From assembly GCF_012295575.1 (NCBI RefSeq), contig NZ_CP051180.1:1364001-1428000 (forward strand): a DNA stretch of 64,000 nucleotides, in the 5' to 3' direction. Positions within the stretch are counted from its first letter, which is position 1, and the number at the start of each line of letters is the position of its first letter. The notes below the pieces were generated by a model. It was not told the DNA's origin. It made no database searches and saw only the letters and a list, made by a program, of their open reading frames with translations. A program made the position numbers and the translations under genes. The stretch comes from Ferrimonas lipolytica. Lineage in GTDB: Bacteria; Pseudomonadota; Gammaproteobacteria; Enterobacterales; Shewanellaceae. Positions 1 to 64,000 of the stretch are shown piece by piece.

Positions 1-663
1 CACCACTTGATGCTGCTGCAGCAATAGCTTTAAGGCAGCAAAAGTATCGTCATCCCAGTCATTGGGATCGCAGATCAACAGCACTAGGCTAGCTCCGTTA
101 CATTGCGCCAGAACTTGATGCAGATGAGAGGCAGTAGGCGCCGCTTGATGCGTGAGCGGCGCAACCGATAACGATTGGTTGTACGCGGTTATCTGTTGCA
201 GCAGTTGCGTTTGGTGCCGTTGGTTACGTTTGGGTTGCAATTGGCGACTGCTGCTATCGGAAAATACCAATAACCCAGTGCGATCCCCTTGCTGGGTGGC
301 AATCCACATCGATAATGCCGCCAGCTCTGCAGCGATCACCGACTTGGTTTTGCCGGTGCTGCCAAAAAACATCGCTTGGCGTTGATCTAGCACAATCAAT
401 AAGTCGCGATCGCGCTCTTCACTGAAAACGCGCACATGAGGCTTACTGGTGCGTAGAGTTGCCTTCCAGTCCATGGTACGAATGTCATCGCCATGCTGGT
501 ACTGCCGCAGTTCTTCGAAATTCAAGCCGCGGCCATGCAAAGAGGAGCGATGTTGGCCAAGTGGTTGTCGCTTAATTTTTCGTTTGGAGACAAACGAGAG
601 CCCTTGCGCCTGAAACTTAAGCTGTTGCAGTTGCGGCATATCAACATGAATGGAACTGCTCAT
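1..663 (-). CDS. DUF58 domain protein, 3' end cut by window edge
   Basis: My own minus-strand translation from the ATG at 663 gives 221 residues with no stop before the window edge. It begins MSSSIHVDMPQLQQL and contains the DUF58 signature: a GRGLNFEELRQYQHGDDIRT stretch (about residues 45-64), then MDWKATLRTSKPHVRVFSEE. DUF58 proteins are vWA-like partners of MoxR AAA ATPases, encoded beside them and thought to act in envelope or metal-centre maturation; the function in this species is unknown. The start is 9 bp after the moxR stop, so the two are co-transcribed. In related genomes DUF4381 and vWA genes usually follow, which would lie beyond the window edge. Confidence 0.85.
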   Translation of the reverse strand, partial: MSSSIHVDMPQLQQLKFQAQGLSFVSKRKIKRQPLGQHRSSLHGRGLNFEELRQYQHGDDIRTMDWKATLRTSKPHVRVFSEERDRDLLIVLDQRQAMFFGSTGKTKSVIAAELAALSMWIATQQGDRTGLLVFSDSSSRQLQPKRNQRHQTQLLQQITAYNQSLSVAPLTHQAAPTASHLHQVLAQCNGASLVLLICDPNDWDDDTFAALKLLLQQHQVV

Positions 664-672
664 AGCAAGCCC

Positions 673-1638
673 TTATGCCAATGCGGTGTTGCGGATAATT
701 TCATCAATCACATCGTCGGCGCTGATGCCGTTTGCCTGTGCTTCGTAGCTTAGAATGAGCCGATGGCGCAGTACTCGATGGACAACTGCTTTAACGTCAT
801 CGGGATCGACAAAGCTGCGCCCTTGGAGATAGGCCATCGCTCGGGCCGATTTATCAATAGCTAAGCTAGCGCGTGGACTTGCCCCAGCAACAATCCAACG
901 GGATAGCTCGCTATCTGCCGCCCGTTCAGGTTTACGAGTGAGCATGACTAAAGCAACGATGTAATCGACAATTGCTTTACTGACGTGAATCGATTGCACC
1001 TGCTGGCGGGCCACGTTAAGCCAGTTTGAATCGAAATGCAGCGGCGCTTGTTCTGTTTGCGCTTCTTCGGCTCGTACTAGTTCGATGATTTGCGCTTCGG
1101 TTTCATCGTTTGGGTAATCAACGATTACCTTCATTAAGAATCGGTCCATCTGCGCTTCGGGTAGCGGATAGGTTCCTTCCTGTTCAATTGGGTTTTGTGT
1201 TGCCAGTACCATAAACAGTGCGGGTAGGGCGTGGCTATGGCCGGCAATGGTTACCTGCCGCTCCTCCATCGCTTCAAGCAACGCCGCCTGCACTTTGGCT
1301 GGGGCGCGATTGATCTCGTCGGCGAGAATAAGATTGTTAAATATTGGCCCCGGTTGGAACTGCAGTTTAGGTACGCCGTCTAGCTGCGAATACACCTCGG
1401 TGCCGGTGACGTCGGAAGGGAGTAAATCAGGGGTAAACTGAATGCGGCCGAAATCGACCTTCATCGCATCGGCTAAGGATTTAATGGCGCGGGTCTTGGC
1501 GGTGCCCGGCATCCCTTCGAGTAGCAGGTTACCGTTGGAAAGTAACGCGATAAGAAGTGCTTCGGACAGATGCTGTTGTCCAATCACAGCGTGATCAAGC
1601 TGGCTTTTAAGCTGTTGTAGTGGTGAATCGACGGTCAT
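673..1638 (-). CDS. MoxR-family AAA+ ATPase
   Basis: A complete 321-residue AAA+ ATPase of the MoxR type, a chaperone-like ATPase working with DUF58/vWA proteins. Visible motifs are Walker A GMPGTAKT (42-49), Walker B LILADE (103-108) and sensor-1 ATQN (146-149), followed by the MoxR-typical GTYPLPEAQMDRFLMK. The C-terminal lid lies around residues 220-321. It is the first visible gene of a minus-strand operon and is followed after 9 bp by the DUF58 gene. Family assignment is firm; the client protein cannot be told from sequence. Confidence 0.93.
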   Translation of the reverse strand: MTVDSPLQQLKSQLDHAVIGQQHLSEALLIALLSNGNLLLEGMPGTAKTRAIKSLADAMKVDFGRIQFTPDLLPSDVTGTEVYSQLDGVPKLQFQPGPIFNNLILADEINRAPAKVQAALLEAMEERQVTIAGHSHALPALFMVLATQNPIEQEGTYPLPEAQMDRFLMKVIVDYPNDETEAQIIELVRAEEAQTEQAPLHFDSNWLNVARQQVQSIHVSKAIVDYIVALVMLTRKPERAADSELSRWIVAGASPRASLAIDKSARAMAYLQGRSFVDPDDVKAVVHRVLRHRLILSYEAQANGISADDVIDEIIRNTALA

Positions 1639-1889
1639 GACCGATCAGTTGGTTGTTCGAATTGTGTTTGAACAGTACCAACCGTCTAAACCATTGACTG
1701 TGAGTTGAGTCAATCGTTTGCTTTGCGGGGATTTGTTCTAATTTGTTTGTGATAGCAGGTAGATACTTAGTGCTTTTGGCGGAACATTGTTTCCAAAACT
1801 GGCGATGTTGTAGGCGCGGCGCGGTTATGTAGCGCTGTTTCTTAGCAATAAAAAGGTTGTGTACCAATTAAGTGGTTCTCTTTTCAATG

Positions 1890-2133
1890 CTGTTAAAGCA
1901 AAGGCTAGGCGAGTTTTGATGCAAAGGGTAAAGCACTACCGCCGTTGCTCTTGCGCCGCATTGGAGCAGGTCAGCGAAGCGTTTTGGAGTGCGACCTAAG
2001 GCAAAGGGGGCGAAGATCCCCGCTAATGCATACAAGAATGTGCCATCGCCACCGCGACATAGTCCCTAAAAGCACCGAAATCGGTGAAGCCGAAGGCTTA
2101 AGATAAACTTCAATAGCTAACTACGACACAGCC
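1890..2133 (+). repeat. Dispersed repeat, copy A (about 245 bp)
   Basis: This stretch matches the reverse complement of 11379-11634 over its whole length, and its 3' half matches 53989-54113. Shared blocks include CTGTTAAAGCA at the left end, AAAGCACTACCGCCG, GCGACCTAAGGC, ATGCATACAAGAATGTGCC, and GCTAACTACGACACAGCC at the right end. Near the right end CACCG-AAAT-CGGTG and AGCC-GAA-GGCT can fold into two adjacent hairpins. It carries no convincing reading frame and no transposase. In the rest of the moxR-metG gap (1639-1889) I see only the moxR promoter region and no gene. Confidence 0.85.
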
Positions 2134-2134
2134 A

Positions 2135-2162
2135 ATAAAAACGCCGAGCTAAGCTCGGCGTT
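2135..2162 (-). terminator. Intrinsic terminator of metG
   Basis: On the minus strand the arms AACGCCGAGCT and AGCTCGGCGTT are separated by one base and are followed by TTTATT. It lies about 30 bp after the metG stop. The T-run is short, but the GC-rich stem is perfect. Confidence 0.8.
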
Positions 2163-2190
2163 GTTCTGATCAAATGATCACCAGTTACGA

Positions 2191-4254
2191 TTACATCACG
2201 CGTTGGCCTGGAATAGCGCCATCGTCAGGGCTCAGTAGGTAGATATCTTCACCACCCGGGCCAGCAGCCAGTACCATCCCTTCGGACATACCAAACTTCA
2301 TCTTACGAGGGGCAAGGTTGGCTACCATGATGGTGAGTCGGCCTTCGAGATCTTCAGGCTTGTATGCCGATTTAATCCCGGAGAATACTTGGCGGGTTTC
2401 GCCGCCCAGATCCAACGTCATCTTAATCAGCTTTTTAGCACCATCAACGTGCTCTGCTTTAGCGATGCGAGCGATACGTAGATCGGTCTTTGCGAAGGTG
2501 TCAAAATCGATGGTGTCAGCGATTGGATCCTTGGCAAGCTCATCGTTGGCACCAGTTGATACGTCGGCTTCAGCCTGTGGCTCAGCAGCCTGCTCAGCGG
2601 CCAAATCTGCTTTGGTCGCTTCGATGATCGCTTCGATCTTAGCCGGTTCGATACGTTGAATAAGCGCTTTAAACTTATTGATTTCATGACCGGTTAAAGT
2701 GTCGTTGATGTTATCCCAACGCAGTTCAGCATTAAGGAAGGCTTCAACGTTTGCAGCCATCTGTGGCAGTACTGGCTTGAGGTAAGTCATCAAGATACGG
2801 AACAGGTGGATACCCATCGAGCAGACTTCGTGGGTCTTCTGCTCCATGCCTTCTTGTTTAGCCATTGACCACGGTGCCATATCGGCAATGTAGGCGTTAG
2901 CTTTATCAGCCAGCGCCATCACTTCGCGAATCGCTTTGCCGTACTCGCGACCTTCAAACAGGGCTGCAATACTGGTTTGGGCGTTTTGGAACTCCGCCAA
3001 TAGCTCAGGATTCTCAATACCGTCAGCCAACTTTCCGTCGAAACGCTTAGCGATGAAACCGGCAGTACGGGAAGCAATGTTTACCAGTTTGCCGACCATG
3101 TCAGAGTTAACGCGCTGGGCGAAATCTTCAAGGTTAAGATCGATGTCATCGATGCGGTCGTTAAGCTTGGCGGCGTAGTAGTAACGCAGGTATTCAGGGT
3201 GCAGGTGATCTAAGTAGGTACGTGCCTTAATAAAGGTACCGCGAGACTTAGACATCTTAGCGCCGTTAACGGTTACGTAGCCGTGAGCAAACACGTTGGT
3301 TGGTTTACGCAGGTTGGCGCCGTGCAACATTGCAGGCCAGAACAGGCTGTGGAAGTAGATGATGTCTTTACCGATGAAGTGGTAAAGCTCAGTCTTCGAG
3401 TCTTTGTTCCAATACTCGTTGAAGTCCAAGTCGTCACGCTTTTGGCATAAGTTGTCGAATGAACCCATGTAGCCAATTGGCGCGTCTAGCCAAACGTAGA
3501 AAAACTTCTTGCCGTCGGTGCCTGGAATCTCAAACCCAAAGTATGGTGCATCACGGGAGATATCCCATTGCTGCAGGCCAGACTCAAACCATTCATTCAG
3601 CTTGTTGGCCATTTCTGACTGTAATGCACCAGAGGTGGTCCACTCTTGCAGCACCTGTTTGAACTGGGGCAGGTCAAAGAAGTAATGCTCAGAGTCTTTC
3701 ATTACTGGGGTTGCGCCGGACACTACAGACTTCGGATTGATTAACTCAACCGGGCTGTAGGTTGCACCACACACTTCACAGTTGTCGCCGTTTTGGTCTT
3801 CAGCCTTACACTTAGGGCAGGTACCAGTTACGAAACGGTCAGGCAAAAACATCTGTTTTTCTGGATCAAACAGCTGCTCGATGACGCGGGTCTTGATGTA
3901 GCCGCTGTCATTTAAGCGGTTGTAGATCTCAGACGACCACTTACGGTTCTCTTCCGAGTGGGTAGAGTGGTAGTTGTCGTAGTTAACCAAGAAATCGGCA
4001 AAGTCGGCTTGATGTTCTTCAGAAACCTTGGCGATCATCTCCTCAGGAGTCATGCCCAACTTCTGCGCCTTAAGCATAATTGGCGTACCGTGGGTGTCAT
4101 CAGCACATACCGCAATACACTGGTTACCACGTAGTTTTTGGAACCGTGCCCAGATGTCGGTTTGAATGTGCTCAAGCATGTGGCCTAAGTGGATTGAACC
4201 ATTGGCGTAAGGTAACGCACTGGTCACCAGAATTTTTCTGTTCTCGACTGCCAT
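2191..4254 (-). CDS. metG: Methionyl-tRNA synthetase
   Basis: A 687-residue class I synthetase that charges tRNA-Met. The HIGH-type motif HLGH (22-25), the KMSKS loop (333-337) and one zinc knuckle (C146, C149, C159, C162) are all visible. After an Ala/Glu-rich linker (about 555-580) a C-terminal EMAP/Arc1p-like tRNA-binding domain begins near residue 585, giving the long dimeric E. coli-type enzyme. It is transcribed divergently from apbC across about 145 bp and ends in the hairpin at 2135-2162. Confidence 0.97.
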
Positions 4255-4400
4255 CGTCTCTCGATTCTTCTGTAGATACGAAATAAAGGCGCAATTCTAA
4301 CGTATGAACTCAAAATTTTCATTAGCGGAGCGTGCTTATGCGCGCTTTGTCGCCGCCTTTTGGTACACTCTCGCTAATTGCTAAACAAAGGACATGGCTT

Positions 4401-5510
4401 GTGACCGCTTTCGTAATCAATAATTCCCTTCCAGAACCGCTATCTACAGTAGTTTTGGAGCAGCTTAAAACCTTCAACGAACCGTTACTGAATAAAAACC
4501 TGATTGACGCTGAAATCCTTCGTGGTCTTGCCATTGATGGTCGTTGTCTGCAGGTCGGTTTAGTAATGCCATACCCAGGGCAATCGCAGTATCGCGACCT
4601 CGTAATGGCACTAACCAATCACTTGGCGGTTATTGAGGGCATTGATGAGGTTGAGTGTGAAATTGGCTTAAACGTAGCAGCGGTCAATTCCGGTAACGCC
4701 AAGGCACATCCAAAGATCCGTAATGTTATTGCGGTTGGCTCGGGTAAAGGCGGGGTTGGTAAATCCACTACGGCGGTAAATTTTGCTCTTGCACTTGCGG
4801 CTGAAGGTGCCCGTGTCGGGATGTTGGACGCCGATATTTACGGCCCGTCAATTCCGACTATGCTAGGTTGTATTGATTTCAAGCCAACCAGTCAAGATGG
4901 TAAAACCATGGAGCCTGCCTACGTCCACAACATGGCAGTGATGTCGATGGGCTTCCTAGCTACCGACGACAACGCTTCGGCATGGCGCGGGCCAATGGCG
5001 GCTGGGGCGATGGAACAGTTGATGAATGAAACCAACTGGCCTGAACTGGATTATCTGGTGATCGATATGCCACCAGGCACCGGTGATATTCAGCTAACGC
5101 TGTCGCAAAAGTTCCCGGTTTCAGGGGCTGTGATTGTGACTACTCCACAAGAGATTGCCACCTTGGATGCCCGTAAAGGGATCACCATGTTCAACAAAGT
5201 AAATGTGCCAGTATTAGGTATTGTTGAAAACATGAGCTACCACACTTGTGAAAACTGTGGTTCGAAAGAGCATCCGTTTGGGCAAGGCGGTGGACTGGCT
5301 ACCGCAAATCGGTACAATGTGCCGCTTTTAGGGGAATTGCCTCTAAATGTGACGGTTAGAGAGCATCTGGACAACGGTACCCCAACGGTTGTCGCTGAGC
5401 CTGAAAGTGCGATTAGTAATGAATACCAAACCATTGCCCGCAACGTCGCCGCTTCACTGATTTTGCTCTCACAGCCAGACGACTTGAGTATCGAAATCAC
5501 CAATGAATAA
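4401..5510 (+). CDS. apbC: Iron-sulfur cluster carrier ATPase ApbC/Mrp
   Basis: A P-loop NTPase that carries and transfers Fe-S clusters. The open frame extends upstream to 4332, but the GTG at 4401 is preceded by AAAGGA at the right distance and gives a normal-length 369-residue protein starting MTAFVINNSLPEPL. Numbered from there, the N-terminal DUF59-like domain occupies about 1-95, the deviant Walker A GKGGVGKST lies at 115-123, and the cluster-binding CENC (C283, C286) near the C-terminus. It stands divergent from metG, the usual metG/apbC arrangement in gammaproteobacteria. Confidence 0.95.
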   Translation: MTAFVINNSLPEPLSTVVLEQLKTFNEPLLNKNLIDAEILRGLAIDGRCLQVGLVMPYPGQSQYRDLVMALTNHLAVIEGIDEVECEIGLNVAAVNSGNAKAHPKIRNVIAVGSGKGGVGKSTTAVNFALALAAEGARVGMLDADIYGPSIPTMLGCIDFKPTSQDGKTMEPAYVHNMAVMSMGFLATDDNASAWRGPMAAGAMEQLMNETNWPELDYLVIDMPPGTGDIQLTLSQKFPVSGAVIVTTPQEIATLDARKGITMFNKVNVPVLGIVENMSYHTCENCGSKEHPFGQGGGLATANRYNVPLLGELPLNVTVREHLDNGTPTVVAEPESAISNEYQTIARNVAASLILLSQPDDLSIEITNE

Positions 5511-5517
5511 CCCATGG

Positions 5518-5536
5518 AGGGGCCCTTGTGGCCCCT
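5518..5536 (+). terminator. GC-rich hairpin after apbC
   Basis: AGGGGCC and GGCCCCT flank a 5-base loop, 8 bp after the apbC stop. There is no T-run, so it is either a weak terminator or an mRNA 3'-end/processing structure before udk. Confidence 0.45.
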
Positions 5537-5568
5537 TCAATCCAACTTCTGTGTGAGAAAGTGAATTT

Positions 5569-6210
5569 ATGAGCTCCCAACAGCAATGCGTCATCATCGG
5601 TATCGCCGGAGCTTCGGCTTCTGGTAAAAGCTTAATTGCTCGTACCATCTATGAAGAACTGACGCGGGATCTAGGTACTGATCAAATTGAAGTGATCAAT
5701 GAAGACGCCTATTACAAAGATCAATCTCACCTGACCATGGAAGAACGGGTAAAGACGAACTATGACCACCCCAATGCACTTGATCATGATTTGCTGGCAC
5801 ACCACCTGCAATTGCTTAAGTCTGGCGCGGCGGTTGAAGTGCCGACCTACAGCTATGTAGAACACACCAGAATGAGCAAAACCAACACGGTTACGCCGAA
5901 AAAGGTGATCATTTTGGAAGGGATTTTGTTGTTAACCAATCATGCGTTGCGTCAACAGATGCACGCGTCGGTATTTATGGATACGCCGCTGGATATCTGC
6001 TTTATCCGCCGTCTTACCCGCGACGTGGAAGAGCGAGGCCGTTCGATGGAGTCGGTTATTGGTCAGTACCAGAGTACGGTGCGACCGATGTTCCTGCAGT
6101 TTATCGATCCGTCCAAACAACACGCGGACATCATCGTTCCTCGTGGTGGTAAGAACCGGATCGCTATCGACATTTTGAAGGCTAAGATCCGCCAGCTGGT
6201 AAACGGTTAA
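5569..6210 (+). CDS. udk: Uridine kinase
   Basis: A 213-residue kinase phosphorylating uridine and cytidine in pyrimidine salvage. The P-loop GASASGKS (14-21) is followed by [18 protein letters not shown], the nucleoside-binding region of the family, and then by the conserved [12 protein letters not shown]. Length matches E. coli Udk (213). It sits between apbC and dcd; the apbC-udk-dcd order is common in Shewanella and Vibrio relatives. Confidence 0.96.
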
Positions 6211-6245
6211 AACTAAGACCTAATAATAACAATAAGGATTGATAG

Positions 6246-6830
6246 ATGCGCTTAACGGATGTAGAGATTGAACAACACTTAGACGATGGTTTGATTGTGG
6301 TAGAACCACGACCAACCGCCGACAAAATCAGTGGGGTTAGTCTTGATGTGTCACTTGGTAATAAATTCCGAGTGTTTAAGGATCATACCGCATCACACAT
6401 CGATCTTTCTGGGCCACGAGAGATGGTACAGGCGCAGCTAAACAACGTAATGAGTGACGAGCTGGTGATCGCTGATGATCAGCAGTTTTTCCTGCATCCC
6501 GGTGAACTGGCGCTTGGTATTACTCTTGAAGCGGTTACCTTACCAGCTAACATTGTTGGCTGGCTGGATGGTCGTTCATCGTTAGCGCGTCTTGGCTTGA
6601 TGGTACACGTTACCGCTCACCGCATTGATCCAGGTTGGTCTGGCAACATCGTGCTGGAGTTCTTCAATAGTGGCAAATTGCCGCTGGCATTAAGCCCGCG
6701 AATGGCAATTGGCGCGCTTAACTTTGAAAAACTCAGCCGCGATTGCGCTAAACCGTACAATTCGCGTTCCGATGCGAAGTATCGTGGTCAAAGTGGTGCG
6801 GTTGCGAGCCGGATCAGTCAGGACGACTAA
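6246..6830 (+). CDS. dcd: dCTP deaminase
   Basis: Converts dCTP to dUTP, the main source of dUMP for thymidylate synthesis in enteric-type bacteria. The protein has 194 residues (E. coli 193). RSSLARLG begins at R110, and the catalytic glutamate falls at E138 within the conserved [12 protein letters not shown] segment, the same position as in E. coli. It ends 2 bp before pabC. Together with tmk further down it places two dTTP-supply enzymes in this cluster. Confidence 0.97.
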
Positions 6831-6832
6831 TT

Positions 6833-7645
6833 ATGCGATTTTGGCTTAACGGCGTAGCGGCGGATGAGATTGCCATCGCTGACCGTGGTTTATCGCTTGG
6901 GGACGGCCACTTCACTACCGTTAAGGTGGTGAATGGCGCAATGGAGTTATGGCCGCTGCACCGGCAGCGGCTGGCCAATGCCAACGCGCTGCTGGGCTTT
7001 GCCGCCATCGACTGGGAGCGCATTGATGCTGAGTTGAAGGCAGTTATCGCCGACGTCGAGCTCGGTTGCTTACGGATAACCTTAACCCGAGGCTGTTCTG
7101 GCCGTGGTTATCAAGGTAAGTGGGGCGTGGATGCCACGCGGATCTATTCTGTTTCAGATTTTCCAAGTCACTATGGGCAATGGCAACGACAGGGCATTAC
7201 GGTCGACATCGCCACCACTCGGTTGAGTTTCGGTGGACCACTAGTTGGTGTAAAAACCATTGGTCGTGCTGAGCAGGTTGTTATTAAACATGAACTAACT
7301 CGGTCGCCAGCAGACGATCTCATCGTACTGGATCCTTTCGACAACGTTATTGAAGCCAGTGCTGGTAATCTGTTTGTGGTTATTGATGGCACCGTAGTTA
7401 CACCACAATTAAGTCACAGTGGTATTGCTGGGGTTATGCGCCAAAGGCTGCTAGCGGACATTGCCGAGCTTGGTTATCAAGTGCAGGTTAGACCCCTTAA
7501 GCTGGCGGAACTGAAACACTGTCAGCAGGCCATTATCTGTAACTGTTTGATGGGAGTTGTTCCCGTCAATTACATTGGGCAACAGCACCTCACTCTTCAT
7601 TCACTCGCAACATCGTTACAGGGACACTATGACCCGTTGGTTTAA
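6833..7645 (+). CDS. pabC: Aminodeoxychorismate lyase
   Basis: A PLP enzyme that releases p-aminobenzoate from aminodeoxychorismate for folate synthesis. It has 270 residues, fold-type IV, with DRGLSLGDGHFTT (17-29) near the N-terminus. The PLP lysine is K141 in GVKTIGRAEQV, corresponding to GIKHLNRLEQV of E. coli. The C-terminal GIAGVMRQ is also conserved. The stop overlaps the mltG start by 17 bp, the classical pabC-mltG-tmk-holB order. Confidence 0.95.
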   Translation: MRFWLNGVAADEIAIADRGLSLGDGHFTTVKVVNGAMELWPLHRQRLANANALLGFAAIDWERIDAELKAVIADVELGCLRITLTRGCSGRGYQGKWGVDATRIYSVSDFPSHYGQWQRQGITVDIATTRLSFGGPLVGVKTIGRAEQVVIKHELTRSPADDLIVLDPFDNVIEASAGNLFVVIDGTVVTPQLSHSGIAGVMRQRLLADIAELGYQVQVRPLKLAELKHCQQAIICNCLMGVVPVNYIGQQHLTLHSLATSLQGHYDPLV

Positions 7646-8639
7646 AGGCCTACTCATTGCGTTTGGTATCGCATTGACGATAACCGCTGCTGCAGCGCTG
7701 TTCGTTTCGCAGCAGGTCCAAAAGGCGTTAACCGCTGAATTAAGGATTGATGCAACGACCGAAGTTACCATTGCACCAGGGCAATCAGTGCGGCAGTTAT
7801 TACTGCAGTGGCAACAGCGCGGATGGATCGACTCTGAATTGTGGCTGCGCTTGGCGTTAAAGCTTAAGCCACAATTGGCTGGCATTAAGGCTGGTACCTA
7901 CCACTTAGCGGATGATTTGACCGTAGAACAGGCGTTACAGCACCTTAAAGAGGGTGTTGAAGCACAATTTAGTATCACTTTAGTGGAAGGCGGTACCATC
8001 AAAGAGTGGTTAGCCCAGATCCAGCAGCACCCACGCTTGGTGCACACCATATCATCGGTTCAAGAACTTACGGCGGCGTTAGATATTGATGACGCCAATC
8101 CAGAAGGGTGGTTCTATCCAGACACATACTCCTACAGTGTTGGCAGCAGCGACGTCGACCTGCTTAGTCGTGCTCATCAGCGAATGCAGCAAGCTGTAAC
8201 AACAACCTGGGCCGAACGACAGCAAGATCTGCCGCTAAAGTCCGCCTATGAACTGCTGATTCTCGCCTCGATTATCGAGAAGGAAACCGCGGTTGCCGCT
8301 GAGCGCCCGCTGGTCTCGTCGGTATTCATTAATCGCCTTAACAAAGGGATGCGATTACAAACCGATCCCACCGTAATTTATGGCTTGGGGGACAGTTACC
8401 ACGGTGACATTACCCGCAAGCACTTGAAAACAACCACTCCATACAATACCTACCGTATTGATGGGCTAACTCCGACGCCGATTGCCAACCCCTCGTTGGC
8501 TTCACTTCAGGCGGCAGCAGCACCACAGGCAAGTAAATACCTGTACTTTGTTGCCAACGGTGAGGGTGGTCACACCTTTAGCTTGAACCTGAAAGATCAC
8601 AATCGCGCGGTACAGCGTTACCTAAAAATGAATAAATAA
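7629..8639 (+). CDS. mltG: Endolytic murein transglycosylase MltG
   Basis: Cleaves nascent glycan strands and is thought to terminate peptidoglycan polymerisation; an inner-membrane enzyme facing the periplasm. The frame is open from 7557, but the ATG at 7629 has AGGGA (7619-7623) and yields the expected N-terminal anchor GLLIAFGIALTITAAAALFV. Of 336 residues, the YceG catalytic glutamate is E217 in SIIEKET. The conserved FINRL and TDPTV-YGLG stretches follow. It overlaps pabC by 17 bp and tmk by 1 bp, so translation is probably coupled. Confidence 0.95.
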   Translation: MTRWFKGLLIAFGIALTITAAAALFVSQQVQKALTAELRIDATTEVTIAPGQSVRQLLLQWQQRGWIDSELWLRLALKLKPQLAGIKAGTYHLADDLTVEQALQHLKEGVEAQFSITLVEGGTIKEWLAQIQQHPRLVHTISSVQELTAALDIDDANPEGWFYPDTYSYSVGSSDVDLLSRAHQRMQQAVTTTWAERQQDLPLKSAYELLILASIIEKETAVAAERPLVSSVFINRLNKGMRLQTDPTVIYGLGDSYHGDITRKHLKTTTPYNTYRIDGLTPTPIANPSLASLQAAAAPQASKYLYFVANGEGGHTFSLNLKDHNRAVQRYLKMNK

Positions 8640-9256
8640 TGACTGGCACATTTATCGTAATTGAAGGGCTCGAAGGAGCCGGTAAGAGCAGCGCGGTGGC
8701 GTTGGTTAATGACTTTCTAGTGAAACGCTTTCCCCAGCGTGAGATCGTTAATACCCGTGAACCCGGTGGCACGCCATTGGCCGAGGAGATCCGCGAGATC
8801 TGGAAACAACCACGGCAAGAACCGATGGCACCAATCACTGAATTGCTGATGGTATACGCCTGTCGTGCGCAATTGGTGGAAACGGTAATTAAACCGGCCC
8901 TTGAACGCGGTGCGGTTGTTCTTGGCGACCGCCATAACCTTAGCTCTGTGGCATACCAAGGTGGCGGTCGTCACTTGTCGGAGCAGGTAGAGGCGTTATC
9001 GAACATCACCTTAGGTGAGTTTAAACCAACGCTGACGCTGTATCTCGATATTGAACCATCAATTGGATTAGAGCGAGCACGCCAGCGTGGTGCCTTGGAT
9101 CGCATTGAGCTGGAACAGCTAAGCTTTTTCGAGCGGGCACGACAGTGCTACCTCGTCGCTGCAGAAAACGACAGTGCTATTGTAACCATCGATGCGTCAC
9201 AACCGATTGAAGCGGTTCAAGCGGATATCATCAGCGCTTTGGAGCAGTCCCTTTGA
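8639..9256 (+). CDS. tmk: Thymidylate kinase
   Basis: Phosphorylates dTMP to dTDP. It has 205 residues, with P-loop GLEGAGKS (10-17) and conserved NTREPGGT. The usual DRY-type motif reads DRHNLSS here. The lid segment RQRGALDRIE is close to the E. coli type. The start shares one base with the mltG stop, and the end overlaps holB by 4 bp. Confidence 0.96.
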   Translation: MTGTFIVIEGLEGAGKSSAVALVNDFLVKRFPQREIVNTREPGGTPLAEEIREIWKQPRQEPMAPITELLMVYACRAQLVETVIKPALERGAVVLGDRHNLSSVAYQGGGRHLSEQVEALSNITLGEFKPTLTLYLDIEPSIGLERARQRGALDRIELEQLSFFERARQCYLVAAENDSAIVTIDASQPIEAVQADIISALEQSL

Positions 9257-10167
9257 TTAAGCTGCCGCACCGACTGGAACAAGCTCCTTGGTTAACAACG
9301 CCATGGCACGAATGGCTGCAGCGGCGGCAATTGGGTCGACTTGGCCATGCACTGTTGTTACAAGGACCAGACGGCTGCGGCAAAGAGATTCTATCGGAAC
9401 AGATCCTGACCGCACTTCTGTGTGACAGCGGCGATGGCTGTGGTTTTTGTCGTCACTGTCAGTTATTGAAAGCCGGCCATCATCCGGATCGTATCGATAT
9501 CGGCCCAGACGGAAACCAAATTAAGATTGAGGCGATACGTGCATTGATCAGCCGTTTGGAAGGGACAGCCCATCAAGGTGGGGCACGAGTGGTGGTGATT
9601 GACCAAGCTGAAAAGCTCAACGGGGCAGCTGCTAACGCTTTGCTAAAGACCTTAGAAGAACCCATGGATGGTGTCTATTTATTGCTGCTTTGCAGTGCGC
9701 CAGAACGGTTATTGCCTACCATTACCAGCCGTTGTCAGCGGTTAGTAGTTGCGATGCCGACGTTAACTCAAACCAATGAATTTATTGGAGAAGCTTCACT
9801 AAAACTCGGAAACTGGCCTTATTGGCAAGCGTTACTTGGAGGGCCGTTGGCAATGAAAGCGGCTATTGATAGCGATAATATTGCCACCATTACCCAATGG
9901 CGAAAATGGTGGCGAGCCAGTCTTAAAAGCGGTTTAGTCGAACCCCAACTTGCTGCTGTTGATAGTGAGTCGGCGGCGTTAGTGTTAAAAGTCCTTTATT
10001 ACGAACTGCTGTTTATTGGCCGCTCAAGACCGCAATGGTTAGCTGAGCATTATTCAGCGATTCAGCAAGTTATCGAAAAAATATCTTGGTTAGAACGGCA
10101 GTCCGGCATTAATCTAGTGGCAGTGTTTCAACAGCTAATTACCGCAATTCGGCAAAAAGCCCAGTAA
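9253..10167 (+). CDS. holB: DNA polymerase III delta' subunit
   Basis: Clamp-loader subunit that opens and loads the sliding clamp with delta and gamma/tau. The 304-residue frame starts at a TTG overlapping the tmk stop (TTGA); no ATG lies nearby in frame. A P-loop-like GPDGCGKE (38-45) is present but ends in Glu instead of Ser/Thr, in keeping with delta' not hydrolysing ATP. The zinc module cysteines are C57, C63, C66 and C69, then LLKTLEEP and the arginine-finger TSRCQRL. It precedes pilZ, as in Pseudomonas. Confidence 0.93.
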   Translation: MIKLPHRLEQAPWLTTPWHEWLQRRQLGRLGHALLLQGPDGCGKEILSEQILTALLCDSGDGCGFCRHCQLLKAGHHPDRIDIGPDGNQIKIEAIRALISRLEGTAHQGGARVVVIDQAEKLNGAAANALLKTLEEPMDGVYLLLLCSAPERLLPTITSRCQRLVVAMPTLTQTNEFIGEASLKLGNWPYWQALLGGPLAMKAAIDSDNIATITQWRKWWRASLKSGLVEPQLAAVDSESAALVLKVLYYELLFIGRSRPQWLAEHYSAIQQVIEKISWLERQSGINLVAVFQQLITAIRQKAQ

Positions 10168-10191
10168 ATTGCGTGTTTTACAAGGATGTTT

Positions 10192-10518
10192 ATGGTCGCG
10201 TTAGAGGCCCAGTTTGTCACCAGTACCCAATTGTATCGGGCTTATATGCCGTTTATTCGCTTTGGCGCCTTGTTCTTTGTGACCAGCAAAGAGTTTCAAT
10301 TGGGTGAACTGCTTTCAGTTCGGTATCAGATCCCCGGTGATTTGCAATGGCATGCCTTTGAGGGGCCAGTGGTTTGGTGTAATCCGCTGGGTTCGCAAGG
10401 GGGGCGCCCGCCGGGAGTTGGCGTCGCGTTTCAACACGAAAATAACCAACATCGAGATCTAATAGAGAAAGCGCTTGTGGGCGAAATGACCTCAGGCCAA
10501 CTTACTTCAACGATGTAA
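10192..10518 (+). CDS. pilZ: Type IV pilus PilZ protein
   Basis: A 108-residue PilZ-fold protein needed for type IV pilus assembly. An ATG at 10186 touches the AAGG ribosome site (10182-10185), so the in-frame ATG at 10192, six bases further, is the better start. The segments YRAYMPFIRFGALFF and GRPPGVGVAF resemble P. aeruginosa PilZ. No RxxxR motif is visible at the N-terminus, so binding of cyclic-di-GMP is not expected, as in the founding PilZ. The holB-pilZ-tatD order is the Pseudomonas one. Confidence 0.9.
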   Translation: MVALEAQFVTSTQLYRAYMPFIRFGALFFVTSKEFQLGELLSVRYQIPGDLQWHAFEGPVVWCNPLGSQGGRPPGVGVAFQHENNQHRDLIEKALVGEMTSGQLTSTM

Positions 10519-10534
10519 TCCCACGCCAAACTAG

Positions 10535-10586
10535 ATCCAACAAGCAAATGTCATTACCCTGTGCGCATTACGTAATTTTGTTGGAT
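10535..10586 (+). other. Long-spaced inverted repeat in pilZ-tatD gap
   Basis: ATCCAACAA (10535-10543) and TTGTTGGAT (10578-10586) form a 9-bp perfect stem, extendable by G:U pairs, around a 34-base loop just before the tatD ribosome site. There is no T-run. It may be a leader structure of tatD or the end of the pilZ transcript. Confidence 0.5.
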
Positions 10587-10593
10587 TTCCCCT

Positions 10594-11361
10594 GTGTTAA
10601 TTGACTCCCACTGCCACCTTGATCGCCTTATCGAAGGCGATGATGCTACTTCACTAAAGCCGGTATTGGACGCCGCTAAACAAGCTGGTGTTGAAAAAAT
10701 GCTATGCGTTTCAGTGAGTCAAAAGGGGTATGAACGGATGAAACAGGTTGTTGCTCCCTATACCCAAGTAGCAATCTCCTGTGGCGTTCATCCCTTAGAC
10801 GTCAAAGACGGTTATGATAAAGCATGGTTGGCTCAACACGCTGATGACCCGCAAGTTGTCGCTATTGGCGAAACCGGTTTGGATTACTACTACGATAAAG
10901 ATAACGTTGCCGAGCAGCAGCAAGCCTTTATTGACCATATTAAAGTAGCTAAGCAACTCAATAAGCCTGTGATTATCCATACCCGAGACGCTAAGCAAGA
11001 CACGTTGCAAATGTTGCGCGAACATGGCCCCGTGACTGGGGTATTGCACTGTTTTACCGAAGATTGGGCGATGGCCAAAGAAGCAATTGAGTTGGGTATG
11101 TACATCTCAATTTCTGGCATCGTTACTTTTAAAAATGCTGAGCAGATCCGCGATGTAGTGCGTAATATGCCACTTGATCGATTGTTAGTGGAAACCGACT
11201 CGCCGTATCTTGCGCCGGTGCCATATCGCGGTAAATCCAATCAGCCTGCGTATGTGCGTGAAGTGGCGCAATATGTTGCTGACTTAAAGCAGATCCGCTA
11301 CGAAGAACTGTGCCAGATCACCGCCGCCAATTATCATCGATTGTTTCCACTAGCGAAGTAG
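10594..11361 (+). CDS. TatD-family metal-dependent hydrolase (YcfH type)
   Basis: A 255-residue TIM-barrel metallohydrolase of the TatD/YcfH DNase family. The N-terminal metal motif SHCHLD, then AIGETGLDYYYDKD, KPVIIHTRDA, VLHCFTED and VETDSPYLAPVPYRGK are all present. GTG at 10594 is the start, with GGA about 8 bases upstream. It follows holB-pilZ, as ycfH follows holB in enterobacteria, so YcfH is a closer label than TatD itself. The cellular role is not settled; DNase activity is inferred from the family. Confidence 0.92.
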   Translation: MLIDSHCHLDRLIEGDDATSLKPVLDAAKQAGVEKMLCVSVSQKGYERMKQVVAPYTQVAISCGVHPLDVKDGYDKAWLAQHADDPQVVAIGETGLDYYYDKDNVAEQQQAFIDHIKVAKQLNKPVIIHTRDAKQDTLQMLREHGPVTGVLHCFTEDWAMAKEAIELGMYISISGIVTFKNAEQIRDVVRNMPLDRLLVETDSPYLAPVPYRGKSNQPAYVREVAQYVADLKQIRYEELCQITAANYHRLFPLAK

Positions 11362-11378
11362 ATTTGTTAGGCAAAAAA

Positions 11379-11634
11379 GGCTGTGTCGTAGTTAGCTGTT
11401 GAGGTTTATATCTAGCCTTCGGCTGCACCGATTGCGGTGCTTTTAGGTGAGGATGTCGCGGCGGCGACGGCACATTCTTGTATGCATTAGGGGCGAGCTC
11501 CGCCCCCTTTGGAATCCCCCTCTGCCTTAGGTCGCAGTCAAAAACGCTTAGCTGGACTGCTCCAATGCGGCAAAAGGTCACGGCGGTAGTGCTTTCCCCT
11601 TGTAGCAAAGCTGCGTTGCCGGTGCTTTAACAGT
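11379..11634 (-). repeat. Dispersed repeat, copy B (inverted, about 255 bp)
   Basis: Read on the minus strand this copy matches 1890-2133 end to end. Differences include a longer GC-rich insertion (GGGGGCGGAGCTCGCCCC) where copy A has a shorter one. Its terminal hairpin is the best paired of the three (GCACCG-CAAT-CGGTGC) and is followed by AGCC-GAA-GGCT. It starts 17 bp after the tatD stop. A 96-residue frame runs through it on the minus strand, but that frame is not conserved in copy A and I do not count it as a gene. Confidence 0.85.
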
Positions 11635-11668
11635 ATTGGACAGAACAACACTTCGTTGGTACACAGGC

Positions 11669-11707
11669 AAAAAAAAGCCCGCAACTATTCCTATTTGTCG
11701 CAGGCTT
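11669..11707 (-). terminator. Intrinsic terminator, minus strand
   Basis: On the minus strand, AAGCCTGCGAC and GTTGCGGGCTT pair over 11 bp with two G:U pairs, followed by eight T residues. It is the only strong terminator after rsmF, about 200 bases beyond its stop, so the rsmF transcript would carry a long untranslated tail or a small RNA. Confidence 0.85.
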
Positions 11708-11791
11708 AGGGGAACTTAACTGTGTTGGGACAACGCATTGTGTCGTTATGTGCCAATGTCATTAAGCGTAGTTTGCTTTTCTACAACTGGG

Positions 11792-11844
11792 GCGAATCGA
11801 ACCGATAATTAACCGAAATATGATTAATGTATGGTTTGATTCGC
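11792..11844. other. 12-bp inverted repeat in the rsmF 3' region
   Basis: GCGAATCGAACC (11792-11803) and GGTTTGATTCGC (11833-11844) are inverted with one G:U-compatible mismatch around an A+T-rich 29-base spacer. It lies between the rsmF stop and the terminator at 11669-11707. I see nothing else in 11708-11907. Confidence 0.6.
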
Positions 11845-11907
11845 TTTGTTTGCTGCACAGTTTAGTAGCGAAGCGATCATCGTTGCTGGCAAAGGTTAAC
11901 TCTGTGC

Positions 11908-13323
11908 CTACGCGTAGTGGCTGATCTTATCTTTTACCAGATCTCGCGGTAAGCCATTTTTAAGGCGGCTATTAATCCACTTCGCCAGACCCAACACAGT
12001 GCCATCTAAGCAAACGATGGTTTCACCTTTTCCGCCAGCTTCGCCCATCGGAATATCGCGGCCCATGAGGTACTGTTCCGCCTGTTCTAATGTGAGCTCA
12101 ACACATCTGGTTTGGTCGCAGGGTAACGCCAGTACCGCTTGATGGTGGGTTCTAAACCCTTTTTTATGCACATCAGCGAGCTTTACGCCCAGCCGTTGTA
12201 GCCTGATTTTGTCCAGCAACGGCATTAGGTTCTGCGGGAACCACCATAGCTCGGCATCACGAGCCATAACGACACCATCAGCAGGCACGGTTATTCCCAG
12301 TTGTTGTTCGAGGTAGTTGGTGATCTGTGCGGTCACTTCAGCATCAGCAGGTTTGAACGGGAAGTTGCCCAAGCGCGGTTTGATGTAGGTGCTGTCAACG
12401 CTACCAGTTTTACGGATTGCTGCGACGAAGAACCCTTCCGAGTCATAGATCTGCGGCCAAATATGAAGAAAGCCTTCGGCACCACAAGATTGTTCCGCAC
12501 CAGGGAATAGATCTGCTAGCGACAGAAACTCTACTTGATCTGGATACTGCGCCTTGAGGTAGTTGCAGACGTCGTGGTTTTCTTGGCGGTTAAGGGTACA
12601 AGTTGAATAGACCATTACGCCGCCGCTTTTCAGTGCACAGAATGCAGAATCGATCAGTCCACGCTGGACTTGGGTAATTTCGTCTATCGATTGCAAACTC
12701 CAATTACGCATTGCGTCCGGATCTTTTCGCACTGTGCCTTCGCCGCCACAGGGGGCATCCAATAAGATGGCGTCAAATTGTTCAGGTAATGTTGGACCAA
12801 ACACATGACCATCGAAATGGGTTAAGGCAACGTTACGTACCCCCAATCGTTGCAAATTGGAGTGCAATACCTTAACTCGAGAAGAGGAGTATTCGTTGGC
12901 GATAAGCAAGCCGCTGTTATCCATTAATGCAGCGATCTGAGAGGTCTTGGACCCTGGTGCCGATGCTACATCCAATACGTATTCTGGCTGATTGAGGAAG
13001 TGAAACAGCGCAAATGGTGGCATCATCGATGATGCTTCCTGAATGTAAAACAGGCCTGCTAAATGCTCGGGGATATTACCCAACGCAATGTCGTCCTGTT
13101 CACCGTCAAGCCAGAAACCCTGCTGGCACCACGGCACCGGCGTTAATCGCCAACCTTTCTTGGTCATACGCTGGTTAAAATCTTCGACGCTAATTTTGAG
13201 GGTGTTCACCCTTATCGAACGGCGAAGAGGGAGTTGGCTGTACCGAACGAACTCATCAAGGGTAAGATGAGCCGGCATAGTTGACTCGATAAGATCTAGA
13301 AATGCCTGAGGAAAGTCGACCAT
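11908..13323 (-). CDS. rsmF: 16S rRNA (cytosine-C5) methyltransferase RsmF
   Basis: Methylates C1407 of 16S rRNA in the 30S subunit (E. coli YebU). It has 471 residues (E. coli 479). The SAM site DVASAPGSKT (118-127), the motif IV cysteine C192 (PCGGEG) and the nucleophilic C242 (YSTCTLN) are intact. N-terminal blocks LRRSIRVNTLKIS and LFYIQEASSMMP match the YebU group and not RsmB. The C-terminal third (about 315-471) is the RsmF-specific extension. It is divergent from the gene at 13385. Confidence 0.95.
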   Translation of the reverse strand: MVDFPQAFLDLIESTMPAHLTLDEFVRYSQLPLRRSIRVNTLKISVEDFNQRMTKKGWRLTPVPWCQQGFWLDGEQDDIALGNIPEHLAGLFYIQEASSMMPPFALFHFLNQPEYVLDVASAPGSKTSQIAALMDNSGLLIANEYSSSRVKVLHSNLQRLGVRNVALTHFDGHVFGPTLPEQFDAILLDAPCGGEGTVRKDPDAMRNWSLQSIDEITQVQRGLIDSAFCALKSGGVMVYSTCTLNRQENHDVCNYLKAQYPDQVEFLSLADLFPGAEQSCGAEGFLHIWPQIYDSEGFFVAAIRKTGSVDSTYIKPRLGNFPFKPADAEVTAQITNYLEQQLGITVPADGVVMARDAELWWFPQNLMPLLDKIRLQRLGVKLADVHKKGFRTHHQAVLALPCDQTRCVELTLEQAEQYLMGRDIPMGEAGGKGETIVCLDGTVLGLAKWINSRLKNGLPRDLVKDKISHYA

Positions 13324-13384
13324 AACGTGGTTCCTGCGGGAAAACGGCGCAAACTATACCATAGCTAATGCAAGGAGAGCAGGG

Positions 13385-14614
13385 TTGTTAAATAGAGTAT
13401 GGGGCATGTTCTTTTTAGTGTCCGCGGTTGGCTGTTTATGGCAGTGGTTGGTTGGTAACGATCCGTTGGTTTTTGCCCGCTGGGTTGAACAGCTATTTGA
13501 GATGGCCAAACTGGCTATTGATATCGGTATTGGTTTAGCTGGCATGATGGCGATGTGGCTCGGGCTAATGAAGATAGGCGAACGCGCCGGCTTGATCGAT
13601 AAGCTGGCAGTGCTGCTAGCGCCGCTATTTAGCCGATTAATGCCAGAGGTACCCAAAGGCGATCCGGCTTTAGGCTCAATAACCATGAATATGGCAGCAA
13701 ATGCGCTTGGTATGGACAATGCAGCGACGCCTATTGGGATCCGAGCAATGGAACAACTGCAGCGACTTAACCCGACGCCAACGATTGCCAGTAACGCGCA
13801 GATCCTGTTTTTGGTTCTTAATACCTCTTCAGTCACCCTGTTTCCGGTTGCAGTGCTGCTTTATCGCGCACAACAAGGGGCGATGTCACCAAGCGAAGTG
13901 TTTGTGCCGATTCTGCTCGCTACCAGCGCATCAACCATTATCGGCTTGCTCACCGTGTGTTTAGTACAACGAATCAAACTGTGGGACACGGTGCTATTGA
14001 TATGGTTTGGCGCTGCAATGGCGTTGTTAACCACGTTGGTGGTGTCGCTTGCCGGTTATAGCCATCAACAGCTACAAGCGTTCTCATCGTTGTGGGGCAA
14101 TTTTGCGATTTTTGCCTTGATCATGCTGATCGTCACCGTTGCTGCTTATCGAAAGCTGGCGCTATTTGATCTGTTTATTGAAGGCGCGAAGGAGGGGCTA
14201 CGAACCACGGTAACCATATTGCCCTATTTGGTTGCGATGCTGTTGGCCATCGCCAGCCTACGAGCATCCGGTATCCTCGACGGGGTGATATACGGAATAA
14301 GGATGTTAGTTGAGGTACTTGGCTTTGATGGGCGTTTTGTTGACGCATTACCAACTGGACTGATGAAACCCTTTAGCGGCAGTGGCGCACGGGCGATGAT
14401 GCTCGAAACCATGAATAGTCACGGGGTTGATTCCTTTGCGGCTAAACTGGCGGCGGTAATGCAGGGCTCAACCGAAACCACGTTCTACGTGTTTGCGGTC
14501 TATTTTGGTGCGGTAAAGATCCGTAATGGTCGTCATGCTATCCCATGTGGGCTGGCAGCGGATTTTGCCGGGATCTCCGCCGCCATTTTCGTTTCCTACT
14601 GGTTCTTCGGTTAG
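13385..14614 (+). CDS. SpmA/SpmB-type membrane protein (nucleoside recognition domains)
   Basis: A 409-residue polytopic membrane protein joining the two halves known as spore maturation proteins SpmA and SpmB, each carrying a nucleoside-recognition (Gate) domain. The repeats are visible as GSITMNMAANALGMDNAATP in the first half and GSGARAMMLETMNSHG with MQGSTETTFYV in the second. About ten hydrophobic segments are present. The start is TTG, supported by AAGGAG (13372-13377) 7 bases upstream. The role in non-sporulating bacteria is unknown; transport is inferred. Its stop overlaps the letB stop by 3 bp (convergent). Confidence 0.85.
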   Translation: MLNRVWGMFFLVSAVGCLWQWLVGNDPLVFARWVEQLFEMAKLAIDIGIGLAGMMAMWLGLMKIGERAGLIDKLAVLLAPLFSRLMPEVPKGDPALGSITMNMAANALGMDNAATPIGIRAMEQLQRLNPTPTIASNAQILFLVLNTSSVTLFPVAVLLYRAQQGAMSPSEVFVPILLATSASTIIGLLTVCLVQRIKLWDTVLLIWFGAAMALLTTLVVSLAGYSHQQLQAFSSLWGNFAIFALIMLIVTVAAYRKLALFDLFIEGAKEGLRTTVTILPYLVAMLLAIASLRASGILDGVIYGIRMLVEVLGFDGRFVDALPTGLMKPFSGSGARAMMLETMNSHGVDSFAAKLAAVMQGSTETTFYVFAVYFGAVKIRNGRHAIPCGLAADFAGISAAIFVSYWFFG

Positions 14615-17217
14615 AACTTAGGTTGCCATTCCAACCAGTCTAATTTTACCTTGTCGTATAAGCGCATCCGTTGACCATCGCTCACCCGGTTTTTATCGCT
14701 GGTGGGCGATTCGGTGGCGAAGGCTACGCCGCCCGCCAATATGGTCTCTAATGACTCGGTCTTAATATCAGCCCCGCTAAATACCCCAAAGTCGATATCA
14801 ACCCCGGAGGCATTCCAAAATTTGGAGCTGCTATTCACAAGGTGTTGGAATTGGGGTTGAAACTGGATCTCGATATCAACTGAGTCGCCGCTGCCGGTTA
14901 GACGGGTATGGATCACTTCGCCAACTCGGATTTGCCGATAGAGCACTGGGCTGCCAATATGCAGTGAACCTAACCGTTGTTGGTTTAGCACCAAGCGTAA
15001 ACCATCGCCGTACGGGGTTTGCAGTGGTTCCTCAATTGCGATAACAAAGTTGGTTTGGCTGGCATCATTTTTACCGGGCAAGCTAGCAATGTGGTTGCCT
15101 GCAAGAATGGTATCAACGTTACGGATCCCCGAGAGTGCCACTTTAGGCTGTACCAAGTAATACTGCGAGTCGCTGCGCATAAACTGGTTGGCCCATGGCT
15201 CTTCCAGCTCGGCGACAATAACTTGTTGGCTTAAATCTGCCGTTAGTGTCACTTGTTTAACCTCACCAATCTTATGGCCGAGGTAACGAATTGCGGCGTT
15301 GCTATCGATCCGGCCATCGGTTGACAGGGTTAATGAGATCTGCCGTTTGCTGGCGAGGGCTTGATGCTCATTTAGGTAAATATTGTCATTACTAAACGGT
15401 GCCGAAGCTATCTCTTCATCGGTATGGCCAAAACTTAAGCCACCGCGGATCATTGAAGTCAGCGGGTTGGTACGAATATTGATGCCGCCGAGCGATCCTT
15501 CAATTTCGACTCCAGAGTAGTGCCAGAAGCGAGTATTGGCATTTATCAGGTAGCGGTATTGATGATCAATTTCAACTTTAACCTCAAGGCTATTATCGTT
15601 CAGTTCGATAGCGTCGATGCGACCGGTTTCTAGGTTGCGGTAATAGATTGGTGCACCAACGCTCAGCCCGTTCAGCGTCGTTGTGGTTAATGCCAGCTCC
15701 ATCGGTGCAGGTGTGAGAGCATCATCGCGATTGTCGTACAGCGTGAATGCCGTCATTGCTTCAGCTTGCTCAGCTTGGCTTGAGCTGCTGAATGAGATAC
15801 CACCGGTTAACGCGCTTTGCAATGGCGCTGCGGTGAGCTGAAGTCGAGACAAATCTGCTTTGATATCAATTGCCCCATCGAGCCAAAATCGACTATTTTT
15901 GCGGATCAGTTGTTGATGATCTGGCTCTATCAGAATTTCTATATCAACGCTGTCAGCCGCTAAGGTAGCATCAAGCACTTCACCGACAACGACGCCACGA
16001 TAGCGAATCGGTGCACCAATACTGACGCCCTTCATCGCTGTTTGGTTAAGGATAAAGTGACGCCCTTGAATCGCATCTTCTGGTGGATTTTCTAATAGGG
16101 TGAAATGTTGCTGGGGACTACCGTCACCAGGCCAGAGGCGTATGAAATCGCCGAAAACAATGGTTTCAAGATGGCTGATTCCATCCAACCCAATATTGGC
16201 ACTCACCCGACTGAACTCAGTGCCCTGGCGTAACAGATGTTGATGACGGCTATCAATCCAGCCATGGAGCTCGACATGCTCTTCGCCAAGTTCGATGGAC
16301 TCAATCTGGCCTAAGTCGATACCACGAAAACGGATACTGCTACCAACATTCAGCCCATTGGCATTGAGTGCAGTGAGGGTGATATGGCTGCGCAGATTGG
16401 TGGACTGTTCATTTTTGTATAGTTCGAATCGTTGTGAGCTTTCCGCTTTTGGGCTGTCGTTTGGTGACGAGAACGCGATTCCGCCGGCGAGCAGTGTGGC
16501 AAGGCTTTCAAAGTCAACATCAAGCCCTTTACGGTTTGCCTTTAAACGCGCCCCAGAAACGTTCCAAAAGCGACTGCCTTGGCGGACCAAGGTTTGATAT
16601 TTTGCTTCTATCAATGCCGCAAACTCGACGCCACTGCCATCTTGGGCAAGAGTAAAATCGACCAGTTCACCGACCTTCACTTTTTGAAAATAAACGCCAC
16701 TGCCGACGGTTAACGAGCCACGATCTGGTGCCTTTAAGTGAACCAATAAGCCGTCACCTGATTCGACCAGAGATGGCGCTTGTTCTGAGCCGATAAAACT
16801 AGTAGTACGACGTCCTTCACCGGGCTGCATGGCAATGTAGTTACCTGAAAACAGTGCGTCTAGTCCATCAATACCAGTGAGTGAGGCTTTAGGCTGAACC
16901 AACCAAAAGGTTGTCTGGGATTTCAATAGCCCCTCAACCGAGTTTTGCATGCGGATGGTCACATCGACCGAACTGTTATCATTTGCTAATCGCACATCGA
17001 TGACTCTGCCAACAACTATCCCTTGGTAACGCACAAAGGTTTTATTGGCCTCAATGCCGGTAGCACTTGCGAATTGGACATTGATGTCGCTGCCACGCTC
17101 TTGAATGTAATTAACCAGCAACCACAGGCCAAGGATTGCCGCTAGTAGTGGCAATATCCATACTGGAGACAGCGTTTTTTTGCGCTTGATTAACGGCGCT
17201 TGAGTTTCAGAGCTCAT
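14611..17217 (-). CDS. letB: Seven-MCE-domain lipid transport protein LetB (YebT)
   Basis: An 868-residue protein (E. coli 877) with one N-terminal membrane segment (about 19-39) and seven MCE repeats across the periplasm. Each repeat is marked by a GxxVxYxGxxVGxV-like core; examples are TFVRYQGIVVGRV, SIRFRGIDLGQI, PIRYRGVVVGEV and PVLYRQIRVGEV. LetB forms a stacked tunnel thought to move phospholipids between inner and outer membranes. The start overlaps the preceding letA gene by 11 bp, so the operon is letA-letA-letB. Seven repeats separate it from three-MCE PqiB. Confidence 0.93.
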   Translation of the reverse strand: MSSETQAPLIKRKKTLSPVWILPLLAAILGLWLLVNYIQERGSDINVQFASATGIEANKTFVRYQGIVVGRVIDVRLANDNSSVDVTIRMQNSVEGLLKSQTTFWLVQPKASLTGIDGLDALFSGNYIAMQPGEGRRTTSFIGSEQAPSLVESGDGLLVHLKAPDRGSLTVGSGVYFQKVKVGELVDFTLAQDGSGVEFAALIEAKYQTLVRQGSRFWNVSGARLKANRKGLDVDFESLATLLAGGIAFSSPNDSPKAESSQRFELYKNEQSTNLRSHITLTALNANGLNVGSSIRFRGIDLGQIESIELGEEHVELHGWIDSRHQHLLRQGTEFSRVSANIGLDGISHLETIVFGDFIRLWPGDGSPQQHFTLLENPPEDAIQGRHFILNQTAMKGVSIGAPIRYRGVVVGEVLDATLAADSVDIEILIEPDHQQLIRKNSRFWLDGAIDIKADLSRLQLTAAPLQSALTGGISFSSSSQAEQAEAMTAFTLYDNRDDALTPAPMELALTTTTLNGLSVGAPIYYRNLETGRIDAIELNDNSLEVKVEIDHQYRYLINANTRFWHYSGVEIEGSLGGINIRTNPLTSMIRGGLSFGHTDEEIASAPFSNDNIYLNEHQALASKRQISLTLSTDGRIDSNAAIRYLGHKIGEVKQVTLTADLSQQVIVAELEEPWANQFMRSDSQYYLVQPKVALSGIRNVDTILAGNHIASLPGKNDASQTNFVIAIEEPLQTPYGDGLRLVLNQQRLGSLHIGSPVLYRQIRVGEVIHTRLTGSGDSVDIEIQFQPQFQHLVNSSSKFWNASGVDIDFGVFSGADIKTESLETILAGGVAFATESPTSDKNRVSDGQRMRLYDKVKLDWLEWQPKF

Positions 17218-17809
17218 CGTTTTCCTTTTCTAAATCCCACAACAAGCGTGTATCCAAACGCTGTGCTGCGAACTGAGTAAACAATATGACTAATGCGAAG
17301 TAAGTTGCCGCCGGTGCGGGGATCGCGTAGAGCAGTTGGCCCATATTGATCAGGCTCACCATAATGGAGATGACAAACAGATCCAACATCGACCATCGCC
17401 CAATGAATTCAATAACATGGAAAGCGGTTGTAAGTTGGCGGCGAGACAGGGGCAGATCGAGTTTAATCGTCAGTAGAATCACCGCTAAACCGAAGATTTT
17501 GGTAATAGGTACTATGATTGACGCAACTAACACAATGATGGCAATGCCAGCCATACCAGCGTCGAATAGATAGGTAATTCCAGAGAATATCGTGTCGTAG
17601 GTATTTACGCCTTGGTTAATTGTCTGGGTAATCGGCAAAAAGTTTGCCGGAAACAGAAAACAAAAAGCCGTTAATAACAACGCTGCGCTGGTTTGCACAG
17701 AGTTTCGAACGCGCTTCGATAACGGAGTGTCACAACGGGGACAACGGTCGGGCGCAGCGGTTGTTAGGCGACAACCCTGGCAAAGTCGTAACTCAGCGTG
17801 ACTCTTCAT
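17207..17809 (-). CDS. LetA/PqiA-type membrane protein, second half
   Basis: About 200 residues. The frame is open from 17842, but the ATG at 17809 gives a start directly before the zinc-ribbon-like module, MKSHAELRLCQGC with a second CPRC pair, as in PqiA domains. Four hydrophobic segments follow. In E. coli LetA (YebS) is one protein of about 427 residues with two such domains; here each domain is its own gene. The gene overlaps its upstream partner by 17 bp (50 bp if the earlier start is used) and letB by 11 bp. It should supply half of the inner-membrane component of the LetAB system. Confidence 0.85.
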   Translation of the reverse strand: MKSHAELRLCQGCRLTTAAPDRCPRCDTPLSKRVRNSVQTSAALLLTAFCFLFPANFLPITQTINQGVNTYDTIFSGITYLFDAGMAGIAIIVLVASIIVPITKIFGLAVILLTIKLDLPLSRRQLTTAFHVIEFIGRWSMLDLFVISIMVSLINMGQLLYAIPAPAATYFALVILFTQFAAQRLDTRLLWDLEKENDEL

Positions 17810-18410
17810 AGTACTGCCACATCTGGTTGGGGTTGTATTCATATTGAACGTAAAAAAGCATCACGAATAGCATCACATAGCAGCCGGTACCCCAACCAAA
17901 GGTTAAGGTGGCGAAGTCAGCTAATTTGAATACCGCGATAAGGTAGCTGATGAGGTAAATCTCAACCATTGATAGACTTTTAAGTAATGATTGCTTCAGT
18001 AACAACCATTTAAGCACGTTGGGGTATAACCGAGACTTAACCAATAGCAATTGCAGCATCACCGAGACAAGCAGCAGCAGTGGTGCAATAACACCAGTAA
18101 CCAATACCGCAAGACCAACAAGAGCAAAGCCCTTCTCAATAACTGCTATGGCACCACTAAAGACCGTGGTGGAGCGAACATTACCGACGATATCGATCTC
18201 AAGAATGGGCAATAAATTAGCAGGAAAAAACAATACCAACGCCGCGATGGTTAATGCTAATAGAGTATTAGCATCACAGTGAGGTTGATGATAAACCGAG
18301 CTGCCACAGCGGGGGCAAAGCGCACGAACGCCATGCGGTAACGCACGGTATCGAATTGGTTCATCACAAGTTGGGCAGAGCAGGGTGGACGGTTGCAAAA
18401 CTTGTCCCAT
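17793..18410 (-). CDS. LetA/PqiA-type membrane protein, first half
   Basis: 205 residues beginning MGQVLQPSTLLCPTCDEP, with CPTC (12-15) and a second CPRC pair forming a zinc-ribbon-like module, then four membrane segments including ALTIAALVLFFPANLLPILE, the PqiA family hallmark. It is the first gene of the letA-letA-letB operon and is divergent from msrC across about 160 bp. Both letA parts are complete in themselves, each with its own start and ribbon, so this is a stable split and not a frameshift. Confidence 0.87.
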   Translation of the reverse strand: MGQVLQPSTLLCPTCDEPIRYRALPHGVRALCPRCGSSVYHQPHCDANTLLALTIAALVLFFPANLLPILEIDIVGNVRSTTVFSGAIAVIEKGFALVGLAVLVTGVIAPLLLLVSVMLQLLLVKSRLYPNVLKWLLLKQSLLKSLSMVEIYLISYLIAVFKLADFATLTFGWGTGCYVMLFVMLFYVQYEYNPNQMWQYYEESR

Positions 18411-18568
18411 GGCAGTTCATGTCACTAGATACAGTAGCTTACCACCTGCGCTAAATTTGGAATAGCGGCAATATTCTGCGCAGTTGCGCCCATCGTTGGG
18501 GTTTTGCCTTGACTCAGAACGGCGAAACTGGGTTAATGGCAAGCTGATTATTACTCTAAGTCGTATAC

Positions 18569-19042
18569 ATGTTGTCCGCTGAAACCCTCGATTATGGATT
18601 GCTGAGTGAACAAGCGAAATGTTTGATCGCCGGCGAAACCAACCGCGTAGCCAATTTGGCCAATATTTCCGCTTTGATCTACCACTCAATGCCAGACCTT
18701 AATTGGGCCGGTTTTTATCTGTTGGACAGCCCACAGGAACTGGTTCTAGGGCCGTTCCAAGGCAAGGTGGCTTGTGTTCGTATCCCCGTTGGTAAAGGGG
18801 TATGTGGTACTGCGGTTTCGACCGGTCAGACTCAGCTTATTGATGACGTTCATGCCTTTGCTGGCCACATCGCTTGCGATAGTGCCAGTGAATCAGAACT
18901 GGTGGTACCAGTCCGAGTGCATGGGGAAATAGTTGGTGTTCTAGATATCGACAGCCCTAAGTTAGCTCGTTTTAGCGAGCGCGACGCCCGTGGCATAGAG
19001 AAACTAGTGCAGGTTGTTGAACAACAATTAGAGCAGCAGTAG
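18569..19042 (+). CDS. msrC: Free methionine-(R)-sulfoxide reductase (GAF)
   Basis: A 157-residue GAF-domain enzyme that reduces free methionine-R-sulfoxide (E. coli YebR/fRMsr). The three redox cysteines C69, C79 and C103 keep the exact spacing of E. coli C84, C94 and C118, within ACVRIPVGKGVCGTAVS and GHIACDSAS. No clear ribosome site precedes the ATG at 18569, but the length fits the family. It is the first gene of a compact run with an unknown gene, proQ and prc; msrC-proQ-prc is conserved in enterics. Confidence 0.95.
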   Translation: MLSAETLDYGLLSEQAKCLIAGETNRVANLANISALIYHSMPDLNWAGFYLLDSPQELVLGPFQGKVACVRIPVGKGVCGTAVSTGQTQLIDDVHAFAGHIACDSASESELVVPVRVHGEIVGVLDIDSPKLARFSERDARGIEKLVQVVEQQLEQQ

Positions 19043-19332
19043 TGAAAGAATTAGTTCATATACACACCTACTTGATGGATGCCAATGAAGTAGGTGAATG
19101 GGAAGGGCAAGAAGCTCTCGCCGCAGAAAATATCAACACACTGTTTCATGCAGTTTATGATTTTGCGGACCATGATATTGATGTTGCGCGGTTAGAGCAG
19201 ATGCTTGACTCCGTGTGGCAAAATTGGCAACACAATCCCGAACTCATTGAGTTGGACGACGACATGATTCATGCATTCGTCGAAGCATTATTTACCCATT
19301 TTGACCCAGAACAGGGCCAGGAAGACTTTTGA
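19042..19332 (+). CDS. Conserved-looking hypothetical protein, 96 aa
   Basis: The GTG start shares a base with the msrC stop, and the stop is embedded in the proQ start (TGATG), so the frame is locked into an operon by overlaps on both sides. The product is acidic (many Asp/Glu), without membrane segment, cysteine or signal peptide, and looks all-helical: FHAVYDFADHDIDVARLEQM, then VWQNWQHNPELIELDDDMI and HAFVEALFTHF. I do not recognise the family. Coupling with proQ hints at a shared expression need but shows no function. Confidence 0.8.
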   Translation: MKELVHIHTYLMDANEVGEWEGQEALAAENINTLFHAVYDFADHDIDVARLEQMLDSVWQNWQHNPELIELDDDMIHAFVEALFTHFDPEQGQEDF

Positions 19333-19997
19333 TGACCACTGAACAAAACACCACTCCGGAAAGCACAGAAAAACTGAAGGACGTGAAAGAAGTTATTGCC
19401 TATTTGGCAGAGCAGTTCCCGAAGTGCTTTACCATTGAAGGTGACGCGCAGCCGTTAAAAATTGGTCTGTTTCAAGAATTAGCAGAACGTTTGGACGGCG
19501 ACGACAAAGTGAGCAAGACTCAACTGCGTCAAGCAATCCGCCGTTACACTAACAGTTGGCGCTACCTGCGCGGTTCAAAAGCCGGTGCAGTTCGTGTTGA
19601 TCTTGATGGCAACGATTGTGGTGCATTAGAGCAAGAACACATTGAGCACGCTGAAAAAACTCTCAAAGAGAGTCAAGAGCGCGCTAAAGAAGTTCGCCAA
19701 GAAAAAGCCGCTGCTGAACGCAAAGCTAAGCGCCCAGCTAAAAAGCCTCGTCCTGCTCGCGCTGAGCAAGCAGCTAAAGCAAAACCATCTAAACTGAAAA
19801 AAGAGACTGAACAGCGGAACTCTAAGCCGCTTGAGAAAGTCTCAGCAGATAAGCTGGTAGTAAACATGCAAGTTTTGGTTACCTTGGGTAAAACCCCTGC
19901 CAAAGGTACCGTGACTGACGTGAACAAAGGCGATGTTATGGTTCGCCTGGAATCCGGCCTAACCGTTAAAGTAAAAGCCGACCACATTCGCGTATAA
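19332..19997 (+). CDS. proQ: RNA chaperone ProQ
   Basis: A 221-residue FinO-family RNA chaperone binding structured 3' ends of mRNAs and small RNAs. The FinO domain spans about 10-125 and includes FPKCFTIEGDAQPLKIGLFQ and RYTNSWRYLRGSKAGAVRVD. A Lys/Ala-rich linker (about 125-170) follows, then a Tudor-like C-terminal domain (KLVVNMQVLVTLGKTPAKGT, 50 or so residues). The ATG at 19332 follows AGGAAG by 7 bases; a TTG one codon earlier is less likely. It is followed by prc, as in E. coli. Confidence 0.96.
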   Translation: MTTEQNTTPESTEKLKDVKEVIAYLAEQFPKCFTIEGDAQPLKIGLFQELAERLDGDDKVSKTQLRQAIRRYTNSWRYLRGSKAGAVRVDLDGNDCGALEQEHIEHAEKTLKESQERAKEVRQEKAAAERKAKRPAKKPRPARAEQAAKAKPSKLKKETEQRNSKPLEKVSADKLVVNMQVLVTLGKTPAKGTVTDVNKGDVMVRLESGLTVKVKADHIRV

Positions 19998-20029
19998 GTG
20001 CGCGATTCGGCATAAGGAGTTGCGAGTAG

Positions 20030-22072
20030 ATGATAAAGAATAAGATAACCATGTTGCTGGCTGGTTTGGTACTCAGTGCCCAAGCCGTAGCGGTTTCTCC
20101 TGCTATTCCACTGCAGGATATGCCGGAGCTCAGCCAAGAAGCTCAACATATGATTGGCAGCAAACGGGTTAATGATCTTTTCACTCGCTCACACTACCGT
20201 AAGGTCGAATTAAACGCGGAATTTGCCGGACAGGTATATCAACGCTACCTAAAACAGCTTGATATGAACCGCTCTAACCTACTGCAGTCGGATATCGACG
20301 GCTTTAAGGGCTTAGAAGCGGGCCTGTTGCGGGAGATCCAAGCTGGCAAACTGTCACAAGCTTACGACCTATATGAGCTCTCCATCAGTCGTCGTTATCA
20401 GCGTCTAGAGTATGCTTTATCGCTGCTTGATGAGCCGATGAAGTTTGATGTCGAAGGGGATCGCTACGATTACGATCGTACTGAACAGTCTTGGGCGACG
20501 ACAACGGCTCAACTTGATGAGATTTGGCGTCAACGGGTTAAGAATGACGCGCTGAGCCTGGCCATGACGGGCAAGGAGTGGCCTGAGATTAGCGAAATGC
20601 TAACTAAGCGCTACAACAATGCCATTAAACGTTTGAGTCAGACCCAAAGTGAAGACGTATTCCAATCGGTAATGAACGCCTTTGCTTACACGCTGGAACC
20701 CCACACTCGTTATTTATCGCCGCGTAACGCCGAGCGTTTCAAGACCGAAATGAACCTCTCCCTTGAGGGGATTGGTGCGGTGTTGATGATGACAGACGAT
20801 TATACGGTTGTTCGAGAGTTGGTTACTGGTGGTCCTGCAGATAAGCAGGGCGAACTGAAACCAGACGATAAGATCATTGGCGTCGCGCAAGAGGGCGAAA
20901 AGGTGGTCGATGTTATCGGCTGGCGTCTAGATGACGTGGTTGAACTTATCAAAGGTAAGAAAGACTCGACAGTTACTCTGCAAATTTTGGCAGCCAAAGA
21001 TGGCAATAATGGCCTACCAAAAGAGATTGAGATTGTTCGAGATGAGGTTCGTCTTGAAGATCGTGCCGTTAAGTCTGAGGTTCGTGAAGTACCGTCATCA
21101 GCTGGTACTCGTACCATTGGTGTCATCGATATCCCGAGCTTCTACATGGACGTTAGCGGAGACGTAGCTAAAGAGATCGCCAAGCTAACTGAGCAGAACG
21201 TTGAAGGCATCGTTGTTGACCTGCGTAATAACGGCGGTGGCTCGTTGTCTGAAGCCAGCTTGTTAACTGGATTATTCATTCCACAAGGCCCGGTGGTGCA
21301 GATCCGCGACCAGCGTAACAAGATCACCGAAAATGGCGACCGCGATGCACGGGTTGCTTACGACGGCGAACTAACTGTATTGGTTAACCGTTACAGTGCC
21401 TCAGCTTCTGAAATTTTTGCCGCTGCGCTGCAAGATTATGGTCGAGCGGTGGTTATTGGTGAACAAACCTTTGGTAAAGGCACAGTCCAACAGCATCGGC
21501 CATTAGGTCGCATCTACGATATGTACGATAAGCCGCTGGGTAATGTTACCTACACCATTTCGAAGTTTTATCGCATTAATGGCGGTTCGACTCAGCTTAA
21601 AGGTGTCATTCCTGATCTAAGCTTCCCTAGCTTTGTTAAAGAAGGGGAATACGGCGAGTCTCAGGAAGACAATGCGTTACCGTGGGATTCAGTACCAAGC
21701 GCGCGTTACCGCACCTTTGGCGATATCGACGCTGAGATGCTGAATTACTTAGATAGTCGTCATCAAGCTCGAATTGGTGATGAATATGAGTTTTCACTGT
21801 TGCGTGAAGATATCGCTCGTTATCGCTTAGACAAAGATAAGAAGTGGGTCAGCTTGGTTAAAGCAGAACGTGAAGCGGAACAACAAGCCGATGACGATCG
21901 CGCTTTGGCTCGCATGAACGAACGCTTGAAGCAACAAGGGTTAGAGCCAGTTACCGATCTTGCTGATGCTGAAGATATTGAATTGCCAGATTATCAATTA
22001 GATGAAGCGGCTGCGATTACAGTTGATGTGATTGACTATGGATTAACGGCGCGACTAAAAAACGCATCGTAG
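20030..22072 (+). CDS. prc: Carboxy-terminal (tail-specific) processing protease
   Basis: Periplasmic serine protease that trims C-terminal tails (for example penicillin-binding protein 3 and MltG-type targets in E. coli). 680 residues with a signal peptide ending near AQA-VAVS (about 22). A PDZ domain lies at roughly 240-325. The Ser-Lys dyad is S458 in YSASASEIF and K483 in FGKGTVQ, with D469 at the same spacing as E. coli Prc. A Glu/Ala-rich C-terminal helical domain follows. It ends the msrC-proQ-prc run before a strong terminator. Confidence 0.96.
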   Translation: MIKNKITMLLAGLVLSAQAVAVSPAIPLQDMPELSQEAQHMIGSKRVNDLFTRSHYRKVELNAEFAGQVYQRYLKQLDMNRSNLLQSDIDGFKGLEAGLLREIQAGKLSQAYDLYELSISRRYQRLEYALSLLDEPMKFDVEGDRYDYDRTEQSWATTTAQLDEIWRQRVKNDALSLAMTGKEWPEISEMLTKRYNNAIKRLSQTQSEDVFQSVMNAFAYTLEPHTRYLSPRNAERFKTEMNLSLEGIGAVLMMTDDYTVVRELVTGGPADKQGELKPDDKIIGVAQEGEKVVDVIGWRLDDVVELIKGKKDSTVTLQILAAKDGNNGLPKEIEIVRDEVRLEDRAVKSEVREVPSSAGTRTIGVIDIPSFYMDVSGDVAKEIAKLTEQNVEGIVVDLRNNGGGSLSEASLLTGLFIPQGPVVQIRDQRNKITENGDRDARVAYDGELTVLVNRYSASASEIFAAALQDYGRAVVIGEQTFGKGTVQQHRPLGRIYDMYDKPLGNVTYTISKFYRINGGSTQLKGVIPDLSFPSFVKEGEYGESQEDNALPWDSVPSARYRTFGDIDAEMLNYLDSRHQARIGDEYEFSLLREDIARYRLDKDKKWVSLVKAEREAEQQADDDRALARMNERLKQQGLEPVTDLADAEDIELPDYQLDEAAAITVDVIDYGLTARLKNAS

Positions 22073-22095
22073 CCCCAATTCCGCGTAATTAACCA

Positions 22096-22122
22096 AACGC
22101 CGCTCCCTGAGCGGCGTTTTTT
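22096..22122 (+). terminator. Intrinsic terminator after prc
   Basis: AACGCCGCTC and GAGCGGCGTT flank a CCT loop and run directly into six T residues, 24 bp after the prc stop. Confidence 0.92.
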
Positions 22123-22206
22123 ATTGTCTGAAAAACTTGCCGTAACAAGCTATACGCGTTACAAATTTCCTTGCAATAACAAAAAAATAACATCGACGGG
22201 GAAGTC

Positions 22207-23580
22207 ATGAGTAACCACAACATAAAACACGAACAATGGTCGAGTCGCCTGACCTATATGCTCGCTGCGACTGGGGCAGCAGTGGGCTTAGGTAATATCT
22301 GGAAGTTTCCATACATCATGGGAGAGAACGGTGGTGGCGCCTTTGTCTTGGTTTATCTTGGCTGTATTTTACTGATTGGGATCCCGGTAATGATGTCTGA
22401 GGTACTGATCGGTAAGGTCGGTCGACAGGCTCCGGCACGTTCGGCACGGTTGGTGGCAGCACAGTCTGGCGGCAGCAAACACTGGTCAGTTGTCGGTTGG
22501 TTTGGCTCGGTGGCAGGTTTTCTTATCTTGTCGTTTTACGTGGTGATTGCTGGCTGGGCGCTAGCCTACACTTTTTACGGTTTTAGTGGCGATTTTACCG
22601 ATAAGTCGCCAGCACAGATTGGCAATATTTTCAGTACACTGAACCAGTCTGGCGGGCAGTTGATGGCCTGGAGTGGAGTGATAATCTTTGCCACGACGGT
22701 GATCGTTGGCCTTGGGGTAAAGGCAGGTCTGGAACGGGCAGTTAACTGGATGATGCCGGCGCTGTTTGTACTTCTGTTAGTGATGGTAGGTTACGCCGCT
22801 AGCACCGGCGATATGGGCTCGGCTATGAGCTTTATGTTCAATGCCGATTTCAGCAAGCTAAGCTGGAATGGTGTACTGGTTGCGTTGGGTCATTCGTTCT
22901 TTACCCTATCGCTCGCGTCAGGAATCATGACCATGTACGGCGCTTACCTGCCAGAAAAAACCTCGCTGGTTAAAACATCGTTGTGGATTGCGATTATGGA
23001 TACTGTAGTCGCCTTGTTAGCGGGGATTGCAATCTATCCCATCGTATTTGCCAATGGTTTAGAGCCTGGCGCAGGACCAGGACTCATCTTTCAAACCTTG
23101 CCTATTGCCTTTGGCAGTATGCCCGGCGGCCAGTTTTTTGGTGGTCTATTTTTCTTGATGTTGGTTGTTGCAGCATTGACCTCGGCGTTAGCATTGATTG
23201 AATCGTCAGTCGCATGGTTGGTTGAGAATCGTGGCTTTAAACGTATGCAGGCGGCGGTGGTTAGCGGTTTCTCTATCTGGCTACTGAGTTTGCTCACGGT
23301 GTTCTCAATCAGCGGTGAATCGTGGACCGTGGTAACGCTGTTTGCTACCGACATGTCGCTGTTTGATATTCTCGACTTCACCACCTCGAATGTGATGCTG
23401 CCACTGGGCGGGCTTATGACAGCGGTATTTGTTGGCTACGTAGTGAATACGGAAATCAGCAAACGAGCTATCGACAGCACTGCGGCAATCTACAGGTTGT
23501 GGTGGCTATGCGTTCGTTATGTCGCGCCAATTGCAATTGTATTAGTGTTTTTGCAACTGTCCGGGATTGTTAGCTTTTAA
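22207..23580 (+). CDS. Sodium-dependent transporter, NSS/SNF family
   Basis: 457 residues with about twelve hydrophobic segments; a sodium-coupled symporter of the neurotransmitter transporter family (LeuT fold), probably for an amino acid. The first helix carries the sodium/substrate motif GAAVGLGNIWKFPY (about 24-37), followed by GENGGGAFVLVYL. Later GHSFFTLSLASGIMTMYGAY corresponds to the TM6-7 part of the site. It stands alone between two terminators, with a GGGGAAG ribosome site. The substrate cannot be read from sequence. Confidence 0.93.
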   Translation: MSNHNIKHEQWSSRLTYMLAATGAAVGLGNIWKFPYIMGENGGGAFVLVYLGCILLIGIPVMMSEVLIGKVGRQAPARSARLVAAQSGGSKHWSVVGWFGSVAGFLILSFYVVIAGWALAYTFYGFSGDFTDKSPAQIGNIFSTLNQSGGQLMAWSGVIIFATTVIVGLGVKAGLERAVNWMMPALFVLLLVMVGYAASTGDMGSAMSFMFNADFSKLSWNGVLVALGHSFFTLSLASGIMTMYGAYLPEKTSLVKTSLWIAIMDTVVALLAGIAIYPIVFANGLEPGAGPGLIFQTLPIAFGSMPGGQFFGGLFFLMLVVAALTSALALIESSVAWLVENRGFKRMQAAVVSGFSIWLLSLLTVFSISGESWTVVTLFATDMSLFDILDFTTSNVMLPLGGLMTAVFVGYVVNTEISKRAIDSTAAIYRLWWLCVRYVAPIAIVLVFLQLSGIVSF

Positions 23581-23597
23581 GCAGCACTGTTACCACC

Positions 23598-23626
23598 AAA
23601 AAACCGGCCACGCGGCCGGTTTTTTG
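23598..23626. terminator. Bidirectional intrinsic terminator
   Basis: AAAACCGGCC and GGCCGGTTTT (or longer) pair almost perfectly, flanked by A-run and T-run, 17 bp after the transporter stop. The symmetry would stop transcription from either side. Confidence 0.9.
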
Positions 23627-23746
23627 GTCAATCAAGCTGTGGTTTTACTCTTTGGTGGATGTAGCGGACGAAAACGTGACATTGATTGGTATACTCGGCC
23701 ATTAGAGTAGGTTTACCACGATTTCTACAGTAAGGAGACTGCGCCA

Positions 23747-26350
23747 ATGTCGGCCATGCAAGCACAACTGCGTACTGATTACCAATCACCGCAATACACC
23801 ATTGAACAGCTGCACCTCGATTTTAAGTTGGATGAGCATGCCACCATCGTCACTGCTGTTTCACAAGTAAAACAGCTTGTGGCTGCAACCCCACAATTGG
23901 TTTTAGACGGTGAGCACATGAAGCTGCTGTCAGTCGCTATTGATGGCGAAGTTTTAGCGCAGAGCCGCTACCGGGTTATCGACAATCAACTGATCATAGA
24001 CGTTGATTTAGCGTCATTTGAGCTAACGGTAATTACTGAGATTGATCCTGCCAACAATACCGCTTTGGAAGGGTTATATAAGTCCGGTGGTGCATTTTGT
24101 ACTCAGTGTGAAGCTCAAGGCTTCCGCCGCATTACCTTTTTCCTCGACCGCCCTGACGTGTTGGCTAAATACACCACTCGCGTTGAAGCTGATAAAGCCC
24201 AATACCCATACCTACTGTCGAACGGCAACAAGATTGACTCAGGCGATCTTGATGGTGGCCGTCACTTCGCGGTTTGGCAAGACCCATTCCCGAAGCCTAG
24301 CTACCTGTTTGCTTTAGTAGCCGGTGACTTTGATCTGCTTGATGATACCTTTATTACCCGCAGTGGCCGCAAAGTTGCGCTAGAGCTATTTGTTGATCGC
24401 GGTAACCTGCATCGCGGCGAACACGCGATGGCGTCGTTAAAGCGTGCGATGAAGTGGGACGAAGAACGCTTCAATCTTGAGTACGACCTTGATATCTACA
24501 TGATCGTTGCTGTGGATTTCTTTAACATGGGGGCGATGGAGAACAAAGGACTCAACGTCTTTAACTCTAAGGCGGTATTGGCCGATCCACAAACGGCAAC
24601 CGACGACGAATACCATCGTATCGAGTCGATTATTGGCCATGAGTATTTCCACAACTGGACCGGTAACCGTGTTACTTGCCGTGATTGGTTCCAACTCTCG
24701 CTCAAAGAAGGCTTAACGGTATTCCGTGATCAGGAGTTCTCCTCTGATCTGGGTTCGCCTGTGGTTAACCGCATCGACGCAGTCAACGTGATGCGAACTC
24801 ATCAGTTTGCTGAAGACGCTGGCCCAATGGCACACCCTATCCGCCCTGAGCAAGTGTTAGAGATGAATAACTTCTACACGGTGACGGTATACGATAAAGG
24901 CTCTGAAGTGATTCGGATGATGCACACCTTATTGGGTGAAGCCCGCTTCCAGCAGGGGATGGCGCTGTATTTCGAACGTCACGATGGTCAAGCGGTAACC
25001 TGCGATGATTTTGTTGCTGCAATGGAAGACGCTTCTGGAGTTGATCTAACTCAATTCCGTCTTTGGTACAGTCAGTCTGGTACCCCTGTAGTTAAGGCAA
25101 TTGAGAGTTATGATGCCGACAAACAGCAATACACGCTGACCCTCACTCAAAACACGCCAGCAACGCCTGACCAAACTGAGAAACAGCCACTGCATATTCC
25201 GGTCGCGATTGAACTACTTGATAGCGAAGGGAAGGGCATTGAGCTTAAGCGCGATGGCAAGGTGGTAGCGAACATCCTTAATTTCGTTGAAGCCGAACAG
25301 AGCTGGGTATTTGATCAGGTATCTGGGCCGGTTGTGGCATCTTTGTTTGAGAATTTCTCCGCACCTATCAAGTTGGAACAGAACATTTCATCGCAGCAAC
25401 TGGCACTGATTGTTGCTAATTCTAGCAGCGACTTTTCTCGTTACGATGCTGGTCAACGTCTGTTTACCTCTGAAATCTTTGCCATTGCAGACGCTGAGGC
25501 TGAGCGCGCCTCAGACACCTTAATTAACGCACTGCGTAAGGTGTTGCTCGATCCAACTCGTGATCCGGCTTTGGTTGCATTGATGCTGTCGCTACCGGCA
25601 GAATCGGCATTAGCGCAAGATCGTAACGATATTGATGTTGAAACTATTCACCTAACTCGCCGCGCGGTGTTAGCACAGATCGGTTTGGAGTTAGAGGACG
25701 AGTTGCTGGCACGTTACCGTGAGTGCATCGCTAGCAGTTATCAGCAAGACGCTGCTGCGGTTGGTCGTCGAGCCTTAAAGAATGCGTGTTTGTTCTTGTT
25801 AGCCATTGCCGGTAAAGCAACTACGCAAGAGTTGTGTGGTCAACAGTTCGCGCAGGCGGACAATATGACCGACCGCCTAGCAGCACTAAATGCAATGAAC
25901 CAAGCGCAATTGCCAATTGTTAAGGACGCTTTGGCTACCTTCGAATCACAATGGCACCAAGATGCATTGGTGATGGATAAGTGGTTTAGTCAGGTTGCTA
26001 TGGCGCCCAATGCTAACGTCCTTGCGGACATCGAAAAGGCGATGGCACACCCAATGTTTGATATAGCAAACCCGAACCGAGTGCGCGCACTTATCGGTGC
26101 CTTTGCCAGTGGCAACCGTAACCAATTTCACGCATTAGATGGTAGTGGCTACCGCTTCTTAACTGATAATTTGGTTAAGTTGAACACCATTAATCCACAG
26201 TGTGCAGCACGCATTATTACGCCATTACTGGGCTGGAAAGAGTTGGATGGTGAACGTCAGGCATTAATTAAGGCGCAGCTACAGCGTCTCGCTGATCTGC
26301 CTGATTTGAGCCGTGACTTGTATGAAAAAGTAACCAAGTCTCTAGCTTAA
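23747..26350 (+). CDS. pepN: Aminopeptidase N
   Basis: Broad-specificity M1 zinc aminopeptidase of the cytosol. 867 residues (E. coli 870). The exopeptidase motif GAMEN is at 262-266; zinc ligands H298, H302 with catalytic E299 lie in HEYFHNW, and the third ligand is E321. These are one position from the E. coli numbering. TAAGGAG lies 9-10 bases before the ATG. pepN is followed after 14 bp by the DUF2835 gene, so they probably share a transcript. Confidence 0.97.
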   Translation: MSAMQAQLRTDYQSPQYTIEQLHLDFKLDEHATIVTAVSQVKQLVAATPQLVLDGEHMKLLSVAIDGEVLAQSRYRVIDNQLIIDVDLASFELTVITEIDPANNTALEGLYKSGGAFCTQCEAQGFRRITFFLDRPDVLAKYTTRVEADKAQYPYLLSNGNKIDSGDLDGGRHFAVWQDPFPKPSYLFALVAGDFDLLDDTFITRSGRKVALELFVDRGNLHRGEHAMASLKRAMKWDEERFNLEYDLDIYMIVAVDFFNMGAMENKGLNVFNSKAVLADPQTATDDEYHRIESIIGHEYFHNWTGNRVTCRDWFQLSLKEGLTVFRDQEFSSDLGSPVVNRIDAVNVMRTHQFAEDAGPMAHPIRPEQVLEMNNFYTVTVYDKGSEVIRMMHTLLGEARFQQGMALYFERHDGQAVTCDDFVAAMEDASGVDLTQFRLWYSQSGTPVVKAIESYDADKQQYTLTLTQNTPATPDQTEKQPLHIPVAIELLDSEGKGIELKRDGKVVANILNFVEAEQSWVFDQVSGPVVASLFENFSAPIKLEQNISSQQLALIVANSSSDFSRYDAGQRLFTSEIFAIADAEAERASDTLINALRKVLLDPTRDPALVALMLSLPAESALAQDRNDIDVETIHLTRRAVLAQIGLELEDELLARYRECIASSYQQDAAAVGRRALKNACLFLLAIAGKATTQELCGQQFAQADNMTDRLAALNAMNQAQLPIVKDALATFESQWHQDALVMDKWFSQVAMAPNANVLADIEKAMAHPMFDIANPNRVRALIGAFASGNRNQFHALDGSGYRFLTDNLVKLNTINPQCAARIITPLLGWKELDGERQALIKAQLQRLADLPDLSRDLYEKVTKSLA

Positions 26351-26364
26351 GATTATTACTGGCA

Positions 26365-26586
26365 ATGGCTACTACATTTACCTTTAACGTAAACATCGAT
26401 TGGAGCGAGTTCCAACGATACTACGGTGGCACAGCCAAAATGGTTGTGTGTCAGACTGAAGATGGCAAAGTCTTGCATATTCATGCAAGACATTTTAGAC
26501 CGTTTTTAGACCGCAATGGGGTGTTCGGGCGGTTTACGCTCACGCTCAACCGTGCAGGTGAAGTGAACCAGCTAATTAAAATTTAA
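26365..26586 (+). CDS. DUF2835 family protein, 73 aa
   Basis: A small conserved protein of gammaproteobacteria with no known function. It starts MATTFTFNVNIDWSEFQRYY, and the family features KVLHIHARHFRPFLDRNGV and GRFTLTL are visible. It looks like a single small beta-rich domain without signal or membrane segment. It lies 14 bp after pepN and before a clear terminator, so it is the last gene of the pepN unit. Confidence 0.88.
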   Translation: MATTFTFNVNIDWSEFQRYYGGTAKMVVCQTEDGKVLHIHARHFRPFLDRNGVFGRFTLTLNRAGEVNQLIKI

Positions 26587-26618
26587 TTGGCGGCTAGAGT
26601 AAAAACTTAAAACGATAC

Positions 26619-26643
26619 AAGGCCTCAGTTAGAGGCCTTTTTT
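26619..26643 (+). terminator. Intrinsic terminator after pepN-DUF2835
   Basis: AAGGCCTC and GAGGCCTT enclose a 5-base loop and are followed by a run of T residues (26638-26643). Confidence 0.92.
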
Positions 26644-26765
26644 GATCTGTGGTTTGCAGTTAAGTTGCTATTTATCAATGGGTTATATTTAGAAGGGACG
26701 AATGACGCCAGTTCTGTTTTTAGTGCGTAAAAACGGAAGATTTAAATGGTTGTTTGAAAATTACG

Positions 26766-26813
26766 TTAACGCGTTAAAATTTAAGCCTTTTAATGCTGCA
26801 AAGATGTTGCAGC
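26766..26813 (+). promoter_or_regulatory. Palindromes in the leader of the DUF1302 operon
   Basis: The 257-bp gap before the operon holds a perfect 12-bp palindrome TTAACGCGTTAA (26766-26777) and, 17 bp later, a 7-5-7 inverted repeat GCTGCAA/TTGCAGC (26795-26813). I see no convincing -35/-10 pair to fix the promoter. Either element could be an operator; a frame open across this region (26702-27019) has no coding features. Confidence 0.4.
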
Positions 26814-26900
26814 GGGGGTTGCGATGCGTTAACAATGGTTTTAATTTCCTGCATAGGGAATTTAACAATCACAATAATCAGGGAAGGGAGAGAAGCGAAA

Positions 26901-28979
26901 ATGACATCAAATTCATTACGCTTTCACAAAACGGCTCTTGCGGTAATGGTCGGTACAGTTCTGGCTACTCCCGCACAAGCAGTTTCGTTCCAATGGGGAG
27001 ATATCGAAGGTCGTTTTGACTCCACATGGACTGCAGGTGCGGCATGGCGTGTAGAGGAAAGGGACTTAGACAAAATTGCTAAGGGCAACTTAGTAACATG
27101 GCCGGGGTTTGGTTTTACCCAAGACGCTAATGGCTTAGTTAACGGTTTTAATGACCGACCTAATCCAGCCGACTTTTTTAAGAACCGTGGTAGTTTCTCT
27201 GCCAACGGTGATTTGTCTAATCAGCTATATGATAAAGGCGATACCTTTAGTGAAACGTTTAAGGGTACCCACGAATTAGAGTTGGTTTACGACAACATGG
27301 GCTTCTTTGCTCGTGGCATGTACTTTTACGATAATGCCTTAGAGAACGATAACTTCAGCTACAAAAATTCGCTGACTGGCGATGAGTACAAGGTATGTGA
27401 CGACGATAAAGCGTCCGAGTACGCCTGTTCTGATATTCGTATGCTCGACTATTTCTTCTTTATCGACACCGATATTGGAGAGATGCCGTTTTCGTTCCGT
27501 CTTGGTGACCAAGTAGTAAGCTGGGGTGAAAGTACCCTTATTGCCCACGGTATTAACCAAGTTAACCCTGTCGATCTGGCACGCTTACAGGCGCCTGGTG
27601 CAGAGCTTAAGGAAGCCTTTATTCCGGTTGGCATGGCCTGGGCAAGCTTGGGCGTGACAGAAAATCTAAATATTGATGCGTTCTATCAGTATCGTTGGGA
27701 AGAGACACGTCTGCCTGCTGCTGGAACCTACTTTGCTTCAAATGATTTCGCCGGTGCCGGTGGTTATGCCAACCAGGCCCAGCTTGGTTTTGCCAGTAAC
27801 CCTGATATCACCATCGACCAAGTACTGCGTGAGTACAATAAACTGGCGACTAGCGTAGCCACAATTGCTGGTGCCGGTGGCGACCCTTCAGCACTCGGTG
27901 CATTAGCCATTCCATACGCCACCAAGGTTGCGTTGGTAGATCACGCTGACAAACCAAGTGACCAAGGCCAATACGGTATTAAACTGGGTTATTTTGCACC
28001 AGAGTTGAATGAGACTGAGTTTGGTCTGTACTTCATGAATTACCATAGCCGTCGTCCAATTAGTGCGGGTAAGGCGTCTAACTTTAGTGATGAAGCGATA
28101 GCTTCGGACTTAGCTTACCTTGGTAGTGTTGCTGCTGCCGGGCGTGACGTTAACCGCGAAGACCTGTTAGCACTGCAAACGTTTACCCACGCTCAGTTAA
28201 CCTACCAAGAAGATATCAAGCTGTATGGTGCCTCATTTAACACCACTATCGGCGAGACTTCAGTAGCCGGTGAAATTGCTCACCGTCAAGATGAACCATT
28301 GCAGATTGATGATGTTGAGTTGTTGTTCGCTGGTATGCCGGAGCAGTTGGCTAATGCAGGTCGAGCTGATCTGTTTACCGACCTGTCTCAATACGTTAAG
28401 CCTGATGGCACCCGCTTGATGCCGGGTGAAACAGCGCCTGGTCATATTCTGGTTGATACTACTCAAGTACAAACCACCTTTACCCATATCTTTGGTCCAA
28501 CTTTTGGCGCTAACAACTTCGTTATGCTTGCTGAGGTTGGTGGTGTGTGGATCCACGATATGCCGAGCCACAGCGAATTGCGTTTGAATGGGCCCGGTAC
28601 CGAACGAGCCGGCAGTCAAGGCCGTGAAGATAACCTCGATGCACTGGAATACTTGCATGCCGGTGCTGAAGAAGATGCCTTCCCTGATGATTTTGCTTGG
28701 GGTTACCGAGTGGTAGCTAAGGCCGATTACGCCAATGCTGCGTTTGGTTGGAACCTGTCACCTCGAGTGGTATTTAGCCATGACGTGAAGGGCACAACAC
28801 CTGATCCATTGTTCCTGTTTACCGAAGATAAGAAGTCAGCGGCATTTACCTTGTCAGCGGATTACTTGTCTACCTGGTCGTGGGACTTGAGCTACAACAT
28901 GTTCTTTGACGGCAAAGGTTCTACCAATGCAGTTGAAGACAAAGACTTTGTTTCCTTTAACCTGAAATTCGCTATTTAA
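26901..28979 (+). CDS. DUF1302 outer-membrane protein
   Basis: 692 residues. The frame is open from 26793, but the ATG at 26901 follows a GGGAGAGAAG ribosome site and gives a proper signal peptide ending ATPAQA-VSFQWG. The mature part is rich in alternating beta-strand patterns and aromatic residues typical of an outer-membrane barrel and ends with a hydrophobic strand, SFNLKFAI. DUF1302 genes usually pair with DUF1329 genes and RND permeases, as here. Function is unproven; a channel or receptor for a hydrophobic substrate is inferred. First gene of a four-gene operon. Confidence 0.88.
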   Translation: MTSNSLRFHKTALAVMVGTVLATPAQAVSFQWGDIEGRFDSTWTAGAAWRVEERDLDKIAKGNLVTWPGFGFTQDANGLVNGFNDRPNPADFFKNRGSFSANGDLSNQLYDKGDTFSETFKGTHELELVYDNMGFFARGMYFYDNALENDNFSYKNSLTGDEYKVCDDDKASEYACSDIRMLDYFFFIDTDIGEMPFSFRLGDQVVSWGESTLIAHGINQVNPVDLARLQAPGAELKEAFIPVGMAWASLGVTENLNIDAFYQYRWEETRLPAAGTYFASNDFAGAGGYANQAQLGFASNPDITIDQVLREYNKLATSVATIAGAGGDPSALGALAIPYATKVALVDHADKPSDQGQYGIKLGYFAPELNETEFGLYFMNYHSRRPISAGKASNFSDEAIASDLAYLGSVAAAGRDVNREDLLALQTFTHAQLTYQEDIKLYGASFNTTIGETSVAGEIAHRQDEPLQIDDVELLFAGMPEQLANAGRADLFTDLSQYVKPDGTRLMPGETAPGHILVDTTQVQTTFTHIFGPTFGANNFVMLAEVGGVWIHDMPSHSELRLNGPGTERAGSQGREDNLDALEYLHAGAEEDAFPDDFAWGYRVVAKADYANAAFGWNLSPRVVFSHDVKGTTPDPLFLFTEDKKSAAFTLSADYLSTWSWDLSYNMFFDGKGSTNAVEDKDFVSFNLKFAI

Positions 28980-28991
28980 GGGGTTTAACCA

Positions 28992-30353
28992 ATGAAGAAA
29001 TTAACTGTAATTGCTTCAGCGTTAGTATTGGTATTTACCGCCGCTGCTCAGGCTAAGGTATCAGAACAAGAAGCCGCTAAATTGGGTACCGAGCTCACGC
29101 CGGTTGGTGCTGAGGTAGCGGGCAACGAAGATGGTTCTATTCCTGCATGGGATGGCGGTATTACCGCAACGCCTGCGGGTTATGAAAAGGGCCAGTTTCA
29201 CCCTAATCCATTTGCTGCTGATGAGGTGTTGGCAACGATTACTTCGGCCAATATGGCTGAGCACAGTGAGTATTTAACTCCAGGCGTGAAAGCGATGCTG
29301 GAGCAGTACCCAGACACCTTTAAACTGAAGTTGTATCCAACTCGCCGAAGTGCTTCCTACCCTGAGTTTATTTACGATGAAGTAAAGAAAAATGCCATTA
29401 ATGCAGAGTTGGTTGAGGGTGGTAACGGCATTAAAGGTGCTTCCGCTGGTACGCCTTTCCCAATTCCACAAAGTGGCGTTGAGGCTATCTGGAACCACAT
29501 TCTTCGCTATCGTGGTGAAGCCGCGTCGTTACAACGAAACCAAGCGGCGCCAACACCAACTGGTAAGTACACCCTAGTAGAAACCGAAGAGACCATCATT
29601 TTCGTTTACGGTGATCCATCTATCTCTGCAGAGGAGATGGCCGAAAAGAACATGATTATCTACTTTAAGCAGGTTGTGACCTCGCCATCTCGCTTGGCTG
29701 GTACCGCGTTGCTGGTTCATGAAACCATGGATCAAAACAAGCAGCCACGTCAGGCATGGACCTACAACACCGGTCAGCGTCGTGTGCGTCGAGCACCAAA
29801 CGTTGCCTTTGATACCCCGGGAACTGTTTCCGATGGTTTGCGGACCACTGATGATTTTGATCTGTATAACGGTTCTCCAGAGCGGTACAACTGGGAGCTG
29901 AAGGGTAAGAAAGAGATTTACATCCCTTACAACGATTATGAGCTTCATAGCGACAAGTTGTCTTACGATCAGATCCTAAAACCAGGTCATATCAATATGG
30001 ATTTGGTTCGTTGGGAGAAGCACCGTGTTTGGGAAGTGGAAGCAACACTGAAGGATGGCGTTCGTCACACCTATAAAACTCGTAACTTCTATCTTGATGA
30101 AGACAGCTGGCAGGTCGCGTTGACTGATATGTATGACAACCGCGATGAGCTTTATCGGGTGGGCATGGCACACGCGATTAACTACTACGAAAAACCTCTG
30201 GTTTGGTCAACGCTGGAAACCTTCTACGATCTTAACTCTCGTCGTTACTTAGCGATGGGCTTGGATAACCAAGGTGATGTTGTCGACTTCGATGTAAAAC
30301 TTACTAAGAAAAAATTTACTCCTCAGGCTCTGCGTCGTTCCGGTCGTCGTTAA
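28992..30353 (+). CDS. DUF1329 periplasmic protein
   Basis: 453 residues with a clear signal peptide (MKKLTVIASALVLVFTAAAQA, cleavage before KVSEQEA). The conserved opening LGTELTPVGAEVAGNEDGSI with PAWDGGI is the DUF1329 hallmark, and DRREELYRVG-like and RRYLAMGLDNQ segments occur near the end. The family is predicted to have a LolA/LolB-like fold, so it may carry a lipid-like molecule across the periplasm. It starts 12 bp after the DUF1302 gene. Confidence 0.88.
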   Translation: MKKLTVIASALVLVFTAAAQAKVSEQEAAKLGTELTPVGAEVAGNEDGSIPAWDGGITATPAGYEKGQFHPNPFAADEVLATITSANMAEHSEYLTPGVKAMLEQYPDTFKLKLYPTRRSASYPEFIYDEVKKNAINAELVEGGNGIKGASAGTPFPIPQSGVEAIWNHILRYRGEAASLQRNQAAPTPTGKYTLVETEETIIFVYGDPSISAEEMAEKNMIIYFKQVVTSPSRLAGTALLVHETMDQNKQPRQAWTYNTGQRRVRRAPNVAFDTPGTVSDGLRTTDDFDLYNGSPERYNWELKGKKEIYIPYNDYELHSDKLSYDQILKPGHINMDLVRWEKHRVWEVEATLKDGVRHTYKTRNFYLDEDSWQVALTDMYDNRDELYRVGMAHAINYYEKPLVWSTLETFYDLNSRRYLAMGLDNQGDVVDFDVKLTKKKFTPQALRRSGRR

Positions 30354-30367
30354 TTGGGTCGTTTCTA

Positions 30368-30387
30368 AGGGCGCCTTCGGGCGCCCT
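30368..30387 (+). other. UUCG-capped hairpin between operon genes
   Basis: AGGGCGCC and GGCGCCCT flank a TTCG tetraloop, with no T-run. It lies 14 bp after the DUF1329 stop and 13 bp before the next start. Probably an mRNA-stabilising or partial attenuating structure setting the ratio of the two halves of the operon. Confidence 0.7.
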
Positions 30388-30400
30388 GTTGGTGGGACAT

Positions 30401-31402
30401 ATGCAAGCTAAAATAATAACTTCAATTTTGCTCTCTTCTCTGTGTTTGGCACCCTCATTTGCTGCTGACACCCCTTCCTATATTGCTACAAAGGCGATTA
30501 ATGCGCCGATCCTCGATATGGCCTACAACGGTAGTAAGATGGTTGCCGTAGGTGACCGTGGCCACTTGTTAGCGCTTATCGATGGAAAATGGCAACAGTT
30601 GGCTACACCAAGCCAAGCACTTCTAACTGCAGTTACCTTTGTCGGTAAGAAGGGGTGGGCCGTCGGCCATGACGCCACCATCCTAGTTACCGAAGACGGT
30701 GGCTTTACCTGGGCAGTAGCGCAGACGCTACCGGAACTAGATAAGCCGCTACTAGATGTAATTGCGCTATCGCAAGACAATATTATTGCCATTGGGGCAT
30801 ACGGTTTGACATTCCGTAGCCATGACGGCGGCGCAACATGGACTCAAGACTTTTTTGAGTCACTTCTTTATGAAGAAGATATCGAATACCTCAATGAACT
30901 CAAGGAAGAGGACGAAGCACTTTACCTCGATGAACGCAGCGCTATGTTGCCGCACTTTAATCGTATCGTGCCGCTACGAAACGGCGATCTGATCATTGTT
31001 GGTGAGATGGGGTTGGTTGCCAAATCTGTGGATGCTGGCAAAACCTGGCTAACTGAAGAATCCTTTTATGAAGGCTCGCTGTTTGACTTGGTCGAAACCA
31101 AGAAGGGCACCCTTATCGCAACCGGTTTGCGTGGCAATATTTTCCGCAGTACTGACGCCGGTCAAAACTGGGAACAGATTGAAACCGATGTCACTACCAC
31201 CATCAACAGTGTCGTCCAGCTTAAAAGTGGCGAGATTGTCATGGTGGCGAATAGTGGCTACATGCTAATCAGCAAAGACGATGGTCGCTCCTTCGTTACT
31301 GACATTGTCGCTAAGGGTGAAGACCTCGTTAGCGTGGCGCAGCAACGGGACGGCAACATATTAATAGCAGGTAGCGCCGGTGTGCGTTCAATCGGGCTGT
31401 AG
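30401..31402 (+). CDS. YCF48/BNR-repeat periplasmic propeller protein
   Basis: 333 residues from the ATG at 30401, which gives a good signal peptide (ILLSSLCLAPSFA-ADTPS); the frame is open from 30389 through TTG/GTG. At least five repeats of the YCF48 type are visible: GHDATILVTEDGGFTW, GAYGLTFRSHDGGATW, GEMGLVAKSVDAGKTW, GLRGNIFRSTDAGQNW and ANSGYMLISKDDGRSF. Such propellers are often encoded beside RND permeases of this class and may act as periplasmic adaptors; that role is inferred. The RND gene begins 15 bp later. Confidence 0.9.
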   Translation: MQAKIITSILLSSLCLAPSFAADTPSYIATKAINAPILDMAYNGSKMVAVGDRGHLLALIDGKWQQLATPSQALLTAVTFVGKKGWAVGHDATILVTEDGGFTWAVAQTLPELDKPLLDVIALSQDNIIAIGAYGLTFRSHDGGATWTQDFFESLLYEEDIEYLNELKEEDEALYLDERSAMLPHFNRIVPLRNGDLIIVGEMGLVAKSVDAGKTWLTEESFYEGSLFDLVETKKGTLIATGLRGNIFRSTDAGQNWEQIETDVTTTINSVVQLKSGEIVMVANSGYMLISKDDGRSFVTDIVAKGEDLVSVAQQRDGNILIAGSAGVRSIGL

Positions 31403-31417
31403 TACCAAGGAAGAAGT

Positions 31418-33772
31418 ATGTTAGATAAATGGACTAATACCATCGAAACGTTGCTGTTTCGACATAGAGCCGCCGTGCTGTTGATTTTTGCGTTACTGAC
31501 AATCGCACTAGGTTACTCAGCATCTCATCTGCGCATGGACGCAGCGTTCACCAAGAATATTCCGCTTAACCACCCATACATGCAGACATACATGAAGCAT
31601 CGCGACCAGTTTGGTGGTGCTAATAGTATTATGGTGGCGGTAGAAGACACTTCCGGCGATATCTACAACCCGGTATTTTTCGAAGCACTGCGTAAGATCC
31701 ACGACCAGCTGTTTTTCATTCCGGGGATCGACCGTACTCAGGTCAAATCACTGTTTAGTCCATCAACTCGTTTCACTGAAGTGGTTGAAGATGGCTTCCG
31801 CGGTGGTCCGGTGATCCCTGCTGATTTCGATGGTAGTCAAGAGAGCGTTAGCCAAGTACGCGGTAACGTTGAGCGGGCAGGTATTGTCGGCCGCATGGTT
31901 GCCGACAACTACAGTGCGGCAATGGTTACCGCTCAGCTACTTGACTGGCAGCCGGTCCCGGCGGAAGAGCAGGTCGCTGGTGGCCCAACCACCGAACCGA
32001 TGAACGTGCTCGCATTTGCTGAAAAGCTTGAACGAGAGATTCGCCAAGAGTTTCAAACCGATCAAATAAAAGTGCATATCATTGGCTTCGCTAAGATGTC
32101 CGGCGATGTAGCCGAAGGCGCCAAGAGCGTGGTGCTGTTCTTCATGATTGCCATCGCTATTACCGCAGTAATGGTGTTTGTGTTCTCGCGTAGTTTGTTA
32201 CTCACATTCTTCCCACTGGCGTGCAGTCTAGTCGCGGTAGTCTGGCAAATGGGTGGCTTGACCATCCTTGGCTTTGGACTTGACCCAATGTCCATTTTGG
32301 TGCCGTTCTTGGTATTTGCGATTGGTGTCAGTCACGGGGTTCAGATGATTAACGCGGTAGGACACCGCGTGGCAGATGGAGCCAAAGCGAAGGCGGCGGC
32401 TCAGTCGGCGTTCCGCAGCCTTATGGTACCCGGTATGGTAGCGCTACTGTCTGATACCGTTGGTTTCCTTACGCTGCTGTCAATTGATATCGGTATCATT
32501 CGTGAGTTAGCGATTACAGCGTCGTTAGGTGTGGCAATCATCATTCTAACTAACCTAATGTTGTTACCGATTCTGCTGTCTTACGCTAAATTCAGCGATT
32601 CCTACCTAAATAAGATCCGCTCGTCTCACGGTAAAGCGACCCCAGTATGGGATTGGATGGCTAAGTTTGCCGACGGTAAACGTGCCTTTGTGGTTGTTGC
32701 AGTGGCTGCGGTGTTGTTTGTTTTGGGATGGCAACAAGCCCAAACCATGAAAATCGGTGATTTACATGCCGGTGCACCGGCACTAAAAGAGGAGTCGGTA
32801 TATAACCAAGATACCTTCTTCATTACTGATAACTTCAGTATTACCACTGACGTACTTACGGTATTGGTTGAGGCCTACCCAGAAGCCTGTACCTACCATG
32901 AGACCATGGCTCAGATTGATGATTTTCAATGGCGTATTGAAAACATTGAAGGGGTTCAGTCGACGATTTCACTGCCTTCTGTAGCCAAGAAAGTAAATGG
33001 CGGCTTTAACGAAGGTAACCCTAAATGGCGTGTGTTGCCGCGTACCACGCCCACGTTAGTGCAAGCAGTAAGCCAAATTCCAACCAATTCTGGTTTACTT
33101 GATGGCAACTGTTCGGTAATGCCGGTTTATCTGTTCCTTACCGATCATAAAGCCGAGACCATGAGCCGAGTGATTGATGCAGTTAAACTTGAAGCGGAGC
33201 AGTTCAATAGCGATAAACTGACATTTAAACTGGCGTCTGGCCCAGCGGGTGTTATGGCTGCGACCAACGAAGCGGTAGCTGAAGCGCAAACGCCGATGAT
33301 GATTTATGTCTACGGTGCAGTATTTGTACTGTGTCTAATCAGTTTCCGTTCGCTGTTGGCAACCATCGCTGTGGTAGTACCGCTTTACTTGGTATCGGTT
33401 TTGGCGCAAGCGTTAATGACCTATCTCGAGATCGGCTTAACCGTTAGCACCTTACCGGTTATCGCGTTGGGCGTTGGTATTGGTGTCGATTACGGTATCT
33501 ACATTCTATCGACGATGGCGCCATTGCTACGACAAGGGGTGCCGGTACCTGAGGCATACAAGCAAGCGCTATGCGAGCGTGGTAATGCGGTGGTGTTTAC
33601 TGGTATTACCTTGGCAGTTGGCGTAAGTACCTGGGTTTTCTCGGATTTGAAGTTCCAGATGGACATGGGGATCCTACTTACCTTTATGTTCTTGGTTAAT
33701 ATGCTTGCAGCAATTCTGTTGCTGCCGGCACTGGTCAGACTCCTCTGGCGAGACAAACCACAAGCAAGTTAA
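31418..33772 (+). CDS. RND-superfamily permease, MMPL/HAE2-like
   Basis: 784 residues. An N-terminal membrane segment (about 20-36), a periplasmic loop, five to six membrane helices around 240-390, a second loop, and another cluster around 620-780 form the pseudo-repeat of RND/MMPL proteins. Conserved stretches are LVFAIGVSHGVQMINA and IALGVGIGVDYGIY, holding polar residues in the membrane core used for proton coupling. It is shorter than AcrB-type pumps and has no MFP or TolC partner here; the partners appear to be the DUF1302, DUF1329 and YCF48 proteins. Last gene of the operon. Confidence 0.92.
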   Translation: MLDKWTNTIETLLFRHRAAVLLIFALLTIALGYSASHLRMDAAFTKNIPLNHPYMQTYMKHRDQFGGANSIMVAVEDTSGDIYNPVFFEALRKIHDQLFFIPGIDRTQVKSLFSPSTRFTEVVEDGFRGGPVIPADFDGSQESVSQVRGNVERAGIVGRMVADNYSAAMVTAQLLDWQPVPAEEQVAGGPTTEPMNVLAFAEKLEREIRQEFQTDQIKVHIIGFAKMSGDVAEGAKSVVLFFMIAIAITAVMVFVFSRSLLLTFFPLACSLVAVVWQMGGLTILGFGLDPMSILVPFLVFAIGVSHGVQMINAVGHRVADGAKAKAAAQSAFRSLMVPGMVALLSDTVGFLTLLSIDIGIIRELAITASLGVAIIILTNLMLLPILLSYAKFSDSYLNKIRSSHGKATPVWDWMAKFADGKRAFVVVAVAAVLFVLGWQQAQTMKIGDLHAGAPALKEESVYNQDTFFITDNFSITTDVLTVLVEAYPEACTYHETMAQIDDFQWRIENIEGVQSTISLPSVAKKVNGGFNEGNPKWRVLPRTTPTLVQAVSQIPTNSGLLDGNCSVMPVYLFLTDHKAETMSRVIDAVKLEAEQFNSDKLTFKLASGPAGVMAATNEAVAEAQTPMMIYVYGAVFVLCLISFRSLLATIAVVVPLYLVSVLAQALMTYLEIGLTVSTLPVIALGVGIGVDYGIYILSTMAPLLRQGVPVPEAYKQALCERGNAVVFTGITLAVGVSTWVFSDLKFQMDMGILLTFMFLVNMLAAILLLPALVRLLWRDKPQAS

Positions 33773-33780
33773 TCTGAATA

Positions 33781-33806
33781 AAGGTCACCGAAAGGTGGCC
33801 TTTTTT
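33781..33806 (+). terminator. Intrinsic terminator after RND operon
   Basis: AAGGTCACC and GGTGGCCTT (one G:U pair) with a GAAA loop, then six T residues, 8 bp after the RND stop. Confidence 0.93.
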
Positions 33807-33997
33807 GCATAAACAACAGCAATAACTGCCTGAGTTTTCAACCGTTAGGGTTTTCGATGTTGCTAGTTAATTAAACCGATGAGATATGGCTCACACAGTG
33901 TCACATTTGGTGATATGCTTCGCTGAAAACACCATAAATGGCGTTTGAAACGGTAGCTAAAAAATATAATCAATCGCTGTGTGAAAGGAACACCACC

Positions 33998-36900
33998 ATG
34001 GCAAGAATGCAAACCCGTCCTTCGGTAATGCTCGATAACGTTATCGCTCTGATCCATCAGAAAAACGAAGAGCAGCAAGCCCAGTTATTGGAAAAACTGG
34101 CACGAATCCTTTTTGGTACATTGTCTCATGACGATCTTAACCAACGTAATGACAGTGAGCTTTACGGCGCCACGTTAAGTTTGTGGCAAAATCTCAATAG
34201 CACCCCATCAGGGCAGTCATTTAACCGCGTCTATAATCCGGTTCAAAGCACTCACGGTTGGCAGAGTGCACATACCATTGTAGAGATGGTTCAGCCGGAT
34301 ATGCCTTTCCTGGTTGATTCAGTCACGATGGCATTACAACGTTTCAATATCGCCTCCCATCTGACCATTCATGCGCCTATTGCGATTGCTCGGGATGAGT
34401 CCGGTGCCATTACAGAGGTGTGTTCTATCCTTGATGCCTCTAAATCACATGAGCGGGTGTCGGTATTTTTAGTTGAAGTAGAGAACCTACAACTAGATGA
34501 AAAGCGTAACGCGTTGTCGAAAGAGCTGACCTCAATACTTGAGGACATTAACGCGTCGGTAGAAGACTGGCAGAAGATGCAAGCCAAGTTGACTGAAGTA
34601 GTTAAGCAGATTGATGAAAGTCCATTGGTGACAGCGCAAACCGAACGTGACCACGCGCTCGACTTTCTGGGGTTCTTAGCCAATCATCATTTCACCTTTC
34701 TTGGTTATCGCTATTACGATTTAGAGAAGGTTGAAGGGGATTTGGCCTTGGTTGCTGACCATGACTCGAGTCTTGGAACCTTACGAATTCGTCCATCCCA
34801 ACATCGCAGCATCTTACTTTCCGAGCTACCAGAGGCAGCCCGCAAAGACGCGCTGCAACCAAACTATTTGGTGTTAACCAAAACCAACGCTAAGAGCCGT
34901 GTTCATCGCCCAGCCTATGTCGATTACGTTGGCATTAAGCGGTTTAACGATTCGGGCCAAGTAATTGGCGAACACCGTTTCATCGGTCTGTATGCATCAA
35001 CGATGTATAACAAGAGTACCGATCAGATCCCATTGCTTAAGCAAAAGCTGCACAACGTAATGGCACTGTCTGGTATGGCACCGTACAGCCACGATTATAA
35101 AGCATTGGCAAACATTCTTGAGACTTACCCTCGAGATGAGTTGATCCAAGCTAATGAAAAGCAACTTTATGACACCGCAGTTGGGATCTTGCAGATGCAG
35201 GAGCGTGACAAGGTTAAGTTGTTTATCCGTAAAGATGTGTTTGGGCGATTTGTATCGGCGTTGGTGTATACCACCAAGGACCGCTACAACACCGAACTGC
35301 GGATCCGGACCCAAAAACTGCTGGCGGACTCGTTTCACAGTAAAGATCCCGTGGAGTTCACAACGTATTTTTCGGAATCTCGCTTGGCACGAACTCACTA
35401 CCAAGTAAAAGTGGCTAATAACGATATGGACGTCGATCTTAACGAGCTTGAAAATAACCTGATCGAGCTCGCCCGTACCTGGGATGACAAACTGGACAGT
35501 GCCTTAGTTGAAAGCCGCGGTGAAGCTAAGGGAAAAACCTTATCTAACCAATTTGTTCATGCGTTCCCACGTAGCTACAAAGAGGATGTAATTCCTTCGG
35601 TAGCCCTTGGTGACATCGATAACCTAACCCAATTAAGCGAAGACAATAAACTGGGAATGCTGTTCTATCAGCCACAGGAAGTCAGTTCCGCTAAGGGAAT
35701 GGTGTCACTGAAGCTGTTCCATAAGGATGAGCCAATCCCGCTGTCTGACATCTTGCCGATGTTGGAGAACTTTGGTTTACGGGTGATTGGTGAGCGCCCT
35801 TACAAGGTTATCGCTGCCGACGGCAATGAGTACTGGATCCTCGATTTTTCGATGATGTTTAAGCGCGTTATCGACGAGCCAATCACTAGTTATCAAAAAC
35901 GTTTTGAACAGGCTCTAGCGGAAACCTGGCGTGGTCGCTTTGAAGATGATGCCTTTAACTCGTTGGTGCTCAGTGCGGGGCTTACTGGTGTTGAAGTAAC
36001 CGTACTGCGAGCGTACGCCCGCTATATGCAACAGATTGGGGTGACCTTCTCGCAGCAATATATTGCTCAGACGTTGGAACAATACCCCCAGATCACCCAA
36101 CTGTTAATGCAAATGTTCCGCCAGCGCTTTAATCCAAGTAACAGCGATGGCCATTGCATTGAGGCTTTGCAGCAAGCGATTGTGGCTCAATTGGACGATG
36201 TTGCCAACCTTGATGATGATCGAATCATCCGTCGTTTTGCTGAATTGATTCAGGCTTCATTGCGCACCAATTTCTATCAGCAAGCGGCCGACGGTCAACC
36301 GAAATCCTATTTGTCGATCAAATTCCAGCCAGAGTTGATCCCTGAGATCCCGCTACCAGTGCCTAAATTTGAGGTGTTCGTATACTCAAGTAAGGTTGAG
36401 GGGGTACACCTGCGTGGCGCTAAGGTTGCCCGTGGTGGCTTGCGCTGGTCCGACCGCCGGGAAGATTTCCGTACTGAAGTACTTGGACTCGTTAAAGCCC
36501 AGCAAGTTAAGAATACCGTTATTGTGCCATCTGGCGCGAAAGGTGGCTTTGTCTGCAAGCAACTGCCGCTCGAGCGGGATGCGATGCTGACCGAAGGAAA
36601 GTCCTGTTACCGCACCTTTATCCGTGGTTTGTTGGATATCACCGACAACATTGTGCAAGGTGAGTTAACGCCACCTATTGATGTGGTTCGTCATGACGAA
36701 GACGATTCTTATTTGGTTGTCGCTGCCGACAAAGGCACGGCGACCTTCTCAGATATCGCTAACTCAATTTCCGAGGAGTATAACTTTTGGCTGGGCGATG
36801 CATTTGCCTCCGGAGGCCAGTTTGGTTATGACCATAAGAAAATGGGCATTACCGCACGGGGAGCGTGGGAATCGGTTATGCGCCACTTCCGTGAAATCGA

Positions 36901-38836
36901 CATCGACTGCCAAAATAGCGACTTTACCTGTTTAGCGGTAGGCGATATGGCCGGCGACGTCTTTGGTAACGGCATGTTGTTATCAAAACATACCCGGTTG
37001 CAGGTCGCGTTTAACCACATGCACATCTTTATCGACCCTAACCCTGATGCCGCAGTGAGCTACGTTGAGCGTCAACGCCTGTTTGAACTGCCACGTTCCA
37101 GTTGGACCGACTACGATGACAAGTTGATCTCGAAAGGCGGCGGGATCTTCTTACGCAGCGCCAAATCGATAAAACTGACACCAGAAATCAAGAAGATGCT
37201 GCAGACGCAACAGGCGAAAATGACGCCAAATGAGCTGATTCATAATCTGTTGCAGATGGACGTCGACTTACTTTGGAATGGCGGGATCGGCACCTACGTT
37301 AAGGCGACTAGCGAAACCCATCTTGATGTTGGCGATCGCGCTAATGACGCGGTACGTATTAACGGTAATCAGCTTAAGGCTAAGATTGTAGGTGAGGGCG
37401 GTAACTTAGGTCTTACTCAATTAGGACGTATTGAATACGCGCAAACTGGCGGACGTATTAATACCGATTTCGTTGATAACGTGGGTGGCGTTGATTGTTC
37501 CGATAACGAAGTTAATATCAAAATCTTGCTCAACCGTTTGGTTGCGGAAGGTGAGTTGACAGTTAAACAACGCAATAAACTGTTGGTTGAGATGACCGAA
37601 GAGGTCTCGGATATTGTATTGGCAGATTGTCGCGATCAAACGCTATCAATTTCCATTACCGAATTGCGAGACGCAGACCAGATCAAAGAGCAGATCCGCT
37701 TCATTCATTACTTAGAGAAGATGGGCCGACTCGATCGTAGCCTTGAGTTCTTACCAACCGATGAAGAGTTGTCTGAGCGAGTAGCAGCGGGACAAGGGTT
37801 AACCCGACCTGAGATCTCAGTGTTGGTTGCCTATGCCAAGATGGTCTTAAAAGAGCAGTTAGTCGATCCCGTTGTAACCAATAACGATGCCATTGCACAG
37901 CGCTTAATCCGTTACTTCCCACAAGGTTTACAGAAGCGCTTTGCCGATTGGATGCAGGATCACCCATTGCGGGGCGAGATCATTGCCACCAGTTTGGCCA
38001 ACGATATCATCAATAATATGGGCTTTAACTTCATTCAACGAATGCAGGATGAGACCAGCGCATCAGTATCTGAAATCGCAATCAGTTATACTATTGCATC
38101 GCAGATATTTGATTTTGATTCAGTTAAAGACGAAATCATTGCATGCGATGGTGTTGTTGCCAGCGCCCAACAGTACAAAATGATGTATCAGATGCAACGC
38201 ACGGTGCGACGTGCAACACGGTGGTTCCTACGCCATCGCAGCGGTAGCACCGATGTTGCAGCGAACGTTGGCTTGTTCCGCCCGGTTGTTCACCAGCTTG
38301 CTGATAATTTCGATTCATTGTTAGCGGCTGAAGAAGCTGATTTCATTCAAGAGCTGGCGGATAAGCTGATAGAACGTCATGTACCACAACAATTGGCGCA
38401 ACGGGTTGTTCGTTCAAGTACATTGTTCTCAGCGCTGGACTTGGCTGAGATCGCTGAGTTAGATAACAAGCCGGTGTTACTGGTGGCAGAGACCTATTAT
38501 CGATTAGGCTCACGCATTGATATGCACTGGTTCTTAACTCAGATCAATGAACAACCAGTGGCTAACCATTGGCAAGCACTTGCTCGAGCCGGTTTCCGCG
38601 AAGAGTTAGATATCCTGCAGCGACAACTAACGCTGACAGTTCTGCGAAACTGTGTTGGCAGCTGTAGTGCTGAATCGATAATCGATCAATGGGTAGCTGA
38701 AAACGCTCAGTCGCTTGATCGTTGGTTACACATGATGGCCGAATTTAGGACTTCTAAAAATCATGAGTTTGCCAAGTTCTCTGTGGCATTAAGGGAGTTG
38801 AGTCTACTCATTGTACGCTGCGATAATGTCGCTTAA
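33998..38836 (+). CDS. gdhB: NAD-specific glutamate dehydrogenase, large (about 180 kDa) type
   Basis: Oxidatively deaminates glutamate to 2-oxoglutarate with NAD. The frame is open from 33938, but the ATG at 33998 follows AAAGGA at 8 bases and gives 1612 residues, the usual length of this class. N-terminal ACT-like regulatory regions fill the first half; the catalytic core near residue 800-1200 shows [20 protein letters not shown] and [25 protein letters not shown] and [14 protein letters not shown] follow in the nucleotide-binding part. It stands alone between two terminators. Confidence 0.95.
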   Translation: [1612 protein letters not shown]

Positions 38837-38858
38837 GCGTCATAGAATAATAAATAGG

Positions 38859-38886
38859 AAGCCTCGGTAACACCGGGGCTTTTTTA
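38859..38886 (+). terminator. Intrinsic terminator after gdhB
   Basis: AAGCCTCGG and CCGGGGCTT (one G:U pair) with a 5-base loop and a T-run, 23 bp after the gdhB stop and just before the pyrD ribosome site. Confidence 0.92.
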
Positions 38887-38901
38887 CAACAGGAGATAAC
38901 C

Positions 38902-39936
38902 GTGTTTTACCGTCTAGCCCAAAAAGTTCTGTTTAAAACCCAAGCAGAAACGGCACACAATCTTGCTATCAATGGGATCCGCCTAACCACAGGTACACCA
39001 CTGTCCTGTTTTTACCGCCAACACGTTCCTGCTGCGCCGGTTGAGTTTATGGGAGTTACCTTCCCAAACCCAGTTGGCTTGGCTGCAGGAATGGACAAAG
39101 ACGGTGAATGCATCGATGGCTTTGCTGCAATGGGCTTCGGCCACGTTGAGGTTGGTACTGTAACCCCACGGCCACAACCGGGTAACGAGCAGCCCCGAGC
39201 GTTTCGACTGAAACCAGCCCGCGCAATTATTAACCGTATGGGTTTCAATAATAAGGGCGTTGATAATCTGGTCGCTAATATTAAAGCGTCTAATCCTGGT
39301 AAGTGCGTTATTGGCGTTAATATTGGCAAGAACAAAGATACGCCATTGGAAGAGGGTAAAAACGATTACCTGATCTGCATGGATAAAGTCTACGAAGTCG
39401 CCGGTTATATTGCGGTGAATATCTCATCGCCGAACACTCCAGGTTTGCGCCAACTTCAATACGGCGAGATGTTAGACGATCTACTGTCCTCATTGAAACA
39501 GCGCCAGGCCGAGTTAGCGAAAAAGTATGGCCGTTATGTGCCAGTGGCGCTTAAAATTGCCCCAGATCTTAGTGACGAAGAGTTAAAAGAAGTATGCGAT
39601 GCGTTGCTTCGTAATAAGCTCGATGGGGTAATCGCAACTAATACCACCTTGAGCCGCGAAGGGGTTGAGCACCTAACTGAACACTCAGAGGCAGGGGGGC
39701 TTTCCGGTGCGCCGTTGACACAGCTTTCAACTGAAATAATTGCAAAGTTGTACCAACACCTAGGTGAAGAACTGCCGATTCTTGGAGTAGGTGGTATCGC
39801 ATCACCCCAAGATGCGATGGATAAAGTTAACGTTGGTGCCAAAATGGTGCAAATTTATACCGGCTTTATCTATGAAGGCCCACAGCTAATTAAAGCAATT
39901 ACCGTGGCCTACAAAAGGGCAATGCGTAATAAATAA
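38902..39936 (+). CDS. pyrD: Dihydroorotate dehydrogenase (quinone), class 2
   Basis: Oxidises dihydroorotate to orotate in pyrimidine synthesis, passing electrons to membrane quinone. 344 residues with the N-terminal helix of the membrane-bound class, [20 protein letters not shown]. The catalytic serine S175 lies in [14 protein letters not shown] at the same position as in E. coli. The start is GTG with AGGAGA upstream. It begins the pyrD-zapC-rlmL-uup order shared with E. coli. Confidence 0.96.
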
Positions 39937-39971
39937 AATAAGCATCCAAAGCTGATTATTTACATCGCCCT

Positions 39972-40007
39972 AAAAGGATCCTTTTGATCACAGAAGGATC
40001 CTTTTTG
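39972..40007 (+). terminator. Intrinsic terminator after pyrD
   Basis: AAAAGGATCC and GGATCCTTTT with an intervening loop of about 14 bases, followed by T residues; 35 bp after the pyrD stop. Confidence 0.88.
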
Positions 40008-40089
40008 TTTAGTCAATTTTAATTTATTCTATTGCAAATGGTTCCTTAATTAGCTTTAATTGCTTTATCTGCAATATGGATTTGCGACG

Positions 40090-40629
40090 ATGTTATTAGC
40101 CCCTGACCAATCATGGTATTGGTTTTATGATGAAGGAAATCAACGACTTGCTTTAGCTTTAGGGCCAGAGCTTATCTTTATGTCTGCGTTTCAGGGGAAA
40201 CAGATCAATCCAGACTGTCGCTATCAACAGCCCTTTACCAGTCAACATGCTAAGTTCTATAGTGACTGCGTTGATTCGCTCGCCCAGCAATTGGAGTGTA
40301 GCGATGGCGTGCGCATCCAAACCGCATTGAACATGGTAATTGCCCGATTCTTCTCGATCCCGATGATGCCGAAAAGTTGGTACTTTGATACCAGCGACAC
40401 CATTGTTTACGCTCGAGCGGGTAAAACCGTTTCGTTACAAACTCAGGTAGAACGCTCGCAATTTGCCGTTATCGACAGCAACGAGCAGTCGTCGTTATTG
40501 ATGTTGCTTGACCAACATTGCGCACTTACCGAACACAAATCACTGCAACAATTCGGCTTGATTAAGGTGATGAACGATCGGATTATGCCCGCCCGTCAAA
40601 ACCGAACGATGCAGATCGCCGCTGCGTAA
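40090..40629 (+). CDS. zapC: Cell division protein ZapC
   Basis: Cytosolic FtsZ-associated protein that promotes lateral bundling of Z-ring filaments. From the ATG at 40090 the protein has 179 residues (E. coli 180). The opening MLLAPDQSWYWFYDEGNQRL corresponds to the DNWRWYYDEEHDR region of E. coli. A TTG at 40060 would add ten residues but lacks a ribosome site. It sits between pyrD and rlmL, the same neighbours as in E. coli. Confidence 0.9.
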   Translation: MLLAPDQSWYWFYDEGNQRLALALGPELIFMSAFQGKQINPDCRYQQPFTSQHAKFYSDCVDSLAQQLECSDGVRIQTALNMVIARFFSIPMMPKSWYFDTSDTIVYARAGKTVSLQTQVERSQFAVIDSNEQSSLLMLLDQHCALTEHKSLQQFGLIKVMNDRIMPARQNRTMQIAAA

Positions 40630-40684
40630 ACAACATTTGCTGATCTATCTTCAGTTCGCCTCATCACTCCTCTACTTTTTGCAT

Positions 40685-40734
40685 CAGATATACGCTAACT
40701 AGCGAGGATATATCTGCTGAAAACCCGTATAATG
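40685..40734 (+). promoter_or_regulatory. Hairpin and -10 element upstream of rlmL
   Basis: CAGATATA...TATATCTG (40685-40692 and 40709-40716) encloses a second inverted pair CGCTA/TAGCG, with a 4-base AGGA bulge. Thirteen bases later a perfect TATAAT lies at 40729-40734, 31 bp before the rlmL start. No good -35 hexamer is seen; the expected position falls inside the right arm, so the repeat could be an operator or a poor terminator of zapC. Confidence 0.5.
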
Positions 40735-40765
40735 TGCGTTTTGCTGGTTAGAAGTGCGAGAACAG

Positions 40766-42868
40766 ATGAAGCGTTATTACGCCGCCGTGCCCAAAGGGCT
40801 CGAATACCTCCTAGTTGATGAACTGAAAGCCTTAGGCGCTGAAGAGGTTCATGAAGGACAAGCCGTTGTGCATTTCCATGCGGAATTGGCTACTGCCTAC
40901 CGCATCTGTTTGTGGAGCCGTCTAGCAAGTCGTATTGTTCATGTCTTGGCTGAAGTGCCAGCGAAAACGGCTGAACAGATGTACGACGGTGTAAAGAGCC
41001 TGTATTGGCCCGCCGTATTCAGCAATCACGCGCAATTCTTGGTTGATTTTCATGGTGGTAACCGTGACATTCGCAATAGCCAATTCGGTGCGTTGAAAGT
41101 TAAAGACGCCATTGTTGATGCGTTTATGGAACACAGTGGTGTACGCCCTTCAGTAAGTAAGACCGATCCAGACGTTAAGATCGATTGCGCCTTACGCGCG
41201 GACAAACTGCTGATTGGTATTAACTTCTCTGGTGCACCAATGCACCAACGCGGTTACCGTACCGATACAGGCCGCGCACCGATGCGTGAAAACTTGGCCG
41301 CTGCTATCTTGATGCGTTCTGGTTGGAACAACGAGATGGATAAGCCAGTTATTGACCCTTTCTGTGGCTCCGGCACCATCCTAATCGAAGCCGCTTTGAT
41401 GGCAACCGACACGGCACCGCATCTGCACCGTAAAGGGTGGGGCTTTGAAGATTGGGCTGGTCATCAGGGTCAGATTTGGCAGGAAGTGTTGGCGGAAGCA
41501 CAGGTTCGCTCTAACCGTGGTATTGCTAACTGTAAGACGCGCTTTATTGGTCGAGACAACTACCGCCGTGTGCTTTCGGTTGCTAAAGATAATGCCGCTG
41601 CCGCAGGTATGGCCGAATTTATTCAGATTGAAGGTGGCGACGCCACTGATATGCCACCGCCACCAGCTACTGCAGGTTACGTAGTTACCAACCCACCATA
41701 TGGTGAGCGTTTGGGTCAGCTGCCAGAACTATTACACCTTTATGCTTCACTTGGTGCGCAGTTGAAGAACCAGTGGCAAGGCTGGAAAGTTAGCTTGCTG
41801 TGCAGCGAGCCGATGCTGATGTCAGCGATGCGCCTTAAAGCCGACAAACAGTACAAGCTGTTCAATGGTGCCTTGGAAGTATTGCTTGCCAACTACCAAA
41901 TCGGTGAAGGTGGCAGTGGCCGTGTATTCGGCGAAGATTTTGCAAACCGATTGCGTAAAAATCAAAAGCAATTGTCTAAATGGCTCAAGAAAGAAGAACT
42001 TGAGTGCTACCGCGTTTATGATGCCGATCTACCAGACTACAACGTGGCTATCGATCGCTACCACGATTGGGTAGTGTTGCAAGAGTATGCGCCGCCAAAG
42101 ACTATTGATGCTAAGAAAGCGCAACAGCGCTTGATCGATGTGCTGCTTAATCTGCCATCTGTACTTGATGTTGATCCGGCAAAGATTGTTCTTAAAACCC
42201 GCCAACAGCAAAAGGGTAAAGAACAATATCAGCGCATGGGCGAGCAACGTAACGAGATGGTCGTCAATGAGTATGGCGCTAAGTTCGTAGTAAATCTGAC
42301 TGATTACCTTGATACGGGCCTGTTTATTGATCACCGTTTAGCGCGTCGGTTTATTCAAGAAAATAGCAACGGTAAGGACTTCCTTAACCTGTTTGCCTAC
42401 ACCGGCACTGCTTCCGTGCACGCTGCCATTGGTGGCGCAAAATCGACGACTACCGTAGATATGTCCAAGACTTATCTGCGCTGGGCTGAAACCAACTTCA
42501 AGGAAAATAAGATCCGCGGTCGCCAACACCGATTCGAACACGCAGATTGCTTAGCGTGGCTGGAACAGTGCACCGGCCAGTACGACTTTATTTTCATCGA
42601 TCCGCCAACCTTCTCTAACTCGAAGCGGATGGAAAAATCGTTCGATGTAGAGCGTGATCATCTGTGGTTGATGGAACAACTTAAACGCATTCTGCGCCCC
42701 GGCGGACAAATCTTGTTCTCCAACAATAAGCGTGGATTCAAGATGGATTTAGACGGCGTTGCTGAGTTGGGTTTATTGGCTACTAACATCAGCGATAAAA
42801 CCCGCTCGCAGGATTTCGCCCGTAACAAGCACATCCATAATGCGTGGTTGATCTGCCACAATGGCTGA
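40766..42868 (+). CDS. rlmL: 23S rRNA methyltransferase RlmKL (bifunctional)
   Basis: Fused enzyme making m2G2445 (N-terminal half) and m7G2069 (C-terminal half) in 23S rRNA. 700 residues from the ATG at 40766 (E. coli 702); a GTG four codons earlier is less likely. A THUMP domain lies around 45-155, the first catalytic motif is NPPYGERLG, and the second methyltransferase has FNLFAYTGTASVHAA-like FLNLFAYTGTASVHAA and FIDPPTFSNSKRM. The end overlaps the next gene by 8 bp. Confidence 0.95.
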   Translation: MKRYYAAVPKGLEYLLVDELKALGAEEVHEGQAVVHFHAELATAYRICLWSRLASRIVHVLAEVPAKTAEQMYDGVKSLYWPAVFSNHAQFLVDFHGGNRDIRNSQFGALKVKDAIVDAFMEHSGVRPSVSKTDPDVKIDCALRADKLLIGINFSGAPMHQRGYRTDTGRAPMRENLAAAILMRSGWNNEMDKPVIDPFCGSGTILIEAALMATDTAPHLHRKGWGFEDWAGHQGQIWQEVLAEAQVRSNRGIANCKTRFIGRDNYRRVLSVAKDNAAAAGMAEFIQIEGGDATDMPPPPATAGYVVTNPPYGERLGQLPELLHLYASLGAQLKNQWQGWKVSLLCSEPMLMSAMRLKADKQYKLFNGALEVLLANYQIGEGGSGRVFGEDFANRLRKNQKQLSKWLKKEELECYRVYDADLPDYNVAIDRYHDWVVLQEYAPPKTIDAKKAQQRLIDVLLNLPSVLDVDPAKIVLKTRQQQKGKEQYQRMGEQRNEMVVNEYGAKFVVNLTDYLDTGLFIDHRLARRFIQENSNGKDFLNLFAYTGTASVHAAIGGAKSTTTVDMSKTYLRWAETNFKENKIRGRQHRFEHADCLAWLEQCTGQYDFIFIDPPTFSNSKRMEKSFDVERDHLWLMEQLKRILRPGGQILFSNNKRGFKMDLDGVAELGLLATNISDKTRSQDFARNKHIHNAWLICHNG

Positions 42869-43085
42869 TAGCGTTATCTTGTTTCACACTGACGGCTGCC
42901 ACCTGTGCGAACAGGCGGCAGCGTTATTACAACAGGCTAATATCGCTTTTCAGACGGTGGATATCATCACCGATCCTGAACTTGTTGAGCGATACGGCAT
43001 TCGTATTCCCGTTGTCTTCCATCATGGCAACGAACTTGGCTGGCCATTCGATTCAGCCGATCTGCAACAGTTTACCGGAGCGTAA
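42861..43085 (+). CDS. Glutaredoxin-like protein (DUF836 type)
   Basis: A 74-residue thioredoxin-fold protein with the redox motif CHLC (13-16) in LFHTDGCHLCEQA and the cis-proline region YGIRIPVVF. It is shorter than classical glutaredoxins and belongs with small glutaredoxin-family proteins of unknown target. It is translationally coupled: it overlaps rlmL by 8 bp and ends 6 bp before uup. Confidence 0.87.
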   Translation: MADSVILFHTDGCHLCEQAAALLQQANIAFQTVDIITDPELVERYGIRIPVVFHHGNELGWPFDSADLQQFTGA

Positions 43086-43091
43086 AGCGTC

Positions 43092-45005
43092 ATGAGTCTT
43101 ATCCGCCTGAATAAGGCGCAACTTGCCTTTGGCCACACCCCACTGCTTGATAATGCCGACTTCGTCCTCGAACCCAATGAGCGCGTGTGTTTGGTTGGTC
43201 GTAATGGCGCCGGCAAATCAAGTCTGATGAAGGTGCTTGCTGGGATCCAATTGCTCGATGACGGTGCTTTGGGTATCAACAGTGGCGTTAACGTCGCTTA
43301 TCTTCCGCAGGACCCACCTCGTACTGAGTCTGGTACGATTTTTCATTATGTAGCACAAGGTTTAGCCAAAGTAGGCGAAATCATTGAAGCATACGAAGCA
43401 ACAGCGAAAGCGGTCGAACTCGACCCCAGCGAAGCCAATTTGATGAAGATGGCCACCGCGCAAGAGGGGATGGATCACTACAACGGTTGGCAGTTTGAGA
43501 CCCGCATTGAACAAACTTTAAGCCACCTCGAGCTTAACGGTGATCAACCAATGTCTGAGTTAAGTGGTGGCTGGCAGCGTCGTGCAGCCCTAGCTCGCGC
43601 TTTAGTTCAGGCACCGGACGTTTTGTTGCTTGACGAACCAACTAACCATCTCGACATTGACGCCATTGAATGGCTCGAAGGCTTGCTCAAAGGTTTTGAT
43701 GGCTCGATTATCTTTATCAGTCACGATCGTGGTTTTATTCGTAATATGGCTACCCGGATTGTTGATCTCGATCGCGGCCAGATCTTAAGCTTCCCTGGTA
43801 ACTACCAAACCTATCTGGACGGTAAAGAGGAAGCGCTTCGAGTTGAAGAAGCGAAAGCCGCTGAGTTTGATAAAAAGCTCGCCAAAGAGGAAACCTGGAT
43901 CCGTCAGGGCGTTAAAGCCCGTCGTACTCGTAATGAGGGCCGTGTGCGCGCGCTTAAGGCGTTGCGTAATCAACGCAGCGAACGGATCGGCCGCTTGGGT
44001 AATGCCAATATGAGCATGAACCAGTCAGAAAAGTCGGGCAAATTGGTGTTTGACGTTGAAAACATGAGTTTCCGTTACGAGCACCAAACCATTGCCAAGA
44101 ATTTCACTACCTCGGTAATGCGCGGTGATCGTATCGCAATGATTGGTCCAAATGGTTGCGGTAAGTCCACCCTTATTAAGTTGTTGTTAGACAAGATTGC
44201 GCCGCAAGAAGGCACGATTAAACAGGGTACCAAGCTGGATGTTGCCTATTTTGACCAACACCGATTAGAGCTCGATCCAACCAAAACGGTACAGGACAAC
44301 GTGGCCGATGGTAAGGACACGGTTTTTGTTAACGGCAAAGATCGTCACGTATTGGGTTATCTACAAGACTTCCTATTTGCGCCGCAACGAGCACGCAGTC
44401 CGGTGTCATCTCTTTCTGGTGGAGAAAAGAATCGCCTGCTTCTTGCGCGATTGTTCCTTAAGCCTGCCAATTTATTGGTTATGGATGAACCGACTAACGA
44501 TCTCGATGTCGAAACGCTTGAACTACTTGAGGCCAAGCTTACTGAGTTCGATGGCACCTTGTTGGTGGTATCGCACGATCGTGAGTTTATCGATAACACC
44601 GTCACCTCAACATGGTGGTATGGTGCCAACGGCCAGTGGAGTGAATTCGTAGGCGGTTATCAGGATGCTGTTGGTATGGGCGCTAAGTTTTATCGTCCTG
44701 AAAACGAAACTAAAATCGCCGAACCAGCACTGGTTGAAGAGCCACAAAAACCTGCAAAGAGCACTTCTGTTAGTAAACCTAAGAAGCTAACATACAAGCT
44801 CGAACGCGAGCTGGAATCAATGCCAGCCAAATTAGAGGCCTTAGAAGCCGAGATAGAATCGTTACAATTATTAACCGCTGATCCAAGTTTCTTCAGTCGT
44901 GACCAAAAAGAGGTTAACGAGACGTTGAAACAGTTGGCAGACAAAGAACAAGAATTAGAGCGGAGCCTTGAGCGCTGGGAAGAGTTAGAAGCGCTTAAGG
45001 GTTAG
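43092..45005 (+). CDS. uup: ABC-F ATPase Uup
   Basis: A 637-residue soluble ATPase with two ABC domains, acting on ribosomes and linked to precise excision of transposons in E. coli. Domain 1 has Walker A GRNGAGKSS (36-44) and signature LSGGWQRR; domain 2 has GPNGCGKST and LSGGEKNR. A C-terminal coiled coil of about 70 residues (ELESMPAKLEALEAEIESLQ onward) is the Uup DNA-binding tail. No membrane segment. The rlmL-grx-uup overlap pattern indicates one transcript. Confidence 0.94.
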   Translation: MSLIRLNKAQLAFGHTPLLDNADFVLEPNERVCLVGRNGAGKSSLMKVLAGIQLLDDGALGINSGVNVAYLPQDPPRTESGTIFHYVAQGLAKVGEIIEAYEATAKAVELDPSEANLMKMATAQEGMDHYNGWQFETRIEQTLSHLELNGDQPMSELSGGWQRRAALARALVQAPDVLLLDEPTNHLDIDAIEWLEGLLKGFDGSIIFISHDRGFIRNMATRIVDLDRGQILSFPGNYQTYLDGKEEALRVEEAKAAEFDKKLAKEETWIRQGVKARRTRNEGRVRALKALRNQRSERIGRLGNANMSMNQSEKSGKLVFDVENMSFRYEHQTIAKNFTTSVMRGDRIAMIGPNGCGKSTLIKLLLDKIAPQEGTIKQGTKLDVAYFDQHRLELDPTKTVQDNVADGKDTVFVNGKDRHVLGYLQDFLFAPQRARSPVSSLSGGEKNRLLLARLFLKPANLLVMDEPTNDLDVETLELLEAKLTEFDGTLLVVSHDREFIDNTVTSTWWYGANGQWSEFVGGYQDAVGMGAKFYRPENETKIAEPALVEEPQKPAKSTSVSKPKKLTYKLERELESMPAKLEALEAEIESLQLLTADPSFFSRDQKEVNETLKQLADKEQELERSLERWEELEALKG

Positions 45006-45021
45006 GCTACAAGGGGAAACA

Positions 45022-47052
45022 ATGAGCCAAAAGTTTTACCGTGCCCAAAAAGTTGCTTTAGCAGTATCGTCTGCTTTAGCAATGGGAACTGCGTCAGCGG
45101 CGGACACTTACGAAATACTGAATATTGATGAGGTAACCGGTTTTACAGTAAACGGTACCTTAGATAACACTCAAAATGGTTACGGCATTGGTTTTGTTCC
45201 AGGCGATCAAGTGATGTTGGGAACTGCCAAAGGTGTCAACGATTCCACTTCGTTTGACGACAACGTGGTCGACGACGTTATTGATGCGATTTTGCCTGTT
45301 CAAGGTAACGCCGCCAACTCAATCGTTCGTCCATTCTCAGGCAATAACTTCTTGTTTGAGCTCGGTGGCGTCGATGGCTCGGTAGCGGAGTACGTGCCGC
45401 TGCTTGAGAACAAACAACCTATCATTAACCCAACCATTGATCCGTATGAAGACGATCTCGACTTGGTTGAGAATACGCCTAAGACAGACGCCTACTACTA
45501 CTCAGCAGGTAACGAGAAGTTTGGAGCCCGTTTAGGTATCATCTCGGCATTACAACAAACCGTTGAAAACCCGTTTTACGACGGCGGAACCTCAACCAGC
45601 AATACACCAGTGTATTACTATCGAGATTTCGAAACCCGCGGTTTTATCCAGAAGGGCAACGTTGCTGATCCGCAAGAAGGTATCGACTACGTCCTATTAC
45701 CACCAAGCGATAGCAGTGATTTCTATACACCGGATGAAGACTCTACCTTTACCGATCCGGTAAAGGTGGGCGGTTACAGTGTTGCATCTAAGGTGTCGGA
45801 AGATATTGATGGTAGTAACGCCTATGTGGCCGGTTACGCTAGCATTGCGATTACCGAAAACACCATCGATGATCTGCAAGACTGTGTTGATGATCTTACC
45901 GATGACGTGCCAGAGCCGATCGAAGCTTGTGTACAGAACCTCCAGAATGGCGGTTTTGTTAACTACCAAAATCGAGCGTTTCGCTGGACGGTTAACCTAG
46001 CTGATATGGAAGTAACGGCGAGCGAAGCGTTACCTTTAGGCTTTGTACCCGATGACATTGATGATGTTTACGTCTCTCAAGGTCTTGGGGTAAACAGTGC
46101 TGGTTACGTTGTCGGACGTGGCTATCGCAGCGAAGATGGTCTCGATGAAAAACCAGATCTCATTGATGGCGACTTGTGGGCTACCTTCTGGACTCCAGAT
46201 AATGAGATCTACTTCGTTGGCCCGACTGTTGATGATAAAGATGAATACAGTGAGTCGATTTTAGAAGACGTTAATGAACAGGGCATCGCCGTTGGTACGT
46301 TACGTCAGTATATCGATGGTGACCAACGTCAGAAATTTGCTTACGTTGATATTACCCAACCAGCTGATGAGAATCGTGAACTGCAGTTTATCGAGCCGAA
46401 TGATTTCTCCGACACGCAAACGGATCTATCTTCACGGGCACGGGATATTAACGACGCTAACCAGATCGTTGGTTACATTGAGGTCGATCTGCAAGATCAA
46501 TTGCCGCGTCGAGTCCACGGCTTCTTATATAACATCGATAACGATGAGTTCAATAACATCAACGAGCTGTTGACCTGTCGCTCCCGTGGATTAGAAGATC
46601 AGGGAGATGGTAATTACGCAGCTTATACCGTTACCGATACTACATCCTTCGCTGAAGAGGTAACGTACGACACTGCGGTATCAGTGGTTGATGCTAATCA
46701 GATCTCAGCTGATGGTGAATTCATTGCAGCTACGGCGCTCGTTACCTTGCCTCGGATCAAAACCGAAGAAGTAGAGCTTTACGACGAAGACGGCGATTAC
46801 CAAGGTGATTACGAAGTGATTGTTGTTGGTGATAATGGCCGCCCAGTGGTTGAGCGTACAGCCGACGGTGAGATTGCTACCGATCAGGTGCCGCGTGCCG
46901 TCATTTTACGTCGTAGCGATGCTACCGCTTGTCCTGTTGAAGTTATCTCAGGTTTAAACCCTGAGAAAAATGAACGCCAAGGCGCTTCATTTGGTTGGGG
47001 CTGGTTGCTGGCGTTGGCGCCAGTAGCATGGCTTCGTCGCCGTCGTAGTTAA
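45022..47052 (+). CDS. DUF3466 secreted protein with GlyGly-CTERM-like tail
   Basis: 676 residues with a signal peptide ending near GTASA-ADTYE. The long middle is Asp-rich and repetitive, with strand patterns such as NEQGIAVGTLR, NSAGYVVGRGYR and NDANQIVGYIE, HAF-repeat-like units. The tail has a small Gly-containing stretch (GASFGWG), a hydrophobic segment (WLLALAPVAWL) and RRRRS, the three-part layout of rhombosortase (GlyGly-CTERM) substrates that leave through type II secretion and stay on the surface. Function unknown. It follows uup by 16 bp and ends at a strong terminator. Confidence 0.85.
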   Translation: MSQKFYRAQKVALAVSSALAMGTASAADTYEILNIDEVTGFTVNGTLDNTQNGYGIGFVPGDQVMLGTAKGVNDSTSFDDNVVDDVIDAILPVQGNAANSIVRPFSGNNFLFELGGVDGSVAEYVPLLENKQPIINPTIDPYEDDLDLVENTPKTDAYYYSAGNEKFGARLGIISALQQTVENPFYDGGTSTSNTPVYYYRDFETRGFIQKGNVADPQEGIDYVLLPPSDSSDFYTPDEDSTFTDPVKVGGYSVASKVSEDIDGSNAYVAGYASIAITENTIDDLQDCVDDLTDDVPEPIEACVQNLQNGGFVNYQNRAFRWTVNLADMEVTASEALPLGFVPDDIDDVYVSQGLGVNSAGYVVGRGYRSEDGLDEKPDLIDGDLWATFWTPDNEIYFVGPTVDDKDEYSESILEDVNEQGIAVGTLRQYIDGDQRQKFAYVDITQPADENRELQFIEPNDFSDTQTDLSSRARDINDANQIVGYIEVDLQDQLPRRVHGFLYNIDNDEFNNINELLTCRSRGLEDQGDGNYAAYTVTDTTSFAEEVTYDTAVSVVDANQISADGEFIAATALVTLPRIKTEEVELYDEDGDYQGDYEVIVVGDNGRPVVERTADGEIATDQVPRAVILRRSDATACPVEVISGLNPEKNERQGASFGWGWLLALAPVAWLRRRRS

Positions 47053-47072
47053 TCTATCGCGGCAACACCGAA

Positions 47073-47097
47073 AAGAGGGCTTAGGCCCTCTTTTTTT
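47073..47097 (+). terminator. Intrinsic terminator after DUF3466 gene
   Basis: AAGAGGGC and GCCCTCTT flank TTAG and run into seven T residues, 20 bp after the stop. Confidence 0.94.
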
Positions 47098-47252
47098 ATG
47101 AAAAAGTAACCTAACTTTCTCATAGAGTTAACGTTGATATGCTGTTTATATGCTTTAGCACTATTGATCTTGGCGCCAATAACGGTAAATTTATAAAAGG
47201 TAGCAATACCTAACGTTAAAATTACATCACTGAAGCAAAGGGTGGAATGCCA

Positions 47253-47429
47253 ATGAAGCGACAGAAACGGGACAAGATGGAACGAGCGTTTGCTCGTGGT
47301 TACCAAGCAGGATTGACTGGACGTTCAAAAGAACTTTGTCCCTATCAATCGGTCGACGTTAAGATGCAATGGCTAGGCGGCTGGCGAGAAGCCATAGATG
47401 GCAAAATAACCGGACTGTTTAACAAATAG
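47253..47429 (+). CDS. rmf: Ribosome modulation factor
   Basis: A 58-residue basic protein that dimerises 70S ribosomes into inactive 100S particles in stationary phase. The sequence MKRQKRDKMERAFARGYQAG, then GRSKELCPYQ and QWLGGWREA, matches E. coli RMF closely. The ATG at 47253 is six bases after GGTGGA, whereas the ATG at 47247 abuts it. A 155-bp upstream region after the previous terminator presumably holds its growth-phase promoter; I cannot place it. rmf next to fabA is the E. coli order, with gpx inserted here. Confidence 0.96.
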   Translation: MKRQKRDKMERAFARGYQAGLTGRSKELCPYQSVDVKMQWLGGWREAIDGKITGLFNK

Positions 47430-47445
47430 TAATCCACCACCACAT

Positions 47446-47467
47446 AGCCCTCAATCAGAGGGCTTTT
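47446..47467 (+). terminator. Intrinsic terminator after rmf
   Basis: AGCCCTC and GAGGGCT with an AATCA loop, followed by four T residues, 17 bp after the rmf stop. Confidence 0.85.
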
Positions 47468-47505
47468 AATTGCCAGGAAGTGGCAATCCAAACCGGAGCA
47501 TAGGG

Positions 47506-47988
47506 ATGAGCAATAACATTTACCAGTTTGAAGCAGAGCTCAACAATGGTGAGCTAACGTCGCTGGAAAAATGGCGTGGTAACGTCATGTTGGTGGTTAA
47601 TACCGCCAGTGCTTGTGGTTTTACACCGCAATACCAAGGTTTAGAGAAACTTCAGCAACAATTCTCGGAACAGGGATTTACCGTATTGGCGTTTCCTTGT
47701 AATCAATTTGGTAAGCAAGAAAAGGGCAGTGACGAAGAGGTACGCAATTTTTGCGATCTCAATTTTAATATCAGCTTTCCGCTGTTTAAGAAGATCGATG
47801 TCAATGGATCAGACGAGTTGCCATTATATGGTTGGCTGAAGAAACAGAAAGGGGGCTTGCTTGGGGATCGGATTAAGTGGAACTTCACTAAATTCTTAGT
47901 ATCAGCTGATGGTAAAGTGGTTCGTCGTTACGCACCAACAACCAAGCCGGAGCAGATTGCTGGTGACATAACAGCACAGCTTAGTTAG
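47506..47988 (+). CDS. Glutathione/thioredoxin peroxidase (BtuE type)
   Basis: 160 residues from the ATG at 47506, which follows CGGAG by 7 bases; the frame is open from 47470. It reduces hydroperoxides using a cysteine in place of selenocysteine. The catalytic set C37 (NTASACGFT), Q71 ([10 protein letters not shown]), W125 and N126 (KWNFTKF) is intact. The additional cysteines C65 and C83 leave room for an atypical two-cysteine cycle. Its stop overlaps the fabA stop by three bases on the other strand. Confidence 0.93.
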
Positions 47989-48524
47989 AAAGCTGAAGTG
48001 TCCTGAAAGACACCAACTTTTAGATCGGTCGCGGCATAAATTTCGCGGCCGTCAACAGACATGGTCGCATCGGCCATTCCCATCACCAACTTACGATTGA
48101 TTAATCGTTTGAAATTTAAATGGTATGTTACTTTTTTAGCCGTTGGTAATACCTGCCCGGTAAATTTAACTTCACCGACACCCAAAGCACGTCCTTTACC
48201 TTTGGCTCCTTGCCACGCCAAGAAGAAACCAACCAATTGCCACATCGCATCTAGGCCCAAACAACCCGGCATTACCGGATCAGTTTCAAAGTGACAATCA
48301 AAAAACCAAAGGTCCGGATTAATATCAAACTCAGCAATCAATTCGCCCTTACCGTACTTACCGCCTTTGGTGCTGACGTGGACAATGCGATCGATCATCA
48401 ACATATTATCTTTTGGTAGGCGAGGTGAATCTTGAGTGAAAAGATTGCCATGGCCACTTTTTACTAAGTCTTCCTTGCTAAACTGCGCAGTATCTTGCTG
48501 CACTACTTCTTCGGCTATGCCCAT
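47985..48524 (-). CDS. fabA: 3-hydroxydecanoyl-ACP dehydratase/isomerase
   Basis: Makes trans-2- and cis-3-decenoyl-ACP, the entry to unsaturated fatty acid synthesis. 179 residues, slightly longer than E. coli (172). The catalytic H78 lies in [14 protein letters not shown] and D92 in [13 protein letters not shown]. The extra residues are at the N-terminus ([15 protein letters not shown]); an internal start is not available before KEDLVKSG. Convergent with gpx, with overlapping stops; lonH lies upstream on the same strand. Confidence 0.96.
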
Positions 48525-48591
48525 TTTGTTTTTCTACTCTGGCTAAAAAAAAATACAGATTAGCGTACAGATGTACGCTCAACAACTCCGA

Positions 48592-50340
48592 TCAGCTGCG
48601 ACTAAAAATTTTAGCTGCTAACCGAGTTAATAAACTAGGCGGAGCATCACTGCCTCCAGCCATAAGGTCCAATCGGTTTTGGACTTTACCATAAAGAGTT
48701 TTACCATCGAAACGGTTGTCATCATTGGCTTCGCCAACCTCCTCGCCGGTTAGTAACGCTAACGCATCTTCAACGTTATCTGCTTGATAAAGATGGAATT
48801 GACCATCTTCAATAGCGGCAATCACATCCGTATGAAGGTTTAACTGGCACAGGTTAGCTGTAGGGACAATAACACCCTGTTCACCGGTTAAGCCGCGATA
48901 ACGGCATAGGTGGAAGAAGCCTTCAATCTTTTCATTGATGCCCCCAATAGCTTGTACATTGCCAAACTGATCGACTGCACCGGTAAGTGCTAGTGATTGT
49001 TTTACAGGCACATCGGCGATGGTTGAGATTAAGCAGCAGTATTCGGCCAGCGATGCACTGTCACCGTCGATGGTTTGATAAGACTGTTCAAAAACGATAT
49101 TGGCACTTAGGTGTAATGGTTCATCTTGCCCAAAGATCCGGTACAGGCAGGCGGATAGGATCATCATCCCTTTAGCATGAATGTTGCCACCGAGCTCAGA
49201 TTTGCGTTCAATATCCGCAACCTCACCATCACCATAATGAACCGAAACTGTGATTCGAGCAGGTTCACCGTAGCTATGACCGAGGTACTCAACCACCGTA
49301 AGGCCGTTGATTTGCCCGATACGCTCGCCTGAGGTATCAACCCGAACCGTGGCCTCTTCGATATTTCGTTGCGAATAGATCTGAATGCTGTTGTGACGAT
49401 GACGCATGGACGACAGCGCGGTTTCGATTGCGGCGGCTGTTACAGACTCATCTCCGGATGTCTGTGCTAGTAATTGACCTAATTGGTGCCACGCTAGCGA
49501 TAATCGTTTTTGGTGTTCGCAGATCCGACTCGCGTGGACGGTTAAGGCTTTTAAACCGCAATCGCTAAGTGATTTGCCACTGTACTGACGACAAATCGCG
49601 TTTGCCGCTGCCGCCCATAGATCTGGGTCCTGTTCGTCATCGACAAACCACTCCGGTTGGATCTCTGCCAGCAAACTGATGTGATCAGCGAACTCTGGAT
49701 CGTAGCCATGCAGTGCGTCGTAGGTAATGGCATCACCAACAACAACAACCTTACAGGTGACTGGCACCTTTATTGAACTGCCACTGAAGGCTAAATAACC
49801 GCGCTTTAACGCCTCTTTGACTATACCCCAGCGACTTGGCTTGTCAGCTAAACCTTCCGCCGGTAAAACCAGCACCTCGCAACTGGCCAATAAGCCAGGA
49901 AAGTAGTGGCCCTGTTTATCAATGGTGCCGATTAAGGTTTTTTTTGATACTGGCTGATCAATAAACTTTACTCGTTGAAGCGGCTGTAATTCGACAATCT
50001 TATTGTTGTCTTTGGCGTTAGCCATCTCAGTTGCCGAATACTTTGCTAACTGCTGACCATCATCGCCTTCGATTGCTACTAGCGAACCTGCACATTCTAC
50101 CAAGGGGAATCGAGCGTCTAACTCGGCGACCAGTTTCTCCGCATCAAAACCAACAAAGTTTGAAAGGTAAAGATGTTGGCCTTTGCACCGTTGGAATAGT
50201 TGCCAAGCCGAAATACAACGCTGTTGACCAAGTAACCAAGGAGAGCTTTGACTGTCAGTTTGAGGTAAACGGATGGAGAAGTTCGGTTGAAGAAGTTCAG
50301 GCGTAAGGCGCAAAGGATGCAATGGATGATGCTCCAACAT
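48592..50340 (-). CDS. lonH: Lon-like protease LonH/YcbZ
   Basis: 582 residues (E. coli YcbZ 586). The C-terminal Lon protease domain has the Ser-Lys dyad S428 (DGDSAS) and K471 (GGINEKIEGF). No intact Walker A is visible in the N-terminal region, so this resembles the YcbZ group and not ATP-driven Lon. Substrates are unknown. It precedes fabA on the same strand, as in E. coli, where matP is the next gene out; here two recombinase genes intervene. Confidence 0.92.
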   Translation of the reverse strand: MLEHHPLHPLRLTPELLQPNFSIRLPQTDSQSSPWLLGQQRCISAWQLFQRCKGQHLYLSNFVGFDAEKLVAELDARFPLVECAGSLVAIEGDDGQQLAKYSATEMANAKDNNKIVELQPLQRVKFIDQPVSKKTLIGTIDKQGHYFPGLLASCEVLVLPAEGLADKPSRWGIVKEALKRGYLAFSGSSIKVPVTCKVVVVGDAITYDALHGYDPEFADHISLLAEIQPEWFVDDEQDPDLWAAAANAICRQYSGKSLSDCGLKALTVHASRICEHQKRLSLAWHQLGQLLAQTSGDESVTAAAIETALSSMRHRHNSIQIYSQRNIEEATVRVDTSGERIGQINGLTVVEYLGHSYGEPARITVSVHYGDGEVADIERKSELGGNIHAKGMMILSACLYRIFGQDEPLHLSANIVFEQSYQTIDGDSASLAEYCCLISTIADVPVKQSLALTGAVDQFGNVQAIGGINEKIEGFFHLCRYRGLTGEQGVIVPTANLCQLNLHTDVIAAIEDGQFHLYQADNVEDALALLTGEEVGEANDDNRFDGKTLYGKVQNRLDLMAGGSDAPPSLLTRLAAKIFSRS

Positions 50341-50357
50341 AGTGAGAAATAGCAGGC

Positions 50358-50366
50358 ATTATACCA
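50358..50366 (-). promoter_or_regulatory. Extended -10 promoter of lonH
   Basis: On the minus strand TGGTATAAT (TGn plus perfect TATAAT) lies 18 bp before the lonH ATG. No good -35 is seen, as expected for extended -10 promoters. The leader would be only about ten bases. Confidence 0.6.
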
Positions 50367-50421
50367 TAGTGAGTTACGCCACCATTCGTACAACGCATGA
50401 AAAACTCACCAATTTACGCTA

Positions 50422-50441
50422 TACTGTATGAATATACAGTA
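50422..50441 (+). promoter_or_regulatory. LexA (SOS) box before recombinase A
   Basis: TACTGTATGAATATACAGTA differs from the E. coli consensus palindrome (CTG-N10-CAG with AT-rich centre) only in the centre and ends 12 bp before the recombinase ATG at 50454. A TATACT at 50420-50425 overlaps it and could be the -10. Repression by LexA and induction by DNA damage is therefore expected. Confidence 0.88.
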
Positions 50442-50453
50442 GCGGTGTTTTTC

Positions 50454-51734
50454 ATGACTTCCCGATTAGAACCATCCCCATTATTCGATACAATCAAACA
50501 TTTCGAACAAACAAACAGCGATATTAATCAGCGCATTACGGCAATCACCTTAGAAGGGGTCGATGATGCAGGCTTATTGTACGAACTGGCGATTGATTGG
50601 TTATTAGAGCAAAAACACAGTGAGAATAATTTTAAAACCCACCGCAGTGAACTAACCACTTTTTTAATCTGGTGCTGGCATGTCGAACAGCTAAAAGTAG
50701 AACAAGTAGACCGGCGTCTACTCACTCGTTATCTCGATTTTTGCCAATCACCACCGCCAGAATGGATTGCCTATCGAAATGTAGCGCAGTTCAAAGGCAA
50801 AGAGGAGCGGTTACCTAATCGAGATTGGCGGCCATTTCTCGGCAAAACTGATAACGGGATTCCACAACCATATAGGCTATCGGCCTCAGCAATAAAGACT
50901 AAGTTAGCGTTGTTATCAGCGTTTTTTAATTATCTTATCGAGATGGATTACAGTGAGCGCAATCCAGCAGCCAGCTTATTACGTAGCGGACGCTTTAAAG
51001 GCAACGCTCGACATAGTGGTGTGCCTGAAGACGACGAACAGATGAAGTCGTTTACCGATCTACAGTGGTCCTACGTGATGCAGTATGCGCAGCAAAGTGC
51101 TGCACAAAATATTGCCGATTTTGCCCGCAGCCGTTTTTTGGTTACGCTGCTATACAGTTGCTATCTTCGGATATCTGAAGTCGCTGCTCGGCCTGGATTC
51201 AGTCCGGTAATGGGCCAGTTTCGTCGTGATAGTAAGACCGGTGTATGGGGATTTTTTGTACCGTTAAGTAAAGGGGGAAAAAGCCGAACGGTTGCATTAT
51301 CGGATGAGATGCTTGACGCACTAAAGCAGTATCGAACTGAGCTAGGCTTACCCGAGTTACCTGCTCCACGCGACTCTACACCGCTATTTGTCCGCCACAA
51401 GGCCGCAGGACGCGGGCGAGAGCAGGGCGTTCGTCATGCGAATTTGGGAGTTCGGCAGTTGCGCGATTTGGTCGATGCGGTGATCAGTGGTGGCGCAGAT
51501 CTAGCGATGACTGATGGTTTTGATCAAGATGCACGTGAGATGCGCCAGTTGTCCGCGCACAGTCTACGCCATACTGGGATCTCTCACGACATTAACCTGC
51601 AACGGCGACCGCTGTCTCACGTTCAAGCCGATGCTGGTCATGACAGTATCGATACCACCAGTAAATACCTGCACACGTCTCGAGTTGAACGCCACCAAAC
51701 GGCCAAGTCGAAGCCGCTCGATCACCTCAATTAG
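50454..51734 (+). CDS. Tyrosine recombinase A (SOS-box linked)
   Basis: 426 residues from the ATG at 50454. The frame is open from 50397, but that start would place the LexA box inside the gene. An N-terminal core-binding domain covers about 35-170. The catalytic residues are R239 (YLRISEVA), H369 and R372 (SAHSLRHTG), H396 (DAGHDS) and the nucleophile Y405 (SKYLH), so the enzyme looks active. It is longer than XerC/D (about 300). It converges on recombinase B with overlapping stops. No phage or conjugation genes are near, so its element or substrate is unknown. Confidence 0.92.
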   Translation: MTSRLEPSPLFDTIKHFEQTNSDINQRITAITLEGVDDAGLLYELAIDWLLEQKHSENNFKTHRSELTTFLIWCWHVEQLKVEQVDRRLLTRYLDFCQSPPPEWIAYRNVAQFKGKEERLPNRDWRPFLGKTDNGIPQPYRLSASAIKTKLALLSAFFNYLIEMDYSERNPAASLLRSGRFKGNARHSGVPEDDEQMKSFTDLQWSYVMQYAQQSAAQNIADFARSRFLVTLLYSCYLRISEVAARPGFSPVMGQFRRDSKTGVWGFFVPLSKGGKSRTVALSDEMLDALKQYRTELGLPELPAPRDSTPLFVRHKAAGRGREQGVRHANLGVRQLRDLVDAVISGGADLAMTDGFDQDAREMRQLSAHSLRHTGISHDINLQRRPLSHVQADAGHDSIDTTSKYLHTSRVERHQTAKSKPLDHLN

Positions 51735-52780
51735 TACAATCCGCTGCCGGCATGATTGGCAAACATACCGCAATCATCAAGATAAAGCATAAGGGTCTTC
51801 GGATCCTTATGACCGCTCACTTTCATCACCTCACTAATAGGCGCACCTTTAGCTAGCGCGGAATCGATAAAGCCTCGACGCAACGAGTGCCCACTGATAT
51901 GGGCGAAAGGAGGTGCAACGACATTACTGCGTTTTTTGATGATGCGCGCAATTGAACTTGGATGCAGTGCCAGTTTGGCTGGAGCACCGTTACGGTTAGC
52001 ACGAACCAGCAAAGCTCCATGTTGCCGCCCGATAACAGATAAGTACCGTTGTAATAGAAGAATAGGGCAGCTATTTGGGTTTTGGCCGGCAACGATATGG
52101 ATCTGGCTATATTCGTTGCGCCGTTTTCGTTGTTCAAAACCTAAGATAGCGCCGTTAGGAAATAAGCGAACGTGTTCTATTTGCAGTGCTGCTAAATCAC
52201 TTACGCGCATTGCGCCGGCAAATCCGAGTGTGACAATTAACTGATCCCTCAGTCCTACGAACCCATCAGTTTCAATATCAGCCACAATCGGCGCTAACCA
52301 TTCTGTTCGTATCGCGGCTGCACGTTTAGGTTTGCTAGGCAATAGACGACTAATGCCTGCCAGTTGACCATGTACCAGCGCGTCCGTGGCTGGATTTTTA
52401 CCAGTTGTTTGCTGGTCGAAAAACCATTTAATGCTTGAGTGACGGCGGCGAATGCTGCGTACCGCGAGCGCATTACCACGATAGAGCGTCGATTCACCAG
52501 TGCTAACGTCATAGCGCAATCGATTCAAACTGTTATCAGTTGCCATATGGCTTAACCATAAACATAAATCGGCGCTGGTCGGAATATTAGGGTTTACCTG
52601 ATGAGCCTGACACCAAATTTTAAATTGACGTAAGTCCGATGCGCGAGCTTGCCAAGTTTTCTCTGCAACTCGTGAACGATGGATCTGGGCTAAACGGTTA
52701 AGATCGTCTTCAGTGATCGTTGCAGTAAAACTTGGCAGGTCACGTTGATTTGAGAGGGCTTCTAATTCTGCAGGAAACAC
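51731..52780 (-). CDS. Tyrosine recombinase B
   Basis: 349 residues. The core-binding domain spans about 25-125 (WQARASDLRQFKIWCQAH, then RRRHSSIKWFF). The catalytic residues R192 (AGAMRVSDL), H298 and R301 (SGHSLRRGF), H324 (VSGHKD) and Y333 (LYLDD) are all present. It is clearly different from recombinase A, not a recent duplicate. Its stop overlaps that of A by three bases. A 12-8-12 inverted repeat lies 54 bp upstream of its start, between it and matP. No clear ribosome site was found. Confidence 0.92.
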   Translation of the reverse strand: MFPAELEALSNQRDLPSFTATITEDDLNRLAQIHRSRVAEKTWQARASDLRQFKIWCQAHQVNPNIPTSADLCLWLSHMATDNSLNRLRYDVSTGESTLYRGNALAVRSIRRRHSSIKWFFDQQTTGKNPATDALVHGQLAGISRLLPSKPKRAAAIRTEWLAPIVADIETDGFVGLRDQLIVTLGFAGAMRVSDLAALQIEHVRLFPNGAILGFEQRKRRNEYSQIHIVAGQNPNSCPILLLQRYLSVIGRQHGALLVRANRNGAPAKLALHPSSIARIIKKRSNVVAPPFAHISGHSLRRGFIDSALAKGAPISEVMKVSGHKDPKTLMLYLDDCGMFANHAGSGLY

Positions 52781-52833
52781 AAGAAATTACATATATAACA
52801 TTAAGTTACCTGCATGGTACTGAGGTTCAACCT

Positions 52834-52865
52834 TTAGATCAACTAACGGCAATTAGTTGATCTAA
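52834..52865. other. 12-8-12 perfect inverted repeat upstream of recombinase B
   Basis: TTAGATCAACTA (52834-52845), spacer ACGGCAAT, TAGTTGATCTAA (52854-52865). Arms of 12 bp around an asymmetric 8-bp centre have the geometry of tyrosine-recombinase core sites such as loxP-type sites, but it could equally be an operator or a leader hairpin. A further partial arm, TTAGATC, occurs at about 52884. Confidence 0.75.
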
Positions 52866-52902
52866 TATGATCGTTATAATGTGATTAGATCGATATTTGC
52901 GG

Positions 52903-53298
52903 TTACTCGAGCGGGGTGTTTATCTCCCGAGCCATCCAGACTATTGCCTCAGAATAGCTATTCAAGCCGTAGTTACTGATTATCTGCTCAAGCGATTGAA
53001 CTGCAATGAGGTCTAAATCAATTGCTTTAGTTTGTTTGCGCTGCCTATGGAGGTAACTGTTGTAGCGGCGACGCAACATTGGTAATCGTGATTGGCCGAA
53101 CGTAAGCGTAATAAAGGCTTCAATATCATTATGTAGACTCGAGTCATTTTGCCGTTGTCGTTGTTGCCACTGTGGTAACTGCTGTTGTTTAACACGAAGG
53201 CGCCATTGGCCAACGTCAGTAAGGCTGGCATAACGACTAAGGAAAGGTTCAGAACGAGTAAGCAAAAATTCGACAAACTGAGTATCTAATGGGCGCAT
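52903..53298 (-). CDS. matP: Probable MatP, Ter macrodomain organiser, short form
   Basis: 131 residues. The segment RRRYNSYLHRQ, then KQTKAIDLDLIAVQSLEQI and YSEAIVWMARE resembles E. coli MatP around RRKRHFNAEHQ, RKKSIDLEFIVWQRLAGL and SETIVQLIED, the ribbon-helix-helix that binds matS sites. In E. coli matP also lies on the lonH/fabA side, supporting the call. About twenty C-terminal residues forming the coiled coil in E. coli MatP are missing: the protein ends five residues after the helix (NTPLE). The N-terminal half is less similar. No Shine-Dalgarno is seen. Confidence 0.65.
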   Translation of the reverse strand: MRPLDTQFVEFLLTRSEPFLSRYASLTDVGQWRLRVKQQQLPQWQQRQRQNDSSLHNDIEAFITLTFGQSRLPMLRRRYNSYLHRQRKQTKAIDLDLIAVQSLEQIISNYGLNSYSEAIVWMAREINTPLE

Positions 53299-53301
53299 TG
53301 G

Positions 53302-53315
53302 TCACATGTGATAGC
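53302..53315. promoter_or_regulatory. Palindromic operator-like site at matP start
   Basis: TCACATGTGATAGC, with a 10-bp perfect palindrome TCACATGTGA, begins 3 bp upstream of the matP start codon. The same 14 bases recur inside the 28-bp palindrome at 53365-53392, so two copies lie within 90 bp of the gene start. Confidence 0.7.
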
Positions 53316-53364
53316 GGTAATAATGGCGAAATACTAGCATCATTGGCGCTAGGTTGTACTATAA

Positions 53365-53392
53365 ACTCAGCTATCACATGTGATAGCTGAGT
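53365..53392. promoter_or_regulatory. 28-bp perfect palindrome upstream of matP
   Basis: The left half ACTCAGCTATCACA is followed directly by its exact reverse complement TGTGATAGCTGAGT. There is no T-run, so it is not a terminator. Sharing the TCACATGTGATAGC core with 53302-53315 suggests a DNA-binding protein site. The half-site GTGAY also occurs in matS (GTGAC-N3-GTCAC), but with the arms in the opposite order, so it is not a matS. Confidence 0.8.
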
Positions 53393-53523
53393 GCGGTTTC
53401 ACAATTAATAGTGACTGGCATTATCGGCGCCGATCGTAACTCAGCAGCAGACAAACTTTGTTGATCATGCCAAAAGCGCCTATGGTTGACATAGCACCAT
53501 GCGAGTAAGTGTTAGGAGGTTGT

Positions 53524-53712
53524 ATGGGACTCGAGTTTAATTTGGTTGCCGCGCGTGCTGCGAGTTTAGGTTTTGGTGTAAAGCAATCATCCGAAGATAG
53601 ATACGATTTGTATGCGCTTAATAGCGCTAGTCATTGGATAGACGATCAGAAGCAACTAGACCAACATGAGTTGTTGACGATGTTGGAACAACTAGAGCAT
53701 ATTCAGATGTGA
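53524..53712 (+). CDS. Hypothetical protein, 62 aa
   Basis: A strong ribosome site AGGAGGT (53514-53520) precedes the ATG at 53524, the main reason to accept it. The product MGLEFNLVAARAASLGFGVK then becomes polar and acidic (SSEDRYDLYALNSASHWIDD) and ends in a Leu/Glu/Gln-rich helix. No family is recognised, and no signal or membrane segment is present. A hairpin follows the stop at 53751-53778. Confidence 0.6.
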   Translation: MGLEFNLVAARAASLGFGVKQSSEDRYDLYALNSASHWIDDQKQLDQHELLTMLEQLEHIQM

Positions 53713-53750
53713 ACAGATTTAGCTAATGCACATTGATGGTTTTGTCCGTT

Positions 53751-53778
53751 AATGCCGATAATCCTATTTATCGGCATT
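53751..53778 (+). terminator. Hairpin after the 62-aa gene
   Basis: AATGCCGATAA and TTATCGGCATT pair over 11 bp with a 6-base loop, followed by an A/T-rich tail (ATTATTAT) and not a pure T-run. Probable terminator, 38 bp after the stop. Confidence 0.6.
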
Positions 53779-53988
53779 ATTATCTGCACCAGGCTTACCT
53801 TCATTTACACCCAATACATAACTGCGCACAATCTATATTATGTTAAATTGACTGTAATGAATGCCTTGCAAGCCGATTCCTCACTACAATTAGCTCGGTT
53901 TTACCATTTAAACACAACACTCTGCTTGATCTCTGGCCATGTGCATAATGCATTTTAATGTTCACTTGGAGTATGCTCTAGTCAATAC

Positions 53989-54113
53989 TCAACGCAGCTG
54001 CAACTAATCTCATAGTTCCCGATGCCGTCGCCACTGCGACATAACCCTAAAGAATACTGCAATCGGTAGTTCCGAAGGCTTGATATAAACCTAAGCACTT
54101 AACTGACACAGCC
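53989..54113 (+). repeat. Dispersed repeat, copy C (truncated, diverged)
   Basis: Matches the right half of copies A and B from about GATGCCGTCGCC to the common end CACAGCC, with CAACGCAGCT from the left part directly before it, so an internal block has been lost. The terminal hairpin reads TACTG-CAAT-CGGTA. In the rest of the gap to the GGDEF gene (54114-54521) I see no gene or clear signal. Confidence 0.75.
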
Positions 54114-54521
54114 AACTTTTATCGCTAGTTGAAATGTAACACCGCAACCGTTGTTGAACTGGTGCTAATCGTTAGGTTCACTTATCCCGTTACATCTCTT
54201 TGGCTACTAAATTGAGCTGTACTAAATGCTTGGCCTTCAAGCCGCGTTTCAAATCTGCGCAAAATTAAAATACCTGCCATCATTGCCAATGAATTGTACT
54301 CATCGACTTCAATAGAATTTATTGGCCATAATCTACATACCATTGATCTGCAGTTATCCCTCGCTTGCCTTTGGCACTAACGCAAAAGAATTTTGGTTGT
54401 GACGGAGTCCGGAGTAAGTTGGCTTGATTAATTGGCAAACTGTTTGTTATGCAGCAGCGTTGTATATCGTGGAGGACTGAGAATGTTGGGTTATTGTTAA
54501 TCTTCAAACAAGGTTAGTAAG

Positions 54522-55556
54522 CTAACTATGCCCTACTCCATCAGTGCTGACCGCTGACGTTTGTTCATGGTAGCAAACTAGGTTACGGCCATTTCTTTTA
54601 GCACGATACAGTGCAATATCAGCCTGATTGATTAATTCTTTGATGGTATCAACATGTGGTTGTAGCGCCGCTACACCTAAGCTTGCGGTCATGGTTACTA
54701 ATTCACCGTTATGTTCCACTGTAATTGCAGCAATCAATCCTTTGAGTCGCTTGGCAAGCGCGACCGCATCAGGTAATGAAGTTTCCGGTAATAAAAAAAC
54801 AAACTCTTCGCCACCATAACGTCCAACGATATCAATTGAGCGTAACGCACGTTGGCACACTTGAGCGAGTTGATGTAGCACTCTGTCGCCGCAATCATGA
54901 CCATAGGTGTCATTTATCTGCTTAAATAGATCTACATCTAGCATTATTACAGACATTGGTCGCTTTGTTCTCAGTGCACGAACCAGCTCCTGTTCAGCGA
55001 GGTCGAAAAAGTGGGCACGGTTAAATATGCCAGTAAGGGAGTCGGTAATTGCGAGCGCATGAACCTGTTGGTTGCGATATTCTAGCTGCTGCAATTGGGT
55101 CATTAACATTAGCTGTGCTGTCAGGATGGCAGCGACGGTTTCGATTAGTTTTTCTGACGAAAATGGCCAAGTGTGTGGTTTGGTATCGAGTGCGCAGAGA
55201 GTACCAAATGGTTCACCATCAGGCCAAAATATTGGCAAGCCAATATAAGCAATGAAACCATTTTTTACCGGTATTGAGTTTTGCCATCGCTTGGTTGCAC
55301 GGCCATCGGGAACAACTGTTTTTACACCATCTTGCAAGGTTTGAGCGCAATAGGTGTGTAGTAATGGCAATTCACTACCTTTGCTAATGTAGGGTTTAGC
55401 AGACGCGTTTGTTCCGAGCACCAACAGGTGGCTACCACAGCTCCGATTAATAGCAATGATTGGGGCCGGCAGCAGCCATGACATCGAATCGAGCAGGTGC
55501 AACCATACTTCCAATGTACTATCTGATATTTCGGGCCAACGCCCGCTGTTGTTCAT
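54522..55556 (-). CDS. GAF-GGDEF diguanylate cyclase
   Basis: 344 residues, cytosolic. A GAF sensor domain covers about 15-155 (IGLPIFWPDGEPFGTLCALD is typical) and a GGDEF domain about 168-335. The active-site motif is GGEEF (248-252) and the product-inhibition site RxxD (R239-D242) lies the expected five residues before it. The substrate segments LDVDLFKQINDTYGHDCGD are intact, so it should make cyclic-di-GMP. It stands alone in the accessory-looking stretch. Confidence 0.93.
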   Translation of the reverse strand: MNNSGRWPEISDSTLEVWLHLLDSMSWLLPAPIIAINRSCGSHLLVLGTNASAKPYISKGSELPLLHTYCAQTLQDGVKTVVPDGRATKRWQNSIPVKNGFIAYIGLPIFWPDGEPFGTLCALDTKPHTWPFSSEKLIETVAAILTAQLMLMTQLQQLEYRNQQVHALAITDSLTGIFNRAHFFDLAEQELVRALRTKRPMSVIMLDVDLFKQINDTYGHDCGDRVLHQLAQVCQRALRSIDIVGRYGGEEFVFLLPETSLPDAVALAKRLKGLIAAITVEHNGELVTMTASLGVAALQPHVDTIKELINQADIALYRAKRNGRNLVCYHEQTSAVSTDGVGHS

Positions 55557-56363
55557 CTACCCTACCCTCTGCCGATGGAGTGATTAGGCAAAGATCTGCT
55601 TGAGGTTCCATCTCTTCATTTACATATAATGGTGCAGAAACGAGCTGCAATATCTTCCTGATATAATTTAAAACTAGTGTTGATAACTTTATTTGTCCGC
55701 AAAAATTGTTTAGAAGTGCGCAATATTCAGCAGAATATTTGCAATTTGTGATAGCGATCACATCACGAGAGCTAGTTATCGCTCATTGGGCTGGCCAAAA
55801 TTTGAATTAACTTAGGTCTAAACAGGTACATGCACCGTTTTCGATACCAAGAAGTTGGAGTAAGTGGCTGTGCCGGTGGTCGATATTGAGAACGGCCGAA
55901 TGGCCGGCGATGAATTTCAGTGCTTTGCAACGTTTTACAACAGTTGCAACTCGACCTAAGCCCACCAGTTACGGTAGGCTCAATTGCGATTGCTAACGGA
56001 CATGTTCACCTGGAGGACAGCGGCCTTCGCACTGCAGCCCTACGTCTCTTAAGACGTGGTCCGGTAAGTCTGAAACAGCATAATGTTCATTACTATCTGT
56101 TCTGCCGAAGCAAACACATAATAACCGGCGTGCGTGATGCCGAAGTGTGATTAACCAATTAGTCATAACTAACTCCTTTGCACTGCTGTTGATTTGTATG
56201 TATTTTGTACGGCTCTAACCTTTGGTTCAACTGAGTTTATTACCCTTATTGCATTAGTTATTGTAATGCTTGGCGCTGTAAAGCTTGGTTTAATAACTAG
56301 GTTATAATTAGCGTTCTATCTGCTGTTTCTGCTAGTTTCAGAAGTTGCCACTAAACTTAAGTA
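55557..56363 (+). other. About 800 bp without a convincing gene
   Basis: Upstream region of the GGDEF gene (minus) and of the channel gene (plus). It holds two perfect hairpins, CGGCC-GAAT-GGCCG (55893-55906) and ACGTCT-CTTA-AGACGT (56042-56057). Short frames occur (for example 55920-56150, 76 codons) but lack ribosome sites and protein-like composition. The stretch 55800-56160 is richer in GC than its A+T-rich flanks and may be a gene remnant. Confidence 0.5.
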
Positions 56364-59300
56364 ATGCAGCAGCAACTTAGGTTCAATTACCCATTGCGAA
56401 TGGCCCCAGGTAACCTCTTTCTATTTCTCCTCTTCGCCGTCTGTTTGACGGTTCCGGCGTTTGCTGCCGACAATTACGATTTGAGCGAAATACAAGAAAA
56501 ATTAGCTCAGTTACAAGCCGCTCCGGTAATCGATGAGTCCGCAGTTTCGAAGCTAGAACTGACCCTAGATGCGGTAAATAACCTCACCGATTGGCAACGA
56601 CAAATTGAGACTTTGCAAAGCACACTGGCAACCTACGCGTCGCAAAATGAAACGATGCAACAACGACTGACGCAGCTGCAAACTATCGAAGTGTCGCCTA
56701 TTCCCAAAAAGAAAAGCATCGCTGCTATTGATGTTGAACTGGCTAACGCCAAGGCACAAAACACTGAAATTGTAGAGAAATTGTCGGCACTTAGTGCTCA
56801 GCGTCAAGCACTGCTGATAGCACAAATGGAGCTACCAGAACGAATTGTTAAAACCACAGAGGAGTTGAAAGCACACCGAGAATTCACGTTTAGCCTCGCC
56901 AAAGATTCAGTGATCGATCGTTGGTACAGCGATTCAATCGATGATGAAAAAAAGGCAAAGTTGTCGCTCTACACCTTGCAGCAGGACTCAATGGTGCAGC
57001 GTCTAGAGGTAACCAAGCTGGCGATACAGCTCAATGAAAGGGAACTAAAACACAACGATCTGATTATCGAATCACTACAACAAGCGTTGTTAAGCGCTTC
57101 AGAAAAATCTGGTCAGAGGATGATAAAGCGCGCAAAACAGCTGGCCAATGATTTGATTAACCTACCGGAGCAGGTGTTAATGCACGCCGATGCGGTAGAA
57201 TTATTAGCAAGCCAATATGATGCGCTGAGTATCAATACCGTTAAGGTAAGACAGGAACGGCAGCAATTAGAGTCAATCCGCCAGCAAACGACACAAACGC
57301 TAGCGCTTATAAAAGAGCACATTGAATGGCTAAAACTAAGCCCGGCCTTTAGCGACGCAATTCGGTTTCAATTGCGGCAATTACCGATAATTGACACCTC
57401 TCCGGAAACGGATCTTGTTGTTGCAGCCCATATGCAACGTTTCAATATGGCGACCCGACTGTCGTCATTAAGTGATCCAAATGTGATCGCTACCAATCTT
57501 ATTGCGCAATACCAGCTCGACAAAAAACAAGCGGCAGCATTAACGCAGGTTTTGGAGATGCGAGCCGATTTGCTTGACACTCTAGTGAGCGACAACGATC
57601 AATACATCGCTGAGTTAACCCGACTAGAAGCGTTACGCGAGCAGGTTATCGATGAAATTGCCGCGGAAAAGTCATATTTGCGAGAAAAGCAGATATTTTT
57701 GCAGGGGCGTTCGCCACTTTGGAGTGCGTGGCCTGAATCGATTCCAGCGCTATTCGGCACCAACGATTTTCGGGCCCGGCTTGAGCAGGTCTTTAGCTCG
57801 GTAAAGTCCAAGTCAAACGTTGTTATATCTTTCTGTATATTATCACTGCTTATTGGCCTACTGGCACATCGGCTTAAACAGACCGATAGAAAGTTAAGTG
57901 CAATTTACGCTGAGAGCATCGGTAATGTCGTTAAAGACCGGTTTCGATTCACTTCAACGCTTATCTTACTTGGACTTGGCTACGCCATTTGTGCCATTAG
58001 TTGGCTATATTTTCCGTTCAAATATGCAACGGCAAACAATCTTCTTATTGATGCCGATGATCTCTACCACATCTCAATGGCATTATTGCTTGCGATGGCA
58101 GCGTGGGAATTGGTGATTCGATTTAGCCGTGAGAATGGCGTATTCATTACTCACTTTCAGTGGCGCTATGAAAGTGTAACTTCGCTTCGACGACTGTTAC
58201 AAAAGTATCGTTGGATTTTGTATCTACTAATGTTGCTTATGGCGCTCGCCGAACTGTTCGCTGAGGAAGCTGAAAGTACTGCGGTCCGGCTAAGCTACAT
58301 GTTACTAGCAAGCTGGTTAGCGCTATTTAGTGTGGAGTTTGTCCGCTCGCCCACCATTCGCCAAGGGTTGCCGTTAAATTTAAATAGCTCCGTCGGCATT
58401 GCCATCGTGTTGGCTGCATTGGTTCTGCCCTACCTAAGTGCAATAGCGCTAACCGCGTTCGGGTATTTTTATGCGGCATGGATAACTACCTACTATCAAC
58501 AAGCAATCTTGTTAGCCCTGTTAACGGGTCTGTTTATTCAACATTACGGCTTTCGTTGGCTTCGTATTGAGCAACGTCGACTTGCCTATCAACGAGCAAA
58601 GGCCCGTCGTGAAGAGTTAAATAACCAACACGAATTGGATATCGAGGAGCATGAACTTGACGTTGATGAGGTTAGTGAGCAATCGGTGCTAGTGCTTAAC
58701 GTTGTTTGCCTCGTTATTGTTTTAGGATTGCTGTCAGCAGTATGGGCCAACACCGAGCTTGCGTTCCAATGGATGGACAGCGTGGTGGTATGGGAGGTTT
58801 TGGCAACGTCCGGTAGTATCGACTCAGTCGACCCGGTTACCTTAAAAGAAGCACTGTCTTCATTACTATTGTTTGTCGTGTGTTTGTTTGCCGCTCGTAA
58901 CTTGCCTGGAGTGCTTGAGCTACTTGTGCTGCAACATCTTAACCTATCGAAGGGCGCTGCTTACGCAACCACCCAACTACTGCGTTATTTGGTCATCTTA
59001 GTTGGGTTAGTGGTCGGCCTGTCGACCCTGGGTTTACATTGGTCCAAGTTGCAGTGGCTGGTAGCTGCGCTTGGTGTTGGTTTAGGCTTCGGTTTGCAAG
59101 AAATTTTCGCTAATTTGGTGTCCGGATTAATACTTCTGTTTGAGCGTCCGGTTCGTGTTGGCGATACCATTACAATCAATAACCTTACCGGCACCGTGAC
59201 TAAGATTAATACGCGTGCAACCACAATTCAGGATTGGGATCGTAAGGAAATTGTAGTGCCGAATAAGGCGTTGATAACCGACCAATTGATAAATTGGTCA

Positions 59301-59645
59301 TTGTCTGATGGGATAACCCGCATTGTGATACCCGTTGGCGTGGCATACGGTAGTGACGTCTTAGCGGTCAAACGGCACTTGGTTGAGGTGGCTTCTGAAA
59401 ACAGTGAATTATTACTTGAGCCAAAGCCCATTGCTCTGTTTAACGGCTTTGGCTCAAGTAGCTTAGAGTTTGAACTACGTGCCTTTTTAGATCACCTCGA
59501 TAAGCTAGCAACCGTTCGTGACCAACTCAATACCGCAGTAGAGCAACGGTTTCGACAACAGGGAATTGAGATTGCTTTGCCACAACTGGATATCAGGGTT
59601 AAAGCCCTACCAAATGACTCCAACGTCGATAATTCGAACGGTTGA
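56364..59645 (+). CDS. Large mechanosensitive channel, MscK/MscM (YjeP) type
   Basis: 1093 residues (E. coli MscM 1107, MscK 1120). Signal peptide LFLFLLFAVCLTVPAFAA, a long periplasmic coiled-coil region (about 40-470), around nine membrane segments from residue 480, and a C-terminal MscS domain (about 870-1085). The pore helix region is ALGVGLGFGLQEIFANLVSG, followed by LFERPVRVGDTI and VPNKALITDQLINWS. An acidic linker EELNNQHELDIEEHELDVDE precedes it in part. The ATG at 56400 gives a more usual signal peptide start and is an alternative. It releases solutes on osmotic downshock. Confidence 0.9.
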   Translation: MQQQLRFNYPLRMAPGNLFLFLLFAVCLTVPAFAADNYDLSEIQEKLAQLQAAPVIDESAVSKLELTLDAVNNLTDWQRQIETLQSTLATYASQNETMQQRLTQLQTIEVSPIPKKKSIAAIDVELANAKAQNTEIVEKLSALSAQRQALLIAQMELPERIVKTTEELKAHREFTFSLAKDSVIDRWYSDSIDDEKKAKLSLYTLQQDSMVQRLEVTKLAIQLNERELKHNDLIIESLQQALLSASEKSGQRMIKRAKQLANDLINLPEQVLMHADAVELLASQYDALSINTVKVRQERQQLESIRQQTTQTLALIKEHIEWLKLSPAFSDAIRFQLRQLPIIDTSPETDLVVAAHMQRFNMATRLSSLSDPNVIATNLIAQYQLDKKQAAALTQVLEMRADLLDTLVSDNDQYIAELTRLEALREQVIDEIAAEKSYLREKQIFLQGRSPLWSAWPESIPALFGTNDFRARLEQVFSSVKSKSNVVISFCILSLLIGLLAHRLKQTDRKLSAIYAESIGNVVKDRFRFTSTLILLGLGYAICAISWLYFPFKYATANNLLIDADDLYHISMALLLAMAAWELVIRFSRENGVFITHFQWRYESVTSLRRLLQKYRWILYLLMLLMALAELFAEEAESTAVRLSYMLLASWLALFSVEFVRSPTIRQGLPLNLNSSVGIAIVLAALVLPYLSAIALTAFGYFYAAWITTYYQQAILLALLTGLFIQHYGFRWLRIEQRRLAYQRAKARREELNNQHELDIEEHELDVDEVSEQSVLVLNVVCLVIVLGLLSAVWANTELAFQWMDSVVVWEVLATSGSIDSVDPVTLKEALSSLLLFVVCLFAARNLPGVLELLVLQHLNLSKGAAYATTQLLRYLVILVGLVVGLSTLGLHWSKLQWLVAALGVGLGFGLQEIFANLVSGLILLFERPVRVGDTITINNLTGTVTKINTRATTIQDWDRKEIVVPNKALITDQLINWSLSDGITRIVIPVGVAYGSDVLAVKRHLVEVASENSELLLEPKPIALFNGFGSSSLEFELRAFLDHLDKLATVRDQLNTAVEQRFRQQGIEIALPQLDIRVKALPNDSNVDNSNG

Positions 59646-59654
59646 ATAACCGCA

Positions 59655-60080
59655 CTAATTATCCGCCAGCCAGTCAAATACTCCTGAGATCTGTTCGCCG
59701 TTCTGGTTGGCCGCGGTATAGAACAAGCGCCACACCATGTAATCGCTCGAACAACTTCCGTAAGTTGCAGTAGCTTGGTTGCCAGCAAATTGAATGGGAA
59801 TTACCCCCATAAACATATCCCTTCCCTCAATGCGCGCATCAACCACTTCATAACCATCTGGAAGATAAATCTGTAGCAGCAGCGGTTGCTCACTTGGGGC
59901 ATTAACCGGGGTTATCGCTAAGCTCGCGTTTGCTTGGCGACAGCTGCCTTGGGAAAATTGGCATAACGTTGGATCGATCAGTTGCGGCTGGTCACCCTGC
60001 TCTGTTGGCTTATCGAAGCCACAACCGCTTAATAGCATTGATGCGTAAATCACCACTATAGAAAAAAATACACCGTTCAT
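59655..60080 (-). CDS. Small predicted lipoprotein, 141 aa
   Basis: The N-terminal segment VVIYASMLLSGC ends in a lipobox with the acylated cysteine at residue 20, so a periplasm-facing lipoprotein is expected. The mature part has three further cysteines (C41 and C47 region and GSCSSDY), probably a disulfide-bonded beta domain of about 110 residues. I do not recognise the family. It is divergent from ccoN and convergent with the channel gene, 9 bp apart at their ends. A link to the oxidase is only suggested by position. Confidence 0.78.
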   Translation of the reverse strand: MNGVFFSIVVIYASMLLSGCGFDKPTEQGDQPQLIDPTLCQFSQGSCRQANASLAITPVNAPSEQPLLLQIYLPDGYEVVDARIEGRDMFMGVIPIQFAGNQATATYGSCSSDYMVWRLFYTAANQNGEQISGVFDWLADN

Positions 60081-60144
60081 TATCGTTCTCTAATTGCCTT
60101 ATTTGTGTCATGCGGACATCAATCATTAACTCAATGTAATGAAT

Positions 60145-60164
60145 TTATTATCCATCGATAATAA
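60145..60164. other. 8-4-8 inverted repeat between lipoprotein gene and ccoN
   Basis: TTATTATC and GATAATAA flank CATC in the divergent gap, 65 bp from the lipoprotein start and about 80 bp before the FNR-type box. A possible operator; A/T-richness lowers its weight. Confidence 0.4.
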
Positions 60165-60242
60165 GTTTAACGCATTGAAATCATAACATTTCCATTGGTG
60201 CCACTAAAAATGAACGTTTTTGTAGTCAACCTGCGATTAAAT

Positions 60243-60256
60243 TTGATTCAGATCAT
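60243..60256 (+). promoter_or_regulatory. FNR/EtrA-type box upstream of ccoN
   Basis: TTGATTCAGATCAT matches the FNR consensus TTGAT-N4-ATCAA at nine of ten defined bases. It lies 167 bp before the ccoN ATG, so the transcript would have a leader of over 100 bases. FNR-family control of cbb3 oxidase genes under low oxygen is well known. Confidence 0.78.
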
Positions 60257-60422
60257 ATTTTTGTTCCCTCTCCCCGCTGGGTTTTTTGACCAAGCTCAAG
60301 TATTATGGCCGTGCCTTGATGGAAGTCACATGAAGTGGCGCATTTGGAGTGGGCTTCATCCTGAAGTTTTGCCCGGCATCATCGCTTGTCTCAGATGCAG
60401 ATTTTGCAGTGGAAGCATTAAT

Positions 60423-61847
60423 ATGAACCAGACTTTACCGCAAACCGAGTACAACTATACGGTTGTACGACAGTTTGCCATCATGACCGTTATTTGGGGT
60501 ATCGTTGGCATGGCTGTGGGCGTGTTTATCGCTGCCCAACTAATTTGGCCAGAACTCAACTTTAATACTCCGTGGCTAACCTATAGCCGCCTTCGCCCTT
60601 TGCACACTAACGCCGTTATCTTTGCCTTTGGTACCAGTGCATTGTTTGCAACGTCCTACTACGTGGTGCAGCGAACCTGTCAAACCCGGTTGTTCGCCGA
60701 CAAACTGGCGGCATTTACCTTTTGGGGGTGGCAAGCGATTATCGTTGCCGCAGCGATCACGCTGCCTATGGGGTTAACAACCAGCAAAGAATACGCTGAG
60801 CTAGAATGGCCAATCGACTTGGCGATTACATTAGTTTGGGTGTGTTATGCCATTGTTTTCTTCGGTACCTTGATAAAGCGTCGAACTAGCCACATCTATG
60901 TAGCCAACTGGTTCTTTGGTGCCTTCATTATTACCGTAGCGGTCTTGCACGTTGTTAACTCAATGGCAATTCCGGTTTCCGGGATGAAGTCGTACTCGGT
61001 CTATGCCGGAGCTGTTGATGCGATGGTGCAGTGGTGGTACGGCCACAATGCCGTTGGGTTCCTGCTGACCGCTGGCTTCCTCGGAATGATGTACTACTTT
61101 GTTCCTAAGCAAGCGGGACGGCCAGTTTACTCCTACCGCCTATCTATTGTTCATTTCTGGGCTTTGATCGCGCTATACATTTGGGCTGGTCCACACCACC
61201 TGCATTACACTGCTCTGCCTGACTGGGCTCAGTCGTTAGGAATGGTGATGTCATTGGTGCTGTTTGCACCATCTTGGGGTGGCATGATCAACGGTATTAT
61301 GACCTTATCTGGTGCCTGGCATAAGCTCCGTACCGACCCAATCCTGCGCTTCTTAATCGTGTCATTGTCGTTCTACGGCATGTCTACCTTTGAAGGGCCG
61401 ATGATGGCGATTAAGACCGTTAACGCGCTTTCCCACTACACCGATTGGACCATTGGTCACGTACATTCCGGCGCGCTGGGCTGGGTTGCAATGATCTCCA
61501 TTGGTGCAATCTACCACTTGATTCCTATCTTGTTTAACCAGCCACAGATGTTCTCGGTACGCCTGATCAACATCCACTTCTGGTTAGCGACCATCGGTAC
61601 CGTACTTTATATCGTTGCGATGTGGATCTCTGGTGTGATGCAAGGTTTGATGTGGCGCGCAGTTAACGCTGACGGCACCCTTACCTACAGCTTCGTCGAA
61701 GCATTGAAGGCCTCCGAACCGTTCTACTTCGTTCGTTTCGTCGGCGGTGTGTTCTTCTTGTCTGGCATGTTCTTGATGGCCTACAACGTCTTCAAAACCG
61801 TACGTGCTCCACAAGGCTCCATCGAGCCAAACGTAGCAGTGGCTTAA
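60423..61847 (+). CDS. ccoN: cbb3 cytochrome oxidase subunit I
   Basis: Catalytic haem-copper subunit of the high-affinity terminal oxidase. The frame is open from 60195, but the ATG at 60423 follows GTGGAAG and gives 474 residues, the normal length, beginning [20 protein letters not shown]. About twelve membrane helices are present; histidines in [31 protein letters not shown] and [11 protein letters not shown] are the expected haem and copper ligands. First gene of ccoNOQP. Confidence 0.97.
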
Positions 61848-61859
61848 GGATAATCACCA

Positions 61860-62471
61860 ATGAAATTCAATCACGAAATTATTGAAAAGAACGTTGGCTG
61901 GATGGCAATCATGATTGTCATTGCCATCAGTTTCGGTGGTATTGCCCAGATCGTTCCACTTATTTTTCAGGACCAAACCACTAAGCCGGTTGAAGGCTTG
62001 ATGCCATATACCGCGCTACAGATGGAAGGCCGTGACATCTACATCCGCGAAGGGTGTGTAGGCTGCCACAGCCAGATGATCCGTCCGTTCCGCGCTGAAA
62101 CTGAGCGATACGGTCACTACAGCGTTGCCGGTGAAAGCGTTTGGGAACACCCGTTCCTTTGGGGTTCTAAGCGTACCGGTCCTGACTTGGCTCGTGTTGG
62201 CGGTCGTTACTCCGATGATTGGCACCGAGTTCACCTTATCGATCCCCGTGCCGTTGTACCAGAGTCCAACATGCCCGGTTTCCCTTGGTTAGAGGAAAAC
62301 CGAGTTGATAGCTCCGACACCGTTGCCAAGTTGAAACTGTTCCGCGATAACTTTGGCGTACCATACGGCAGTGACGAAGAGTTGGAACAGGATGCAGCAA
62401 CCTTGGCTGATAAGACTGAAATGGACGCACTGATTGCCTACTTACAGGTTCTCGGTACTGGTCTCAAATAA
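61860..62471 (+). CDS. ccoO: cbb3 oxidase subunit II, mono-haem c
   Basis: 203 residues with an N-terminal membrane anchor (about 13-35) and one periplasmic c-type haem: C66-VGC-H70 in [15 protein letters not shown], with M138 (SNMPGFPWL) as the likely axial ligand. It relays electrons from CcoP to CcoN. It starts 12 bp after ccoN. Confidence 0.97.
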
Positions 62472-62481
62472 GGAATTGATG

Positions 62482-62640
62482 ATGACTATCGGAACGTTTC
62501 AAGCTTATTACACCCTGACGCTGTTCGTAATCATGATCGGCATTATTGGTTGGGCCTACTCTAAGCGAAACCGCAGTAGCTTCGATGAAGCAGCTGATTT
62601 GGTGTTTGCCGATGAGTCCGAACGGACTGATAAGGAGTAG
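62482..62640 (+). CDS. ccoQ: cbb3 oxidase small subunit CcoQ
   Basis: 52 residues with one membrane helix (YYTLTLFVIMIGIIGWAYS) and a charged tail (SFDEAADLVFADESERTDKE), typical for CcoQ, which stabilises the complex. AGGA (62471-62474) lies 7 bases before the ATG at 62482; the ATG one codon earlier is possible. It ends 6 bp before ccoP. Confidence 0.92.
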   Translation: MTIGTFQAYYTLTLFVIMIGIIGWAYSKRNRSSFDEAADLVFADESERTDKE

Positions 62641-62646
62641 CACTAA

Positions 62647-63999
62647 ATGAATACATTTTTAAGCCTAATGGTCATGTTCTGCACCACTGTGGTGTTGGTT
62701 GGCTGTTTCTTTTTGCTTCGTCACTGTTTGAAGAACAACACCGATGTTAAAGAAGGTGAGTCCATGGGACACTCCTTTGATGGCATCGAGGAGATGAATA
62801 ACCCGCTACCTAAATGGTGGTCGGTGATGTTCTTTATCACCATTATCTACTCGGTAGGTTACTTGGTGTTGTTCCCTGGTTTTGGTAACTTCGCCGGGGT
62901 CCTGAACTGGAGTTCATCTAACCAAGCGGTGTTGAGCTTAGCTGAATCAGAAGAGGCTGCTGCAGTAGCTAAAGCTGAAGGCACTCAGGTTATGGTGCAA
63001 TACGACCGAGAAGTAGCACAGGCAGATGATAAGTTTGGTCCTATCTTCGCTGCGTTTGCAGCTAAGCCAATTGAAGCGCTTGCCGCAGATCCGGATGCCA
63101 CCAAGGTTGGTCAGCGCCTGTTTTTACAAAACTGTGCCCTTTGTCATGGCTCCGACGCCCGTGGCTCACGCGGTTTTCCTAACTTAACTGACGCCGATTG
63201 GCTGTATGGCGGTAGCCCTGAAACCATCAAAGCGTCATTGCTGCATGGTCGAAACGGCATGATGCCGCCCAAAGGTGGCTTACCAATTGACGACGCGGAA
63301 GTACCGGCGTTGGTTGAGTATGTGCGTAGCCTTTCTGGGACTCCTCACGACAAATTGATGGCATCGGAAGGACTCGCTTCATACCAAAAGGGCTGTTTTG
63401 CCTGTCATGGTATGGCCGGTGAAGGTAACCAAGCGCTTGGCGCCCCAGCGTTAAATGACACCGTATGGCTATATGGTAGCGGTCGTGCTGACATTACCCA
63501 CTCCATCGTCAATGGTCGTTCTGGCAAAATGCCAGCATGGGACAAGGTACTAGGCGAAGATAAGGTTCACCTTATCACCGCTTACGTATACAGCCTCTCA
63601 GTTGGTAAAACTGCCGAGGTTAACGCTAACATCGCGCCAGTTAAAGCGCGACCTGGCGCACCTGCTAGCTCGAGCAATGACGACACAAGCACTGATTTCG
63701 CTGCGTTAGCCAGCCGTCCAATGGAAGAGCTTGCTACTGATGTCGATGCTCAGGCAGCCGGTAAGACGTTGTTTGCTGCCAACTGTACTGTCTGTCATGG
63801 TTCAGAAGGTCAAGGTATGGGGGCTTTCCCTAATCTAACCGATTCCGAATGGATCTATGGTGGCACCACCGCTGACATCAAAACCACTATCATGCACGGT
63901 CGTACCGGTGCTGCTGGTAATATGCCGGCGTGGGATAAGGTGTTGGGCGAGGACAAAGTCCACGTTCTTAGCTCCTATGTTTACAGTCTAAGCAACTGA
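62647..63999 (+). CDS. ccoP: cbb3 oxidase subunit III, tri-haem CcoP
   Basis: 450 residues, complete, the stop falling one base before the window end; di-haem CcoP proteins are usually near 300-330. Two membrane helices (about 5-25 and 58-76) flank the CcoP motif EEMNNPLPKWW. Three c-type haem motifs are present: C163-ALC-H167, C250-FAC-H254 and C380-TVC-H384, with likely Met ligands near 205/206, 295 and 426. Domain 3 follows a linker (KARPGAPASSSNDDTSTD). AAGGAG lies 9 bases before the start. It accepts electrons from soluble or membrane cytochromes. Confidence 0.95.
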   Translation: MNTFLSLMVMFCTTVVLVGCFFLLRHCLKNNTDVKEGESMGHSFDGIEEMNNPLPKWWSVMFFITIIYSVGYLVLFPGFGNFAGVLNWSSSNQAVLSLAESEEAAAVAKAEGTQVMVQYDREVAQADDKFGPIFAAFAAKPIEALAADPDATKVGQRLFLQNCALCHGSDARGSRGFPNLTDADWLYGGSPETIKASLLHGRNGMMPPKGGLPIDDAEVPALVEYVRSLSGTPHDKLMASEGLASYQKGCFACHGMAGEGNQALGAPALNDTVWLYGSGRADITHSIVNGRSGKMPAWDKVLGEDKVHLITAYVYSLSVGKTAEVNANIAPVKARPGAPASSSNDDTSTDFAALASRPMEELATDVDAQAAGKTLFAANCTVCHGSEGQGMGAFPNLTDSEWIYGGTTADIKTTIMHGRTGAAGNMPAWDKVLGEDKVHVLSSYVYSLSN

Positions 64000-64000
64000 T

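What the first reader, a model, noticed from the sequence alone, without database searches (positions are those of the whole stretch)
50454..52780. Two unlike, apparently active recombinases inserted between lonH and matP
In E. coli lonH (ycbZ) and matP are neighbours. Here a 2.4-kb module of two convergent tyrosine recombinases (426 and 349 aa), each with the complete R-H-R-H-Y set, separates them, without cargo or phage genes. They could act as a heteromeric pair, as XerC/XerD do, on sites near the replication terminus, or be the core of a minimal mobile element. I consider this the best candidate for an undescribed system in the window.
Basis: partly seen in the sequence, partly recalled or inferred. 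Interest (0 to 1): 0.7.

Follow-up and report, generated by a model that had tools for sequence, protein, structure and literature searches.

The report
Extra Xer-like recombination systems beside dif
At the spot where this marine bacterium finishes copying its chromosome, right beside the standard separation site dif, sit two more DNA-recombining enzymes, each with what looks like its own private DNA target; one appears wired to the DNA-damage alarm, and its target is also carried by filamentous phages that insert at dif, which suggests an unrecognised layer of traffic control at the chromosome terminus.

Summary
The two recombinases are real and intact, but the evidence is against a XerC/XerD-like pair on one site and against a mobile element. 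Rec1 (50454-51734) belongs to a dif-side module: in 13 of 14 Ferrimonas genomes (not G007), Aeromonas caviae, two Marinobacterium and one MAG it accompanies a palindrome (site A, ATGCCGATAA-N6-TTATCGGCAT; window 53752-53777) near dif. Two of seven plasmids examined with Rec1 relatives carry exactly one site A. rec1 has a LexA box upstream in 14/14 Ferrimonas. Inoviruses integrated at dif carry site A, in 16 of 19 cases 716-726 bp from dif. Phage remnants and sharp flank breaks at site A indicate recombination there. Rec2 (51731-52780) has its own 32-bp palindrome (site B, 52834-52865), one copy in exactly the 8 of 14 genomes with Rec2, just upstream of it. Best reading: two single-recombinase Xer-type modules stacked beside XerCD/dif, Rec1 probably SOS-controlled, recombining the terminus with dif-targeting phages and possibly resolving dimers. 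Function is inferred. "MatP" here is at best a remote relative.

The parts
48592..50340 (-). lonH-like Lon-family protease (context anchor; a FabA-like gene follows at 47985-48524)
   Evidence: Lon_C 31.1 bits, LonB-like AAA; FabA-like domain for the neighbour
50422..50441 (.). LexA (SOS) box TACTGTATGAATATACAGTA upstream of rec1
   Evidence: window; CTGT-N8-ACAG starting 28-81 bp upstream of rec1 in 14 of 14 Ferrimonas; only perfect match of TACTGTATNNNNATACAGTA in the genome; three of the four weaker matches precede recA, recN and an integron-type integrase, by reading the translations
50454..51734 (+). rec1: 426-aa XerC/D-like tyrosine recombinase
51731..52780 (-). rec2: 349-aa Xer-like tyrosine recombinase, unlike rec1
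52834..52865 (.). site B: TTAGATCAACTAA-CGGCAA-TTAGTTGATCTAA, proposed Rec2 site
   Evidence: one copy in each of 8 of 14 Ferrimonas genomes, the same 8 that have rec2; its 28-bp core is 33-61 bp upstream of the rec2 start used
52903..53298 (-).
53509..53712 (+). 67-aa conserved small ORF of the rec2 module, function unknown
   Evidence: present in the 8 rec2 loci, not found in the 6 others
53752..53777 (.). site A: ATGCCGATAA-TCCTAT-TTATCGGCAT (perfect arms extend to 53750-53779), proposed Rec1 site
53821..53848 (+). canonical XerCD dif: ACTGCGCACAATCTATATTATGTTAAAT
   Evidence: 2 mismatches to the Aeromonas dif; GC skew and KOPS switch here

Best explanation
The locus is the chromosome terminus, where two additional single-recombinase Xer-type modules are stacked beside the ordinary XerCD/dif. 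Rec1 acts on site A and Rec2 on site B; each would work as a tetramer of one protein across two copies of its own nearly palindromic site, like XerS, XerH and XerL. In Ferrimonas Rec1 would be made when LexA is cleaved (SOS). Steps shown by sequence: the enzymes are intact and conserved; site A accompanies Rec1 on the chromosomes of Ferrimonas, Aeromonas caviae, Marinobacterium and a MAG and on two plasmids; there is mostly one good copy per replicon; it lies close to dif on chromosomes; dif-integrated inoviruses carry it; DNA flanks switch exactly at it, and phage remnants lie between it and dif. Steps inferred: Rec1 catalyses that switching; the SOS box works; Rec2 acts on site B. Inferred biology: Rec1 recombines host site A with the site A of an element integrated at dif, excising or trimming it and leaving its A-to-attR end behind, and may also resolve replicon dimers.
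For: Site A next to Rec1 and dif. Copy number: at <=1 mismatch one copy in 11 of 14 Ferrimonas, two in G005 (host + phage), none in G004 (its one is at 2 mismatches) and G007; one in the A. caviae chromosome-sized record and in each of two plasmids whose Rec1 homologs are 54% and 38% identical. Phage link: 65 stretches of viral contigs hold a perfect site A; 26 of 65 also hold a Rec1 homolog (60-64%); 19 of 65 hold a complete dif, with site A 717 bp away in 11 and 716-726 bp in 16. Two such phages checked have inovirus-type proteins. Recombination at A: five Aeromonas-like loci are 91-95% alike in the 300 bp left of A and 58-63% right of it, shuffled level being 58-61%, 10 of 10 pairs; in L059 a remnant of a phage gene (37.5% over 160 aa, E 2e-29; weak DUF3653 'Phage protein' match) lies between A and dif, where four sisters have 41-42 bp; in L081 the A-to-attL stretch is 94% identical over 738 bp to a phage A-to-attR end. 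LexA box. Site B with Rec2; palindromes upstream of Rec2 relatives elsewhere. Terminus.
Against: No biochemistry. The 6-bp centres of host and phage A sites often differ and some pairs are inverted or unclear, which simple two-strand exchange disfavours. The flank switch at A could in part come from homologous recombination, and the five loci were chosen for alike left flanks; over all 14 loci the contrast is weak. Further site A matches with 2-3 mismatches occur, for example at 3685407 in this genome. The LexA box is absent upstream of rec1 in Marinobacterium (2), the MAG and A. caviae. G007 has a 46% Rec1 and no site A at <=3 mismatches. Of 29 fetched loci with distant (33-37%) homologs, none had dif in the 2.6-4.2 kb held and 2 had a 10-6-10 AA-N6-TT palindrome. 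Five of the seven plasmid Rec1 regions examined (of 1533 matching records) have no site A; two of the five show no 10-6-10 palindrome at all, three an unlike one. For Rec2/site B there is no scar, phage partner or second copy. It is unexplained why phages would keep site A if it only served to remove them.
Confidence: 0.62

Rival explanations
1. Backup dimer resolution only: Rec1/A and Rec2/B are extra chromosome-dimer resolution systems, Rec1 being called on when SOS makes many RecA crossovers while division is blocked; phages merely parasitise site A as they do dif.
For: Mostly one good site per replicon, site beside its gene, terminus position, plasmid versions, SOS box. Single-recombinase systems with the site near the gene are known (PMC9765430, passages).
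Against: XerC and a second Xer gene and a dif are present, so the service looks redundant; DNA right of site A differs from strain to strain in the five Aeromonas-like loci compared, which plain dimer resolution does not predict.
Confidence: 0.2
2. Domesticated or relic phage/element integrases whose site is simply the old attachment site and promoter operator; little present function beyond autoregulation.
For: Site A lies 49-58 bp upstream of rec1 in A. caviae, Marinobacterium, the MAG and a Shewanella plasmid; the site B core lies 33-61 bp upstream of rec2.
Against: dN/dS 0.03-0.07, invariant catalytic residues, site A at the other (3') end of rec1 in the Rec2-less Ferrimonas yet kept, flank exchange at A.
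Confidence: 0.08
3. One reading: the two proteins form a heteromeric pair acting on one site, like XerC/XerD.
For: They are adjacent and convergent in 7 of the 8 Ferrimonas that have both. In 4 of 8 the right arm of site B differs from the left at 2 inner positions. Rec1 and Rec2 relatives share records in A. caviae and Vibrio plasmids.
Against: Rec1 without Rec2 in 6 of 14 Ferrimonas; two different sites; in G007 rec2 and site B stay together while rec1 is about 4.6 kb away.
Confidence: 0.06
4. The palindromes are operators or terminators, unrelated to recombination.
For: All are inverted repeats near genes; G007 has a terminator-like repeat at the place.
Against: The asymmetric 6-bp centre of site B is kept (CGGCAA, once CGACAA); its arm pairing is broken at 2 positions in 4 of 8; site A occurs in phages and plasmids with rec1 relatives and marks flank breakpoints.
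Confidence: 0.05

Closest known systems
XerL/dif of Legionellales (PMC9765430; abstract, sections 5 and 10 and found passages read)
   Same: Single tyrosine recombinase on a terminus site with uninterrupted dyad arms (10 bp); a mobile element carries a mimic of the site; a relative is encoded on a plasmid beside its site.
   Different: There the paper reports no other Xer system, and gene and site are >400 kb apart in L. pneumophila. Rec1/A sits beside a XerCD-type dif and beside its own gene; no SOS link appears in the parts I read. Sequence kinship to XerL not tested.
XerS/difSL and XerH/difH single-recombinase systems (PMC2731167, PMC3325230, PMC3025954: abstracts or passages)
   Same: One recombinase, site next to its gene, at the terminus.
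   Different: They generally stand in for XerCD (one passage of PMC3025954 notes a Lactobacillus genome with XerS beside xerC and xerD as a possible co-existence); here two such modules lie right beside a dif. Sites A and B are near-perfect palindromes.
XerCD/dif and dif-integrating filamentous phages (IMEX) such as CTXphi, VGJphi, TLCphi (PMC4246890, passages)
   Same: The phages here also integrate at dif; inner TAA-N6-TTA layout of the sites.
   Different: They carry a second, non-dif site that matches a site beside a host recombinase gene next to dif.
SOS-controlled integron integrases (PMC4792948, passages)
   Same: LexA-boxed tyrosine recombinase beside its own site (Ferrimonas), with variable small ORFs on the far side of the site (Aeromonas-like loci; no LexA box was found in A. 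caviae).
   Different: Rec1 scores 20 bits against the integron-integrase model with cut-off 265; attC sites were not searched for; one segment only, bounded by dif.

Membership tests
Single-recombinase Xer/dif system (XerS, XerH, XerL type) | Tyrosine recombinase with complete catalytic set | tested here: met
Single-recombinase Xer/dif system (XerS, XerH, XerL type) | Short site with dyad arms and short centre, one per replicon, at the terminus | tested here: met
   site B: one copy in 8 of 8 Rec2 genomes; site A: one copy at <=1 mismatch in 11 of 14, exceptions G004, G005, G007, one each in 3 other records; terminus
Single-recombinase Xer/dif system (XerS, XerH, XerL type) | Site linked to the recombinase gene | tested here: met
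   in some rec2-bearing Ferrimonas site A is several kb from rec1
Single-recombinase Xer/dif system (XerS, XerH, XerL type) | Stands in for XerCD/dif in the genome | tested here: not met
   XerC (361 bits, cut-off 335) and a second Xer gene at 297 bits on the XerC model, presumably XerD; dif
Single-recombinase Xer/dif system (XerS, XerH, XerL type) | Recombinase acts on the site and resolves dimers; FtsK link | not testable with these tools
   needs genetics or biochemistry
XerC or XerD proper | Score above TIGR02224/TIGR02225 cut-off | tested here: not met
   Rec1 53 and 48 bits, Rec2 41 and 35 bits, cut-offs 335 and 330
Integron | Integron integrase model TIGR02249 | tested here: not met
   20.1 and 19.5 bits, cut-off 265
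Integron | attC sites on captured cassettes | not tested
   -
Mobile element / genomic island | Varied insertion loci, cargo, flanking att copies | tested here: not met
   directly beside lonH in 13 of 14 Ferrimonas; single site B per genome. In Marinobacterium, the MAG and plasmids the neighbours differ, so spread between lineages is not excluded
MatP (the adjacent 131-aa gene) | PF06303 match and matS sites around the terminus | tested here: not met
   0 of 14 genomes; 0 matS (motif recalled as GTGACRNYGTCAC) in 400 kb; best PDB hit is MatP but E = 0.22
LexA regulon (rec1) | CTGT-N8-ACAG box at the promoter | tested here: met
   14 of 14 Ferrimonas; the box class is borne out by recA, recN and an integron-type integrase in the same genome. 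Induction itself not tested

The most novel reading that the evidence does not exclude
Rec1/site A is an integron-like capture platform at the chromosome terminus: a (in Ferrimonas SOS-controlled) Xer relative that uses its own site beside dif to exchange small gene segments with phages that dock at dif. This is close to the intermediate that one paper imagined for the origin of integrons (phages using Xer as ancestral cassette vehicles, PMC4792948, discussion passage read).
Probability: 0.22. Interest if true: 0.9.

Novelty: new variant of a known kind. Interest (0 to 1): 0.73.

Why it matters
dif is usually described as one site served by one XerCD machine, plus phages that exploit it. Here a genus-wide locus stacks up to three site-specific systems within about 3.4 kb, one apparently tied to the SOS response, and dif-targeting inoviruses carry the site of the extra one. 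If Rec1 acts on site A, there is a host route for removing or remodelling phages integrated at dif, a testable link between DNA damage and terminus recombination, and a natural model for how integrons may have arisen. My searches of the open-licence library turned up no description of it in the listings and parts I read; two searches listed only 12 of 32 and 20 of 240 papers, and most subscription papers are not held.

Tried and rejected
Rejected: a XerC/XerD-type heteromeric pair on one site, a minimal mobile element, a genuine MatP neighbour (reasons above). Led nowhere: the first dif scan of the whole genome (up to 3 mismatches to a recalled E. coli-type consensus) found none; dif was recognised only after the Aeromonas locus was read. 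The AlphaFold models of Rec1 (pLDDT 60) and Rec2 (pLDDT 50) were too poor, so no fold search was run. The 8 viral stretches matching a loose site B pattern were only checked for rec1 or rec2 relatives, of which they have none; one search found no viral Rec2 relative; I regard them as chance. The class-wide search (369 genomes drawn, E <= 1e-60) found Rec1 relatives of 34-41% identity in 38 genomes other than this one; no closer ones, so it did not sample Aeromonas or Marinobacterium members that have it. The class-wide Rec2 search at E <= 1e-40 found 3 genomes of one other genus; 2 of 3 have a perfect palindrome CTTCCGATAA-N6-TTATCGGAAG 162-174 bp upstream of the ORF start. The A. caviae Rec2 relative has GTATTGATAA-TGAATA-TTATCGATAC (1 mismatch) 61 bp upstream; a Vibrio plasmid Rec2 relative has no such palindrome. 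The output was flooded by a masked stretch and cut; its L196 result was repeated. The flank comparison on 14 Aeromonas-like loci was weak (mean identity left 0.66, right 0.58, shuffled right 0.57; right exceeded left in 16 of 91 pairs), because several loci differ on both sides; the 5 with alike left flanks were then taken.
Full report
What is there. The window lies in a complete 4.13-Mb Ferrimonas chromosome (genus inferred from the named relatives). Both are distant XerC/XerD relatives far below the cut-offs of the XerC, XerD and integron-integrase models, have intact active-site residues in all aligned relatives (18 for Rec1, 8 for Rec2), and evolve under strong purifying selection (dN/dS 0.03-0.07 in the 7 of 9 pairs where it could be computed).

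The setting is dif. The canonical XerCD dif is in the window at 53821-53848, 43 bp from a perfect palindrome (site A). GC skew is positive in all ten 20-kb bins to the left and negative in all ten to the right, and KOPS motifs (recalled, GGGNAGGG) go from 15 plus / 2 minus on the left to 0 plus / 16 minus on the right over 400 kb; the cumulative skew peaks 14 kb right of dif. So this is the replication terminus. XerC and a second Xer gene, presumably XerD, are present elsewhere.

Rec1 and site A. In the 14 held Ferrimonas genomes a Rec1 lies in the 20 kb around dif and lonH; in 13 it is directly beside lonH, in G007 (46% Rec1) it is about 6 kb away. Identity to the window falls alongside lonH in the Rec2-bearing genomes (rec1/lonH 80/80, 73/74, 63-67/63-64); in the six Rec2-less genomes lonH is less alike (46-48%) than rec1 (63-67%). 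In five of the six Rec2-less genomes site A begins at the last base of the rec1 stop codon, in the sixth (G001) 21 bp after it; dif follows after 41-42 bp in four, after a 673-bp remnant in G012, and a hybrid dif and prophage follow after 42 bp in G005. In the Rec2-bearing genomes site A lies beyond the rec2 module, again near dif: gaps of 20-55 bp in four, 607-666 bp in three, no site A in G007. In two Marinobacterium and one Oceanospirillaceae MAG site A is 57-58 bp upstream of rec1 and dif 70-121 bp after it. In A. caviae (a 4.94-Mb record filed as a plasmid, evidently the chromosome) the order is pqi-like genes (by eye), site A 51 bp upstream of rec1, rec1, dif 96 bp after it, lonH. On plasmids pSbal01 (Rec1 54%) and MRG65-300 (38%) a single perfect site A lies upstream of the recombinase gene or of the gene pair that includes it. 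Five other plasmid regions (four Vibrionaceae, one Shewanella) have no site A; these seven are all that I examined of 1533 matching records. At up to 3 mismatches further, weaker matches of site A occur in most Ferrimonas genomes, and the reversed control pattern gave one match, in G011.

SOS link. A CTGT-N8-ACAG box starts 28-81 bp upstream of rec1 in 14 of 14 Ferrimonas, and is absent there in the Marinobacterium, MAG and A. caviae loci. In this genome the rec1 box is the only perfect match of TACTGTATNNNNATACAGTA; four others with 1-2 mismatches lie at recA, recN, an integron-type integrase, and one place with no evident SOS gene (gene names from reading the translations). A Vibrio campbellii plasmid Rec1 relative also has such a box 105 bp upstream. 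Because lonH diverges from rec1 in 13 of 14, the box could serve lonH too.

Phages. A scan of 2.9 million viral contigs for TGCCGATAA-N6-TTATCGGCA returned 65 stretches, many from contigs of 7-12 kb. 26 of 65 include a Rec1 homolog (60-64%); where A. caviae rec1 DNA aligned it was 75-98% identical, so those hosts are probably Aeromonas or near. 19 of 65 hold a complete dif; the nearest site A is 717 bp from it in 11 and 716-726 bp in 16 of 19, the others being 474, 797 and 905 bp. In L080 site A overlaps the start of a gene of the Rep_trans family; this phage and that of F. futtsuensis also have a Zot-family morphogenesis protein, and the latter a coat-like protein just under the Pfam cut-off, as expected of inoviruses; the other contigs were not scanned. 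39 of 65 stretches show no Rec1 homolog and 46 of 65 no complete dif, partly because provirus contigs are trimmed, partly, I think, because some long contigs are chance or terminator matches. In F. futtsuensis (L052) the inovirus sits between a hybrid dif and a good dif and carries its own site A 943 bp before the latter; this is ordinary XerCD-type integration with an extra site.

Signs of recombination at A. (1) In G012 (L059) the A-dif interval is 673 bp and encodes a protein 37.5% identical over 160 aa to the gene between site A and attR in the F. futtsuensis phage (E 1.8e-29; both resemble DUF3653 'Phage protein', L059 below the cut-off), where four other Rec2-less genomes have 41-42 bp: the remnant expected if host A recombined with phage A. 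(2) In Aeromonas-like L081 the stretch from host A to attL is 94% identical over 738 bp to a phage A-attR end. (3) In five Aeromonas-like loci, the 300 bp left of A are 91-95% identical in all 10 pairs, while the 300 bp right of A (0.58-0.63) are about as unlike as shuffled sequence (0.58-0.61). The right side holds different small ORFs, and similarity resumes before dif in four of these five (not seen for L091). Over all 14 loci the contrast is weak. Against simple exchange, the 6-bp centres often differ between host and phage copies and some pairs are inverted or unclear.

Rec2 and site B. A 32-bp palindrome TTAGATCAACTAA-CGGCAA-TTAGTTGATCTAA lies between rec2 and the matP-like gene. It occurs exactly once in each of 8 of 14 Ferrimonas genomes and in none of the others at up to 3 mismatches of a degenerate pattern, with no match of the reversed control; these are the 8 that encode Rec2. 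Arms and the asymmetric centre are conserved (one centre has A for G; one right arm ends in G; four right arms differ at two inner positions), while the flanks are not (five loci). In G007, where the module is rearranged and the matP-like gene lies about 4 kb off, site B stays 50 bp upstream of rec2 in the same orientation. Rec2 relatives elsewhere have other TAA-N6-TTA palindromes upstream: 2 of 3 genomes of another genus, and A. caviae; a Vibrio plasmid relative does not. No scar, phage partner or second copy of site B was seen, so Rec2-site B rests on linkage alone.

The matP-like gene. It is found in the same 8 genomes only. Its profile's best PDB hit is MatP over a C-terminal stretch, but at E = 0.22; Pfam MatP hits none of 14 Ferrimonas while detecting E. 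coli among the 14 controls; no matS motif occurs in 400 kb. I call it MatP-like at most.

How it most likely works. Rec1 is a single-recombinase Xer-type enzyme whose site is kept next to dif. With one site per chromosome the possible partners are the sister chromosome (dimer resolution) or an incoming element with the same site. Dif-targeting inoviruses supply such a partner: A x A recombination in direct orientation would remove the phage body and leave its A-attR end with an intact dif, and the excised circle would carry the host's former A-attL segment. This fits the scars and the variable A-dif segments, and SOS control in Ferrimonas would time it to DNA damage. Why phages keep site A is open; release as a circle or resolution of tandem copies would be a benefit (inference).

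Known relatives. The closest described is XerL/dif of Legionellales (PMC9765430; abstract, two sections and passages read): single recombinase, perfect dyad arms, a mobile-element mimic, a plasmid-borne relative. The present modules differ in lying beside a XerCD-type dif, in gene linkage and in the LexA box. An evolutionary proposal that integrons arose from an Xer recombinase meeting phage-borne genes (PMC4792948, passages) gives the boldest reading of the Aeromonas data. One survey (PMC2731167, passages) reports that 14.2% of 161 dif sites are flanked by IS, transposase or integrase genes, and does not describe this module in the passages I read; PMC3025954 (passages) mentions a Lactobacillus genome in which XerS may coexist with xerC and xerD.

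Noticed in passing
window 53302-53315 and 53370-53383: Two copies of TCACATGTGATAGC (one inside a longer perfect palindrome, 53365-53392) just upstream of the matP-like gene, perhaps its own operator; the only TCACATGTGA copies in 400 kb around dif.
   Followed up: partly
G000 2617039-2617984 (L212): An integron-type integrase elsewhere in this genome has a LexA box just upstream (named by eye).
   Followed up: partly
G000 910494-910513 (L211): A strong LexA box with no obvious SOS gene beside it.
   Followed up: no
L006 (NZ_JAHVJZ010000001.1): The record is titled Marinobacter nauticus, but its contig length equals that of G011 C1, a genome placed in the window's genus; probably a mislabelled Ferrimonas.
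   Followed up: partly
L109, L091, L112, L075, L067 around rec1 and site A: GTGAGAGATAAC lies after rec1 and its inverse GTTATCTCTCAC beside site A in several Aeromonas-like loci, possibly accessory binding sites.
   Followed up: no
L054 3910-3933: G007 has TCCCGACTT-TCCTAT-AAGTCGGGG between dif and its divergent rec1; same 6-bp centre as site A in this window, but it also looks like a terminator.
   Followed up: no
L204 (pVPS92-VEB): A distant Rec2 relative (31%) on a Vibrio plasmid lies beside an S24 peptidase and a Y-family polymerase gene, another SOS-type neighbourhood.
   Followed up: no
L165 23555-24670: A. caviae has a 32% Rec2 relative about 10 kb from dif with a TAA-N6-TTA palindrome (1 mismatch) 61 bp upstream of it.
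   Followed up: partly
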